Shown one piece after another: positions 1 to 43,884 of a stretch of 43,884 bases of DNA. The stretch covers positions 1 through 43,884 of the forward strand of contig JAHDCC010000026.1 of NCBI GenBank assembly GCA_020630065.1, written 5' to 3'. The stretch comes from Acidimicrobiales bacterium. Its GTDB lineage: Bacteria > Actinomycetota > Acidimicrobiia > Acidimicrobiales > SZUA-35. The notes under the pieces are model-generated. The model made no database searches, was not told the DNA's origin, and was given only the letters and a program-made list of their open reading frames with translations. Position 1 is the first letter of the stretch; every line of letters begins with the position of its first letter. The position numbers and the translations under genes are program-made.

Positions 1-58
1 AAGGGCATCATAGATCCTCAACCCCGAACTGGTACCGTCTCAGGGGGTCATTCCAAGG

Positions 59-1207
59 TCACTTGAGTTTGATCCGTTGACTAGAAACGTCGTAGCGAAA
101 GTCTGTGATTGTCTCAGCTTCGATCAATCGAACAGCTTCATCGATTACTTCAAGAGGTACATCGAACCATTCGTGCGCTGCAACGACATTTTTCCCATTG
201 CGTTCAAACCAGACATCTAATCGTGCTTGAGCAAAGAAATCGTGAAGCATCCTCTCAACGGTTAAGGCAATGGCAGCTGGCACTTCGTATTCAGCCAGAA
301 CCTCGACTGGAGCACTTAGGAAAGTCGGATGCCTGTGGGCATTCGCCAGCCGCTGTTCAACAGTTTGTGTTGTCGCCCCGATCTTGTGTAGAGATTCAAC
401 GTTTCCCACTTGCGAGCTTTCGCTAAGCGATTTCAATACATAAATCGACCCCATCTCAGTTTCAGGGCTAAGGCCCATCCGTTCAGCGATTACGTCATCT
501 GGTACTGTTACGATCCGACCTTCTTCGTAGAGTAATCTAGCTAAAGAGCGGAGTAGTAAGTCTGCTTCTGTGCCGTTCTCATAGATGCAACGGGTTCGGC
601 CGTCTTGACCTGATCCCCGTTGTTGTAACTCGCCGACTTCGGCTACATAAACTAGCACGCCTGATTGGACGAAGAACTTCCCCTTTTCGATGAATGATGG
701 GTTGCGGAAAGGTAGCAGCTTTCGTGTGCCTTTTTTCAGGTCCCGGTGGCATTGAGCGAAGAGATCTTTGAATTGGTCGAAGTCATCACATGGTTCGCGT
801 CGGGCTACTCTTTCAGGAGCGGCCTGAGCCTGAGGGACATGGTTTAAGGTAAATAGATCTGTGTCGTCGTTGAGTAACCCCATGTCGTCGTCAGCTAGCA
901 CTTCGGCTAGAGATCGAGGAGGTTCAGGTTCGATGAGTAAACCTAAAGAGTCGTGATCTTTCAGAGCTTGCCGATGCTCATCGTTTTCAAGAATAGCTTT
1001 GAGCCTCATAGCTAATTTACTCTCAGCTATATCTCCCCGATTCTTCTCAGGTTCACGTCCATTGGCGACAACGAAATCCACAATTTCGTTGAATTTTGCT
1101 AGGAGACGTTCGTCGCTGCTCATCGGTGTTGGTTTGATAGGTACAGTCAACAGGCCAAAATCATCTTCGGCTACCATTGCGCGCAGCCGTGGCGCATCCA
1201 GAGTCAT
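59..1207 (-). CDS. GIY-YIG nuclease family protein (T5orf172-like), third gene of a restriction-like operon
   Basis: 382-residue protein. The C-terminal third carries the GIY-YIG signature in its T5orf172/Mug113 form: GSIYVLK at residues 253-259, HKIG at 274-277, R286 in the helix, the probable metal-binding E318 in VERMLH, and EWF at 346-348. These are the expected elements of a one-metal nuclease core. The N-terminal half is unlike any domain I recognise, but it repeats a short acidic motif of the form D-[DS]-x-G-L-L three times (residues 15-20, 86-91, 107-112). The start ATG overlaps the helicase stop as ATGA, so translation is probably coupled. By context it is the likely DNA-cleaving subunit of a system whose other parts are a methyltransferase and a helicase; that role is inferred. 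A homing-type or repair function is possible but less likely given the operon. Confidence 0.8.
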   Translation of the reverse strand: MTLDAPRLRAMVAEDDFGLLTVPIKPTPMSSDERLLAKFNEIVDFVVANGREPEKNRGDIAESKLAMRLKAILENDEHRQALKDHDSLGLLIEPEPPRSLAEVLADDDMGLLNDDTDLFTLNHVPQAQAAPERVARREPCDDFDQFKDLFAQCHRDLKKGTRKLLPFRNPSFIEKGKFFVQSGVLVYVAEVGELQQRGSGQDGRTRCIYENGTEADLLLRSLARLLYEEGRIVTVPDDVIAERMGLSPETEMGSIYVLKSLSESSQVGNVESLHKIGATTQTVEQRLANAHRHPTFLSAPVEVLAEYEVPAAIALTVERMLHDFFAQARLDVWFERNGKNVVAAHEWFDVPLEVIDEAVRLIEAETITDFRYDVSSQRIKLK

Positions 1208-3123
1208 ACCCCAACCTCACGACGCTTCTTCTGCAGAAATAGAAGAGCTTCGGCCATACGGCGTTCTAAAGGATCATTGGAACGCACACTTGGTTTCTCA
1301 CCATGTTCGACAGCGAAACGCCGAGCTTTCGGCCATAAGATCAACGCCTCTTCCTCGGTGATCTCGATTCGCGTCGAATCAATAGTGTCCTGGATTACCT
1401 TAAGCACCTGCTTAGTGACCGATTTAGAGAGAATCTCGAACGCTTTTTGAAACGGGTTGACCTGATCAATCAGATCAATATTAAGTTCATCGATATTGAT
1501 AAACCGGTTCGCCATCAGTACGAACTTCTTATCGTCGACTTCTTTAATCTCTCCGTTCTTGACAACCGAATCGACCACAACATGCTGTCGAACCTCTTCG
1601 ACTTCACCTTCGTTAATTTCTGGGTAACGAGTCCGAATAATTTTCGGTATCAAGACTTTGTTCATTACCTCAGGATCGAGGTTGCCCGGCATAGCTTTCA
1701 ACATGGTTTGGTCTTGTAAGATCTGCGCCTTCAGATCGTTCAGATCAGTCTCGACGATCTCTCTGGCCCGATCAGTCGACGGTTCCTTAAAACCTTTGAT
1801 ATGCAGCTCGTCAGGGTTAGAGGCCTCTTCTCCAGTTCGCTTAGTTCTGAACTTGAAGTTCGGCGCTACGACCTGCTCCATCAGAAGCGAAGCCGTGATA
1901 GCTTTGAGCATATTATTGACCGCTACTTTAACTTCACCATCACCCGCATCGGGCTGAGCGATCAGGTTGGTGAACTGGGCATGAGATTTGTTATCACTAT
2001 CACGTGTACATCGACCAATGATCTGAATAATCTCCGTTAGAGAACCTCGATAGCCGACAGTCAAGGCATGCTCACAGTAAGGCCAGTCAAAACCTTCTTT
2101 CGCCATCCCTAAAGCGATAATTAGGTCGAGATCGTCGACCGATTCCATTGTTCGTAGATACTCAACGACCTTCGCCCGCTGCTGGGGTTCATCCATAACA
2201 AGGTCGACAACTTTTATGAGCTTGCCATCGCTGGCTCGCTTCACATAGATAACACCTGTATCTTGGTCTTGACTGACTACCGAACCGATGCTGTCAATAA
2301 TCTCGTCAACCTCACGATGTTTATCCTTGGTAGACTCGCCTGATTGCACGCTAGGAATATGCAGAATCGTCTTTAGGTCAGTATCAAGGACTTCATGTAC
2401 CGTGTCGGTGTATTTGCCTTGATAGAAGTGGTAACCGATACCTAGCGATTTCAAATGGGTGTAGCCGTTCAACTGTTGATAGTAGTTGTACGTCACTTTG
2501 GCGAATTTCGATTCGTCGTTCGGATCGAGCACAGGTACCGCATCCCCACGAAAATATGAACCAGTCATCGCCACAATATGGGCGTTAGTGTTTTTCATCA
2601 CCGACCGAAGTAGCTCTCCCAGTCGGCTATCTTCAGACGCGGACACGTGATGAAACTCATCGATTGCCAAAAGAACATTATCAAAAGAGGTCTCGTCGAT
2701 AGCATCGTGAGCGAATCGCAGAGTAGCGTGCGTGCAAACCAAAATCGACCCAGATCCATCCAGGAACTGCTTTAACGCATCGACCTTGGAATCGTCACCG
2801 CCAGGCGTGCAAAGGTTATTTTTCTCGTCGACTTCCCAATCAGCGAAGAAGCCATGCTCGGTCAGATTAGTGTTAGCGAAGGACGCTCCGATCGACCTCT
2901 CCGGAACAGCGACAATAACTTTCTTAACTCCTTGGTTGAACAACTTGTCCAACGCCAGAAACATCAAAGCCCGAGACTTTCCTGACGCTGGCGGCGCCTT
3001 AATCAGTAAGTACTGGCTTTGACGAGCTTTGAACGCTTCTTCCTGCATCTCCCGCATGCCGAAACTGTCTGTCGCTGTCGATTCCCCGGTTTGGGTGTAC
3101 TCGACATCAATCAAATTAGGCAT
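1204..3123 (-). CDS. SF2 DEAD/DEAH-type helicase/ATPase of a restriction-like operon
   Basis: About 639 residues from the chosen ATG at 3123, which overlaps the methyltransferase stop by 8 bases. A longer frame upstream runs inside the methyltransferase gene and looks spurious. Visible motifs are Walker A (APPASGKS, residues 43-50), DEFH (155-158, DEAH-like Walker B), MTGSYF (motif III) and GRCTRD (motif VI, near residue 405). The two RecA-like domains are followed by about 230 residues without an obvious domain. It resembles the DEAD/DEAH helicases of restriction systems, such as HsdR motors, but has no visible PD-(D/E)xK nuclease. The likely role is ATP-driven DNA translocation or remodelling, coupling methyltransferase recognition to cleavage by the downstream GIY-YIG protein. 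That division of labour is inference from gene order. Confidence 0.85.
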   Translation of the reverse strand: MPNLIDVEYTQTGESTATDSFGMREMQEEAFKARQSQYLLIKAPPASGKSRALMFLALDKLFNQGVKKVIVAVPERSIGASFANTNLTEHGFFADWEVDEKNNLCTPGGDDSKVDALKQFLDGSGSILVCTHATLRFAHDAIDETSFDNVLLAIDEFHHVSASEDSRLGELLRSVMKNTNAHIVAMTGSYFRGDAVPVLDPNDESKFAKVTYNYYQQLNGYTHLKSLGIGYHFYQGKYTDTVHEVLDTDLKTILHIPSVQSGESTKDKHREVDEIIDSIGSVVSQDQDTGVIYVKRASDGKLIKVVDLVMDEPQQRAKVVEYLRTMESVDDLDLIIALGMAKEGFDWPYCEHALTVGYRGSLTEIIQIIGRCTRDSDNKSHAQFTNLIAQPDAGDGEVKVAVNNMLKAITASLLMEQVVAPNFKFRTKRTGEEASNPDELHIKGFKEPSTDRAREIVETDLNDLKAQILQDQTMLKAMPGNLDPEVMNKVLIPKIIRTRYPEINEGEVEEVRQHVVVDSVVKNGEIKEVDDKKFVLMANRFINIDELNIDLIDQVNPFQKAFEILSKSVTKQVLKVIQDTIDSTRIEITEEEALILWPKARRFAVEHGEKPSVRSNDPLERRMAEALLFLQKKRREVGV

Positions 3124-5788
3124 GAGCCAACTCCTGCGTTCTAGTCGCCGCCTCGTACAGCGATAACAATAGTTCGACACGTTCGGCATCGGAATTGAAC
3201 GGTCGCTTGCGATACAGCGAATCCACATAGTCATCGAGCGATTGATGCGTCTTCTTTAAGGCTTTGGGCATCTTGTCCGGGTCATACAAATCAGCCAAAG
3301 TCCTGTCGGGAAAACGCTCCCGACACTCAAGCACGCTAAAAGCGAGATCAGCAATACAACTCTGTTCAGGAGTTTCCATTTCTGGAAATGGAAACGTATT
3401 GTAGACTAATGAGTTTGAGTAGCGATAATCACTCTTCATCCGCCCGCCCACAACTTCGAGCCACGCCATGTGCATACGAGACTGGAGCAGCCCAAACAAC
3501 CAAGGCTCTGCTCCATAAACTGCATACAGCTGGTCTGATGCGACCGTGCCAGCTGGCAAAAAACCCATTGGTATGTACTCGCGCCGCTGGGACGAAACAC
3601 GCGGCACCACGATGGCCTGAGTCTCTTGGTAGGCCCGCTGGACGAACCGGTGCGGTTCATGTGCTAGCTGTTTGGTGCTTTGCGCCTTACTCCCATTTCT
3701 GAAGATTTCCACTTGATGGAGCCGTGCACTAATCGGAGGTATCTTTTGTGCCTGTGCTGCTTCGTTATCATTAATCCAAATGCAGAAGCGCTGAACGCCA
3801 CGAATAAACTCACTCGCCCCAAGGTACGGACGAACAAACTTTGCAGAGTCAGGGTAGTCGTCCAGAAGCTTATCTCGCTCTAGTTTAGTAAGGCTCAGTG
3901 CTCCACCATCACGAGGCATGCTGCCAAAACCCATCGCCGGACGTTGCGAAATAGCCACCTTGCTTTTGTGCACGATTGTGTCGTTATCTGTCGCCAGAAG
4001 GTAAGGGCTGATCCGCTGCGGATGTCGTTCCATCTTATCTTCGAAGAGGGCCTTGGGCTTGGAATTTGGCTGACTAAGACCGACTATAATACAATTAACA
4101 CCAGCTTTACCCTTTGCATTATTTGACCAAGGGAAAGATTTTCGTGCAAAGCTAATCTCGATATCCTTTTCGAAAAGAGCAGGCCACAGAAGAGCTACAT
4201 TTGCACCTTGACAGATTGAATTCGTCGAAACAAAGCCAAGACTCGCGCCATTGTTTTGGATGTAGTCTGCACCTTTCAAGAACCAAAGACTAATATAGTC
4301 CAGATAACGGTCATAATGAGCCGTTCCGAAATAGCTTTCAAAGTCGGCTTTATGTTCAGACCCTTGGATATTTGCACCCAAATACGGCGGATTGCCTAGT
4401 ATGAACACGTTGCCGTCAACATCACTTGGACATACCGCCTCCCAATCAACCTGGGTTGCATTATCGCGTACGATCTTGCCCGTATCTCTCAAAGGAATTA
4501 GCGAAATCTCAACGCCAAAAAGCTCTTCGAACTCAAGGTTCATCTGATGCTTCGCCAGCCATAAAGAAAGAGTTGCCATCTCATGAGCGAAGTCATCAAT
4601 TTCGATGCCGTAAAAGTGTTCTAATTTAATTCCCGATAACTTGAACAGACTACGCTTTGAGGGGTCGAGGTCGGCCATCTGTTGAAGAATTCTGTGTTCA
4701 AGTCGACGGAGCTCTTTGTAAGCGACTACTAGGAAGTTCCCTGACCCGCATGCCGGGTCGAACACCTTAATGCCGCAAATGTCATCTAGTAAGTGTTGCA
4801 ATTTGTTTATCGTCTTCGCATTATTGAGTCTGAGATGTAAGTCGTCGAGAAAAAGCGGCCTTATAACTCGCATGATGTTCTCAACGCTGGTGTAGTGCAT
4901 ACCCAAGCCCTCTCGTTGGCTGGGACGCACGACTGCTTGGATCATCGAACCAAAGATGTCTGGGTTTATTTTGGACCAGTCGAGAGTCCCGCAGTCAAGC
5001 AGAGTCTCCCTTGCTTTAGACGTGAAAGACGGAACTGGTAACGGGGTGGCGAAAAGGCTACCGTTCACGTATCCAAATTCAGTGAAGTACCTTGGTAGGT
5101 TTTTTCGCTCCACCATTTCAGTATTCAGAACTACGAACAAGTCTTCTAGAAATTTGGCTGTGTCAGTGCCGTCGGTCTTCGTGAGAGATCCCACTGCGTT
5201 GGTGAAACTTTTCTTTTGGAAGACCTCGGTGTCTTGGGCGAAGAAGCAAAATAGAAGCCGAGAGAAAAAGACATTGAGGTTACGAACATGTTGATCGCTC
5301 TCAATCGCATTGTGCTTGTTGATCTCGTCGTAGAGGCGAGCCATCTTTTTTGCTGCTTTGACATCGTCATGGTTAGTGTTTTCTACCTCAACCTTTTCGA
5401 TACCTGCCCAAGGCAAGAAAAACGAAGTGTTGGCTGCAAGCTCTTCAATCGGAATGTCAAGCGTCGACTTAGTCCGAGTATCGATAGCAAGAAGGTGAGT
5501 TCTGTTCCTGACAAGTAGGAAACGCGGTTTATATCGAGCTATTGTTTCGTCATTTTGGGCCGAGTCGATAAGTGAGTGAAGGTCTTCGTCAAACTCGACA
5601 AACCGATAGTACAGCTTGCCTTTCCAGAGGTGCTCCAGTTCAGAGTCCAACTGGTCATACGATCCATTCCTCAACCGAGTTATCGACGACCTCGGCAGCC
5701 CATAGGCAGTCAGCAATTCGTAGACAAGATCAAAACCTTTGGTTAAATCTAATCGTGAGACTTTTTCTTCGATTTCATTCAGGTTCAC
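3116..5788 (-). CDS. Class I SAM-dependent DNA adenine methyltransferase (MmeI/Eco57I-like)
   Basis: 890 residues, the size of type IIG/MmeI-like enzymes. Motif I is FDPACGSGNF near residue 340 and motif IV is NPPY near 465, the gamma-class N6-adenine signature. An upstream helical region (GMHYTSVENIM) and a C-terminal target-recognition region follow the MmeI_Mtase/TRD layout. The N-terminal domain, where MmeI has its nuclease, reads LLAIDTRTK...LDIP here and shows no PD...ExK catalytic set, so cleavage is probably delegated to another subunit. The start is GTG with GAGG five bases upstream. The gene is first in the operon and its stop overlaps the helicase start by 8 bases. It probably sets sequence specificity and protects host DNA. 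A purely orphan methyltransferase is unlikely because of the coupled helicase and nuclease. Confidence 0.85.
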   Translation of the reverse strand: MNLNEIEEKVSRLDLTKGFDLVYELLTAYGLPRSSITRLRNGSYDQLDSELEHLWKGKLYYRFVEFDEDLHSLIDSAQNDETIARYKPRFLLVRNRTHLLAIDTRTKSTLDIPIEELAANTSFFLPWAGIEKVEVENTNHDDVKAAKKMARLYDEINKHNAIESDQHVRNLNVFFSRLLFCFFAQDTEVFQKKSFTNAVGSLTKTDGTDTAKFLEDLFVVLNTEMVERKNLPRYFTEFGYVNGSLFATPLPVPSFTSKARETLLDCGTLDWSKINPDIFGSMIQAVVRPSQREGLGMHYTSVENIMRVIRPLFLDDLHLRLNNAKTINKLQHLLDDICGIKVFDPACGSGNFLVVAYKELRRLEHRILQQMADLDPSKRSLFKLSGIKLEHFYGIEIDDFAHEMATLSLWLAKHQMNLEFEELFGVEISLIPLRDTGKIVRDNATQVDWEAVCPSDVDGNVFILGNPPYLGANIQGSEHKADFESYFGTAHYDRYLDYISLWFLKGADYIQNNGASLGFVSTNSICQGANVALLWPALFEKDIEISFARKSFPWSNNAKGKAGVNCIIVGLSQPNSKPKALFEDKMERHPQRISPYLLATDNDTIVHKSKVAISQRPAMGFGSMPRDGGALSLTKLERDKLLDDYPDSAKFVRPYLGASEFIRGVQRFCIWINDNEAAQAQKIPPISARLHQVEIFRNGSKAQSTKQLAHEPHRFVQRAYQETQAIVVPRVSSQRREYIPMGFLPAGTVASDQLYAVYGAEPWLFGLLQSRMHMAWLEVVGGRMKSDYRYSNSLVYNTFPFPEMETPEQSCIADLAFSVLECRERFPDRTLADLYDPDKMPKALKKTHQSLDDYVDSLYRKRPFNSDAERVELLLSLYEAATRTQELAHA

Positions 5789-6152
5789 AGGGGCCTCAGC
5801 GGTTGTCTAAACAGAAGACGCCGCCGAGCGTTGCCACAGCTCCAAAGCCTTCCACTAGCAGATCCTAGTCCCACCAAATTTCGCGATGGGTGATGGTAAT
5901 GCACCCCAACAACGTGAATCGAATAGGCCAGAAGATCATGTGTCCGAGCCATGGCCGATAACCCCCCCCCAACGCAGGCAAATCGAAACTACAATTCCCG
6001 TTGTGGCAAGACCCGATTACGAAACCATGACAGGACAATTCCCAGACAACAGGACTGGTAATCTGCTGGTCCTCCAAAGTCACGCCTTCTTGCACTTTAC
6101 GAACAGGTGCAGCGGAACGATTCCTAACCCACCCCTAAGCTGCGACCGACAA
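5789..6152. other. Divergent intergenic region with a 9-base poly-C run
   Basis: The region lies between the minus-strand methyltransferase and the plus-strand HNH gene and should hold both promoters, though I cannot fix either. A run of nine C lies at 5962-5970. A reading frame in phase with the HNH gene stays open through here, but its translation is proline/glutamine-rich and unlike protein, so I treat it as non-coding. If it were coding, the C-run would be a natural slippage site. Confidence 0.4.
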
Positions 6153-6803
6153 ATGGCGTGTCCGATCTGCGGCAAAGTCAAGGGATTCAACAAGTTCACC
6201 GAAGATCATTGCCCCCAGCGTGGAGGACAATCGCGCTTCGGAACAAAAAAATGCGTAGTTCTAACGTGCAGCGAATGTAACAGCGAAAGGTCAGGCGATA
6301 CTTTCGAGAGGCAATCAGCGGCGGTACAGAACGGTCTTAAGGCTGCATCACTTGATGCCATTACGGCGTTAGAGCGACCTTCTGGGCTTTGGGTAGCGCA
6401 AGATAGATATGACTCGACACAACTATTGACTGACCTAAAAGCTGCGTTCTTGATTGCGTTCGCGACTCTGGGGTATGCCTTTGCGTTTCACTCCACGATG
6501 GACGCTACAAGAGACGCTCTCTACCGGGGTCTCATACCTCCGAATGGAGGTCCTGGTCCACCTGGAGAACAACCATTCACTGTCACAGAAACCGATACTA
6601 CTGTGGCCGTTGAAGGAGAGGACCTGGTATGGAATTTTAAACTTAAAGAATCTGATGAGTCAATAAGTCAACTCGGCAAGTCATATGCATGGCCAGAAAA
6701 TGCTTACCAAGGTTCCACCTACCACCATGACAGTCTTCGTGATGACGGAAACTTGTTTCATGCTGATTTTTGCAACAAGCCTAGCCACCATCGGTGGCAG
6801 TAG
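6153..6803 (+). CDS. HNH-type zinc-binding protein, possible endonuclease
   Basis: 216 residues from the ATG at 6153, chosen because the zinc/HNH module starts at once. It has CPIC (C3, C6), EDH (H19 as the probable metal/catalytic histidine), then CSECN (C39, C42, N43). This C-x2-C ... H ... C-x2-C-N arrangement is that of the HNH_5 type. The remaining 150 residues form no domain I recognise and contain one hydrophobic stretch (AAFLIAFATLGYAFAF). The gene is divergent from the methyltransferase-helicase-GIY-YIG operon, so it may be a second effector or an independent nuclease. No clear Shine-Dalgarno sequence precedes 6153, so the start is uncertain; an alternative in-frame ATG is at 6027. 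Confidence 0.6.
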   Translation: MACPICGKVKGFNKFTEDHCPQRGGQSRFGTKKCVVLTCSECNSERSGDTFERQSAAVQNGLKAASLDAITALERPSGLWVAQDRYDSTQLLTDLKAAFLIAFATLGYAFAFHSTMDATRDALYRGLIPPNGGPGPPGEQPFTVTETDTTVAVEGEDLVWNFKLKESDESISQLGKSYAWPENAYQGSTYHHDSLRDDGNLFHADFCNKPSHHRWQ

Positions 6804-6939
6804 GAAAATGAGAAGTTCGCATGCTTGCCTCAATGGTGTTGGACATCTTGAGTCGAGCAAAAAATCGTCGACTTTTCGCGAGTCACGTGTTGCGGTAAAC
6901 AGCATCGGAGATCACAAACATCGGTCCAACTGAATAATT

Positions 6940-6966
6940 CGGGTGAGTCACCCGCATGTCACCCGC
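6940..6966. repeat. Short palindrome with repeated TCACCCGC half-site
   Basis: CGGGTGA-G-TCACCCG (6940-6954) is a perfect 7-base inverted repeat around one base. The half-site GTCACCCGC occurs again at 6958-6966. It lies between converging genes, so it could be an operator-like protein site or chance; no T-run follows. Confidence 0.4.
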
Positions 6967-7023
6967 AAAATCAGACAAAAAGACCCAATTCGGGCCGACT
7001 CAACGCAACTAGGTGAAAACCCA

Positions 7024-7057
7024 CCCTGAACGTTTTCCCTGTTCAGGGCTTGTTTTT
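7024..7057 (+). terminator. Rho-independent terminator
   Basis: A perfect 8-base stem, CCCTGAAC (7024-7031) with GTTCAGGG (7041-7048), has a 9-base loop and is followed by CTTGTTTTT. It lies about 220 bases after the HNH gene and faces the converging methyltransferase gene. The T-run is on the plus strand, so it would end plus-strand transcription. Confidence 0.65.
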
Positions 7058-7095
7058 GCTGGTGTTGAGGGGTGAATCGAACCTGCGCTCATGGT

Positions 7096-7944
7096 TTAGG
7101 AATGTTTTTGTGTGGCGAAAAGAATTAGCGGGGTTGGACTGGTGACCAGCTGGTTTTCTAGCTTCTTCCGGAGTCTGCTAAGGGTGCTGGCTGCGTCGTC
7201 TATTTGTTTTCGAGTCGCTCCGCCTTCCATCATGTGATTCACTATCTGAGGTTTTTCGAATTCGGATTGAATTGTCTGTATCGTTTCGTCGGGTTGACCG
7301 ATCCGGATAGTCTCCGTTTGGAAAGCGTTGATGCTGGTTAGATCTGGGTGGTTCCTGAGCAGAGTCGGGAGGGTAGCGGCTATGTTTTCGTCGCCATACC
7401 CAGCTATCTGTCTCGCTCTGTTGTAGTAAGCCCATACCTTCCAGAGGCTTGTTGTGTCGATTTCGGAAGCGGCGAGACAGGAAGATAGCAATACTCTGTT
7501 GACATAGTTCATCGGTTCGGCAATAAATAGTGACCCGCCTGGTTTAGTGACTCGGACCATCTCGTTTACGACTTGTCTCGGAGTATGGCAGTGCATAAGT
7601 AGCGTTTGACATGTGGCGAGGTCGAACTGTCTGTCGTCAAATGGCAGATGGTGGGCATCACCTTTGCTGGCTGTGTAACAGTGCTGCGGAACCTGTTCTT
7701 TATAAGCGTATTCAGATTGGGTGACCCAATGCTGTTCAACATCGACCCCAGCTATCTCGATCCGATCAGTGTAGAGAGATGCGAGGAGGGTTCCCCAGTG
7801 CCCACCGCCGACTCCGACGTCAAGCATCGACGAAACAGCACCGATTTCGAGCCGGTTGACAATCGATTCGAGATGCGGTTTTGACCACCATTGGTAGCGT
7901 TCATCGTCGATATAGTCGATTGAGTGAGGTCGGGACGTGTTCAT
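7096..7944 (-). CDS. Class I SAM-dependent methyltransferase, last gene of RiPP-like operon
   Basis: 282 residues. Motif I is MLDVGVGGGHWG (residues 40-51), motif II an acidic residue in AGVDVE, and the post-I region is DLATCQTLLMHC, followed by VTKPGGSLFIAEP, the typical Methyltransf_11/25 pattern. The C-terminal about 100 residues are helical and specific to this protein. It starts 16 bases after the HExxH gene stop on the same strand, so the two are very probably co-transcribed with the precursor peptide. By context it may methylate the modified peptide (side chain or C-terminus), but the sequence alone does not identify the substrate. A stand-alone small-molecule methyltransferase is the alternative. 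Confidence 0.8.
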   Translation of the reverse strand: MNTSRPHSIDYIDDERYQWWSKPHLESIVNRLEIGAVSSMLDVGVGGGHWGTLLASLYTDRIEIAGVDVEQHWVTQSEYAYKEQVPQHCYTASKGDAHHLPFDDRQFDLATCQTLLMHCHTPRQVVNEMVRVTKPGGSLFIAEPMNYVNRVLLSSCLAASEIDTTSLWKVWAYYNRARQIAGYGDENIAATLPTLLRNHPDLTSINAFQTETIRIGQPDETIQTIQSEFEKPQIVNHMMEGGATRKQIDDAASTLSRLRKKLENQLVTSPTPLILFATQKHS

Positions 7945-7960
7945 AGAATTCTACGCTAGC

Positions 7961-8815
7961 TTACGTGACTGCCAGATCGGTTGAGGGGACAGAAAGATGA
8001 CGCAGTGACGTGCCGACTAAATCGAGCAGTTCAATAAGGCGAGGTTGAACTATCCGCATGTTATCGCATGCCTGCTTGAGACTGTCTAGACATGCAAGAG
8101 ACGACCGGTGAAGTTCGATACTGGGCGGGTGAACTTTCGGGTCTGCGGGTTGGCCCACGACGCTACGGTGAGTCAAGATTTCGTTAGCGACGATTAGACT
8201 ATGCAAACACTTATCTAAAGGTCGTCGTTTCTTCAACACAGCCGATACGGCCCAGTTGTTTGTATCAGCAAGGTCGTCAAATGACGTGAAGTACTGGTGT
8301 CGACGTTCGTCAAGAAAGATAAGGTTATGAGTGAACTCGTGAAGCAGAAACTCAGCTGCGTCAACGTTAGTCCATGACCGTTTCGGGCTGCACCATATCA
8401 CGCCCAAAGCGCTAGACACTGAACCGCCAGATGATTGCGAGGAGCGGTGGTAAAACATCGTGTGAATTACCAAATCGAACAAAGAACCAAGAGTGGGATC
8501 TTGGAGACGTAACAGTCGATGCCCCTTGCGCACATGACTCATAGCTTCTTTGCGTGATGAGTCAGAGGTGGCAAGGAAATCGGTTTCGATGTCCGTAATC
8601 ACTGAGTCATCTTGGAAGTGTTTCACAAGACCTTCTATCCTTCCCGGTTCATAGCAATACTGCCCGTCGCTTGGCTGTAAATCAGAGACGCCGGTTTTGA
8701 CAGCAAGATCGACAAGCCGTGATCTCAGCTCGTCAACAGTAGCAGGTATGCTATCGCCTGCTAGGAGGGTAGATACATCTCGTAAAACAGTTTCGCAACC
8801 CAGTAAATAAAACAT
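7961..8815 (-). CDS. HExxH-motif protein, candidate RiPP peptide beta-hydroxylase
   Basis: 284 residues. The centre carries FLLHEFTHN with the HExxH pair at H159-E160 and H163, and about 45 residues later RPLDKCLHSLIVANE. Together these match the pattern I know from the HExxH peptide-modification family (TIGR04267-like, now often called alpha-ketoglutarate HExxH peptide beta-hydroxylases) rather than a secreted metalloprotease. There is no signal peptide. The gene is preceded by AAGGA six bases before ATG and starts 14 bases after the stop of a 56-codon peptide gene, the expected layout of a precursor and its tailoring enzyme. The enzyme would act in the cytoplasm on the peptide core. An intracellular protease remains possible. 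The assignment is from motif and context only. Confidence 0.7.
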   Translation of the reverse strand: MFYLLGCETVLRDVSTLLAGDSIPATVDELRSRLVDLAVKTGVSDLQPSDGQYCYEPGRIEGLVKHFQDDSVITDIETDFLATSDSSRKEAMSHVRKGHRLLRLQDPTLGSLFDLVIHTMFYHRSSQSSGGSVSSALGVIWCSPKRSWTNVDAAEFLLHEFTHNLIFLDERRHQYFTSFDDLADTNNWAVSAVLKKRRPLDKCLHSLIVANEILTHRSVVGQPADPKVHPPSIELHRSSLACLDSLKQACDNMRIVQPRLIELLDLVGTSLRHLSVPSTDLAVT

Positions 8816-8829
8816 CTATTTTCCTTTCT

Positions 8830-9000
8830 TTAGAACATGTCCGATTGCATCGTTGGGTGAGTGTTCATAACAAGTGGTTTACAGGCCCCGTTGGAATACA
8901 TCGCTTCGACAGCGTCATTGGCAGTCGCAGCGTTAGCGATTTCTTCCTCGGTTATTGCCGATGTGATATCAAATAGTTTGTCGGCTAAAAGGTTGACCAT
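8830..9000 (-). CDS. Candidate RiPP precursor peptide, 56 residues
   Basis: This small gene starts at ATG 9000 with a strong AGGAG about ten bases upstream and ends in TAA, 14 bases before the HExxH gene. The first 39 residues are acidic and helix-prone (for example ITEEEIANAATANDAVEAM) and end in SNGA, a plausible leader. The last 17 residues, CKPLVMNTHPTMQSDMF, are different in character, with one Cys (C40), one Asn, one His, one Asp and three Met, and form a plausible core. Asn, His and Asp are typical beta-hydroxylation targets. There is no membrane segment or Nif11/lanthipeptide signature I recognise. Strong translation signals, first place in the operon and a following peptide-modifying enzyme support its being a precursor; the leader/core boundary is a guess. 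Confidence 0.72.
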   Translation of the reverse strand: MVNLLADKLFDITSAITEEEIANAATANDAVEAMYSNGACKPLVMNTHPTMQSDMF

Positions 9001-9216
9001 CAGAAATTTCTCCTTTTTAGGTGGATTTAGTTATACGCAAAGGACGTCAAGGTGATGTTCGCCGTAGAGGTCACTTCACAGGTTTGATCATCGCGCCAAA
9101 CTGGTCTGGTTGTGAACCGCAACTCAAAGACATCTCAAGACATGCCCAAGATGTAGATATGACCCAAGATGTCTGGCCAGCTGTTTGCGGAAGTGGAGGT
9201 CGACTGCCCTATAGGG
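9001..9216 (-). promoter_or_regulatory. Regulatory region of the RiPP-like operon with iterated TCTTG motifs
   Basis: Read on the minus strand, ACATCTTGGG occurs twice 18 bases apart (9172-9163 and 9154-9145), followed by ATGTCTTGAG and ATGTCTTTGAG at about 10-base steps. AGACATCT (9128-9135) and AGATGTCT (9167-9174) form a perfect inverted pair. TATAAC about 29 bases before the peptide start may be a -10 box, but I see no convincing -35, which would fit activator dependence. TAGGGT-T-ACCCTA (9211-9223) is a short palindrome at the end of the Nudix gene. The cluster regulator encoded upstream is the obvious candidate to bind the repeats. Confidence 0.55.
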
Positions 9217-9693
9217 TTACCCTAGATATGGTTCTGAACGGTTTAAGTAATGCTCGATACGTAGCCGCTGACTCGTAGTCATAGCCAGGACATCAATTTT
9301 GGCCGGGTCAACCCAAACCACTTCAGGCGATTCGATGCTTGTCATAGCATCCCCGGCAAGCAAAACAGCGCTGTAGACGATAGCGAACTCCTGGCGCACC
9401 TCACCGTTGCTGGTGTACTCAATGCGATGCTTCGGGTTTGTATAGATCCCTACAAGCCCAACAACAGTGATTTCATAGCCAGTTTCCTCTTTGCACTCTC
9501 GGATGGCCGTATCGACCAGTGACTCGCCGAATTCTTGTGTGCCGCCTGGTAAAGCATAAAAATTATTGTCACTTCTACGAATAAGAAGTAAACGGCCCTT
9601 GTCGTTCGTAACCGCTACTGCCGCTGCCGGGACAATACTATTCACACCAGGAGCGTCTGGGTTATCTATGTGGTCGATACGTCTGGGGCGCAT
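9217..9693 (-). CDS. Nudix hydrolase
   Basis: 158 residues from the ATG at 9693, selected because GAGGAG lies eight bases upstream and the regulator stop is one base away; a longer frame runs into that gene. The Nudix box is complete: G-x5-E-x7-REC-x-EETG from GGTQEFGES to KEETGYEI, following the conserved beta-strand LLLIRRSDN and ALPGG. The substrate, a nucleoside diphosphate derivative, cannot be predicted. It is translationally close-coupled to the DNA-binding protein upstream and in line with the peptide operon. In actinobacteria I recall XRE/DUF5919 regulators paired with Nudix proteins, so it may have a signalling or housekeeping role in control of the cluster. Confidence 0.85.
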   Translation of the reverse strand: MRPRRIDHIDNPDAPGVNSIVPAAAVAVTNDKGRLLLIRRSDNNFYALPGGTQEFGESLVDTAIRECKEETGYEITVVGLVGIYTNPKHRIEYTSNGEVRQEFAIVYSAVLLAGDAMTSIESPEVVWVDPAKIDVLAMTTSQRLRIEHYLNRSEPYLG

Positions 9694-9694
9694 A

Positions 9695-10456
9695 CTATTG
9701 CTCCTCAGATCGGACAGCCGCCGCCCACACTTTTTCGTAGGACTCTGCATACAGCCTAAATATGTTATCTGCGTCGCAGCTTCTCAAATGTAAAGTCGGA
9801 GCGTTGGCTGCGACAAGCCCATAGACATGTGTGTTTACGATCATCTCGTCATCAAATCTATAGATCGAATTGTATAGAACCGTATCATGCAGCCGAATCT
9901 CAAAACAGGTCAAACCACATTCAGTCGCATGACTATTGGGGTTGCTATAAACCTTGAAGGCGTGGCTAGCGCGACCGGCGACAGGGCCGCTAATCTGTTC
10001 ATCATCACCACGTTGCCGAACAGCATCACCAGTGGGTTCACCAAGAAGTACGCGAACCCGCACGCCGTTCCGGCCTAGTTCGCATAACCCTAATACGTAA
10101 CCAGGGAGCTGTTCGTAGAGAAACCCACCTGCATACACCAAAATATCGATTTGAGAACGAGCATCTAGGATTCGTCGCCACAAATCAATTGGAACTGAAG
10201 TTCGATGAGGAAACATCTCGACAAGCGATTCAGGAACGATAGAAGCTGCTGATTTCCGACCTATGGAAGGCCAAAGGGAAGCACTGTCACAGCCCAACGT
10301 TCTCGCAGCCAGTGAACGATGTCGCTTGTAAGGCACCCGCCCCTCATACACCCAACGCTGAACTGTTTTGGGATCTACTCCAACAGCAGCAGCTAGATCA
10401 TAGATTGAGATACCGGAATCATCGATAGCGGATTTTAAATTCTGATTCGAAGCCAA
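9695..10456 (-). CDS. XRE-family regulator with DUF5919-like C-terminal domain
   Basis: 253 residues with a TTG start; an in-frame stop lies just upstream and no better start exists. Residues 1-50 are a helix-turn-helix (IYDLAAAVGVDPKTVQRWVYEGRVP). The C-terminal about 160 residues (IDILVYAGGFLYEQLPG..., VRVLLGEPTGD, LHDTVLYNSIYRFDDEM) match what I remember as DUF5919, a phospholipase-D-like sensory fold without an intact HxK pair. It is the first gene of a same-strand series through the Nudix gene to the peptide operon, and is the likely controller of the iterated motifs at 9123-9174. What it senses is unknown. Confidence 0.75.
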   Translation of the reverse strand: MASNQNLKSAIDDSGISIYDLAAAVGVDPKTVQRWVYEGRVPYKRHRSLAARTLGCDSASLWPSIGRKSAASIVPESLVEMFPHRTSVPIDLWRRILDARSQIDILVYAGGFLYEQLPGYVLGLCELGRNGVRVRVLLGEPTGDAVRQRGDDEQISGPVAGRASHAFKVYSNPNSHATECGLTCFEIRLHDTVLYNSIYRFDDEMIVNTHVYGLVAANAPTLHLRSCDADNIFRLYAESYEKVWAAAVRSEEQ

Positions 10457-10522
10457 ATGAAAGTTTCACTCCCATTCAAATCTACGGAATATCAAACTTT
10501 ATTAGGATTAGATCTTCCCAGG

Positions 10523-10753
10523 CTACATCGATGCCTCCGTTTCTAGCTCATGCTCGACCGCTCGTCGTATCCATGAGGAGACTGATCGGTCGTCGGCGTT
10601 GGCTGCGTTTCGGATTTGTTCTAGGGTGTCTGGTTCGAAGCGGACGGGTACGAGTTCAGTCAAGCGGTTTTTGCGTCGTCGTGGTTTGCCTTGTGGTTTT
10701 TGGTTTTCGGGTTTGTTGTAGAATTCGTGTTCTTCATTCCTGTCCATAATCAT
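10523..10753 (-). CDS. Ribbon-helix-helix antitoxin, module 1
   Basis: 76 residues. The basic N-terminal tail (KPRRRKNRLTE) is followed by a typical CopG/Arc-type ribbon-helix-helix (LVPVRFEPDTLEQIRNAA then RSVSSWIRRAVEHEL). The start overlaps the toxin stop as ATGA, the standard coupling of a toxin-first BrnT/BrnA-like module; an in-frame Met two codons later is an alternative start. It should bind both the toxin and the promoter upstream of the toxin gene. It is almost identical to the protein at 12656-12883, with differences concentrated at the last eight residues, so the two modules arose by recent duplication or repeated acquisition. Confidence 0.8.
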   Translation of the reverse strand: MIMDRNEEHEFYNKPENQKPQGKPRRRKNRLTELVPVRFEPDTLEQIRNAANADDRSVSSWIRRAVEHELETEASM

Positions 10754-11055
10754 TGATCCTTTCTGTATTGATCAGCTAAATATTTCGAAGCGTAGTAACA
10801 GCCGATAGGTCTGCACCGTGTCAGGTTGCCAGAGTTTGGCGGAGCGAGAGCGACCATCAAAACTTTCCCTTCGATTTCTGCGACCATCAGCCAGTGGGCT
10901 GGCGGTTTTGCAGGGTAGAAGATCGGGTCTGATTGCCACACCTCAAAAACATCCTCCACACCCAACGGTGCGTGTTTGAATAGATGAGCTGCCTGAGTGT
11001 CGATCTCAAACGGATCTACCTGATCCAACAGATCGATATCAAACAGTTCAACCAC
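10750..11055 (-). CDS. BrnT-like toxin, module 1 (leaderless start)
   Basis: 101 residues from the GTG at 11055. I prefer this start to the TTG at 11091 because that TTG is itself the -35 box of a consensus promoter whose -10 ends seven bases before GTG. The protein has the layout of BrnT/RelE-like ribonuclease toxins: HLFKH...GVEDVFEVWQSDP, a conserved HWLMVAEI strand and CRPIGCYYA near the C-terminus. A ribosome-independent mRNase activity is likely by family. The antitoxin gene overlaps its stop. A second copy at 12880-13185 differs at only about ten positions. Confidence 0.7.
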   Translation of the reverse strand: MVELFDIDLLDQVDPFEIDTQAAHLFKHAPLGVEDVFEVWQSDPIFYPAKPPAHWLMVAEIEGKVLMVALAPPNSGNLTRCRPIGCYYASKYLADQYRKDQ

Positions 11056-11091
11056 AACCCGAATTGTATTACAAGCGAATACGAAAGTCAA
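11056..11091 (-). promoter_or_regulatory. Leaderless promoter of toxin-antitoxin module 1
   Basis: On the minus strand TTGACT (11091-11086), a 17-base spacer, TACAAT (11068-11063), then seven bases to the GTG at 11055. The same arrangement precedes module 2, with identical -10 and start spacing, which supports function. Confidence 0.75.
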
Positions 11092-11126
11092 AAACTGAAG
11101 ATACAGGCACGTTGTTCATCTACTTC

Positions 11127-11232
11127 AAAACCCTGAAAAGACGTGTTATATCAGGGTGTGCATAGTGTTCTCTTAGGCCCCCTTTAGAGAACACCATGCA
11201 CACCCAGACATAAAGCGCCTTATCAGGGTTTT
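11127..11232. repeat. Nested inverted repeats upstream of module 1
   Basis: The outer arms AAAACCCTGA (11127-11136) and TCAGGGTTTT (11223-11232) are perfect. Inside them, 20-base arms at 11154-11173 and 11186-11205 match at 19 positions around a 12-base loop containing GGCCCCC. The structure lies between the RelE-like gene (ends 11293) and the module 1 promoter. There is no T-run, so it could be a transcription barrier, a replication/recombination hairpin or a small mobile-element remnant. Confidence 0.65.
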
Positions 11233-11292
11233 GGGGCAGGTATCAGCGTTGGTTGGACGGTCTACATCGAAACCTTGCGTGGAGTTGGCTTG

Positions 11293-11637
11293 TTATTCGG
11301 TGGCTTTGGGGAGTCCAACGGATGCGTCGACCATCCAGATGATCTTTTTGTTTTCGTCGATGCAGTGCCAGATTCTGCCGCCTGCAGTGACTTCGTATTG
11401 CCATTGTTCCATCTCTACCCCACCGACACTCCTGTAAGCGAGTGTTCCTTTGAGCGGGTGTTGACGGCTGTCTCGGTTTTTGGGGTTGGATGTTATTTTC
11501 TCCCACGCTACCCGAGCGTTCGCCGTGGCTGCTGAGCAGATCTGTTCCCAACCTTTGACGGCGTCGCTGGTTGCGTAGCGAAAATCCCAGCCGTCTTTCG
11601 GTGGTGGCGGGGCGACTCGGTCTTTGCGTTTCGGCAC
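11293..11637 (-). CDS. RelE/ParE-like toxin
   Basis: 114 residues with a GTG start and GGAGGG ideally spaced upstream; the RBS lies inside the last codons of the antitoxin gene. The fold pattern is of the RelE/ParE superfamily: an N-terminal helix pair (VKGWEQICSAATANARVAWEKI), then QHPLKGTLAYRSVGGVEMEQWQYEV, a basic/aromatic strand region, and a final strand (RIWHCIDENKKIIWMVDASVG). The partner immediately upstream resembles Phd antitoxins. The likely activity is mRNA cleavage or another translation block, inferred from the family. Catalytic residues cannot be assigned confidently. Confidence 0.65.
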   Translation of the reverse strand: MPKRKDRVAPPPPKDGWDFRYATSDAVKGWEQICSAATANARVAWEKITSNPKNRDSRQHPLKGTLAYRSVGGVEMEQWQYEVTAGGRIWHCIDENKKIIWMVDASVGLPKATE

Positions 11638-11639
11638 GC

Positions 11640-12095
11640 TCAGCCCTCCACAGTGACAGCGCCGCCGTCGGGATCGTCTATAGTTTTATTGAGTCGGTTA
11701 GCAAGTTTCGGGTCGGCGTGTATCTCGGCGGTGGCTTTCCACTCACGTAATAGCTGAGCTACAGGGCTGTAGTTATTCAGCGACGCAGCCCCAACCAGCA
11801 TCTTCGTCAGCTCGTCAACGAACAGTTTTATATCGTTGTCGGGAAGGAAAACGGTCCATTCAAAAACGTCTACTACAACAGATTCGACGATCTGTGGGCT
11901 ATGTGCTGCGAGGTTACGCAGAAGCTTCGCCAACGTTTCAAACGCTACGATCCGGTCATCGTCACGATCAGCCTGACTCAACCGCAGTGCGGGGGCGTTC
12001 CGGCGGCGCAACACGACATCGCTATCGGCCAACCCAGCGACGACGTCGTTCGGTTTGCGAAGAAACTCAGAAAAGGAATGCTCGACAACAACCAT
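11640..12095 (-). CDS. Phd-like antitoxin with extended C-terminus
   Basis: 151 residues from the ATG at 12095, chosen because a TATGCT box ends seven bases before it; the frame also contains an upstream ATG (12107), which would lie inside that box. The N-terminus (VVEHSFSEFLRKPNDVVAGL, then VVLRRRNAPALRLS) is the Phd/YefM fold, which binds DNA and neutralises a toxin. The C-terminal about 90 residues are helical and longer than in classical Phd. The toxin start follows two bases after the stop. It is probably autoregulated through the perfect palindrome placed between its -35 and -10 boxes. Confidence 0.65.
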   Translation of the reverse strand: MVVVEHSFSEFLRKPNDVVAGLADSDVVLRRRNAPALRLSQADRDDDRIVAFETLAKLLRNLAAHSPQIVESVVVDVFEWTVFLPDNDIKLFVDELTKMLVGAASLNNYSPVAQLLREWKATAEIHADPKLANRLNKTIDDPDGGAVTVEG

Positions 12096-12130
12096 ACAGC
12101 CCAGCATATCTGAACTAGTTCAGAAGTCAA
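12096..12130 (-). promoter_or_regulatory. Leaderless promoter with palindromic operator in the spacer
   Basis: On the minus strand TTGACT (12130-12125) and TATGCT (12108-12103) are separated by exactly 16 bases, and those 16 bases (12109-12124) are the perfect palindrome TCTGAACTAGTTCAGA. The ATG follows seven bases after the -10. A dimeric repressor on the palindrome would exclude RNA polymerase, as expected for Phd autoregulation. Confidence 0.8.
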
Positions 12131-12133
12131 GAT

Positions 12134-12638
12134 TCAGGCGAGGTCCGACTCTCCCCTACCACCACAAACTACATTAATGTAATTTGTGGACGCAAAACTA
12201 AATTTTGGGGTTTTATACACTTGGTATTCGTCCTTGAATTTGGCCACTAGTTCCTTTTCTTCGATTGGTATCACAATAGAGTTGAGGACGACGAAGGCAT
12301 CTAGTGGCGGGATCAGACCTAGGGTGTTTCTAAAGGCAGACTTACTCCCAATGAAGTCAGAAGGTAGGCCAGGTAGACCGGGTTTCTCGAAAACCTGTAG
12401 ATGTCATTTCGGACGAGCTTGTTTGATGTAACGTGACGTTTGTTTAAGCGCTTTGTTTGCGTAGAAGCCTCAGTGCGGCGATCGCCAAGAAGCCACCAGT
12501 TAGGGCGACCCCGATACCTGCAAACCTGAATGCCTTCGGGAGTGGCGGAAATTGTGGCCATCTGAGTTTAAAAAGCAATGTCGCCGCAATCGATGTAATT
12601 AGGGTTCCATCTGGGATGTAGTTGGCAATGGGTTTCAC
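12134..12638 (-). pseudogene. Isoprenylcysteine carboxyl methyltransferase-like pseudogene, two frameshifts
   Basis: Three consecutive reading frames together make one recognisable protein. The first (12638 to about 12455) gives membrane segments (GTLITSIAATLLFKL; FAGIGVALTGGFLAIAAL). The second (to about 12330) gives the signature LVRNDIYRFSRNPVYLAYLL, the SAM/ICMT motif of the family. The third gives NSIVIPIEEKELVAKFKDEY, the conserved C-terminal EE...L...Y segment. Intact relatives are single-frame proteins of about 150-220 residues in the inner membrane that methylate isoprenylcysteine-like thiols or phospholipids. The two shifts make it non-functional unless the sequence has errors. Its last codons run into the palindrome at 12162-12189. 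Confidence 0.75.
12162..12189. repeat. 28-base palindrome, copy A
   Basis: The sequence begins CCACAAAC, has ACATTAATGT at its centre and ends TTTGTGG; it is palindromic except for two paired mismatches. The same 28-base element with four substitutions occurs at 13307-13334, so the pair brackets the methyltransferase pseudogene and toxin-antitoxin module 2. It is possibly the end of a mobile unit or a shared operator. Confidence 0.65.
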
Positions 12639-12655
12639 AAGCGCAAATTTTTCGC

Positions 12656-12883
12656 TCAGCTAGCGTTAGCTTGTAGTTCCTGTTCGACGGCTCTGCGTAT
12701 CCATGAGGAGACTGATCGGTCATCGGCGTTGGCTGCGTTGCGGATTTGTTCAAGGGTGTCTGGTTCGAAGCGGACTGGTACGAGTTCGGTGAGTCGGTTT
12801 TTGCGTCGGCGTGGTTTGCCTTGAGGTTTCTGGTTTTCGGGTTTGTCGTAGAATTCGTGTTCTTCGTTTCTGTCCATGTTCAT
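12656..12883 (-). CDS. Ribbon-helix-helix antitoxin, module 2
   Basis: 75 residues, near-identical to the module 1 antitoxin: a basic tail, the RHH strand VPVRFEPDTLEQI and the helix RSVSSWIRRAVEQEL, with a divergent C-terminus (QANAS in place of ETEASM). The start overlaps the toxin stop by four bases. If the antitoxins cross-neutralise, the modules back each other up; changes at the C-terminal end, where RHH antitoxins usually contact the toxin, may insulate them. Substitutions are conservative and the frame is intact, so the copy looks functional. Confidence 0.8.
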   Translation of the reverse strand: MNMDRNEEHEFYDKPENQKPQGKPRRRKNRLTELVPVRFEPDTLEQIRNAANADDRSVSSWIRRAVEQELQANAS

Positions 12884-13185
12884 TTGTCCTTTCTGTAATG
12901 TTGGGCTAAATATTTGGAGGCGTAGTAGCAGTCGATCGGTCTACACCGTGTCGGGTCACCGGAGTTTGGCGGAGCGAGAGCGACCATCACAACCTTCCCT
13001 TTGATTTCTGCGACCATCAACCAATGAGCTGGCGGTTTCGCAGGGTAGAAGATCGGGTCGGATTGCCAGACCTCAAAAACATCATCCACACCCAACGGAG
13101 CGTGCTTAAACAAGTGAGCTGCCTGCGTGTCGATCTCAAACGGATCTACCTGGTCTAACAAATCGATGTCAAACAGTTCAACCAC
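12880..13185 (-). CDS. BrnT-like toxin, module 2 (leaderless start)
   Basis: 101 residues from the GTG at 13185, by the same argument as module 1: TTGATT, a 17-base spacer, TACAAT and seven bases before GTG. It differs from its paralogue mainly at E46D, E75K, N89D/L90P, G97D and the C-terminal YLAQHYRKDK (numbering from the longer frame). Changes cluster near the C-terminal strand and tail. The downstream overlap with the RHH gene is conserved. Upstream, the sequence diverges abruptly from module 1 beyond the promoter, indicating that the duplicated block is roughly the module plus its promoter. Confidence 0.7.
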   Translation of the reverse strand: MVELFDIDLLDQVDPFEIDTQAAHLFKHAPLGVDDVFEVWQSDPIFYPAKPPAHWLMVAEIKGKVVMVALAPPNSGDPTRCRPIDCYYASKYLAQHYRKDK

Positions 13186-13221
13186 GACCCGAATTGTATT
13201 ACAAACGAATACGAAAATCAA
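13186..13221 (-). promoter_or_regulatory. Leaderless promoter of toxin-antitoxin module 2
   Basis: TTGATT (13221-13216), a 17-base spacer, TACAAT (13198-13193), then seven bases to the GTG. The sequence is almost identical to the module 1 promoter except the last base of the -35. Confidence 0.75.
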
Positions 13222-13280
13222 AACCTGGAAGAGTGAGGATGTTGTTGGTTTACTTCAAAATCCTGGCAAAAAGCGTCATA

Positions 13281-13334
13281 TGGGCGTGTATAGTGGGTTT
13301 TAACGCCCACAAGTTGCATTAATATAATTTGTGG
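13281..13334. repeat. Stem-loop followed by 28-base palindrome, copy B
   Basis: TGGGCGT (13281-13287) pairs perfectly with ACGCCCA (13303-13309). Overlapping it is the 28-base palindrome at 13307-13334, related to copy A at 12162-12189. It sits about 85 bases upstream of the module 2 promoter and next to the truncated end of the doc pseudogene, so it may mark a recombination boundary. Confidence 0.6.
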
Positions 13335-13390
13335 TGGGTCTGGATATTGATCGGGCGTGTTGGGCCTGTTGATTGCACGTAATATTTGTA

Positions 13391-13765
13391 CTGTTGGATT
13401 CAGCATTGCGTGCGCCTCAGGCGAGTTTCGGTGGGGAAGAGTTCTAGCCGAATCTGTTGGACAAGGCGGCTGTTTTGGTCGTTCAGATAGCTCGCAATCA
13501 TCCTCTATCCGACGGCAACAAACGCCTTGCTTGGATGTGCCTGAACATGTTCTGCCATCTCAACAACCACGCGATACCTTGCAGCGAAGACGAGGCAGTC
13601 AAATTTATGTTGCGGGTCGCTGCTGGCGAGCACGACGAAGAATCTACGGCAAAACAGTTCTTTTCCATGGCCTGTGTGGTTTTTTGTTTGTTGGTTCTAT
13701 TAATGTGGGCTCGACTGGGGCCGTGGACCGCCGTCTGGGAACCGACGGGGTCAAGACACTATTGA
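13391..13765 (+). pseudogene. doc: doc (Fic-fold death-on-curing toxin) pseudogene
   Basis: The frame starting at 13391 reads LLDSALRAPQASFGGEEF, then an in-frame TAG (13445-13447) exactly where Doc proteins have a Tyr (E-x-Y-P), then PNLLDKAAVLVVQIARNHPLSDGNKR. HPLSDGNKR is the Fic/Doc catalytic motif (HxFx[D/E]GNxR with Leu in place of Phe). Homology continues to about 13663 (AGEHDEESTAKQF) and then runs into unrelated hydrophobic sequence. About 35 N-terminal residues are missing, and the lost end lies next to the palindrome at 13307-13334. Intact Doc is a kinase that phosphorylates EF-Tu. No partner Phd lies directly upstream. The gene is inactivated. Confidence 0.8.
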
Positions 13766-13863
13766 AGAATTCAAGAAAGCGACCTTGAACTCGTAGCTGC
13801 TGAACCTGGGGCCGTCAAACAGTGAGAAGCTGGGGGATTAACGATGGTGGTTAGAATGCCTCT

Positions 13864-14499
13864 ATGGCGGAGAGAAACTTCAAGAAGACTCATCTCTTTC
13901 TTTTGGTTGGAGCGATAGCAGTCGGTTGGGTCGGGTTGAATGGCTATCAGCGAGCAAAAGAAAACGCTGATGATAGCGTTCGGTTTGCGTACACGCGGAG
14001 CATGGGCGGTGATACAGGAATAAGCAATTTGTTATACCGCGAAGAGCTTGATCGTGCTGTGGAGGCTGGTTCGATCAACGTGGTCCTGCACGGGCGTGAA
14101 CGAAAGGCCGAGGTCCGTTTGCAGGACGGTATCTACCAGGTTTGGGACGACGATATCGATATGTTTGTGGACTTGCCATTACAGATATCGAGCGACGATT
14201 ATCAGAGCGTTATTCCTGACGAAACGCGGGGTGATATCGCCACAAAGCGGCGCCGTCTTTTCCAGCATTGTGAGGACATTGTCCTGGCCAGCCTTGATGA
14301 GGAGCAACGCGAGTACGCTATCCAGAGTAGGACGAGTGCTTTCCTTAGTGGCCCTTTCGGACCCATCGATGATTCAGAGGAAGAGTCTAGGGAGCGGATC
14401 GCTTCTGCTGTAGGCCACGTAGGTGAGAATCCTGAATTCGATGAGCGGTGTATCGGTTTCAGCCCTGTTCCGGAAGCGAAAGGGTTGTGGCCCTTCTGA
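13864..14499 (+). CDS. Membrane-anchored protein of unknown function
   Basis: 211 residues. One N-terminal membrane segment (about residues 9-27, THLFLLVGAIAVGWVGLNGY) follows a short basic stretch, so the remaining about 180 residues should face the outside. The exported part is acidic and rich in D/E/R, with two cysteines (in QHCEDI and ERCIGF) that could form a disulfide. I recognise no domain. A TAGAAT box ends six bases before the ATG, suggesting a leaderless mRNA and supporting this start. It stands alone between the doc remnant and the Imm63-like gene. Confidence 0.6.
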   Translation: MAERNFKKTHLFLLVGAIAVGWVGLNGYQRAKENADDSVRFAYTRSMGGDTGISNLLYREELDRAVEAGSINVVLHGRERKAEVRLQDGIYQVWDDDIDMFVDLPLQISSDDYQSVIPDETRGDIATKRRRLFQHCEDIVLASLDEEQREYAIQSRTSAFLSGPFGPIDDSEEESRERIASAVGHVGENPEFDERCIGFSPVPEAKGLWPF

Positions 14500-14858
14500 T
14501 CGGCACTGCCTTGGCCGTCTGTATTGCGTCGTTAGTAACCGAAACTGAGCTTAACGGCGAGCACAGCATATTGGCTGGCTTGCTTTCTGGTGAAGTGGCT
14601 GTCTAGTTTTGGAGTTAATGAGTTTGGTGTGCCGGGCCACCCACGGGGCCTGAGGGTGTTCGATACGATGGGCCTCAATACATTGACGTAATTTGCCCTG
14701 GGATGTCTGGCTAGTGCTAGCCGTAGTTGGTGCAGATCCTTACGGGGAAGCCGAGTATCTCCGATATCGAGCGAAGTCGACAACATTCTTCCTTAGTCAT
14801 AGCTCTCCGAATCGAAATGAAGGCTCACGAAAGATCATCTAGGGTATTGTCGAATTCT
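14500..14858. other. Intergenic region without recognisable gene
   Basis: It lies between the converging membrane protein and Imm63-like genes. Reading frames on both strands are open for up to about 80 codons but have no RBS, no codon-usage support and no recognisable similarity. No terminator was found. Confidence 0.4.
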
Positions 14859-15173
14859 CTACTTATCCCGAAACGGGGCTTTGGACAGTACGTCCGTCAA
14901 TTCTGTTTCCAATTTCTCCGTCCACCCGAAATTTCCAAATTTCGCCATTAGCTCACGGTCTCTTTTGAACCAGTAGCGTCGCTTGTCGAGCCCGGCATGC
15001 TCAGCTCCGATCGCTTCACCAGCTCGCATAGATCGAATTACTTCTCTGAAAATCCAATACAGAGCCTCATCTGGATTTCGCGTGGAGATGTACTCGCTAA
15101 CAGTGCCGCGCTCTTGGTAGACGACGTTTATCTGGCCGTCATTAACCATCACGACCAACTCATCTTCTGTCAT
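14859..15173 (-). CDS. Imm63-like immunity protein (orphan)
   Basis: 104 residues. The pattern I recall for the Imm63 family is present in order: ERG (21-23), a tyrosine-tryptophan pair before a helix (ALYWIFREV, 38-45), LDKRR with the conserved D63 and R65-R66, F69, W84 and the C-terminal PF (100-101). Imm63 proteins neutralise toxin domains of polymorphic or contact-dependent systems. No intact toxin gene is nearby, but the ATG overlaps, as ATGA, the stop of an open frame running in from upstream (15170-15406), the usual coupling of a toxin C-terminus to its immunity gene. It may be an orphan immunity gene retained as protection from kin. Confidence 0.65.
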   Translation of the reverse strand: MTEDELVVMVNDGQINVVYQERGTVSEYISTRNPDEALYWIFREVIRSMRAGEAIGAEHAGLDKRRYWFKRDRELMAKFGNFGWTEKLETELTDVLSKAPFRDK

Positions 15174-15406
15174 ATGCCTAGCAAAAGGTAAGTCGGGTGC
15201 TGAATTGCATCTGGCTTTAGTGTAGAACTTTGACGTAGCCGAACATCGCCGATGGCGGCTCGATATGGGTTCGCCATGTATTGATATTCAGCAGTTCGGT
15301 CGATAACGTCGTTGGCAGCAGCGGCACGGTCACTGTTCCACCGTCGATCGAAACGTCGACCAACGTGTGGGTCACTATCTCGGGGCGTACGTGTTCTTTC
15401 TTGGTT
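15170..15406 (-). pseudogene. Open frame coupled to the Imm63-like gene, possible toxin C-terminal remnant
   Basis: 79 codons open from an in-frame stop at 15407-15409 to a TGA that overlaps the Imm63 start. The translation is hydrophilic (GRRFDRRWNSDRAAAANDV, then AEYQYMANPYRAAIGDV) and reads more like protein than most shadow frames. It has no credible start except an internal ATG. The order upstream-to-immunity matches polymorphic toxin loci, so this could be the tail of a truncated toxin. It is equally possible that it is chance; no toxin domain is recognised. Confidence 0.3.
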
Positions 15407-15738
15407 TCATATTTGTGATCTTCTACACGTCTGTTCTCGGTGTGCGAGGTACGTTAACGAAGAAGGCGCAAGACGACCTGGTCGAGGACCGACCTATTGA
15501 CTCGGTCATGTCTCAGCTATCAATTGCCTTTATCGGGTTGGTGGTTTTGACGATTGTTGGCTGGTTGGCTGGTCTAGTGTCGTTCTTTTTCTTCGAAGTG
15601 TTCGCGCTGCTCAACTTTGCTCTCTACTATGTCCAGACGCTAATTCACCCGTTTCCGTACAACGACTACGAGTTCAAAAGCCCGATGGTCAACTCGATTT
15701 GCCGGTTCTTGCAGCTGATGGCGAGTGATCGATCTTAA
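15367..15738 (+). CDS. Small integral membrane protein, unknown function
   Basis: 123 residues with a GTG start. Hydrophobic segments lie at about residues 5-25 (YVFFLGFIFVIFYTSVLGV) and 50-90 (IAFIGLVVLTIVGWL, FFFFEVFALLNFALYYV), giving three predicted membrane spans with a charged cytoplasmic-type loop between the first two. The C-terminal part contains FPYNDYEFKSP and is polar. I recognise no family. The frame is well supported by its hydrophobic periodicity but lacks a clear RBS, so the start is approximate. Confidence 0.5.
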   Translation: MGHYLGAYVFFLGFIFVIFYTSVLGVRGTLTKKAQDDLVEDRPIDSVMSQLSIAFIGLVVLTIVGWLAGLVSFFFFEVFALLNFALYYVQTLIHPFPYNDYEFKSPMVNSICRFLQLMASDRS

Positions 15739-15777
15739 ACTGCGTGGCCGCTTTGGCCTTTGGTGGCAGTTACACCG

Positions 15778-16443
15778 CTAGCCCGGTCTTCGGTCGACGG
15801 GCGCCACGGCAATCGTTGTGTTGAACTTTGTGTTGAACTTTGTGTTGAGCGCTGCGTTGATCGTTGTGTTGAACGCCGCGGCGATTGTGTTCACCCGGAA
15901 CCATTGGATATGGCGGGCGCATTGTTCGGCGCTGTAGCTGGTTGGGTTCGTGATCCACCAGTCCATCATCGACATCTGTGATTGAATAACGTGTCGGGCC
16001 AAGATATCAATGGGTACAGCGGGTTCGCTGTCGGGGAAGGCTTTTTTGAGCCCGACGACTAGCCATTCCGCGGCGTTCGATGTGATTCTTCGTCGGATTA
16101 GGCTGGCGTCTTTTGAAGTGGTGAACGCAGCGTACACGGCGGGATGATCTTTAAGCTGGCTCAGCATCATCATGATTCCCGGTTGCGGCTCCGGGCTGAG
16201 TAAGGCGTGGGGCGAAACGTCACCCAGGTTGATTTCTTTGGCGACTTGGTCGTGATGATCAACCAAAAGGTCGTCTTTGCTTTGATAGTGAAGATAGAAC
16301 GTGGTGCGACCCAGGTTCGCTCGTTCTGTGATGTCCTCTATGGTTACTTTGTCGTAGCCCTTTTCAATCGTGAGTTCCATCAGGGCTTTGTTGAGCAGCG
16401 CCCTGGTCCTTATAACGCGACGGTTGGTTGGCTGTTCAGTCAT
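15778..16443 (-). CDS. TetR/AcrR-family transcriptional regulator
   Basis: 221 residues from the ATG at 16443. This start is preferred to an upstream TTG because TACAGT ends seven bases before it. The N-terminal DNA-binding domain is canonical (RTRALLNKALMELTIEKGY, VTIEDITERANLGRTTFYLHY). The ligand-binding part follows, with LIRRRITSNAAEW in its middle. The C-terminus is unusual: a 12-base repeat encodes four-residue units of the type [FIL]-N-[TA]-[TKA], so its length may vary between strains. It is divergent from the ABC exporter operon and most likely represses it, with the ligand perhaps being an exported compound. Confidence 0.85.
   Translation of the reverse strand: MTEQPTNRRVIRTRALLNKALMELTIEKGYDKVTIEDITERANLGRTTFYLHYQSKDDLLVDHHDQVAKEINLGDVSPHALLSPEPQPGIMMMLSQLKDHPAVYAAFTTSKDASLIRRRITSNAAEWLVVGLKKAFPDSEPAVPIDILARHVIQSQMSMMDWWITNPTSYSAEQCARHIQWFRVNTIAAAFNTTINAALNTKFNTKFNTTIAVAPVDRRPG
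15816..15875. repeat. 12-bp tandem repeat (five units) inside the TetR gene
   Basis: Units begin at 15816, 15828, 15840, 15852 and 15864. The first two are identical (TTGTGTTGAACT); the others differ by one to five bases. Because the unit is a multiple of three, copy-number change would add or remove four residues without a frameshift. Confidence 0.85.
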
Positions 16444-16548
16444 CGCCTCAACTGTACTACCGGCGTCCAAACCTATGTTGCTCTAGTGAACAACCTGGGC
16501 GCGGGTTTGTCTATTGGCGGCGGCGGGTCGGCGTTTTATGTTCAAAGC
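16444..16548. promoter_or_regulatory. Divergent leaderless promoters of TetR gene and ABC operon
   Basis: On the plus strand TTGGCG (16514-16519), a 17-base spacer and TATGTT (16537-16542) precede the ATG at 16549 by six bases. On the minus strand TACAGT (16456-16451) lies seven bases before the TetR ATG at 16443. Both genes therefore seem leaderless. The TetR protein probably binds in this 105-base gap, but I see no clean palindrome. Confidence 0.6.
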
Positions 16549-16815
16549 ATGAACTCTACATCGAATCGTTTCCGGCTCTTGAAAACCAAATTCGGATTGG
16601 CGACGCTCGCAGTTTTTGTTGCCGGAATGGTTGTGTTGCAGCTGAATCAGTGGACGTCAGTGTTTTCGTTCAGCGCTGGGGAAGCTCTCGCGGCACATCT
16701 GGTCACGTTCGGGGCGGGTGCCGTTGTGGTGATGCATGTGGTCGCTTTCGGTGCCTCTGTGTCTTTTGTGAGGGCCGCGTTTTCTCGAACATCGAATGGG
16801 GCTGAGGGCAAGTAA
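16549..16815 (+). CDS. Small two-span membrane protein leading the ABC operon
   Basis: 88 residues from the ATG at 16549, supported by the promoter spacing; a longer frame is antisense to the TetR gene and looks spurious. Two hydrophobic segments (ATLAVFVAGMVVLQL and VTFGAGAVVVMHVVAFGASVSFV) imply an integral membrane protein. The stop overlaps the ABC ATPase start (TAATG), so it is translated as part of the operon. I do not recognise the family. It could be an accessory subunit of the exporter. Confidence 0.6.
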   Translation: MNSTSNRFRLLKTKFGLATLAVFVAGMVVLQLNQWTSVFSFSAGEALAAHLVTFGAGAVVVMHVVAFGASVSFVRAAFSRTSNGAEGK

Positions 16816-17555
16816 TGGACAGATCTGGCGAACACGAACCGACTGGTTTCTCGACGATTGTGGACCTTTCTCGGGTGACGAAAAACTATGAAACACCGGC
16901 AGGCGAATTCGTCGCTCTTGACGATCTTGATCTGCAGATCGTCGAAGGCGAACTGGTCGCCATCGTCGGAAAATCCGGCAGTGGAAAGTCGACGCTGCTT
17001 AATCTGATGACGGCGATAGATCATCCGAGCAGAGGCGATGTCACTGTCGCCGGTACAGAGCTGCATGAGTTGACTGAAAACGAAGCGGCTCGATGGAGAG
17101 GACGTAACGTTGGTTTGATTTTCCAGTTCTTTCAACTGTTGCCAACCCTGACTGCGGTCGAAAACATTTTGTTGCCGATGGACTTTGTCGGCCGGTTTTC
17201 GAAGTCGGAGCGGCGCGGCCGGGCGTTGGAACTTTTACGCCGAGTAGGTATTGAGGACCAAGCCGACAAGTTGCCGACACAGCTATCGGGTGGTCAGCAG
17301 CAGCGGGTGGCGATAGCTCGTTCGCTGGCCAACGATCCGCCGCTTATTGTGGCTGACGAACCCACCGGTAATCTTGATTCGAAAACGTCGGACGCCATCG
17401 TCTCGCTTTTTGAACAGTTAGCTGAGGCTGGGTCGACGGTGGTTATGGTCACTCACGACCATGACATAGCTGACCGGATGCCTCGTCGAGTTGAACTAGC
17501 TGATGGCGTAATTGTCGCCGATTCAATGGTCGGCGCCCGACCGGTAGGGAACTAG
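16815..17555 (+). CDS. ABC transporter ATP-binding protein (MacB/LolD type)
   Basis: 246 residues. Walker A GKSGSGKST (about 52-60), Q-loop FQFFQLLP, ABC signature LSGGQQQRVAIARSL, Walker B LIVADEPTGNLDS and H-loop VTHD are all intact. The insertion pattern and the TGNLDS box are typical of the MacB/LolD/FtsE subfamily, which energises FtsX-fold permeases that work by mechanotransmission rather than by a transport channel through the membrane. The 814-residue FtsX-type permease starts five bases after its stop, confirming the pair. Cytoplasmic, membrane-associated; substrate unknown. Confidence 0.93.
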   Translation: MDRSGEHEPTGFSTIVDLSRVTKNYETPAGEFVALDDLDLQIVEGELVAIVGKSGSGKSTLLNLMTAIDHPSRGDVTVAGTELHELTENEAARWRGRNVGLIFQFFQLLPTLTAVENILLPMDFVGRFSKSERRGRALELLRRVGIEDQADKLPTQLSGGQQQRVAIARSLANDPPLIVADEPTGNLDSKTSDAIVSLFEQLAEAGSTVVMVTHDHDIADRMPRRVELADGVIVADSMVGARPVGN

Positions 17556-17560
17556 TTGAA

Positions 17561-20005
17561 ATGGCTGGTTTATTTTCTCCTTTGCGTCTCAAAAAAGTGT
17601 GGGCCGATTTGTGGGCCAACGAACTGCGAACGTTGATGTCGGTTTTGGCTGTCACAGTAGGCTTGTTCGGTGCTGGGTCGGTACTTTCGGCTTACGCCAT
17701 TCTGGATCGAGAGATCGATGCCAACTATTCGGGCACGAACCCACCGTCGTTTGTTCTTGGTGTGGATGACATCGACGACGGGCTTAAACCGTTGCTCGTT
17801 GACGACCTGAACTTCGCAGCTGTTGAACTGCGACGTACCGAACCGGTACGAATCGAGACGTCGGATGGTCAAGCCGAGGCCGCTCAACTGCGGGTCGTCG
17901 AAGATTTCGAATCGTTAGAGGTCGCTACGTTCGAACCGGAGCGGGGGGAGTGGCCTCCTTTGCCTGGCCAACTCGTTTTGGAACGGTCGTCGGCCGACCT
18001 TGAAGAATTGGAACACGCCGGCCCGTTGTGGCTGGAACGTTCCGCCGGTGGTGTTGAACTTTCTGTCGCCGGTGTCGTGCATGACCCGGGCCGGGCCCCG
18101 GGGTGGCAGGACGATCTCAACTATGTTTACGTTTCGGCGGAAACGTTCGCCCAGTTCGTTGCAGACTCACCCAACAGTTCTGTGTTCAACGAAGTCTATG
18201 TGGTGGTCGATGGAGACACGGCCGACATTGTTCGTAACGCCGAACTTGCATCTACGGCAAGGCAGCGTCTAGAAAGCGCAGGCTATTCGGTGTCGAGTGT
18301 GGCTGTGCCCCCACCGGGCGAACACCCGCACAACGATCAAATGACGGCTGTACTGTTCTTGTTGCAAGCATTTGGTGTGCTCACGTTGCTGCTCGCTGCG
18401 GTGCTGGTGGCTGTCATCGTCGGCAACATCGTCAACCAGCAGCGTCGACAACTCGGAGCGATGAAGGCCATCGGCGCTACCGGCGGTCAGATCACCGGGA
18501 TTTATCTAATGCTAGTTCTGGCTATTTCGGCGGTGGCGGTGTTGCCCGGTGTGTTTCTGGCCTCGGCTGCGGGGCGGGGTATAGCGGGGTTTGTGGCGAC
18601 GCTGCTGAACTTTGACGTCACCGACAACGGCATCCCGGCGTCGATATATGTTGTGCAAATTTTGCTCGGGTTTGCGGTTCCCGTTTTGGCGGCAGCGGCT
18701 CCGATCTGGATTGGTGTCCGTATGAGTGTGCGTGACGCGATGGACGATTCCCCGGCTGGGTCAGCTAAACGAAACCCGTCAGCACATGTTGTTTCGGCGC
18801 AGCGCGTTGTCGGTCGCGTAACGATGCTGGCGGTAGGCAATGTGTTACGACGTCGAACTCGGCTGGCCGCCACGATCCTCATTTTGGGCTTGGCTGGTGC
18901 GACGTTTACTAGCGCCATCAATCTGACTAGCTCTTGGTTAGCGACTATTGACGCCGCATCCGACACTAGCCAATTCGATTTCGACGTTAACCTCAGCGAA
19001 CCCTATCAGCAACAACGAGTGGAAGAGGCACTCGTCGAACTTAGTGAGGTGAACGCCGTTGAGGGATGGACCGAAACGGTTGTTTCCGAGGTTGCTACCC
19101 AGTCGGCGAATGCCGATGAACTGTTGCTGGGTTTCTTGAACGGCGTCCCGGCGGAGACGACGATGGTCGACTATCCGGTTCTTGACGGCCGCTGGTTACA
19201 ACCGGGCGATACCAACGCGATAGTTATCAACCACGAGATCGCACAAGACCCCCATATCGATATTGGCGTTGGTGACTCGATCATATTGGATACGGCTGGG
19301 TTGGGTGCCGACAAAAACGTTGAATGGGAAGTCGTAGGAGTGGTTAAACAGGTCGGGGCTCCTCGGCGAGGCCTCGACGCTCCGTTTCACATGTTTGTCA
19401 ACGTCGACTACCTGAACGAACTCACCGGCAACAACAACTATGTCACCTCGATGAAGGTACGCACCGATTCGCCTTCGGCGGACGCCCAGGCCGTTCTGGC
19501 GCCACGGCTTGACGAGGCGCTATCGGACGCCGACATCGGTGTTTCAGCGTTGTCGTCGACCGGTGATCGGTTGCAGATTCTGCGCGATCATGTGGTGGTA
19601 ATTGTTGCGTTTCTTGGGTTGATGGCGGTGTTGGCGATCGTGGTTGGTTCTCTGGCGCTGACGTCCCTCATGAGTATCAATGTTCTGGAACGTCGTCGAG
19701 AGATCGGAATGATGCGGGCGGTCGGGGCTACGGGTGGGATAATCCAACGTCTCGTATTGTCTGAGGCGCTCATTGTCGGTTTGTTGGCGTGGGTAGTCAC
19801 GATGGTGATTACCCGTCCGGTTAGCGTACTGCTTGGAGACGCCGCCGGTCAGCTGTTTCTTCGCAGCGATCTGGAAAACGTCTTTTCGTGGTATGCGGCG
19901 CTCGTCTGGTTAGTGGTTGTCCTGTTCGTGAGTTTGGTTGCTGCGTTTTACCCGGCACGCCAAGCAAGCAGGTTGGCCGTCAACGCTGTGTTGGCGTTTG
20001 ACTAG
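17561..20005 (+). CDS. ABC transporter permease with two FtsX domains
   Basis: 814 residues. An N-terminal membrane span (LMSVLAVTVGLFGAGSVL) precedes a large extracytoplasmic MacB-core-like region (about 40-250). The first FtsX domain has three spans (LTLLLAAVLVAVIVGNIV; LVLAISAVAVLPGVFLA; ILLGFAVPVLAAAAPIWIG). A second core and second FtsX domain follow (VIVAFLGLMAVLAIVVGSLAL; ALIVGLLAWVVTMVI; LVWLVVVLFVSLVAAFYPA). Both halves keep the MKAIGATGGQI / MMRAVGATGGII coupling-helix signature that contacts the ATPase. This duplicated form acts as a single-chain transporter. It is likely an exporter of a peptide, lipid or drug controlled by the divergent TetR protein. Confidence 0.92.
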   Translation: MAGLFSPLRLKKVWADLWANELRTLMSVLAVTVGLFGAGSVLSAYAILDREIDANYSGTNPPSFVLGVDDIDDGLKPLLVDDLNFAAVELRRTEPVRIETSDGQAEAAQLRVVEDFESLEVATFEPERGEWPPLPGQLVLERSSADLEELEHAGPLWLERSAGGVELSVAGVVHDPGRAPGWQDDLNYVYVSAETFAQFVADSPNSSVFNEVYVVVDGDTADIVRNAELASTARQRLESAGYSVSSVAVPPPGEHPHNDQMTAVLFLLQAFGVLTLLLAAVLVAVIVGNIVNQQRRQLGAMKAIGATGGQITGIYLMLVLAISAVAVLPGVFLASAAGRGIAGFVATLLNFDVTDNGIPASIYVVQILLGFAVPVLAAAAPIWIGVRMSVRDAMDDSPAGSAKRNPSAHVVSAQRVVGRVTMLAVGNVLRRRTRLAATILILGLAGATFTSAINLTSSWLATIDAASDTSQFDFDVNLSEPYQQQRVEEALVELSEVNAVEGWTETVVSEVATQSANADELLLGFLNGVPAETTMVDYPVLDGRWLQPGDTNAIVINHEIAQDPHIDIGVGDSIILDTAGLGADKNVEWEVVGVVKQVGAPRRGLDAPFHMFVNVDYLNELTGNNNYVTSMKVRTDSPSADAQAVLAPRLDEALSDADIGVSALSSTGDRLQILRDHVVVIVAFLGLMAVLAIVVGSLALTSLMSINVLERRREIGMMRAVGATGGIIQRLVLSEALIVGLLAWVVTMVITRPVSVLLGDAAGQLFLRSDLENVFSWYAALVWLVVVLFVSLVAAFYPARQASRLAVNAVLAFD

Positions 20006-20055
20006 TTGATCTCGATCGACGTTATATGCGTAGTTCATTTATCAAAGGAGTATGT

Positions 20056-20172
20056 ATGACTCGGAATGGAAAAAGGTTGACAGTGCTGGCGGTCATCGCT
20101 GGCATAGTAGGGCTTGGTTTCTTTGCTGGCCCACTTGTTCTCGACGCGTTTCTAGAGTTGCATGGCCTTTAG
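20056..20172 (+). CDS. 38-residue single-span membrane peptide downstream of the ABC permease
   Basis: The gene starts at the ATG at 20056 with AAAGGAG five bases upstream, the strongest ribosome-binding site in this operon, 50 bases after the permease stop. A basic N-terminus (MTRNGKRL) leads into one hydrophobic span (TVLAVIAGIVGLGFFAG), then a short polar tail ending ELHGL. Size, charge distribution and position suggest a small regulatory or stabilising subunit of the exporter, or an exported peptide substrate. No homologue is recalled. Confidence 0.6.
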   Translation: MTRNGKRLTVLAVIAGIVGLGFFAGPLVLDAFLELHGL

Positions 20173-20406
20173 TTGCGTCTGTGGGTTTGGCATCATTGAC
20201 TGATTCGTTTTGCGTTAGCTTTGCGGCTAGCGACGTAGGCTGCGTGTTTTTTCGCTGCGGATCTTCTATACGACGGTTTAGCTAGGGGGTTTAACGACGC
20301 AGTGATTTGGTCGAGCTGAATTCCGCCGAGAGATGGCTGTTGTTGGTTTCGAATCGGTTGGAGGAAGTCCCGGTTTGAGGTTTCGCCCGCTTTCCGGTCA
20401 CTTGGT
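20173..20406. other. Intergenic region without recognisable gene
   Basis: It runs from the end of the ABC operon to the first IS remnant. No good frame, RBS or hairpin with T-run was found. Confidence 0.4.
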
Positions 20407-20719
20407 TTAAGCAGCTTTTAGGGCTGCGGTTTGTTGGTTTGGTCGTACGCTACCGGTGTTTGATAACGAGGCTTGAGTGGAGCCTTCGGTGGTTGTATCG
20501 GTTGATGCATTCAAAGATCTTTCGTCTACTGCTAACTCTATCAGTAAATCGGTGACGGTGAACGAGTTCTCGTTTCAACGAGGAGAAAAACGATTCAGCT
20601 GCCGAGTTATCCCAACACACCTCGGTCCTATCAGCCGATTGTTTGATCTGATTCTCCCGGATTTGGGCACCGAAATTTGCGGATAGATACTGACTGCATG
20701 TGTCCGAATGGAACACCAT
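20407..20719 (-). pseudogene. IS3-family transposase (OrfB) C-terminal fragment
   Basis: The frame contains the end of an rve integrase domain: VFHSDTCSQYLS (the second catalytic Asp region, normally HSDRGSQY), DNSAAESFFSSLKRELV with the catalytic Glu, and INRYNHRRLHSSL, the diagnostic IS3 C-terminal motif. A frameshift after LHSSL moves the true end to another frame, which terminates in QTAALKAA at 20407. The N-terminal part, including the first catalytic Asp, is gone where it meets the next element at about 20730. Non-functional. Confidence 0.85.
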
Positions 20720-20735
20720 TCTTATTCGCTAGACA

Positions 20736-21503
<768 letters not shown>

Positions 21504-21588
21504 CAATCAATCGGACATACCCAACCAGGGGCCCAACTCAAAGACAAGAACCCTCTAGAAACCCAGGCCAGTTCAGTTCCTTGAGCGA

Positions 21589-22425
21589 CTACGAATCGGG
21601 ACTAGGAAGTCGTAAGACCTGTTGAGGGAAAGGTATTTCGATTTCGTGAGCGGTGAAGGCAGAGTGAACAGCTGAAGCCACCTCGTGTTGCGTATGCCAG
21701 TGATCTGCGATTGAAGGCTTGTGCCAGTACCTAATTGAGATGTTAACGCTTGATTCGCCGAACGTATGAACTAACACCTCGGGTTTTGGTTGGTCAAACA
21801 CGTCGTCTATGCCACTGAGTGCGTCGAACACAACGCGTGAGACATTTTCAAGATCTGACCCGTACGCAACGCCGACTTCGAGGCTGCTTCTTCGACGGTT
21901 CTTTATATTGTGGTTCACTATCGGGTTCTTGATTACCTCCGCGCTAGGGATGATGATCGTTTCGCCATCAGGTGACTCGATCGTGATGGTTCTAACGTCC
22001 ACTGAGCGAATCGCCCCTTCGTGACCAGCTGCAATTATTTCATCGCCGCTCGAAAATGGGCGTTGGATTTGCAAGATGACTCCTGCAACAAAATTCTCGA
22101 GAATATTCTGAAAGGCGAAAGCAACCGCAATGCCTGCGATTCCTAACGCCCCGAGGACAGGTCCGATTGCTACGCCCAGCTTATCGAGCGAGTAGATGAT
22201 ACCGAAGGTGACCAAGAGGTAGTTAGTTGTACGTCCGATCAAGCTACCGAGCAGGCTGTCAGCGTCGGTTTTGTTGATCAGCCTTTTTGTTAAGATCTGA
22301 ATCATCCGCCCGAGTAAAAGGAAGGTAGCGAATATTCCAATCGCAATAAGGTAATCCAACGGTGATCGTCCTTGGTTATTCACGGCGTCGGTGAGTTGGC
22401 TTAGGTCTGGCTCCACAGCAAGCAT
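21589..22425 (-). CDS. Small-conductance mechanosensitive channel (MscS family)
   Basis: 278 residues. Membrane spans are at about 25-42 (YLIAIGIFATFLLLG) and 68-85 (YLLVTFGIIYSLDKLG), plus a pore-lining third helix with the Gly/Ala-rich pattern GALGIAGIAVAFAFQNILENFVAG. The beta domain follows (RPFSSGDEI, VRTITIESPDGETIIIPSAEV), then a C-terminal alpha/beta domain, as in MscS. It opens under membrane tension to release solutes on osmotic downshock. The gene is complete and stands alone between IS remnants, with no operon partner. Confidence 0.92.
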   Translation of the reverse strand: MLAVEPDLSQLTDAVNNQGRSPLDYLIAIGIFATFLLLGRMIQILTKRLINKTDADSLLGSLIGRTTNYLLVTFGIIYSLDKLGVAIGPVLGALGIAGIAVAFAFQNILENFVAGVILQIQRPFSSGDEIIAAGHEGAIRSVDVRTITIESPDGETIIIPSAEVIKNPIVNHNIKNRRRSSLEVGVAYGSDLENVSRVVFDALSGIDDVFDQPKPEVLVHTFGESSVNISIRYWHKPSIADHWHTQHEVASAVHSAFTAHEIEIPFPQQVLRLPSPDS

Positions 22426-22736
22426 TGTTTTACATCGCTCTCATATAGGGTTCTTAATTGTTATATCCGTAAGCGGCGATACCGAATGTCTACTGCCTCC
22501 AGAATGTCTGGATCCCGCTGCTTAGGTGCAAGAGGAATTGAGTGTCTGGAGAGACTATTCGGGAACCAAAACGCTGGCGTACAGTTGCCAAGCCAACGCA
22601 CTTTTCGCTACGAGACTTAACATGATATAGGCGCATTTGGAAGGCCCCCGGTTTTGGTGTCAGTTGATATGTGCCTCTGAAAGTGTGCTGGGTTTATTCG
22701 AGTGAGGTGGTGTGAGAGGAATCAAACGGCACCTAA
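22426..22736. other. Intergenic region without recognisable gene
   Basis: It lies between the MscS start and the IS3 fragment. It should contain the minus-strand mscS promoter; no clear boxes, repeats or coding frames were recognised. Confidence 0.35.
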
Positions 22737-22945
22737 AGGTACCGGCGTATCAAAGCGGAACTGTTCGAGGTCTATCATCAGCGAGTAAACAACAAACTCA
22801 TCCGTTCGATCATGGCAGAACACGACATGGCTGGTTTGGCCGAACGTCGAATATATCGACCGAACAAGGCTCATGAGTTGATAACAGTTGATTTGGTTGA
22901 CCGAAACTTTCGACGTGACCGTCCGGATGCGTTGTGGATGACTGA
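22737..22945 (+). pseudogene. IS3-family transposase fragment fused onto the heliorhodopsin remnant
   Basis: The frame reads RYRRIKAELFEVYHQRVNNKLIRSIM, MAGLAERRIYRP, LITVDLVDRNFRRDRPDALW and MTDI, the HTH_21 and start of the rve domain of an IS3 OrfB. The match stops dead at the first catalytic Asp (WMTDI), where heliorhodopsin coding sequence begins in a different frame. No terminal repeats were found, so it is a piece left by a deletion or recombination event rather than an intact insertion. Confidence 0.8.
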
Positions 22946-23101
22946 TATTTCTTCAACACCTTCGCAACCAACCAATGGCTCCAGTATCGTCGGACAGGCA
23001 AGTGGGCCGACTACATCCACGGCGAAACCGCCTCTAACGTCCCTAGCCTGGTCGCCAAGGGCATCCTGGCGTGGCAGATCTTCGCCAACACCCTTATCTA
23101 A
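22946..23101 (+). pseudogene. Heliorhodopsin C-terminal remnant (TM6 end and TM7)
   Basis: The last 51 codons of a heliorhodopsin remain: YFFNTFATNQWLQY, then GKWADYIHGE, then SLVAKGILAWQIFANTL before TAA at 23099-23101. In intact heliorhodopsins I recall FFNSFALVQYLQY, GKW..Y..GE and SLVAKSALAWQIF in the same order, where the Lys of VAK carries retinal as a Schiff base. That Lys is retained, but helices 1-5 are missing, replaced by an IS3 fragment. The stop lies 33 bases before the SRPBCC gene, so the heliorhodopsin was probably the first gene of that operon. The function of heliorhodopsins is still debated. Confidence 0.75.
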
Positions 23102-23134
23102 TACAACCGACCAACAACGAGAAAGCAGCCGATC

Positions 23135-23569
23135 ATGGCTCGATACCAAACAACCGTCCGCAGTCCATGGCCTGCCGAGAAGGCCTTTGACTTTATGGCT
23201 GATCTTCGCAATTTTGAGAAGTGGGACCCGAGCGTCGACTACTCCAAAGTCCTCAGCGGGGAAGCCCCGGGACCGAACGCAGTCTACGAGGTGAAGGTGA
23301 TGGCTGCGGTGCTGAAGTACAAAACACCGGAGTACGACGCTCCACGGCGAGTCGTTGCCGAAGCTAAAACCAAGTGGCTGTACAGCTACGACATCATCGA
23401 GGTCACGCCGACCGACACCGGTTGCGACGTGCTGTATGATGCGACGTTCGAAGTGAACGGCATCCTCGGCAAAATCGCCAACCCGCTCGTCGGATTGTTT
23501 TTTAACCGTATTGGCGACAAGGCGGCTGCGGGAATGGAATCCACACTTGAGGGTCGCAAAGTCGCATGA
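23135..23569 (+). CDS. SRPBCC (START/Bet v1-like) family protein
   Basis: 144 residues. The pattern is typical of polyketide-cyclase-like SRPBCC proteins: an N-terminal strand (YQTTVRSPWPAEKAFDFMADLRNFEKWDP), the central strands DAPRRVVAEAKTKWLYSYDII and VTPTDTGCDVLYDATFEV, and a long C-terminal helix (NRIGDKAAAGMESTLEGR). These proteins hold small hydrophobic ligands in a cavity. The stop overlaps the SDR start as ATGA, so the two are coupled. The pair follows the heliorhodopsin remnant and probably once formed an operon with it. Ligand unknown. Confidence 0.8.
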   Translation: MARYQTTVRSPWPAEKAFDFMADLRNFEKWDPSVDYSKVLSGEAPGPNAVYEVKVMAAVLKYKTPEYDAPRRVVAEAKTKWLYSYDIIEVTPTDTGCDVLYDATFEVNGILGKIANPLVGLFFNRIGDKAAAGMESTLEGRKVA

Positions 23570-24522
23570 GGAAGGTGCTGGCAGAGGTCGCAGACAGTCT
23601 TCTCGAGGGCACAATCGTGGGGAGTTTCACCAAGGTCGGCCATCATGCGAGAGCTGCGCTGTTCGACTGGGATGACTTCGACGGTGATCTGCGAGGTCAG
23701 GTAGCGCTCGTCACCGGCGGGACCAGCGGCATTGGCAAAGCCACCGCCGTCGGGCTGCTTCGCCTCGGCGCAGACGTACATATCACGTCCCGCAGTCAAG
23801 ATCGAGCAGACGACGTTGCCGCTGAGATGAATGAGCGCCCGGACGTTACGGGTCGCGCTATCGGCCAGGCAGTCGACACCGGCGACGCCGAGTCAATCCA
23901 CCAGCTCGTCCGAACGCTTAGAGCCAGTAGTGTCCGTCTGGACGTGCTCATTAGCAACGCTGGTGCGCTGACGAGTGAACGCCGAACTGACGATCGCGGC
24001 GTCGAACTCACACTTTCGTCGCATCTGATCGGGCCCTATCTGCTTATGAACGAGCTACGAACTTCTTTGAATTCGGGTGCCCGGGTGCTCTTCATGTCGT
24101 CTGGTGGCATGTATACACAGAAACTCGACGTTGACAGCATCGAGCTGGGGCCATCTGAATACAAGGGTGCCGTGGCCTACGCCAAGGCCAAACGCGGCCA
24201 GGTCGAGATGGTTTCGCTGCTCGGACCGGAATGGGCGCCCCAGGTGATCATGCATTCGGTTCACCCCGGCTGGGTCGCAACCGCCGGGGTGGATGCTAGC
24301 CTTCCCGGATTTAGCAAAGTCATGAGCCCGCTGCTCCGATCGGCCGAGCAGGGAGCCGACACGATGATATGGTTAGCGGCAACCGGCGGAAACGGTGAGG
24401 CACCCGGCCAGTTCTGGCTAGATCGGCAGCCCCGTCGAACTTCATACATACCAGGCACGGGGACCGATGACGCCGAGCGACGGAAGTTGGTCGCATGGCT
24501 CGACGAGATGGCCGTTCGGTAG
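23566..24522 (+). CDS. Short-chain dehydrogenase/reductase (DHRS12-like)
   Basis: 318 residues. An N-terminal extension of about 40 residues precedes the Rossmann motif TGGTSGIGKA. NAGAL, the catalytic Ser in FMSSGGMY and YAKAK (Y-x3-K) are present, so the enzyme should be an active NAD(P)-dependent oxidoreductase. The extension and the HPGWVATAGV segment recall the DHRS12/retinol-dehydrogenase-like group. It is coupled to the SRPBCC gene, and together they may act on a shared hydrophobic substrate; a link to retinal metabolism through the neighbouring heliorhodopsin is attractive but unproven. Confidence 0.85.
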   Translation: MRKVLAEVADSLLEGTIVGSFTKVGHHARAALFDWDDFDGDLRGQVALVTGGTSGIGKATAVGLLRLGADVHITSRSQDRADDVAAEMNERPDVTGRAIGQAVDTGDAESIHQLVRTLRASSVRLDVLISNAGALTSERRTDDRGVELTLSSHLIGPYLLMNELRTSLNSGARVLFMSSGGMYTQKLDVDSIELGPSEYKGAVAYAKAKRGQVEMVSLLGPEWAPQVIMHSVHPGWVATAGVDASLPGFSKVMSPLLRSAEQGADTMIWLAATGGNGEAPGQFWLDRQPRRTSYIPGTGTDDAERRKLVAWLDEMAVR

Positions 24523-24547
24523 TTGCCTCAGTTCAGGGTTCGTTTGA

Positions 24548-24739
24548 GTACTACCGGCTGACGACTTCGAACCCTTCGACCCATGGAAGAACTGGATCGG
24601 GTTACTTGCCGTGGGCCTCACGATTGAGATTGCCACATCGACCTACGCCGGCACCAGCGTCTGGCTCGCCGTGCCTTCGGCGACCAAAGAAGATGCAGCG
24701 CGAATGATTGGACCGGATGGCCATGACTGGGTTCGGTAA
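24548..24739 (+). pseudogene. Possible C-terminal remnant of a membrane protein
   Basis: 63 open codons without a start: DDFEPFDPWKNWIGLLAVGL, a hydrophobic stretch, then VWLAVPSATKEDAARMIG and WVR before TAA. The composition is protein-like, while the other frames here are not. No family is recognised. It overlaps the promoter of the dehydrogenase that follows. Confidence 0.3.
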
Positions 24740-24751
24740 AGGTTTGACTGG

Positions 24752-24764
24752 TATAACGGTAGTC
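24752..24764 (+). promoter_or_regulatory. Leaderless promoter -10 box of the Glu/Leu-type dehydrogenase
   Basis: TATAAC (24752-24757) lies seven bases before the ATG at 24765. I find no good -35. The spacing matches other leaderless starts in this window and decides between this ATG and an in-frame ATG upstream. Confidence 0.5.
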
Positions 24765-25967
24765 ATGACTGAAGATCTCCTCCGTACCGCTCGCCACACG
24801 ATCACGATCGGAGCGCAACACTTACGGCTCTCTGAGGCCGAGACGCAGCGGTTGCTCGCCGCCGACCGTCAGCTTGCCGTTGCGTTCACGATCGAGTTCG
24901 AGGATGGGCCGGAACTCGTGCATGCCTGGCGGGTTCAGCATGACCTGGCACGCGGTCCGGGTAAAGGAGGCATGCGGTACGCCAGCGATGTCAACCTCGA
25001 GGAGGTTACCGGACTCGCATCGATCATGAGCTTAAAAAACTCGTTGGCTGGGCTGCCGTTCGGGGGAGCCAAAGGCGGTGTCTCCGTCGATGTCGGACGT
25101 TTGCCCGATGGTGGTCGAGCACAGCTGGCGGAACGGCTAGGGCGAGCTTTCGGCGGCTTCGTCGGCCCTCGGACCGACATCCTCGGACCTGACGTTGGTA
25201 CGGGGCCCAACGATATGGCAGCGTTCACGAAGGCGTGGCAAGAGTCCATGGGCTCCGACAGTAACGCCGTTGCGACCGGCAAACCGATGGACGCTGGTGG
25301 CATTGAGGTTCGAACCGGTGCGACCGCACTCGGCTGTGCTCAAGCTATTAGGGTTGCGCTTGAACGAACCGATCTCGACAGCGGCGCTAGCGTCGCTATC
25401 CAGGGTTTCGGATCCTTGGGCGCCGAGCTGGCTCGTTTACTCTCCGACGACGGTCATCCCATCGTTGCGGTCTCCGATTCGGGCGGCGGCATTCACGACC
25501 CGGACGGACTCGATATTGAGGCGGTGGCTGAAGCGAAAAAGAGCGACGGCTCGGTCACCGACGCCGATGGCGAAAAGATGGGCAGCATCGACGTACTCAC
25601 AGTCGAGGCCGACATCGTCGTGCCAGCGGCACTCCAGGCTGTGATTGATGCCGACCTTGCCGATGCGTTGCAAACCAAAATTGTGGTGGAGGGCTCAAAC
25701 GCTCCGTCGACGGTTCTCGGTGTCGAGCGCATGACCGCTCGTGGTATCACGGTCGTGCCGGACTTCGCAGCGAACGCAGGCGGTGTGATCGGCTCTTTTC
25801 ACGAGTGGAAAACCAACCTCGGCGAGGCCTACGACGACCCTCGTCAGGACATGATCGATCGCACTCGAACGCTGAATGAGTCGATTTGGGATCGAGCGGA
25901 GAAGGACCAGGTCGATCTTCGGACCGCAGCTGCCGCTATCGCCATCGAAGGTATCCTCGGCGCGTGA
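24765..25967 (+). CDS. Glu/Leu/Phe/Val dehydrogenase
   Basis: 400 residues from the ATG at 24765. Substrate-side motifs of the family are intact: GPGKGGMRY, then LPFGGAKGGV with the catalytic Lys, and a PGPN-type DVGTGPNDM region. The NAD(P)-binding domain carries VAIQGFGSLGAELARLL. The C-terminal VVPDFAANAGGVIGSFHEW matches glutamate dehydrogenases. The reaction is reversible oxidative deamination of an amino acid, most likely glutamate; cofactor preference cannot be read safely. It is a monocistronic gene with its own promoter and no clear link to the SDR operon before it. Confidence 0.88.
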   Translation: MTEDLLRTARHTITIGAQHLRLSEAETQRLLAADRQLAVAFTIEFEDGPELVHAWRVQHDLARGPGKGGMRYASDVNLEEVTGLASIMSLKNSLAGLPFGGAKGGVSVDVGRLPDGGRAQLAERLGRAFGGFVGPRTDILGPDVGTGPNDMAAFTKAWQESMGSDSNAVATGKPMDAGGIEVRTGATALGCAQAIRVALERTDLDSGASVAIQGFGSLGAELARLLSDDGHPIVAVSDSGGGIHDPDGLDIEAVAEAKKSDGSVTDADGEKMGSIDVLTVEADIVVPAALQAVIDADLADALQTKIVVEGSNAPSTVLGVERMTARGITVVPDFAANAGGVIGSFHEWKTNLGEAYDDPRQDMIDRTRTLNESIWDRAEKDQVDLRTAAAAIAIEGILGA

Positions 25968-26682
25968 CGCTGGTTGAGTCGCCCACGGACGGGTCGAGGA
26001 TTGGACGCCGGTTCCCTGATGTGGTCGAAGACGGCTAGCGCACCAGGTCTGATCTCTGTTGTGATTCCATTGCGATAAACACATGTCGATAGGGATATGT
26101 CGACCGATGGGGAGCAGGCTTGCGAGGCAGTTCGGGGCCGGCAGGATGATGATGAACTCACGTTAGCGAGATAACCGAAGCAGCGGGCGTCTTTAGTCGC
26201 TACATCATAGGGGTTCAAGTCGGTAGATGCCGCTGCCCCGTTAGCCGAACCGGCGACGGTTTTGGCGGGCGTGGCTCTAATTTTGAGTCGATGTCTACAC
26301 GGTTCAGAAGAAAGCCAAGCGTCTTTCTTCTGAACCGGTTCGACTCTAAATTGGCCCGTACCCTCACCACAGAAATATGGCGGCTTCAAACACATAGTCC
26401 GCTCTTTGAATAGCGACTCTGTAGAACTAGTGCGGTCGACGGGCATTCGAAGATGGGGATGGTAGGAGAGCAGACGTATGAACTAGTAACATCTGTCGCT
26501 TTTCGTATTGAGTTGCGACAAGATTTTGGTCTCGCTGCGGGCGGAACAGATTCTTAGTTTGAAGCCTACGCGTCAACCCTGGAGTTTGGTGCACGGCATA
26601 GACGATAAAACTTTCTTTGCGGGTCCGCCGAGGTCGGAAGGGGTACTAGAACAAGAAGTCAGATAGCCAAATCGAGGTCCAT
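25968..26682. other. Long intergenic region containing a large imperfect hairpin
   Basis: 715 bases with no convincing gene on either strand. A minus-strand frame of about 200 codons exists but has low-complexity composition, no RBS and no recognised domain. The notable structure is the inverted repeat at 26279-26352, annotated separately. Confidence 0.45.
26279..26352. repeat. Large bipartite inverted repeat
   Basis: The inner arms CGGTTCAGAAGAAAG (26300-26314) and CTTTCTTCTGAACCG (26323-26337) are perfect over 15 bases with an eight-base loop. The outer arms of 13 bases (26279-26291 and 26340-26352) match at 12 positions, with an asymmetric bulge between. No T-run follows. It could be a MITE-like element, a cruciform, a structured RNA or an integration site. 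Confidence 0.75.
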
Positions 26683-27444
26683 GTGCCGAAGCCCAACCAA
26701 AAAACCAAGTTAGTTCTACCTTTCGTTGACCGAATCGAGCATGTAATTGTAGTAGTTCCGGCACGCAACGAGCACCAGCGAATAGAACAAACGTTACGCT
26801 CCATACGCACGTCAGCTTCCCAGGTCGCCGATCGTGTATCGTGTTCAATCGTGGTCGTTGCAGATTGTTGCACCGATAGCACTGCAGCCAGGGCGAAACT
26901 GCAATTAGCGAACAGCTCACACATCGTCGTCGAGGCCAGTATTGGAACGGCAGGAGGTGCCCGACGAGTTGGGGCGCGGGTTGGGTTAGCCTGCGATCGA
27001 CATCGCATCAACCAGACGTGGATCGCGAGTACCGATGCCGACACAGTCGTGCCGAAAAATTGGCTGACTCGTCATCTAGCCGCGGCGGAAAGCGGGCTGG
27101 ATGCGATCGCCGGTATCGTGTCGCTCGCAGACGACGAGGATCTAGATGAAAGGCTAAAAGCACGTTTCGACTCGTACTACAAGATTAATGCCGATGGCAC
27201 ACATTCTCATGTTCATGGCGCAAACATGGGAGTACGAGCAAACGCATACGCGAGCGTAGGCGGATGGCCAGCAATAGCCACCGGTGAAGACCATTATCTT
27301 TGGAGTAAACTCTGCGGCGACGGCTGGCGAGTCGGAAGCAGCGCGAAGTTAACCGTTACAACAAGTGCCAGACGCGAGGCGCGTGCGCCGGCCGGATTCG
27401 CAGCCGACATGGTTGCGTTAGACGAGTCGCGTGGCGCCGCATAA
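26683..27444 (+). CDS. GT2-family glycosyltransferase
   Basis: 253 residues, GTG start with GAGG just upstream (an ATG two bases earlier is out of frame). The GT-A fold is plain: VIVVVPARNEHQRIEQTL, VVADCCTDST, ASTDADTVVP (DxD-type metal site), then a long acceptor region ending GANMGVRANAYASVGGWP and TGEDHYLWSKL, the expected ED motif. No membrane spans. In actinobacteria I recall this GT2 type together with PIG-L, acyl-CoA-dehydrogenase-like and NodS-like genes, which lie 3 kb downstream here. The sugar donor is unknown. Confidence 0.85.
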   Translation: MPKPNQKTKLVLPFVDRIEHVIVVVPARNEHQRIEQTLRSIRTSASQVADRVSCSIVVVADCCTDSTAARAKLQLANSSHIVVEASIGTAGGARRVGARVGLACDRHRINQTWIASTDADTVVPKNWLTRHLAAAESGLDAIAGIVSLADDEDLDERLKARFDSYYKINADGTHSHVHGANMGVRANAYASVGGWPAIATGEDHYLWSKLCGDGWRVGSSAKLTVTTSARREARAPAGFAADMVALDESRGAA

Positions 27445-27600
27445 CTTGCTTATCGAAACGTAGTTGATTACGTGATGTAATGTGGATTAGAACCTCATCT
27501 AAATTTCGTCCCACTTTGTGCAGTGAAATTCCTTTCAATATCAAGCTACCGACCCGCCCACACGAGGTTATGCCGTGAATAAAGTGAAGACATCAGTTAT

Positions 27601-28125
27601 ATGGGTGATTCCGTGAACCGGACACCTGATGGCCGATACATCATTGTCGACGGTCGCCGTTGGCGGGCGACCGATCCGAATATACCAGAACGTCTCAGAA
27701 CAGAAATCGTCGCTGAGTTGATGGACGCTCGGCGCTCGGTGAAAGCCTCGAGAGGCGAACTCGACTTACTCACAGCGGCGCGAGCGCGTGTTCAAAATGC
27801 AAAGGTCGCTCTAGGGGAGCGGGGCGAAGCTTGGTGGGAGGAGCCGAGTACCGGAGGAAGGTCCGCCCGTATTCGGGCAGCGATACTCAGCTTGCTTTCC
27901 AAGCGCGGACCCGACAGTTCTATCTGCCCATCTGAGGCGGCTCGCATTGCCTCTTCACCGGATTGGCGCCCAGCTGTCGCCCAGGCCAGAGTGGAAGGTG
28001 CTGAACTTGCTCGTCTCGGTCAGATTCAAGTTACCCAAGGAGAAACCGTTATTACGGATCCGATAGCTGCACAGGGTCCCCTTCGTTTTCGGCTTCTGTC
28101 GGAGCAAACGCTGGATCAAGAATAG
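27601..28125 (+). CDS. DUF3253-like winged-helix protein
   Basis: 174 residues. The N-terminus [24 protein letters not shown] and the following [13 protein letters not shown] helix belong to a conserved small-protein type in which DUF3253 follows. The C-terminal half ([26 protein letters not shown], then [21 protein letters not shown]) is a winged-helix-like segment, often with a DNA-binding look but not proven to bind DNA. It precedes the catalase on the same strand with a 77-base gap and may share its regulation. Function unknown. Confidence 0.65.
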
Positions 28126-28202
28126 GCTACGAAAGCGAATCACTTCTGTCTGGATCGGGTACTGACCTACGTATACGATCGAGACGAGAGATGGTCCGTA
28201 GC

Positions 28203-30377
28203 ATGGCGAAAAAATCCAAGAAGTCAGACAAACGCTCCAGACCGACAACGCAGGCTGAAGCTCCGACCCACTCACGCTCGGAGGCGGTATACGGCGAGGT
28301 CAAAATAGAGCGAGGGTCCGGAGGCGAGACCCATCAGACTGACGCCCAAGCACCGTCTACATTGACGACTCAACAAGGTGTTCCTATCTCCGACGGCCAG
28401 AATACTCTTGCAGGTGGGGAGCGGGGTCCACAGATGCTCGAAGACTTCGTGATGCGAGAAAAGATTTTTCACTTCGATCACGAACGAATACCCGAGCGTG
28501 TCGTTCACGCTCGCGGTTACGGAGCAAAGGGCACGTTCGAAACCTACGACGCGATCGGGGAACTTACGTGTGCTGATCTTTTCCAACGCGCGGGAGAAAA
28601 GACAGATGTATTCACTCGGTTCTCGACGGTTGCAGGTAGCGCCGGAAGCCCAGACTTGGCACGCGATGTTCGTGGCTTCGCGGTAAAGTTCTACACCCGA
28701 GAAGGCAATTGGGACCTGGTTGGCAACAACATGCCAGTGTTCTTCATTCAAGACGCTATAAAGTTCCCAGACCTTATCCACTCAGTGAAACCTGAGCCTG
28801 ATCGCGGGTTTCCCCAGGCGCAGTCTGCTCACGATAACTTCTGGGACTTTGTGTCGTTGATGCCTGAAGCCACTCACATGCTGTTGTGGGCCATGTCAGA
28901 TCGGGCGATACCTCGATCGCTGCGATTTATGGAAGGTTTCGGTGTTCACACGTTTCGGTTCGTAAACAGCAACGGTGAATCTAAATATGTGAAGTTCCAC
29001 TGGAAGCCGCTTCAGGGTGTGCAATCGGTTATTTGGGACGAAGCAGTGAAGATCAACGGAGTTGACCCGGATTTCCATCGACGAGACATGTGGGACTCGA
29101 TCGAACGCGGCGATTTCCCCGAGTGGGAACTCGGGGTTCAGGTTTTTGATGACGACTTCGCCGATTCGTTCCCATTCGACATTCTTGACGCGACGAAACT
29201 AATCCCAGAAGAAGATGTCCCTGTTCGGATTGTAGGGAAGATGACCCTTAATCGGAACGTGGACAATTTCTTCGCCGAGACCGAGCAGGTTGCTTTCTGT
29301 ACGAGCAACATAGTGCGCGGTATTGACTTCACTAATGACCCTCTTCTTCAGGGTCGGAACTTCTCGTACCTCGACACACAGCTCAAACGACTCGGATCAC
29401 CGAATTTTGCTCACATTCCAGTAAATGCTCCGCGTTGTCCTGTGATGAACTTTCAACGAGACGGTCACATGACGACGTCGAGTCCAACGGGAAGAGCTAA
29501 CTACGAACCCAACTCATGGGGCGACGATGGTGGACCTCGAGAGAACCCAAGGAGCGGGTTTGTGAGTGTTCCCGCTAACCAGGCGGGAGAAAAGCGTCGG
29601 GTCCGACCTGAATTGTTCGCCGATCATTACAGCCAAGCCCGCCAATTCTACAACTCTCAGAACTCGATTGAGCGATCTCACATATCAGAAGCGTTTGCAT
29701 TTGAACTGTCGAAGGTTGATAAAACACCCATCGTGAAACGCATGATTGCTGGTTTGAGAAACGTCGATGAAGGTTTAGCCCAGACCGTGGCCGAAGGTCT
29801 TGGACTCAATGAGCTCCCTGATGCCCTACCAGCGGCGCGAGAGATTGTCGGAGACCTTAAACCCTCAAAGGCCTTGGATATCCTAGCCCTAGGACCGGAC
29901 AACTTCGGTGGTCGCAAGATTGGTGTCCTCGTGGCAGAGGGGTCAGATGCAAAAACGATTCGGTCGATCGACAAAGCCGCTAAATCCGTAGGAGCAGTAG
30001 TCGAACTGGTAGCTCCAACCCGACACGGCGTATCTGATTCAGACGGCAAAGGCTTTGAGGTGGCCGAAAAGATTGATGGCGGCCCGTCAGTCCTCTTCGA
30101 CGCAATCGCTGTCGTGCTGACCGAAGAAAAAGCAGAAGAACTCGGAGAACTTCCTGCTGCTAGAGACTTCGTGGCCGACGCTCACGCTCACAGTAAGTTC
30201 GTTGCCTATGGATCAACCTCCATCAGCTTGCTCGAGGCGGCGGGCGTTGACGAGAAGGCTCGAAGTGGTGGCTATCACTTGCTTGACGGCAAGAAAGCAT
30301 CAGCGGCGTCGTTTATCGATGCATGTGTTGCGCTTCGATATTGGAACCGTCACGTCAATGCTGCCAGTGTCAGCTAG
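28203..30377 (+). CDS. katE: Large-subunit (clade 2) heme catalase
   Basis: 724 residues from the MAKKSKK start. The active-site His is in ERVVHARG (H102), the conserved Asn in [14 protein letters not shown], and the proximal heme Tyr in [10 protein letters not shown] (Y389). The extra C-terminal about 150 residues ([18 protein letters not shown]..., [11 protein letters not shown]) form the DJ-1/GATase-like domain that defines the large-subunit KatE type. It converts hydrogen peroxide to water and oxygen in the cytoplasm. The lysine-rich N-terminus is typical of the extended N-arm. It is followed 26 bases later by the PIG-L gene and may be co-transcribed with it. Confidence 0.95.
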
Positions 30378-30402
30378 CGACGGCCGAGGCGGAACTTCAC
30401 GA

Positions 30403-31113
30403 ATGACAACGGAGAGTCAGTTTGACCCGTGGCTGCAGCACCGTCAACACGCCGAGAGTTGGACGCCCTCTCCAGGCTTAGTCGTGTTCGTAGTTCCCCA
30501 CCCGGACGACGAGGTACTAATGATGGGCGGCCTCCTTCAGAACGTCCTCAGTAACCACCATCTCTACTCTGTCATAGTTCTGGCCGTTACTGATGGTGAG
30601 GCGGCCTACCCGCTCACGAATGGAGACGATCTGGCATCGACGCGACGTCACGAGCAAGACGTAGCGCTGAGACACCTAGCGTTAGCGCAAGTTCCCCCGG
30701 TGGTTCGGTTGGGACTTCCTGACTCTGGGGTCCATCTGCACACGCAGACCCTCGTCGATGCTATTGCTGAAATTGCCGAATCAGACAGCGTGATTGTTGC
30801 ACCGTGGCGCCGCGATTATCACTCTGATCACGAAGCCTGCGGCCAAGCAGCCCACACGGCGGCTCAAAATCTGGGGTGCAGTATAGCTGAAGGTCTATTC
30901 TGGGCTTGGAGCCATCTTTCCCCCAACGACAAATGTCAGCTATCTAAGCTTGATCTCACCTCCGATCAGGTGTACCGCCGACGAGCTGCACTTGAGGCGC
31001 ATTCTAGTCAGCTCAGACCTCCGCCTCCTTTTCAGCCTGTTTTGACAGGCGCAGATCTGGAGCCGTTGCATTGGAATGAAGAGTTTTATTTCGTCAGCGG
31101 TGGAACTACATAA
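30403..31113 (+). CDS. PIG-L family deacetylase
   Basis: 236 residues from the ATG at 30403; a longer frame overlaps the catalase end. The zinc-site motif PHPDDEVLM (in VVPHPDDE) and the downstream HSDHEACGQAAH are both present, as in LmbE/PIG-L N-acetylglucosamine-type deacetylases. It removes acetyl groups from an N-acetylated sugar or sugar conjugate. The stop overlaps the next start by one base (TAATG), so it is coupled to the acyl-CoA-dehydrogenase-like and methyltransferase genes. The four-family set with a GT2 enzyme suggests tailoring of a glycoconjugate. Confidence 0.88.
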   Translation: MTTESQFDPWLQHRQHAESWTPSPGLVVFVVPHPDDEVLMMGGLLQNVLSNHHLYSVIVLAVTDGEAAYPLTNGDDLASTRRHEQDVALRHLALAQVPPVVRLGLPDSGVHLHTQTLVDAIAEIAESDSVIVAPWRRDYHSDHEACGQAAHTAAQNLGCSIAEGLFWAWSHLSPNDKCQLSKLDLTSDQVYRRRAALEAHSSQLRPPPPFQPVLTGADLEPLHWNEEFYFVSGGTT

Positions 31114-32027
31114 TGGATGTCCGCCGCAAGCTTGAAGCGCTTTTACGTCAGCCGATACCTATCCTAGCTGAAGGCGACACCGCCGTCCGATGGGCGACCT
31201 TGTATCGATGGGCCCGAACTGGGTCGGTGAGCGTGGCTCGCTTGGCCGAAGCTCACCTTGACGCTATCTCAATTTTTCTCGACGCCAATCAGACCCCCGA
31301 ACCCGACTGTATCTACGGGGTGTGGGCCTCGGGCGGGCCGTCCGACACGACGCTCTACAATTCGGAAGACAAATCGCTGACCGGCGGAAAGCCGTTCGCT
31401 TCGGGTGTTGGAGTTGTTGATCGTGCCCTCGTGACAGCTCGAGACCTAGACGGTGCTAATTGGCTACTCGATGTTGACGTGTCTGATCTCCCGCTACCTG
31501 AACCTTGGGCGACCCCGGCACTGGTCGATACATGTACCGGTCACGTCGCTCTAGAAACCCGGCGAGCCAAGCCGGTAGGAAAGCCGGACTTTTACCTAGA
31601 TCGGGTCAACTTTTGGCACGGAGCGGTCGGGCCTGCGGCATGCTGGGCGGGAGCGGCAAGCGGAATTGTCGATTTCGTCACTGAAGAGCTTGCTGAGGAT
31701 CCGTACCGGCGAGCGGCTCAGGGTAAAATGCTTGCACAACAATGGCTTCTTGAAGCTATGCTGCGACAGAACGGTGAATTCATAGACGCAGATTCAGCCA
31801 GCGCTCACGTGGCAAGGGCCCAAGCTCACACCGTCCGCCACCTGATTGAACGTAGCTGCGCCACGATCGTCGATAGTTTGTCGCAGGCGTTTGGGCCCAG
31901 GCCCTTTACCTCCGACCCAGAGTTGGCGCAGCGAGTGATGGACGTCCAGCTCTACTGCCGTCAGCAGCACGGGGACAGGGATCTGGCGGCGCTTGCAAAA
32001 GCAGCCTACGATGGTGCTTTGCTGTGA
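31113..32027 (+). CDS. Acyl-CoA dehydrogenase-like protein (short variant)
   Basis: 304 residues, about 80 short of a classical acyl-CoA dehydrogenase. The middle beta region (SDTTLYNSEDKSLTGGKPFASGVGVVDRALVTA) resembles the family's LTG.K.f.sga..~d.~lv pattern. The C-terminal helical domain contains AQQWLLEAMLRQ and TVRHLIERSC. The N-terminal helical domain is shortened and I do not see the usual catalytic Glu with certainty, so FAD binding and dehydrogenation are uncertain. The start overlaps the PIG-L stop, and its TGA overlaps the next GTG. It is probably an enzyme or structural partner in glycolipid tailoring. Confidence 0.75.
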   Translation: MDVRRKLEALLRQPIPILAEGDTAVRWATLYRWARTGSVSVARLAEAHLDAISIFLDANQTPEPDCIYGVWASGGPSDTTLYNSEDKSLTGGKPFASGVGVVDRALVTARDLDGANWLLDVDVSDLPLPEPWATPALVDTCTGHVALETRRAKPVGKPDFYLDRVNFWHGAVGPAACWAGAASGIVDFVTEELAEDPYRRAAQGKMLAQQWLLEAMLRQNGEFIDADSASAHVARAQAHTVRHLIERSCATIVDSLSQAFGPRPFTSDPELAQRVMDVQLYCRQQHGDRDLAALAKAAYDGALL

Positions 32028-32605
32028 ACAAAAAGCCAGTTAGCGCAACCCCAAAAGGTTACTTCGAAGATATGTACCGCGCAGACCCAGACCCGTGGGG
32101 TTTCGACTCGTCTCACTACGAGGCTCGCAAACATGCTCTTACGGTTTCGGTTTTGCCTGAAAGCCGGTACCGCTATGCGGTCGAGCCCGGTTGCGCTAAT
32201 GGCAACTTAACTGCAAGGCTTGCGGAACGTTGTGATCAAGTCCATGCCTTCGACTTCATCGATGATGTCGTCGATCAGGCCCAGCGTCGGTTAAGTCATC
32301 TGGACCATGTGAAAGTCTCAGTACAGGAATTTCCGGCGTTCTGGCCGCCTGGCAATGGTGATCTCGTGGTCTGGTCCGAGGTTATTTATTACCTGGGCAG
32401 TCATGGCCGTTCCTCCGTGAAGCGGCGACTTTTTGACTGGCTTGAGCCCGGCGGAGTCGTTGTGTCTTGCCATTACACCGGCACCACCGACTATCCAATG
32501 TCGGGGCAAGAGGTCGCCACGTGGATAGATTCGTTTGGTGGCTTGCAGCGAATATGTACCCTCGTTGATGAAATGTTTGAGCTGGCGGTATGGAGAAGGC
32601 GGTAA
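32024..32605 (+). CDS. NodS-like SAM-dependent methyltransferase
   Basis: 193 residues, GTG start overlapping the previous TGA as GTGA. The N-terminus YFEDMYRADPDPWGFDSSHYEARKH is the signature of NodS-like methyltransferases, followed by motif I (VEPGCANGNLT), an acidic motif II (HAFDFIDDVV) and DLVVWSEVIYYLG. NodS methylates the nitrogen of a deacetylated chitooligosaccharide; by analogy this enzyme may methylate the amine exposed by the neighbouring PIG-L deacetylase. That functional pairing is an inference, but the gene order deacetylase then N-methyltransferase fits it well. Confidence 0.82.
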   Translation: MNKKPVSATPKGYFEDMYRADPDPWGFDSSHYEARKHALTVSVLPESRYRYAVEPGCANGNLTARLAERCDQVHAFDFIDDVVDQAQRRLSHLDHVKVSVQEFPAFWPPGNGDLVVWSEVIYYLGSHGRSSVKRRLFDWLEPGGVVVSCHYTGTTDYPMSGQEVATWIDSFGGLQRICTLVDEMFELAVWRRR

Positions 32606-32641
32606 GAGACACAACACGGCGCCGGTGAATTTAACGACCCT

Positions 32642-33670
32642 TCACGGTTTGTTCTTTTTCTGGATGTCGGAGGTGAGTAGTTTGAGCAACGCTCGGTTAC
32701 CACGGCTCATCGTTGCCGATTGTCGAGACCGGCGCCACACTTCATCGATGACTGATGCGCTAGAAGCGATGACGGCAGGGTGTATGTAAGAGGAACGGGC
32801 TACCGTCCGCGTGTTGCCAAGCGCAGCGGCAGCGAGATCAACGGACTCTACGATCTCTCGACCCTGCACTCGCGCCTCAATCGCCTGACGGGAGCCGCCC
32901 CATGTGCGAAAGTCTTTGGCGCTGAACGACGGCCCAGCCACCGTTGCGATAACCGAGTTCACATCTGATGCACTTACCGTCGTAGTCTCAGAGTCCGGGC
33001 CGTCGTAGGTGAACAGGCGTTCCTCATCGTGGTCGGCCAAAATTTCTAGAATGTCGCCCAGCTGTTCGTCTTCGATAACTACGGAGCGGTGCTTGCCGCC
33101 TTTCGCTACATAGGTCAGTGCGACGTACCCGTCTTCGTCAACGTGATCAGCTGCGAGGGTGGTAGCACCGTAGTGGCCTGTACGAGCTGATCGTTCGTTT
33201 CCAACTCGCACAAGTCCAGCATCGATCATACGAAGAGCAGCGCCTACCGCTAGCGTCTTCGATCCGGCTTGAGACCGTAGCATCTCAGCGACGTGAGCGC
33301 GTAGGTCGGGAATCGCCCGACCGAAATAGGAGAGTCGCTGAAATTTACGCGCTTCGCGCAACGCCCTATACTTGGCGTGATATCTATACTGCTTTCGACC
33401 AGCCCCATCAACTCCGGTAGCCTGCAAGTAGCCGTCTGGGATTGGAGCGAACCATACGTTCTCCCAAGCTGGAGGAACGGCAAGACCTCGCAAGCGATCT
33501 CGTTCTTCTCCTCGAATAATATTGCCCTCATTGTCAAGAAAACTAAAGCCTCGGCCACATCGCCGACGAGTCCAACCTGGCGTTGTGGGCGCCAGGTAAC
33601 GGAGATCGGCGAGTGGGGCGACGAATTTAGGGTCCCGGACAGAAAGCGCTTTTGGTACTCGTACGTTCAT
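32642..33670 (-). CDS. DNA topoisomerase IB
   Basis: 342 residues, the size of bacterial/poxvirus-like type IB enzymes. An N-terminal domain (RRRCGRGFSFLDNEGN, VPPAWENVWFAPIPDGYLQATG) is followed by the catalytic domain with the invariant Arg in GLVRVGNERSA, Lys in VAKGGKHR, the Arg in KDFRTWGGS and the nucleophilic Tyr in RSSYIHPAV. It relaxes supercoils through a 3'-phosphotyrosine intermediate. AAGGA seven bases before ATG supports the start. It converges on the NodS-like gene and is divergent from the photolyase. Its C-terminus is short and basic (QKKNKP). Confidence 0.93.
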   Translation of the reverse strand: MNVRVPKALSVRDPKFVAPLADLRYLAPTTPGWTRRRCGRGFSFLDNEGNIIRGEERDRLRGLAVPPAWENVWFAPIPDGYLQATGVDGAGRKQYRYHAKYRALREARKFQRLSYFGRAIPDLRAHVAEMLRSQAGSKTLAVGAALRMIDAGLVRVGNERSARTGHYGATTLAADHVDEDGYVALTYVAKGGKHRSVVIEDEQLGDILEILADHDEERLFTYDGPDSETTTVSASDVNSVIATVAGPSFSAKDFRTWGGSRQAIEARVQGREIVESVDLAAAALGNTRTVARSSYIHPAVIASSASVIDEVWRRSRQSATMSRGNRALLKLLTSDIQKKNKP

Positions 33671-34000
33671 GCTGCTTCCTTGTTCCCAGCGGTCGATTGC
33701 GCTGCTATTCTATTTTCTGTTAAGCGTTCAACGATAAAGTCGGACCTCGGAGGTGGCCTCTTTCCGCCACGTGTTTTCATGACTAAGGCGGGTTGCTGAG
33801 AGCCAGCCACGCAGGTTGTCGTTACCACTTCGATAGGAGTGTAGTACCCAGATTACTTTGCCCTGATACTTCCGAAACCTCGAAGGACCGTGGGCGTTGA
33901 GAAAAGTTCCTGCTCCAACACACACTGCCGCTTGGGTAGCGCCTAGACCGGGTCACATGCGTAAATACGGGTACTGCCTGATCGTGGATTGGAGCGAGTT
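33671..34000. other. Divergent promoter region of topoisomerase IB and photolyase
   Basis: 330 bases without a credible gene. It should contain both promoters. The topoisomerase RBS is at the left edge, and GGAG seven bases before 34001 belongs to the photolyase. No repeats or hairpins of note were seen. Confidence 0.4.
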
Positions 34001-35503
34001 ATGAGTGATCAAGAACGAACCCAGCTGGTGTGGTTCAAGCGCGACCTGCGCATAGTTGATCATGAGCCTCTTACCGCCGCTATCGCAGCCGGGCCTGTAC
34101 TTGCGCTTTATGTATACGAACCCAGCCATTGGTCCCAGCCCACAGCGGATGCGCGCCATCTCAACTTCATAAACGAGTCTTTGAGTGAACTAGACGGCTG
34201 CCTTGCCGAACTCGGAGTCCAACTAATTTATCGTACCGGTGAGATCACCGAAGTTGTTGACGCCCTTCATAGCGAGGTTAGCATTGACACGATCTGGGCC
34301 CACGAAGAAACAACTGACCTGATAGGTTATCGGCGCGACCTCGATACACACGCCTGGGCCCGTACTAACGCTGTGCGGTTTGTCGAGCTCAAGGGCCGGG
34401 GAGTAGTCCGTCGCCTCGCAGACCGCAACGGATGGTCGAAGAAGTGGCAAGAATACATGGATCAAAAGGTTATCCCTCGTCCAGACAAGGCGACTCCTGT
34501 AACTGTTGACCGTGGGAAACAGTGCTCGACTCGAGATCTCGGCCTAGCCGTCAGTGCGTGCACTTCTCCGCAGAGGGGTGGGCGAACCGCTGCTTTGGAC
34601 GTGCTGTCAACTTTTCTTGATCGCCGCGCCGAGCCATATGTGAAAGCAATGTCAAGCCCAGTAACTGCATTTGACCACTCGTCTCGGCTATCGCCTTATC
34701 TAGCCTACGGATGCGTGTCCGTTCGGGAGTGCTATCAGGCTAGTAAGCTCCGCCGAGAGGAGATCGCCACCTGGAATAGCCGAGGCTCGTGGCTCAAATC
34801 GCTTCGCGCTTTCGAGACACGACTTCGGTGGCGCGACCACTTTACCCAGAAGCTTGAAGATCAACCAACGCTCCAGATCCACGCCATGCACCCGATGTTC
34901 GAGTCGATCCGGTCCGACTTCGACCTTGCTCGATACGAGGCCTTCGTCGCTGGACAGACCGGCTTTCCTATGGTCGATGCCTGTATGCGTGCGACGACGG
35001 CTACTGGATGGCTAAATTTCCGCATGCGAGCTATGCTCGTTTCGTTTGCGTCTTATCATCTGTGGCTCGACTGGAGGCCCGTTGCAGACCTTTTCGCTAG
35101 GCTCTGGGTCGACTACGAACCCGGTATCCACTACCTGCAACATCAGATGCAATCGGGTGTAACAGGTATCAACGCTATCCGTATCTATTCACCCACGAAA
35201 CAGGTCCACGACCACGATCCAGACGGCACGTTTATCAAAGAGTGGGTCCCCGAACTCGCAGAAGTAGATCCGGTGCACATCGCCGAGCCGTCGCTAATGT
35301 CACCGCTTGAACAGCAATGGTCTGGTTGCATTATTGGCGAGGATTATCCGGCCCCGATCGTCGACCACCTACGTGCATATAGACAGGCGCACGACACCAT
35401 TCGACTGATTAAGAACCAGCCCAACGCAAAACGCATCTCGGCTGAAATTCTCGAACGGCACGGGTCTCGCAAAAAGCCATCAAGAAGGCGTAAAAAATCG
35501 TAG
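34001..35503 (+). CDS. Cryptochrome/deoxyribodipyrimidine photolyase family protein
   Basis: 500 residues from MSDQERT, preceded by GGAG. The N-terminal Rossmann domain (LVWFKRDLRIVDHEPL) would hold an antenna cofactor. The C-terminal FAD domain has LSPYLAYGCVSVRE, QTGFPMVDACMRA, TGWLNFRMRAMLVSF and DHDPDGTFIKEWVPEL. The region after the FAD motif reads DYEPGIHYLQHQMQSG instead of the classical DGD..NN..WQW; I recall this variant in a bacterial photolyase subclass, and it may affect the flavin electron-transfer chain. It probably repairs UV lesions with blue light; a signalling role is possible. The basic tail (RRRKKS) may bind DNA. Confidence 0.88.
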   Translation: MSDQERTQLVWFKRDLRIVDHEPLTAAIAAGPVLALYVYEPSHWSQPTADARHLNFINESLSELDGCLAELGVQLIYRTGEITEVVDALHSEVSIDTIWAHEETTDLIGYRRDLDTHAWARTNAVRFVELKGRGVVRRLADRNGWSKKWQEYMDQKVIPRPDKATPVTVDRGKQCSTRDLGLAVSACTSPQRGGRTAALDVLSTFLDRRAEPYVKAMSSPVTAFDHSSRLSPYLAYGCVSVRECYQASKLRREEIATWNSRGSWLKSLRAFETRLRWRDHFTQKLEDQPTLQIHAMHPMFESIRSDFDLARYEAFVAGQTGFPMVDACMRATTATGWLNFRMRAMLVSFASYHLWLDWRPVADLFARLWVDYEPGIHYLQHQMQSGVTGINAIRIYSPTKQVHDHDPDGTFIKEWVPELAEVDPVHIAEPSLMSPLEQQWSGCIIGEDYPAPIVDHLRAYRQAHDTIRLIKNQPNAKRISAEILERHGSRKKPSRRRKKS

Positions 35504-35708
35504 TCCTAGGCAACGAACGTGTTGTGCTGGAGGTATCGGATCAGTTCTAGAAGCGTTTTTGTTTGGAACGGCTCGAGTAACGCCGGATTTTAGTGCGCTA
35601 ACTTGGGTACCCGTTACCCATGAAGCGTTTTAGTAGTATTAGCGGGAAACCTGGATTTACCAGGAATCGAGTGTCCGGTATTTTTCCTATCCCAAGCGGT
35701 ACGAGGCC

Positions 35709-36767
35709 TTGATCGGATTTTATGTTCACCACCACGGCCGCGGACATTTCAACCGCACAACTGCCATCGTAAGAGAACTTTCCAACCAGGCGGCGATGTT
35801 CACGAGTTTGATGGTGAACGCCGCCGATCTCGGACCAGCCAAACTTATCAAGTTAGGACCCGACGCTGACCCCGGCGAGACCGAAGTCGACCCGACAGCG
35901 AACGGGGCGCTGCACTGGGCACCGCATCAGAGCAAACTGCTGCGAGATCGATCGGCTATCTTAATCGAAGCATTCCGCTGTCTTGAGTTGTCGCTACTCG
36001 TCGTTGACGTCTCGGTCGAGGTATCGCTCTTGGCTCGATTATGTGGTGTGCCGGTGGTGACGGTTCGCAGTCACGGCGACCGCTCCGATCGTGCCCACCG
36101 TCTTGGATACGACGTGTCCCACCGGCTCTTCGCCCCGTTTCCCGAGGAACTCGAATGTCCAAACACCCCCATCGACATTCGGAAACGCACCTTTTATTCT
36201 GGGTTCGTAACTGCGGGTCGACCATCCCAAACGGCAACTGGCCTACAAGAAATGCGGTGCGAACTTGGGTTGTCCCCGGAAGCAAAGCTGCTAGTCGTTT
36301 GCGTTGGCGGCGGCGGGCATTCGCTCAACGTTAAGGAGCTTCAACAGGCGGGTGAGTCTCTGGCAGACTGGACTATCGCCGTGGTGGGTGTTGAATCGTC
36401 CGGCTCCGATTCTTCCAATGTACTGTGTCTCGGATGGCGAGAAGATGTTTCGTCTTTGATGTCAGCGGCGACGGTTGTTGCATGTCATGGTGGAGCAAAC
36501 CTGGTGGCCGAAGCCGCATCTGTCGGACGACCGCTTATCTGCGTCGCCGAAGATCGGCCTTTCGACGAACAATTAAGCCGGGTGCGTCGACTCGGCGAGC
36601 TAGGGGCAGCCGTTTCTCTAGATTCGTGGCCGTCAGTTGAGGAATGGTCAAAGACTTTGGAAGAAGCCTTAGACCTAGGAGCCCAAACGCTTCGCACACT
36701 AGCGTCAGCTACAGGTGCATCGGCTGCAGCTTCCTGGCTCGATGCGGTACATGACAGACTGCAGTAG
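35709..36767 (+). CDS. MurG-like (GT28-type) glycosyltransferase
   Basis: 352 residues, TTG start with GAGG close upstream. The N-terminal GT-B motif is HHHGRGHFNRT, as in MurG/EDT-type enzymes; the C-terminal domain has VCVGGGGHS, CLGWREDVSSLMSAATVVACHGGANLVAEAASVGRPLIC, where HGGAN.V.EA is the donor-binding signature. No membrane span. The sugar donor is likely a UDP sugar and the acceptor unknown. It lies in a region with GT4 and GT2 genes, so it may contribute to the same surface glycan or glycolipid. The 205 bases before it contain a small hairpin but no clear promoter. Confidence 0.8.
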   Translation: MIGFYVHHHGRGHFNRTTAIVRELSNQAAMFTSLMVNAADLGPAKLIKLGPDADPGETEVDPTANGALHWAPHQSKLLRDRSAILIEAFRCLELSLLVVDVSVEVSLLARLCGVPVVTVRSHGDRSDRAHRLGYDVSHRLFAPFPEELECPNTPIDIRKRTFYSGFVTAGRPSQTATGLQEMRCELGLSPEAKLLVVCVGGGGHSLNVKELQQAGESLADWTIAVVGVESSGSDSSNVLCLGWREDVSSLMSAATVVACHGGANLVAEAASVGRPLICVAEDRPFDEQLSRVRRLGELGAAVSLDSWPSVEEWSKTLEEALDLGAQTLRTLASATGASAAASWLDAVHDRLQ

Positions 36768-37075
36768 CTCTGACGCCAGCCGGATTTATTGATATAGGGT
36801 CTCAGATTGACGGGTGAGCCGCCATATTTCGCAGGCGCACGTGGTGGGTTTCTGTACTACGAGGGTTAGTCATACACCTCTCCTCCGAGCATGTTTACAA
36901 AGAAGCGAGAATTGCAGCGAGCGTCATTGATCGCCTCAGTATCGCCTTGTTTGCCTCAACTAAAAGCCGCTGACTTCCTAGTTCGAGGTTTCTTGAACTT
37001 TTTCCTCGGCGTCGTTAGCCGGACGATCGGGCGGCGACCCCTTTTGGTGCTAGTGAAAGTGGACGGCGTAATCGG
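36768..37075. other. Convergent intergenic region
   Basis: 308 bases between converging genes. A weak stem GTTC...GAAC followed by T5 near 36985-37005 could terminate plus-strand transcription. Nothing else was recognised. Confidence 0.35.
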
Positions 37076-37447
37076 TTATTGCTGGGTGCTCAGCATTGAG
37101 GCTAGTTCAGCAGGATTGGCGACGGTGACGGTCAGCCCTGGGTGCTTCCAAGGTCCGAGTACCGGCGGAATAGGACGGTGGAATTCAATACAGACACCCT
37201 CGGCAATCGTTGTTCCAAATGTGAGTCCGTGGTCAGCTGCGGAGAGCCGGGGGCCGATCGCCTTGTACCACTTATACGGTCCGGTGACGGTCGCAGATTT
37301 TATGTTAGCGAGATCAAAGACGGTGGTAAACGGCCCGAACGAGGCGAAGACCCGTTGATCGTCAATGGTCACCCCGTCGCTAGCGGCCCGAACTCCGATG
37401 AGTCGGAGAGGTAGTCGTAATTTATTAAATCGGTAAGCGAAGAACAT
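37076..37447 (-). CDS. Conserved actinobacterial protein of unknown function
   Basis: 123 residues from the Met at 37447; a longer frame to 37549 lies mostly inside the glycosyltransferase gene. The pattern MFFAYRFNKLRLPLRLIGV, RVFASFGPFTTVFDLANI, VTGPYKWYKAIGPRLSAADHGLTF and HPGLTVTVANPAELASML matches a family I remember as widespread and uncharacterised in actinobacteria (beta-rich, PH-like appearance). No signal peptide. It overlaps the end of the GT4 gene by 23 bases on the same strand, so it is probably co-translated. Confidence 0.6.
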   Translation of the reverse strand: MFFAYRFNKLRLPLRLIGVRAASDGVTIDDQRVFASFGPFTTVFDLANIKSATVTGPYKWYKAIGPRLSAADHGLTFGTTIAEGVCIEFHRPIPPVLGPWKHPGLTVTVANPAELASMLSTQQ

Positions 37448-38636
37448 GATCTTCCAGACTGTTTGAGTTCGTCGTATCAACTCCAACCAAGTCCCGACGC
37501 CGGTTCGATGTACGACACCGTCGAGTGTTGTCCAGGTCTTTAGATCCAAGCTCGAGTCCGGAAGGGTTGGCGATCAGACGTTCATAGAGTTGCTCGTAGC
37601 GACGTACCATCAGGTCTTCGTCGAGGACGGCTGCGGCGTGGCTTCGACAGTCGCTTCGTTTCAGTACTGCCGTCTCAGCCATTAGTTCGGCGAGATGGTC
37701 GACGTCGTTGGGCCGGGCGAGTCGGCCGGTTCGGGCAGTAAGTATTTCTCGCGTGGCGCCTCGGTCGAATCCGGCTACGGGAAGTCCAATCGCAGACATT
37801 TCTGCGGTAGTTAACCCGAAAGGTTCGTCCCAACATGGCGTTACCAGGCCGACGTTGGATTGTTTCATAGCCGCACGCAGACGATCCTGATCTCGATGTC
37901 CGTGCCATTGTGCCGTAGGTCCAAGGCGCGGCTCGACTTTTGAAGAGAAGTAGTCTTTATGTTGGGCGGGCCCGTACAGGTTGATGTGAAACCCGGCTTG
38001 TCGAGCAGCGTCGATGGCTAAATGTGGGGCTTTCTCCGGAACGAGTCGCCCGACCCATATTGCTTGTCGCCTAGCGTGCAGTGTACTCGAGTGCTTTGCC
38101 TCGGAAGGAATGGGGACGCCGTTGAGTATGACTAGGTCAGCAAGACCGTTCCACTGTCGAGCGAGCGATTGGGATATAGCGACAACAACACCCTTAGAGT
38201 TGTTTTGGGCACGGCGGACGTGAGCATCTCGAAGCCACGCGAAAGGAGGAGTGTGCAGAGTGTGCACCACGGGGATGTCAAGTAAATGGTCCAGGCCGGG
38301 GACTAAATAATGAAGCGAGTTGTTGTGAATGATGTCAAAGTGGCTGCTGTCGAGTGTGTAGATCAGCCGCCTATAGCCGTTGTCCTCCCGAGTGCAGCGC
38401 CCGGGCGGCATTGCATTGTCACAGCGTGCGCTTTGCGAAAAGTCGATTGGTTGGTCGAGAATGGGGTGCACACGAAGGTTAGGCGGGCGCCGGGCGGTGC
38501 GCGGACCGGCGAAAACCGTTACGTCGTGTCCGAACAGGCGAAGACCCTTGGCCAGGTTATATGTGTGAGCCTCAAGGCCGCCAGCGAACGGCTCCGCGAT
38601 GCCGTAGTGTGCGGGTCCAACAATGGCGATTTTCAT
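37425..38636 (-). CDS. GT4-family (group 1) glycosyltransferase
   Basis: 403 residues. The N-terminal GT-B domain has the glycine-rich AEPFAGGLEAHTYNLAKGL and HNNSLHYLVPGL; the C-terminal domain has VWVGRLVPEKAPHLAI, HGHRDQDRLRAAMKQSNVGLVTPCWDEPFGLTTAEMSAIGLPV, which includes the E-x7-E motif of GT4. The donor is probably an activated hexose. The last 30 residues are polar and extend beyond the usual family end, so the C-terminus may be a read-through into the following overlapping gene. The neighbouring unknown protein may be a partner. Confidence 0.88.
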   Translation of the reverse strand: MKIAIVGPAHYGIAEPFAGGLEAHTYNLAKGLRLFGHDVTVFAGPRTARRPPNLRVHPILDQPIDFSQSARCDNAMPPGRCTREDNGYRRLIYTLDSSHFDIIHNNSLHYLVPGLDHLLDIPVVHTLHTPPFAWLRDAHVRRAQNNSKGVVVAISQSLARQWNGLADLVILNGVPIPSEAKHSSTLHARRQAIWVGRLVPEKAPHLAIDAARQAGFHINLYGPAQHKDYFSSKVEPRLGPTAQWHGHRDQDRLRAAMKQSNVGLVTPCWDEPFGLTTAEMSAIGLPVAGFDRGATREILTARTGRLARPNDVDHLAELMAETAVLKRSDCRSHAAAVLDEDLMVRRYEQLYERLIANPSGLELGSKDLDNTRRCRTSNRRRDLVGVDTTNSNSLEDHVLRLPI

Positions 38637-38819
38637 TTGGACGCCGATGTTGCTCGTGGCCGCCTGGGGTGCAGGTAACCTGCGGTCCGCTTGAACGGGG
38701 CTGAATATAAAACCATAACCGTAGCCTTTCGCAGCATTGGATTGATACGGTACCCGGCCGTCTGCGATACGATTCGTGGAGCTCTCTATCTCTTCGCAAT
38801 GTAAGTTGCGGATTTGGCT

Positions 38820-40070
38820 TTATCGTGAGGCGAGCGGGGTTTCTTCTAGTGGACGTTTGTGGTCGAGATGTCTCATAATCCAAGGCGCGCTCAGTCCGTG
38901 ACCCGCCATCGAGCCGACCATGACAAGCACGACCACAGCCCACAGCGAGGCGAGCGAGCTTTGTTCGAATGTGCCGTTTGCAGTAGCGTAAGCGAGGTAG
39001 TACACGCTCCCGATACCTTTGATTCCGAGAAAGGAAATTGCCCCGCGTTCTCGGCGCGGTATTGAGGATCCGATCAGAGACAGCCAGCCTGCGATCGGTC
39101 TCACCAAAAGTAAAAGTATGACTGCACACACCACTTCTCGCACACCTACAGGCGCCAAAATGCCTTCGGCTATAGCTCCGCCGACTGCGATTAACGCAAA
39201 GGCAACTAGCATCGACTCGAACTGTTCTGAGAAATCATGCAGCTTCTTGCGAAGCCCTTCGATGCCGTCGTGGCGAGTTAGCGCTGCAATAAAGACAGCC
39301 AGAAACCCGTACCCCTCAACTAGTTCGGTCGCTCCGTAGACCACTAATGTGGCGCCTAGGATGAAAACGCCAACACCACCCGAGGACGTGATAGTTGTCT
39401 GCCATCGCCGGGCGAATTGTGTCAAAAGACGCCCAGCGACAAACCCCACAACTGTCCCGACGGCCACTCGATACATAACATCAACTACTAGCCATTTGTC
39501 CCACACATCCGAGAACGATGCTGCCGCAGCAGCGATTGCCAGATAAGTGACCGGAAAAGCGAAGCTATCATTGAGACCGGCTTCGGCGGTTAGGGTGAAA
39601 CGTACTTCATCTCTGTAGTGGTCCTCGCCAGGAGCTGGGACCTGTATATCGTCAGCGAGCACCGGGTCGGTAGGGGCAAGTACCGCGCCGAGAAGCAGAG
39701 CTGCCGGAGCGCCGAGCGAGAGAAGCCACCAACCGAGGCCCATCGCAGCCAGAACGCTCAGCGGCATTGCCACGACGAGCAGTCGCCAAACGGACGACCA
39801 AGATACCAGGCCGACCCGTCGTTCGATACTCAGCCCGACAGTGGACAGAGAGACGATGACAACAACCTCAGACCCGTAAAGCACAACGGGGTTGTCGATG
39901 CCGGAACTGAGCGGATCCACGCCTTTCAAGGGTTCGACAACGGTAAAGGCAGCCCATCCGAAGGCCACATAAATAGTGGGAAGTGATAGCGGGCGACCCT
40001 TCAGAACGTGCGGAAGGACGGCCATCGCCAGGAGTGAGGTGCCGATAACTAGGATCCAACCTAAATGCAT
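38820..40070 (-). CDS. CPA1-type cation:proton antiporter
   Basis: 416 residues from the ATG at 40070, chosen for AAGGAG seven bases upstream; the longer frame begins inside non-coding sequence. About 11-12 hydrophobic spans. The family core LLGAVLAPTDPVLADDIQ is intact, followed by AEAGLNDSFAFPVTYLAI, in which the conserved ND pair is the ion-binding site of CPA1 exchangers. It exchanges Na+ or K+ for H+ in pH and salt homeostasis. The C-terminal cytoplasmic tail is very short, so regulation by a C-terminal domain is absent. Confidence 0.9.
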   Translation of the reverse strand: MHLGWILVIGTSLLAMAVLPHVLKGRPLSLPTIYVAFGWAAFTVVEPLKGVDPLSSGIDNPVVLYGSEVVVIVSLSTVGLSIERRVGLVSWSSVWRLLVVAMPLSVLAAMGLGWWLLSLGAPAALLLGAVLAPTDPVLADDIQVPAPGEDHYRDEVRFTLTAEAGLNDSFAFPVTYLAIAAAAASFSDVWDKWLVVDVMYRVAVGTVVGFVAGRLLTQFARRWQTTITSSGGVGVFILGATLVVYGATELVEGYGFLAVFIAALTRHDGIEGLRKKLHDFSEQFESMLVAFALIAVGGAIAEGILAPVGVREVVCAVILLLLVRPIAGWLSLIGSSIPRRERGAISFLGIKGIGSVYYLAYATANGTFEQSSLASLWAVVVLVMVGSMAGHGLSAPWIMRHLDHKRPLEETPLASR

Positions 40071-40377
40071 TTCAGTTCTCCTTCTGGGCGCTGAGTTCAG
40101 CCGCCGAATAGCGTCGGAAGTTCTCGCCAGCCGCACACCAGTTTATAGGGGGCAAGCCACGTGTACGAGGTGGCTCACAGTCGATCGCTAAATTAATCGA
40201 AGATCGCAGCGATCGTGTCGCAACGTAGTAACCGCAACTCACAAACTAGGGCACCCGGTAGGTAGCCCATGATCTGCACAGTCAACAATTGTCGTCTGTG
40301 GTGGATGGGTGGGGTGGTCCGCGCCCGTTGCTGCCTGATGCCGGACTACTAAGCGATCATCGCCCACGGTGCCTTGG
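40071..40377. other. Intergenic region upstream of the antiporter
   Basis: 307 bases between two minus-strand genes. It contains the antiporter RBS and a perfect six-base stem AGCCAC...GTGGCT around 40158-40176. I do not see a convincing promoter or terminator. Confidence 0.35.
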
Positions 40378-41280
40378 TTAGCATAACCTGTCGGATCTAA
40401 ATGGCTCGGCACGGTCACAATGAGAAGCGAGGATCTCGACTTGGGTCGGATTGCGTCGCGTCACGATGGTTTCGCTACCAGCGTGCCATTCGATGAGACC
40501 CATCGACGCCATCTGAGCCAGCCAGCCCTGCATCGGCCAACGTTTCCACTTCCGGTAGAAATATTCTGCGTTGCCAATAAGCGCCTCGGCGTGTGGCAGC
40601 GGCGGCTCGTGCGATTCGTGATGCTGGTGGAAAACTGTCGCTCCGCCAACAAGCCCGGCAGGCACACCCTGACAATGAGCGGCCCAGGTTAGATCAGTAT
40701 CTTCAGCCCCGTAGCCACGGTAACCGGTATCGAACCGTCCGACCCGCTCGAAAGTTGATTTCAACATTGCGAGGGTAACGCTCCACATAAGGTTGGGATC
40801 TGCTCCAAACGCAACGCCAGTCACCGGTGGCTCGGGGCGGGCCGGGTGCGGGCGCGCCAGTTCACGCAAAGCGTGGTCCGAGCTAGGATAGACGTCGTTT
40901 GGCGGCAACGGCGGAAGATAGCAAACCTCTCCGGTCAAGATGGCCTCTTTCGGTGACAGCGCATTTGCGAAGGCTTTAATAGTGCCCACCGCTGGAATGG
41001 TGTCGGCATCCAGAAAAAGCAGGACCTCACCACGAGCGGCAGCGGCCCCAACGTTGCGCGCTTTTGCGTAAGGGAACATGCTTTCGGCCTTGCTCTGCAT
41101 TGGTTGGATTGTCACATCGAGATCAGGAAATCGCCGCACGACGCAATCGGGGCGTTCGGTACCTCCAGCATCTACCACGACGACCTCGAATATGCTGAGA
41201 TCGGGCTGACGATCCAGACCTGCTAGTAGCAATTGAAGTGGACGGTTACGGTTCCGAACGATGGTGATAACACTTAACAT
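40378..41280 (-). CDS. GT2-family glycosyltransferase with galactosyltransferase-like C-terminus
   Basis: 300 residues. The GT-A motif set is clear: LSVITIVRNRNRPLQLLL, VVVDAGG, KARNVGAAAARGEVLLFLDADTIP (DxD) and the C-terminal GYRGYGAEDTDLTWAAHCQGV, the Glyco_transf_7C (galactosyl/GalNAc-type) signature, followed by a conserved VFHQHHESH metal-site region. Cytoplasmic. It probably adds a hexose to a glycan; no operon partner is coupled to it, since the next minus-strand gene starts over 300 bases downstream. Together with the MurG-like and GT4 genes, it suggests a dispersed glycan locus. Confidence 0.85.
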   Translation of the reverse strand: MLSVITIVRNRNRPLQLLLAGLDRQPDLSIFEVVVVDAGGTERPDCVVRRFPDLDVTIQPMQSKAESMFPYAKARNVGAAAARGEVLLFLDADTIPAVGTIKAFANALSPKEAILTGEVCYLPPLPPNDVYPSSDHALRELARPHPARPEPPVTGVAFGADPNLMWSVTLAMLKSTFERVGRFDTGYRGYGAEDTDLTWAAHCQGVPAGLVGGATVFHQHHESHEPPLPHAEALIGNAEYFYRKWKRWPMQGWLAQMASMGLIEWHAGSETIVTRRNPTQVEILASHCDRAEPFRSDRLC

Positions 41281-41432
41281 GACCGTTCAGTACCCATTGG
41301 TAGCTGGATGTATGTAACACGGGCTCGCTTGTCGCAGGGCGACCAGCGGATACCTTCTTCGACCACCTTGATTGGGTCAAGTCGGCCAAGTTAGCTTCAT
41401 CGTGTCTGGGGGTTCGCCGGAGGTAGAGGGTT

Positions 41433-43064
41433 TTAGCGCTGGCGGGTGAGTGCAGTTTCGAACACAGTTTCCAACTTTGGGTGTGATCGAGCCCGGCGAG
41501 TTCGAGCTTGAGAGATTCTTGCTCGGGCTGCTCCATGGGTATAACTAAAGTGAGCAACGTTATTGCGAAACCAGGGTCCGTTCGTAACGTCGTACGCAAG
41601 GTCGGCATGACGACGAAGAAGACGTCGACAAAATCTGGACATTGCGATCCGTCGAGCAGCTCGCTCGAATGTGTATTCGCTCTGGCGAAGCGGCGATGCT
41701 ACTACTTGATTAGCTATCCGCCCGCTGGGTAAAGGGAGCTCAGCGGTATAGGCGAAGTGTACGTCGCCTGAGAGTACGGTAACTGATCCTCGTTGACAGT
41801 CGTCTGCCTGGAAAGTATCAAGAACGGCAGCTAGTCGTCTGGCCGAGTTCCCGAAGGCCGCCCAGTGTTCGAGGTCGACTGCTTGACGTAGAAATTCGCC
41901 GACTCGAGAAATAAAACCTCGATCGCTATTGATGAGCGATGAGACCCGCCGTTCAAGGCGCTGGATTCCGTCGGGTAACAGCCATGGAACACTGGTGACG
42001 ACGAGAAGATGTTCGGCTGGTGTCGTTTTGACCAGTTGCTCTAGCCAGCGCCAATCGTAGGGCGACAGCACTGATCGGCTATCCGGGTCGAGTACCCGCC
42101 CGCATCGCGAATCGACAACGGCAATACAGAGTCGGTCATCGAGCGTGTGGGAGTACGACCATGAGGCGCCCTTGGGGGCGTCGTTTCTGGTCATTAAATC
42201 GCAGAACGTTTCGAGTACTTCGGCGCCGTCATCAGCGGCAGATATTGCGGCAAACAGAGGGTCGTCCGAGCGTTGCGCCGAAGAAAGGTTCCCAACGTGC
42301 TGATAAACCCAGTAGGCCATCAAACCGGAGATAACTCGGTCGGACCACCAGTTTTTCTCGGACATCTCAGCAGCCCAGGATTGGCTAGTGTTCCAGTCAT
42401 CGATGATGTCGTGATCATCGAAAACCATGAGACTCGGAACTGTGGCAAGCAGACGTCGAATTTTCGGGTGGGCCCATGTGTGCTGGTAGAGCCATGTGTA
42501 CTCTTCGAAACTCGTCACGTCTGGGCGCCCAAATTCTGGTGGGCCGCCCCGTCGAATAGCTAGTCGGCATTCGACAGACTCGTGTTTTTCATCGGCATAG
42601 ACCTGATCGCCGGTGAGGAGAATAAGGTGCGGTGCCGGGCGGACACCCGACTCGATCTCGTGGGCCAGTGTTGCGAGGGCATCCGGGCCTAAATCTCCGT
42701 AAGACGATGACTTCCGGCGGAACCAGAGTGGCTCAGGAGCTTGCTGACGGCACGAACCTCCTGCGATCTGAATGGCTGAATTTACTACTGGTAAAGCGAT
42801 GGTGGCCGCCGATGGGCCTATCTCGGGCGGAGGCCAGAGCAAGGAGCCGTCAGCAATCACACTGTAAGATATCGAAATTACGTCTGGTGTCACTGGACGG
42901 AGCGGCACCAAAGCGTAGTGATGTCCGGCAATGCAGAACGTTGACACCCGTGTGCCGTTGACGTCTACCTTACAAGGTCGATCTAGCTCGACCCATACCG
43001 TCAGGTCCTTGGGAGCGGTACCTCGAACGATCGGTCCAAGAAGCAATTTGGGCGCAGCGGTCAC
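41433..43064 (-). CDS. PhoD-like metallophosphatase
   Basis: 543 residues from the GTG at 43064. I prefer this to the upstream TTG because a perfect TATAAT lies six bases before GTG. Metal-site motifs: GGSCRQQ, LLTGDQVYAD, MVFDDHDIIDDW and LSGDVHFAYT. These belong to the PhoD/purple-acid-phosphatase-like calcineurin-type group. The N-terminal fibronectin-like domain (LLLGPIVRGTAPKDLTVWVEL) also fits. No Tat signal is visible, so unlike classical PhoD this protein may be cytoplasmic. The C-terminal LETVFETALTR is typical of the family. It may hydrolyse phosphodiesters or phosphomonoesters under phosphate stress. Confidence 0.85.
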   Translation of the reverse strand: MTAAPKLLLGPIVRGTAPKDLTVWVELDRPCKVDVNGTRVSTFCIAGHHYALVPLRPVTPDVISISYSVIADGSLLWPPPEIGPSAATIALPVVNSAIQIAGGSCRQQAPEPLWFRRKSSSYGDLGPDALATLAHEIESGVRPAPHLILLTGDQVYADEKHESVECRLAIRRGGPPEFGRPDVTSFEEYTWLYQHTWAHPKIRRLLATVPSLMVFDDHDIIDDWNTSQSWAAEMSEKNWWSDRVISGLMAYWVYQHVGNLSSAQRSDDPLFAAISAADDGAEVLETFCDLMTRNDAPKGASWSYSHTLDDRLCIAVVDSRCGRVLDPDSRSVLSPYDWRWLEQLVKTTPAEHLLVVTSVPWLLPDGIQRLERRVSSLINSDRGFISRVGEFLRQAVDLEHWAAFGNSARRLAAVLDTFQADDCQRGSVTVLSGDVHFAYTAELPLPSGRIANQVVASPLRQSEYTFERAARRIAMSRFCRRLLRRHADLAYDVTNGPWFRNNVAHFSYTHGAARARISQARTRRARSHPKLETVFETALTRQR

Positions 43065-43076
43065 TACGTAATTATA
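43065..43076 (-). promoter_or_regulatory. Leaderless promoter -10 box of the PhoD-like gene
   Basis: On the minus strand the consensus TATAAT (43076-43071) is followed by TACGTA and then GTG. The -10 sequence is perfect and the distance of six bases matches other leaderless starts in this window. Confidence 0.65.
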
Positions 43077-43139
43077 TCTATAGTCTAGTCGTCCGAGTCC
43101 TGTCGGTGAAGACAACGTGGGACGATCAGGAAGCGTGCA

Positions 43140-43884
43140 CTATCGATACTCAGGATTTTGATCCGCAGCATTTGTTACTTGGTACCACTCGTCGATCTTG
43201 TTGCCGTCGGTTGGGTACCCTCCGGCCTCTTTTAAAAGCTTCGCAGCGTGCATTAGGTTCCAAGTCATTACCGTCGTGTTCTTGTTCGTGAATTCACTGT
43301 CATACCCAGTAGGAGTGTCCACATCCTCGACGATGTCTCCGTAACTCGGGCCGGGTCCTATTTTGCCAAGCCAGCCGCAGTCCGCCGCTGGCGGCACGAC
43401 ATAGCCAACATGTTGCATTGCATACAGAACGTCGCGGGCGACCGCCTTTACCCCGTCTTCGTCGCCGGTTACTATACAACCGGCGGTCTTGCCGTAATAA
43501 ACGTACTGACCTTTATCCTTCGTTGTACCGCTGTACGCGTACATGCGTTCAATGACGAGCGTTGCCACACTTGATTTAGCACCCAACCAAATGGGAGAGC
43601 CGATTACTAAATATCGGCGGCCTCAATTTTTGCTTGAATAGTCGGCCAGTCGTCGATCTCAACGCCATGTTCAGTCATATCCCGTTGCATTCCGAAAGCG
43701 ATGTCATAGTCCAAGACGTGCTCTACTGAGACCGCAATCCCTGCAGACCGCATTACACCGGCGGCTCGTTTTATCAGACGCATCGTATGTGAGGCGTCCG
43801 CATTGGCGTTGAGCGAACGTTTAAGAATAGTGAGGTGACCCCATAGATTCGGTCCGGGTGTTGTGCGGTTCTGTTGGCTCGTCC
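43140..43884 (-). pseudogene. Flavodoxin-family NAD(P)H oxidoreductase, frameshifted and cut by the window edge
   Basis: Two frames join into one protein. From the window edge to 43607 the first reads TLKRS-like start (ILKRSLNANADASHTMRLIK), HVLDYDIAFGM and DWPTIQAKIEAADI and then hits TAG. One frame over, the homology goes on without a gap: IGSPIWLGAKSSVATLVIERMY, YYGKTAGCIVTGDEDG, NTTVMTWNLMHAAKLL and the end NPEYR. A single missing base at about 43605-43610 explains the shift. The intact family are FMN-binding reductases with the conserved SPIWLG and TGNEDG phosphate/flavin loops. It is either a recent pseudogene or a sequencing error. The stop lies 75 bases before the chosen PhoD-like start. 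Confidence 0.75.

Follow-up and report, generated by a model that had tools for sequence, protein, structure and literature searches.

The 43,884-nt stretch of an Acidimicrobiales contig analysed here (the window) carries what is likely a three-gene operon of the RiPP type (8830-9000, 7961-8815 and 7096-7944), in which an HExxH enzyme would oxidise the PLVMNTH segment of a short peptide and a methyltransferase would methylate this peptide. The predicted product is probably a small oxidised and methylated peptide. The region had been described as a cluster of five tightly spaced genes on one strand. Both the ORF list and the sequence confirm the place and order of the five ORFs on the minus strand, but the tight spacing is confined to two blocks, XRE/Nudix and peptide/HExxH/methyltransferase, which are separated by 216 bp. 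Within the second block, 14 bp lie between the peptide ORF and the HExxH gene and 16 bp between the latter and the methyltransferase gene. The domain assignments (DUF5919, NUDIX, TIGR04267 and Methyltransf_11) all score above their cut-offs. The features are:

7096..7944, minus strand: class I SAM methyltransferase, 282 aa (Methyltransf_11, 69.1 bits, cut-off 21.2)
7961..8815, minus strand: putative αKG-HExxH-type peptide hydroxylase, 284 aa (TIGR04267, conserved residues, model compared with 8s5f)
8327-8341, minus strand: HEFTH metal-binding motif (sequence; H, E and H invariant in 21 aligned sequences)
8830..9000, minus strand: putative precursor peptide, 56 aa (ORF, ribosome-binding site, position and core motif as in relatives)
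8857..8880, minus strand: codons of the core KPLVMNTH, residues 41-48 (core pattern match)
9001..9216, minus strand: gap between the modules, possible operator (repeats found in the sequence)
9128-9135/9167-9174: inverted pair in the gap (sequence)
9145-9154 and 9163-9172: two CCCAAGATGT repeats in the gap (sequence)
9217..9693, minus strand: Nudix hydrolase, neighbouring XRE–Nudix module, probably outside the pathway (NUDIX, 63 bits, cut-off 21.1)
9695..10456, minus strand: XRE/DUF5919 regulator, same neighbouring module, probably outside the pathway (DUF5919, 24.2 bits, cut-off 23.5)

The neighbouring XRE–Nudix module

The notion of a minimal RiPP-like operon was retained for the peptide, the αKG-HExxH-type enzyme and the methyltransferase, but not for the XRE and Nudix genes, which to judge from gene neighbourhoods probably form a module separate from the peptide operon. 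We counted them outside the pathway because a homologous XRE(DUF5919)–Nudix pair, with the Nudix homologue following the XRE gene, occurs without an HExxH gene in 5/5 other loci read. Streptomyces plasmids carry homologues of both genes side by side as in the window (36-39% and 48-49% identity), but these stretches lack an HExxH gene. The longest Nudix ORF reaches position 9750, overlapping the XRE gene.

That all five genes constitute one pathway, with the XRE/DUF5919 regulator controlling the peptide operon via the gap repeats and the Nudix hydrolase making or removing a small ligand, would fit their common strand and order as well as the repeats and the inverted pair in the 216-bp gap. We consider this unlikely, given the independent occurrence of the pair; moreover, no XRE or Nudix relative was found in the HExxH loci examined, and no copy of the CCCAAGATGT-type repeats adjoins the XRE start (10440-10560 checked). 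A hairpin in the gap folded no better as RNA than shuffled sequences (z 0.07), and an Rfam scan gave no match. Matches to a defence library were weak and seem to reflect no more than common domains.

The HExxH enzyme

The window enzyme scores 60.4 bits against the TIGR04267 model (mod_HExxH, cut-off 40), which is likewise matched by 21/21 aligned members. Residues H158, E159, H162, R197 and H204 (numbers count from the second residue) are invariant in the alignment of these 21 sequences. An AlphaFold2 model (pLDDT 86.3) matches 8s5f, the αKG-dependent HExxH domain of ChlB, with a Foldseek E of 3.4e-8, and superimposes with Z 20.2 and rmsd 3.1 over 237 residues; sequence identity to solved members is merely 10-16%. 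The title of PDB entry 22ob names SjiH; a literature search for SjiH gave no paper by that name. By score, modelled fold and conserved residues, the enzyme belongs to the αKG-HExxH peptide β-hydroxylase family, the activity itself being a prediction.

According to PMC12636437 and PMC13060819, HExxH enzymes act on precursors that bear a leader and hydroxylate Gln, Pro, His, Asp or Phe residues there. With ChlBH, PflC/PosC, PesO and BipH (TIGR04267) the window enzyme shares the family model, the fold, the HExxH motif and an adjoining small precursor-like ORF. The clusters around those published enzymes that were compared here encode further maturases (radical SAM, MNIO, nitroreductase, AS-like), whereas the window has only the methyltransferase; one published αKG-HExxH enzyme is even fused to a radical SAM domain, whereas the one described here stands alone. 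We propose that the window protein is, like ChlBH, PflC and PesO, an oxygenase dependent on Fe(II) and α-ketoglutarate. It would hydroxylate the KPLVMNTH segment in the C-terminal part of the peptide, with His48 or Pro43 as the likeliest sites.

Alternatively, the HExxH protein might go beyond hydroxylation and cleave the peptide hydrolytically or oxidatively, the methyltransferase then capping the new end. There is a precedent in PflC and PosC, which cut oxidatively before an ARMD motif, and PflC also hydrolyses a leaderless substrate (PMC12636437); in addition, no protease is encoded beside the genes, and Gly and Ala lie shortly ahead of the core (NGACKPLVM). On the other hand, the window peptide has no ARMD motif, and cleavage by PosC depends on Ala or Gly at the site (PMC12636437), neither of which occurs within KPLVMNTH. 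We regard cleavage as an improbable alternative to the hydroxylation that we propose.

The putative precursor peptide and its core

The 56-residue peptide has, as already described, its own strong ribosome-binding site (AAAAGGAG before the ATG), and its stop codon is followed directly by the ribosome-binding site of the HExxH gene (TAAAGAAAGGAAAATAGATG), an arrangement of translational coupling. Based on position, coupling and core motif, a predicted, genetically encoded precursor adjoins its putative modifying enzyme; the peptide would be the substrate and would include a leader.

A domain scan of the peptide gave no significant family. With the tight pattern P[LVM]xMx[AIT][YFHL] it is the sole match among the 477 small ORFs of the window, and with the loose core pattern one of four. 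The S. warneri peptide has KPLRMQIH at the same place as KPLVMNTH in the window; the peptide of a two-gene Geobacillus relative carries QPLRMQIH, and a Cohnella peptide contains two cores. A PSSM ranked the window peptide 1/550, yet 707/20000 shuffles were as good in this test. With HMMs from L-INS-i alignments it ranked 1/597 (equalled by 6 and 9 of 5000 shuffles), with G-INS-i second and fourth of 597 (97 and 162 of 5000), and second of 597 when all 21 peptides were used. The resemblance to the relatives' peptides is therefore of mixed strength, and weak in several settings.

Related peptide and HExxH loci

The preliminary description would have been refuted by the lack of a conserved peptide beside homologous HExxH genes, but such a peptide was found: 26/28 HExxH loci have, upstream of the enzyme gene, a small ORF whose C-terminal core resembles PLxMxx[H/F/Y], versus 3/166 control genes (loose pattern), the control rate being the independent part of this comparison, since the pattern was derived from the counted peptides themselves, albeit free of the letter fitted to the window (N after Met). 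The count falls to 25/28 once the doubtful locus L033 is dropped, where the matching ORF is probably due to chance and differs from the expected 32-aa ORF just upstream. The 28 loci correspond to about 23 independent ones, because the peptide is identical within each of three sets (L022/L023/L025, L008/L032/L036 and L034/L035).

Counts of motif, exporter and neighbours all rest on these 28 loci. The motif count does not include L029, L030 and L031, whose gene start is broken or lies close to a contig edge; L013, a weak second match in genome G714; L010 and L038, which coincide in place with L003; the second HExxH gene in each of L005 and L017; L012, which is the second gene of L037; H2, the second plasmid record from Acinetobacter; and the further matches L040-L051. 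L037, the locus of genome G763, was kept as a locus without peptide.

In the enzyme tree the nearest relative, L016, lacks a peptide; the ORF upstream of its enzyme gene, which contains RPFFMPCF, was set aside since it runs across a hairpin and T run resembling a terminator. This raises the question if the 56-codon ORF is the substrate at all, or if the HExxH protein and the methyltransferase act on a host protein or a small molecule. Besides L016, the weak peptide similarity in some tests would be in line with such another substrate, but the strong ribosome-binding site, the translational coupling and a core motif at the position found in 25-26 of 28 relatives speak for the peptide, and we hold another substrate to be rather doubtful.

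The relatives span at least six phyla and occur on chromosomes, on plasmids and in one phage, SPbetaL1 being the sole phage match. In the class of G714, a profile search found matches in 2/296 genomes, G763 being one of them. No relative was obtained in single-protein scans of genome contigs and viral contigs, nor in four alignment-based scans of viral contigs, and when ten of the peptides were scanned against NCBIfam, none reached the cut-off of a family.

Loci with peptide, HExxH enzyme and MFS or ABC gene (Geobacillus, an Acinetobacter plasmid, Xenorhabdus and others) share with the window a homologous stand-alone enzyme and, upstream of it, a short ORF whose core is of the PLxMxx[H/F/Y]-like type, but differ in the exporter gene, present in 22/28 loci (two of the MFS matches, L017 with E 5e-13 and L037 with E 7e-16, are weak ones, perhaps to unrelated transporters); the window has the methyltransferase and no exporter. 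The enzyme tree splits by exporter type; the label of L017 is empty, and L032 was given the MFS label because it is a near-copy of L008.

Modification of peptides by αKG-HExxH oxygenases was shown only recently, and the published cases compared here sit among other maturases. In the loci gathered here the system is pared down to a single enzyme with a short peptide, so that two genes are enough to test leader recognition and site choice. The common core, the division of the tree by exporter type and the occurrence on plasmids and in a phage suggest that small peptide systems of this kind are widespread, and the window contributes a predicted methylating variant. More tentatively, and with somewhat less than even confidence, we suggest that the window represents one branch of a minimal, mobile class of RiPPs not described before, which would combine one short precursor whose core is PLxMxx[H/F/Y]-like, one stand-alone αKG-HExxH oxygenase and one exporter and occur in at least six phyla, on plasmids and in a phage; here the methyltransferase would have replaced the exporter, and the oxidised, methylated peptide would stay inside the cell or leave it by a borrowed route.

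The methyltransferase and the missing exporter

Among solved structures, the best relative of the window methyltransferase is LahSB (6uak, E 9e-12), a C-terminal methyltransferase of lanthipeptide precursors, followed by other solved methyltransferases at E 4e-9. The two have in common the SAM-domain match and the RiPP setting, but the match is limited to residues 39-148, i.e. the cofactor domain. A single-sequence structure prediction reached a pLDDT of 38.1. We propose that the methyltransferase would act on the peptide after the oxygenase, perhaps at the carboxylate of the C-terminal Phe56 in a LahSB-like manner.

No relatives of the methyltransferase were detected on plasmids at E 1e-10, in phages at E 1e-5, among 147 other genomes of the class at E 1e-20 or among 197 other genomes of the phylum at E 1e-15. 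A directly adjacent methyltransferase was seen in L037 alone among the 28 loci, within a different cluster, which comprises a tryptophan-halogenase-like protein, the methyltransferase and two HExxH genes.

The window methyltransferase would occupy the place where most relatives carry the exporter. In agreement with the preliminary description, neither an exporter nor a protease or other maturase was found among the genes neighbouring the operon; for this family, the absence of an exporter is atypical. Elsewhere in the window's own genome, the ABC partner gave weak ATPase matches only, and a moderate MFS match (E 1.9e-14) lies on another contig.

Gene content and arrangement

A five-gene RiPP-like cluster had been proposed in the preliminary description. 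All five genes are present on the minus strand, and domain scans confirmed the names given to them:

7096-7944, minus strand: class I methyltransferase (Methyltransf_11, 69.1 bits)
7961-8815, minus strand: HExxH protein, aKG-HExxH-type peptide beta-hydroxylase (TIGR04267, 60.4 bits, cut-off 40)
8830-9000, minus strand: peptide ORF
9217-9693, minus strand: Nudix protein (63 bits)
9695-10456, minus strand: XRE/DUF5919 regulator (24.2 bits, cut-off 23.5)

The tight spacing ascribed to these genes holds inside each of two blocks, and breaks down between them (216 bp). The XRE and Nudix genes are adjacent or overlapping. In the other block, AAAAGGAG sits a short way 5' of the ATG of the peptide ORF, the peptide stop codon is followed immediately by the HExxH ribosome-binding site, and the gaps on either side of the HExxH gene measure 14 bp (from the peptide) and 16 bp (to the methyltransferase).

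The XRE/DUF5919–Nudix pair is a conserved two-gene unit, carried by Streptomyces plasmids and also present in one genome of the class to which the window belongs (loci L053, L055, L056, L057 and L058). Among 147 other class genomes, one has an XRE relative, with a Nudix gene coming next; six plasmid records also have an XRE relative, and the best four of them were read; all four are from Streptomyces and show XRE followed by Nudix. Both proteins of the five stretches are homologous to those of the window (XRE 29-39% identity, Nudix 46-49%). A profile search detected no HExxH gene on these stretches, and no XRE or Nudix relative was found at E 0.001 in the 28 HExxH loci counted below or in the related loci L029-L031, L038 and L039. 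Because the pair occurs without HExxH in five stretches and is absent from the HExxH loci, it is a unit of its own, separate from the peptide operon; the idea of five genes in one pathway gives way to two modules. Possibly the XRE–Nudix module regulates the peptide operon: the 216-bp gap contains two CCCAAGATGT repeats, 18 bp apart, plus an inverted pair (9128-9174, a possible operator), although finding one such pair of repeats within 216 bp does not prove this. On plasmid L058, some 4 kb separate the XRE gene from a gene annotated as peptide-maturase-system methyltransferase.

HExxH oxygenase

Apart from the window enzyme, its genome contains no TIGR04267 match. Queries with the window protein matched one of 395 class genomes (its own) and two of 396 phylum genomes, and the family model matched 12 of 246 phylum genomes, with 13 matches in all, nine of them in open frames of at least 484 aa, versus 284 aa for the window protein. 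The HExxH motif, one Arg and one further His are invariant in an alignment of 21 enzymes. An AlphaFold2 model (pLDDT 86.3) resembled the HExxH domain of ChlB (8s5f; Foldseek E 3.4e-8, TM 0.53; VIA-align Z 20.2, rmsd 3.1 across 237 residues), also matched by profile search (E 0.0022), and SjiH (22ob; Z 17.1), the next row having Z 6.5.

The upstream peptide family

Seven plasmid records, one phage record (Bacillus phage SPbetaL1) and 23 genome-contig loci contain relatives of the enzyme, spanning Actinomycetota, Pseudomonadota, Bacillota, Bdellovibrionota, Myxococcota and Armatimonadota. Upstream of their enzyme genes lies a short ORF with a core:

Cores of the upstream peptides
QPLRMQIH: Geobacillus, Anoxybacillus, Priestia, Exiguobacterium
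KPLRMQIH: S. warneri
IPLRMIAY: Acinetobacter
GPMNMLAF: Xenorhabdus
GPVQMFAL: Streptomyces boluensis
PVVMIAF: Bdellovibrionales
SMMGGW and AMMGGW: genome G714, Nocardia

A loose core pattern, drawn up without the window and requiring an ORF end at most 450 bp upstream, identified a core ORF at 26 of the 28 HExxH loci (all except L016 and L037), versus 3 of 166 other genes of at least 200 aa from the same loci; the ORF counted for L033 is probably a chance hit. With a tighter pattern the figures were 12/28 and 1/166. In a Cohnella ORF (L027, 5284-5514) the core occurs twice (LLKMKIHE), a natural test of core identity. S. aureus plasmid pPH1-1 (L005, 4046-5879) has two tandem HExxH genes behind one 42-aa ORF, then an MFS gene; S. 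boluensis (L017) likewise has two HExxH genes in a row.

The window peptide ends in CKPLVMNTHPTMQSDMF. It alone among the window's 477 small ORFs fits the tight pattern, and it is one of four fitting the loose one. A core PSSM ranked it first of 550, with 707 of 20000 shuffles scoring as well. An HMM of eight non-Bacilli peptides (L-INS-i) placed it first of 597 (6 and 9 of 5000 shuffles equalled it), one of all 21 peptides second of 597, and G-INS-i alignments second and fourth of 597 (97 and 162 of 5000). Similarity, position and coupling are thus good, if not overwhelming, evidence that the window peptide belongs to the core family.

Methyltransferase

The best solved relative of the window methyltransferase (METHYLTRANSFERASE) is LahSB (6uak, E 9e-12), which methylates the C-terminal carboxyl of lanthipeptide precursors, the leader not being needed (PMC11285071). 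A LahSB-like role can be taken as a lead only, since the match is restricted to the cofactor-binding part and the single-sequence fold reached pLDDT 38.1. Searches at strict cut-offs found no relatives in 147 genomes of the class, in 197 of the phylum, on plasmids or on phages. The methyltransferase, too, is rare in its surroundings, which fits a joint arrival with the enzyme without proving it. A search of HExxH neighbourhoods for both peptide and methyltransferase had been suggested earlier; among the 28 loci, a directly adjacent methyltransferase was seen in L037 only, within a different cluster. In L019 a distant relative of the window methyltransferase (E 1.6e-9) lies about 3 kb off on the other strand. 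L037 (1-8600; genome G763, contig C169) encodes a 635-aa first protein, a methyltransferase, an MFS protein and two HExxH proteins, whose genes face each other around a tryptophan-halogenase-like flavoprotein gene; it is likely a larger peptide pathway.

Proposed function

PesO hydroxylates the Pro preceding R(V/T)DN, according to a paper that lists His, Asp, Phe and Gln as targets reported before it (PMC13060819). By analogy with published HExxH enzymes, the window enzyme would act within KPLVMNTH (residues 41-48), His48 and Pro43 being the first candidates, and the methyltransferase would decorate the product or cap it. PMC12636437, PMC13060819, PMC12707348 and PMC12452194 describe clusters with HExxH enzymes beside other maturases, whereas the window enzyme stands alone. 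PMC titles and opening abstracts yielded no description of two- or three-gene HExxH sets; a prior description is possible, the subscription literature being mostly outside this coverage.

Exporters

In 10 of the 28 loci, profile searches detected a downstream gene for a protein of 442-465 aa that has an ABC-type ATPase end and contains a P-loop and the conserved sequence DEWDANLD; this gene follows the enzyme gene directly, except in the three Xenorhabdus loci, where one gene intervenes. Twelve other loci have an MFS protein to one side, not always the same (weak in L017 and L037), and six have neither (L003, L007, L009, L016, L032 and L036), some stretches being short. The enzyme tree splits by exporter type, ABC versus MFS, with the window enzyme on the ABC side (support 100/99). 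Its nearest row is L016 (94/88, long branch), a locus with neither peptide nor ABC gene and with a nucleotidyltransferase next. As had been stated, no dedicated exporter lies beside the window operon; in its genome the ABC partner gave weak ATPase matches only, and one moderate MFS match lies on another contig (E 1.9e-14).

Genomic setting

Over its first 16 kb the contig averages about 0.49 G+C, against about 0.55 for the rest; this part encodes an MmeI-type restriction enzyme and a helicase-like protein, along with repeated pairs of small genes. Given this setting and the enzyme relatives on plasmids and phage, we infer that the region is likely a mobile island. Further features of this part are:

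1204-5788: MmeI-type restriction-modification enzyme adjoining the helicase-like protein, the latter with weak PbeA/Cas3-type matches
10523-11091 and 12656-13221: ribbon-helix-helix protein plus 113-aa protein, twice, 2130 bp apart
11126-11233: 48-nt inverted repeat, with the duplicated pair

The two copies of the small-gene pair share a 300-nt block at 87% identity and appear to be a two-gene unit that was duplicated, perhaps one of a toxin-antitoxin-like kind.
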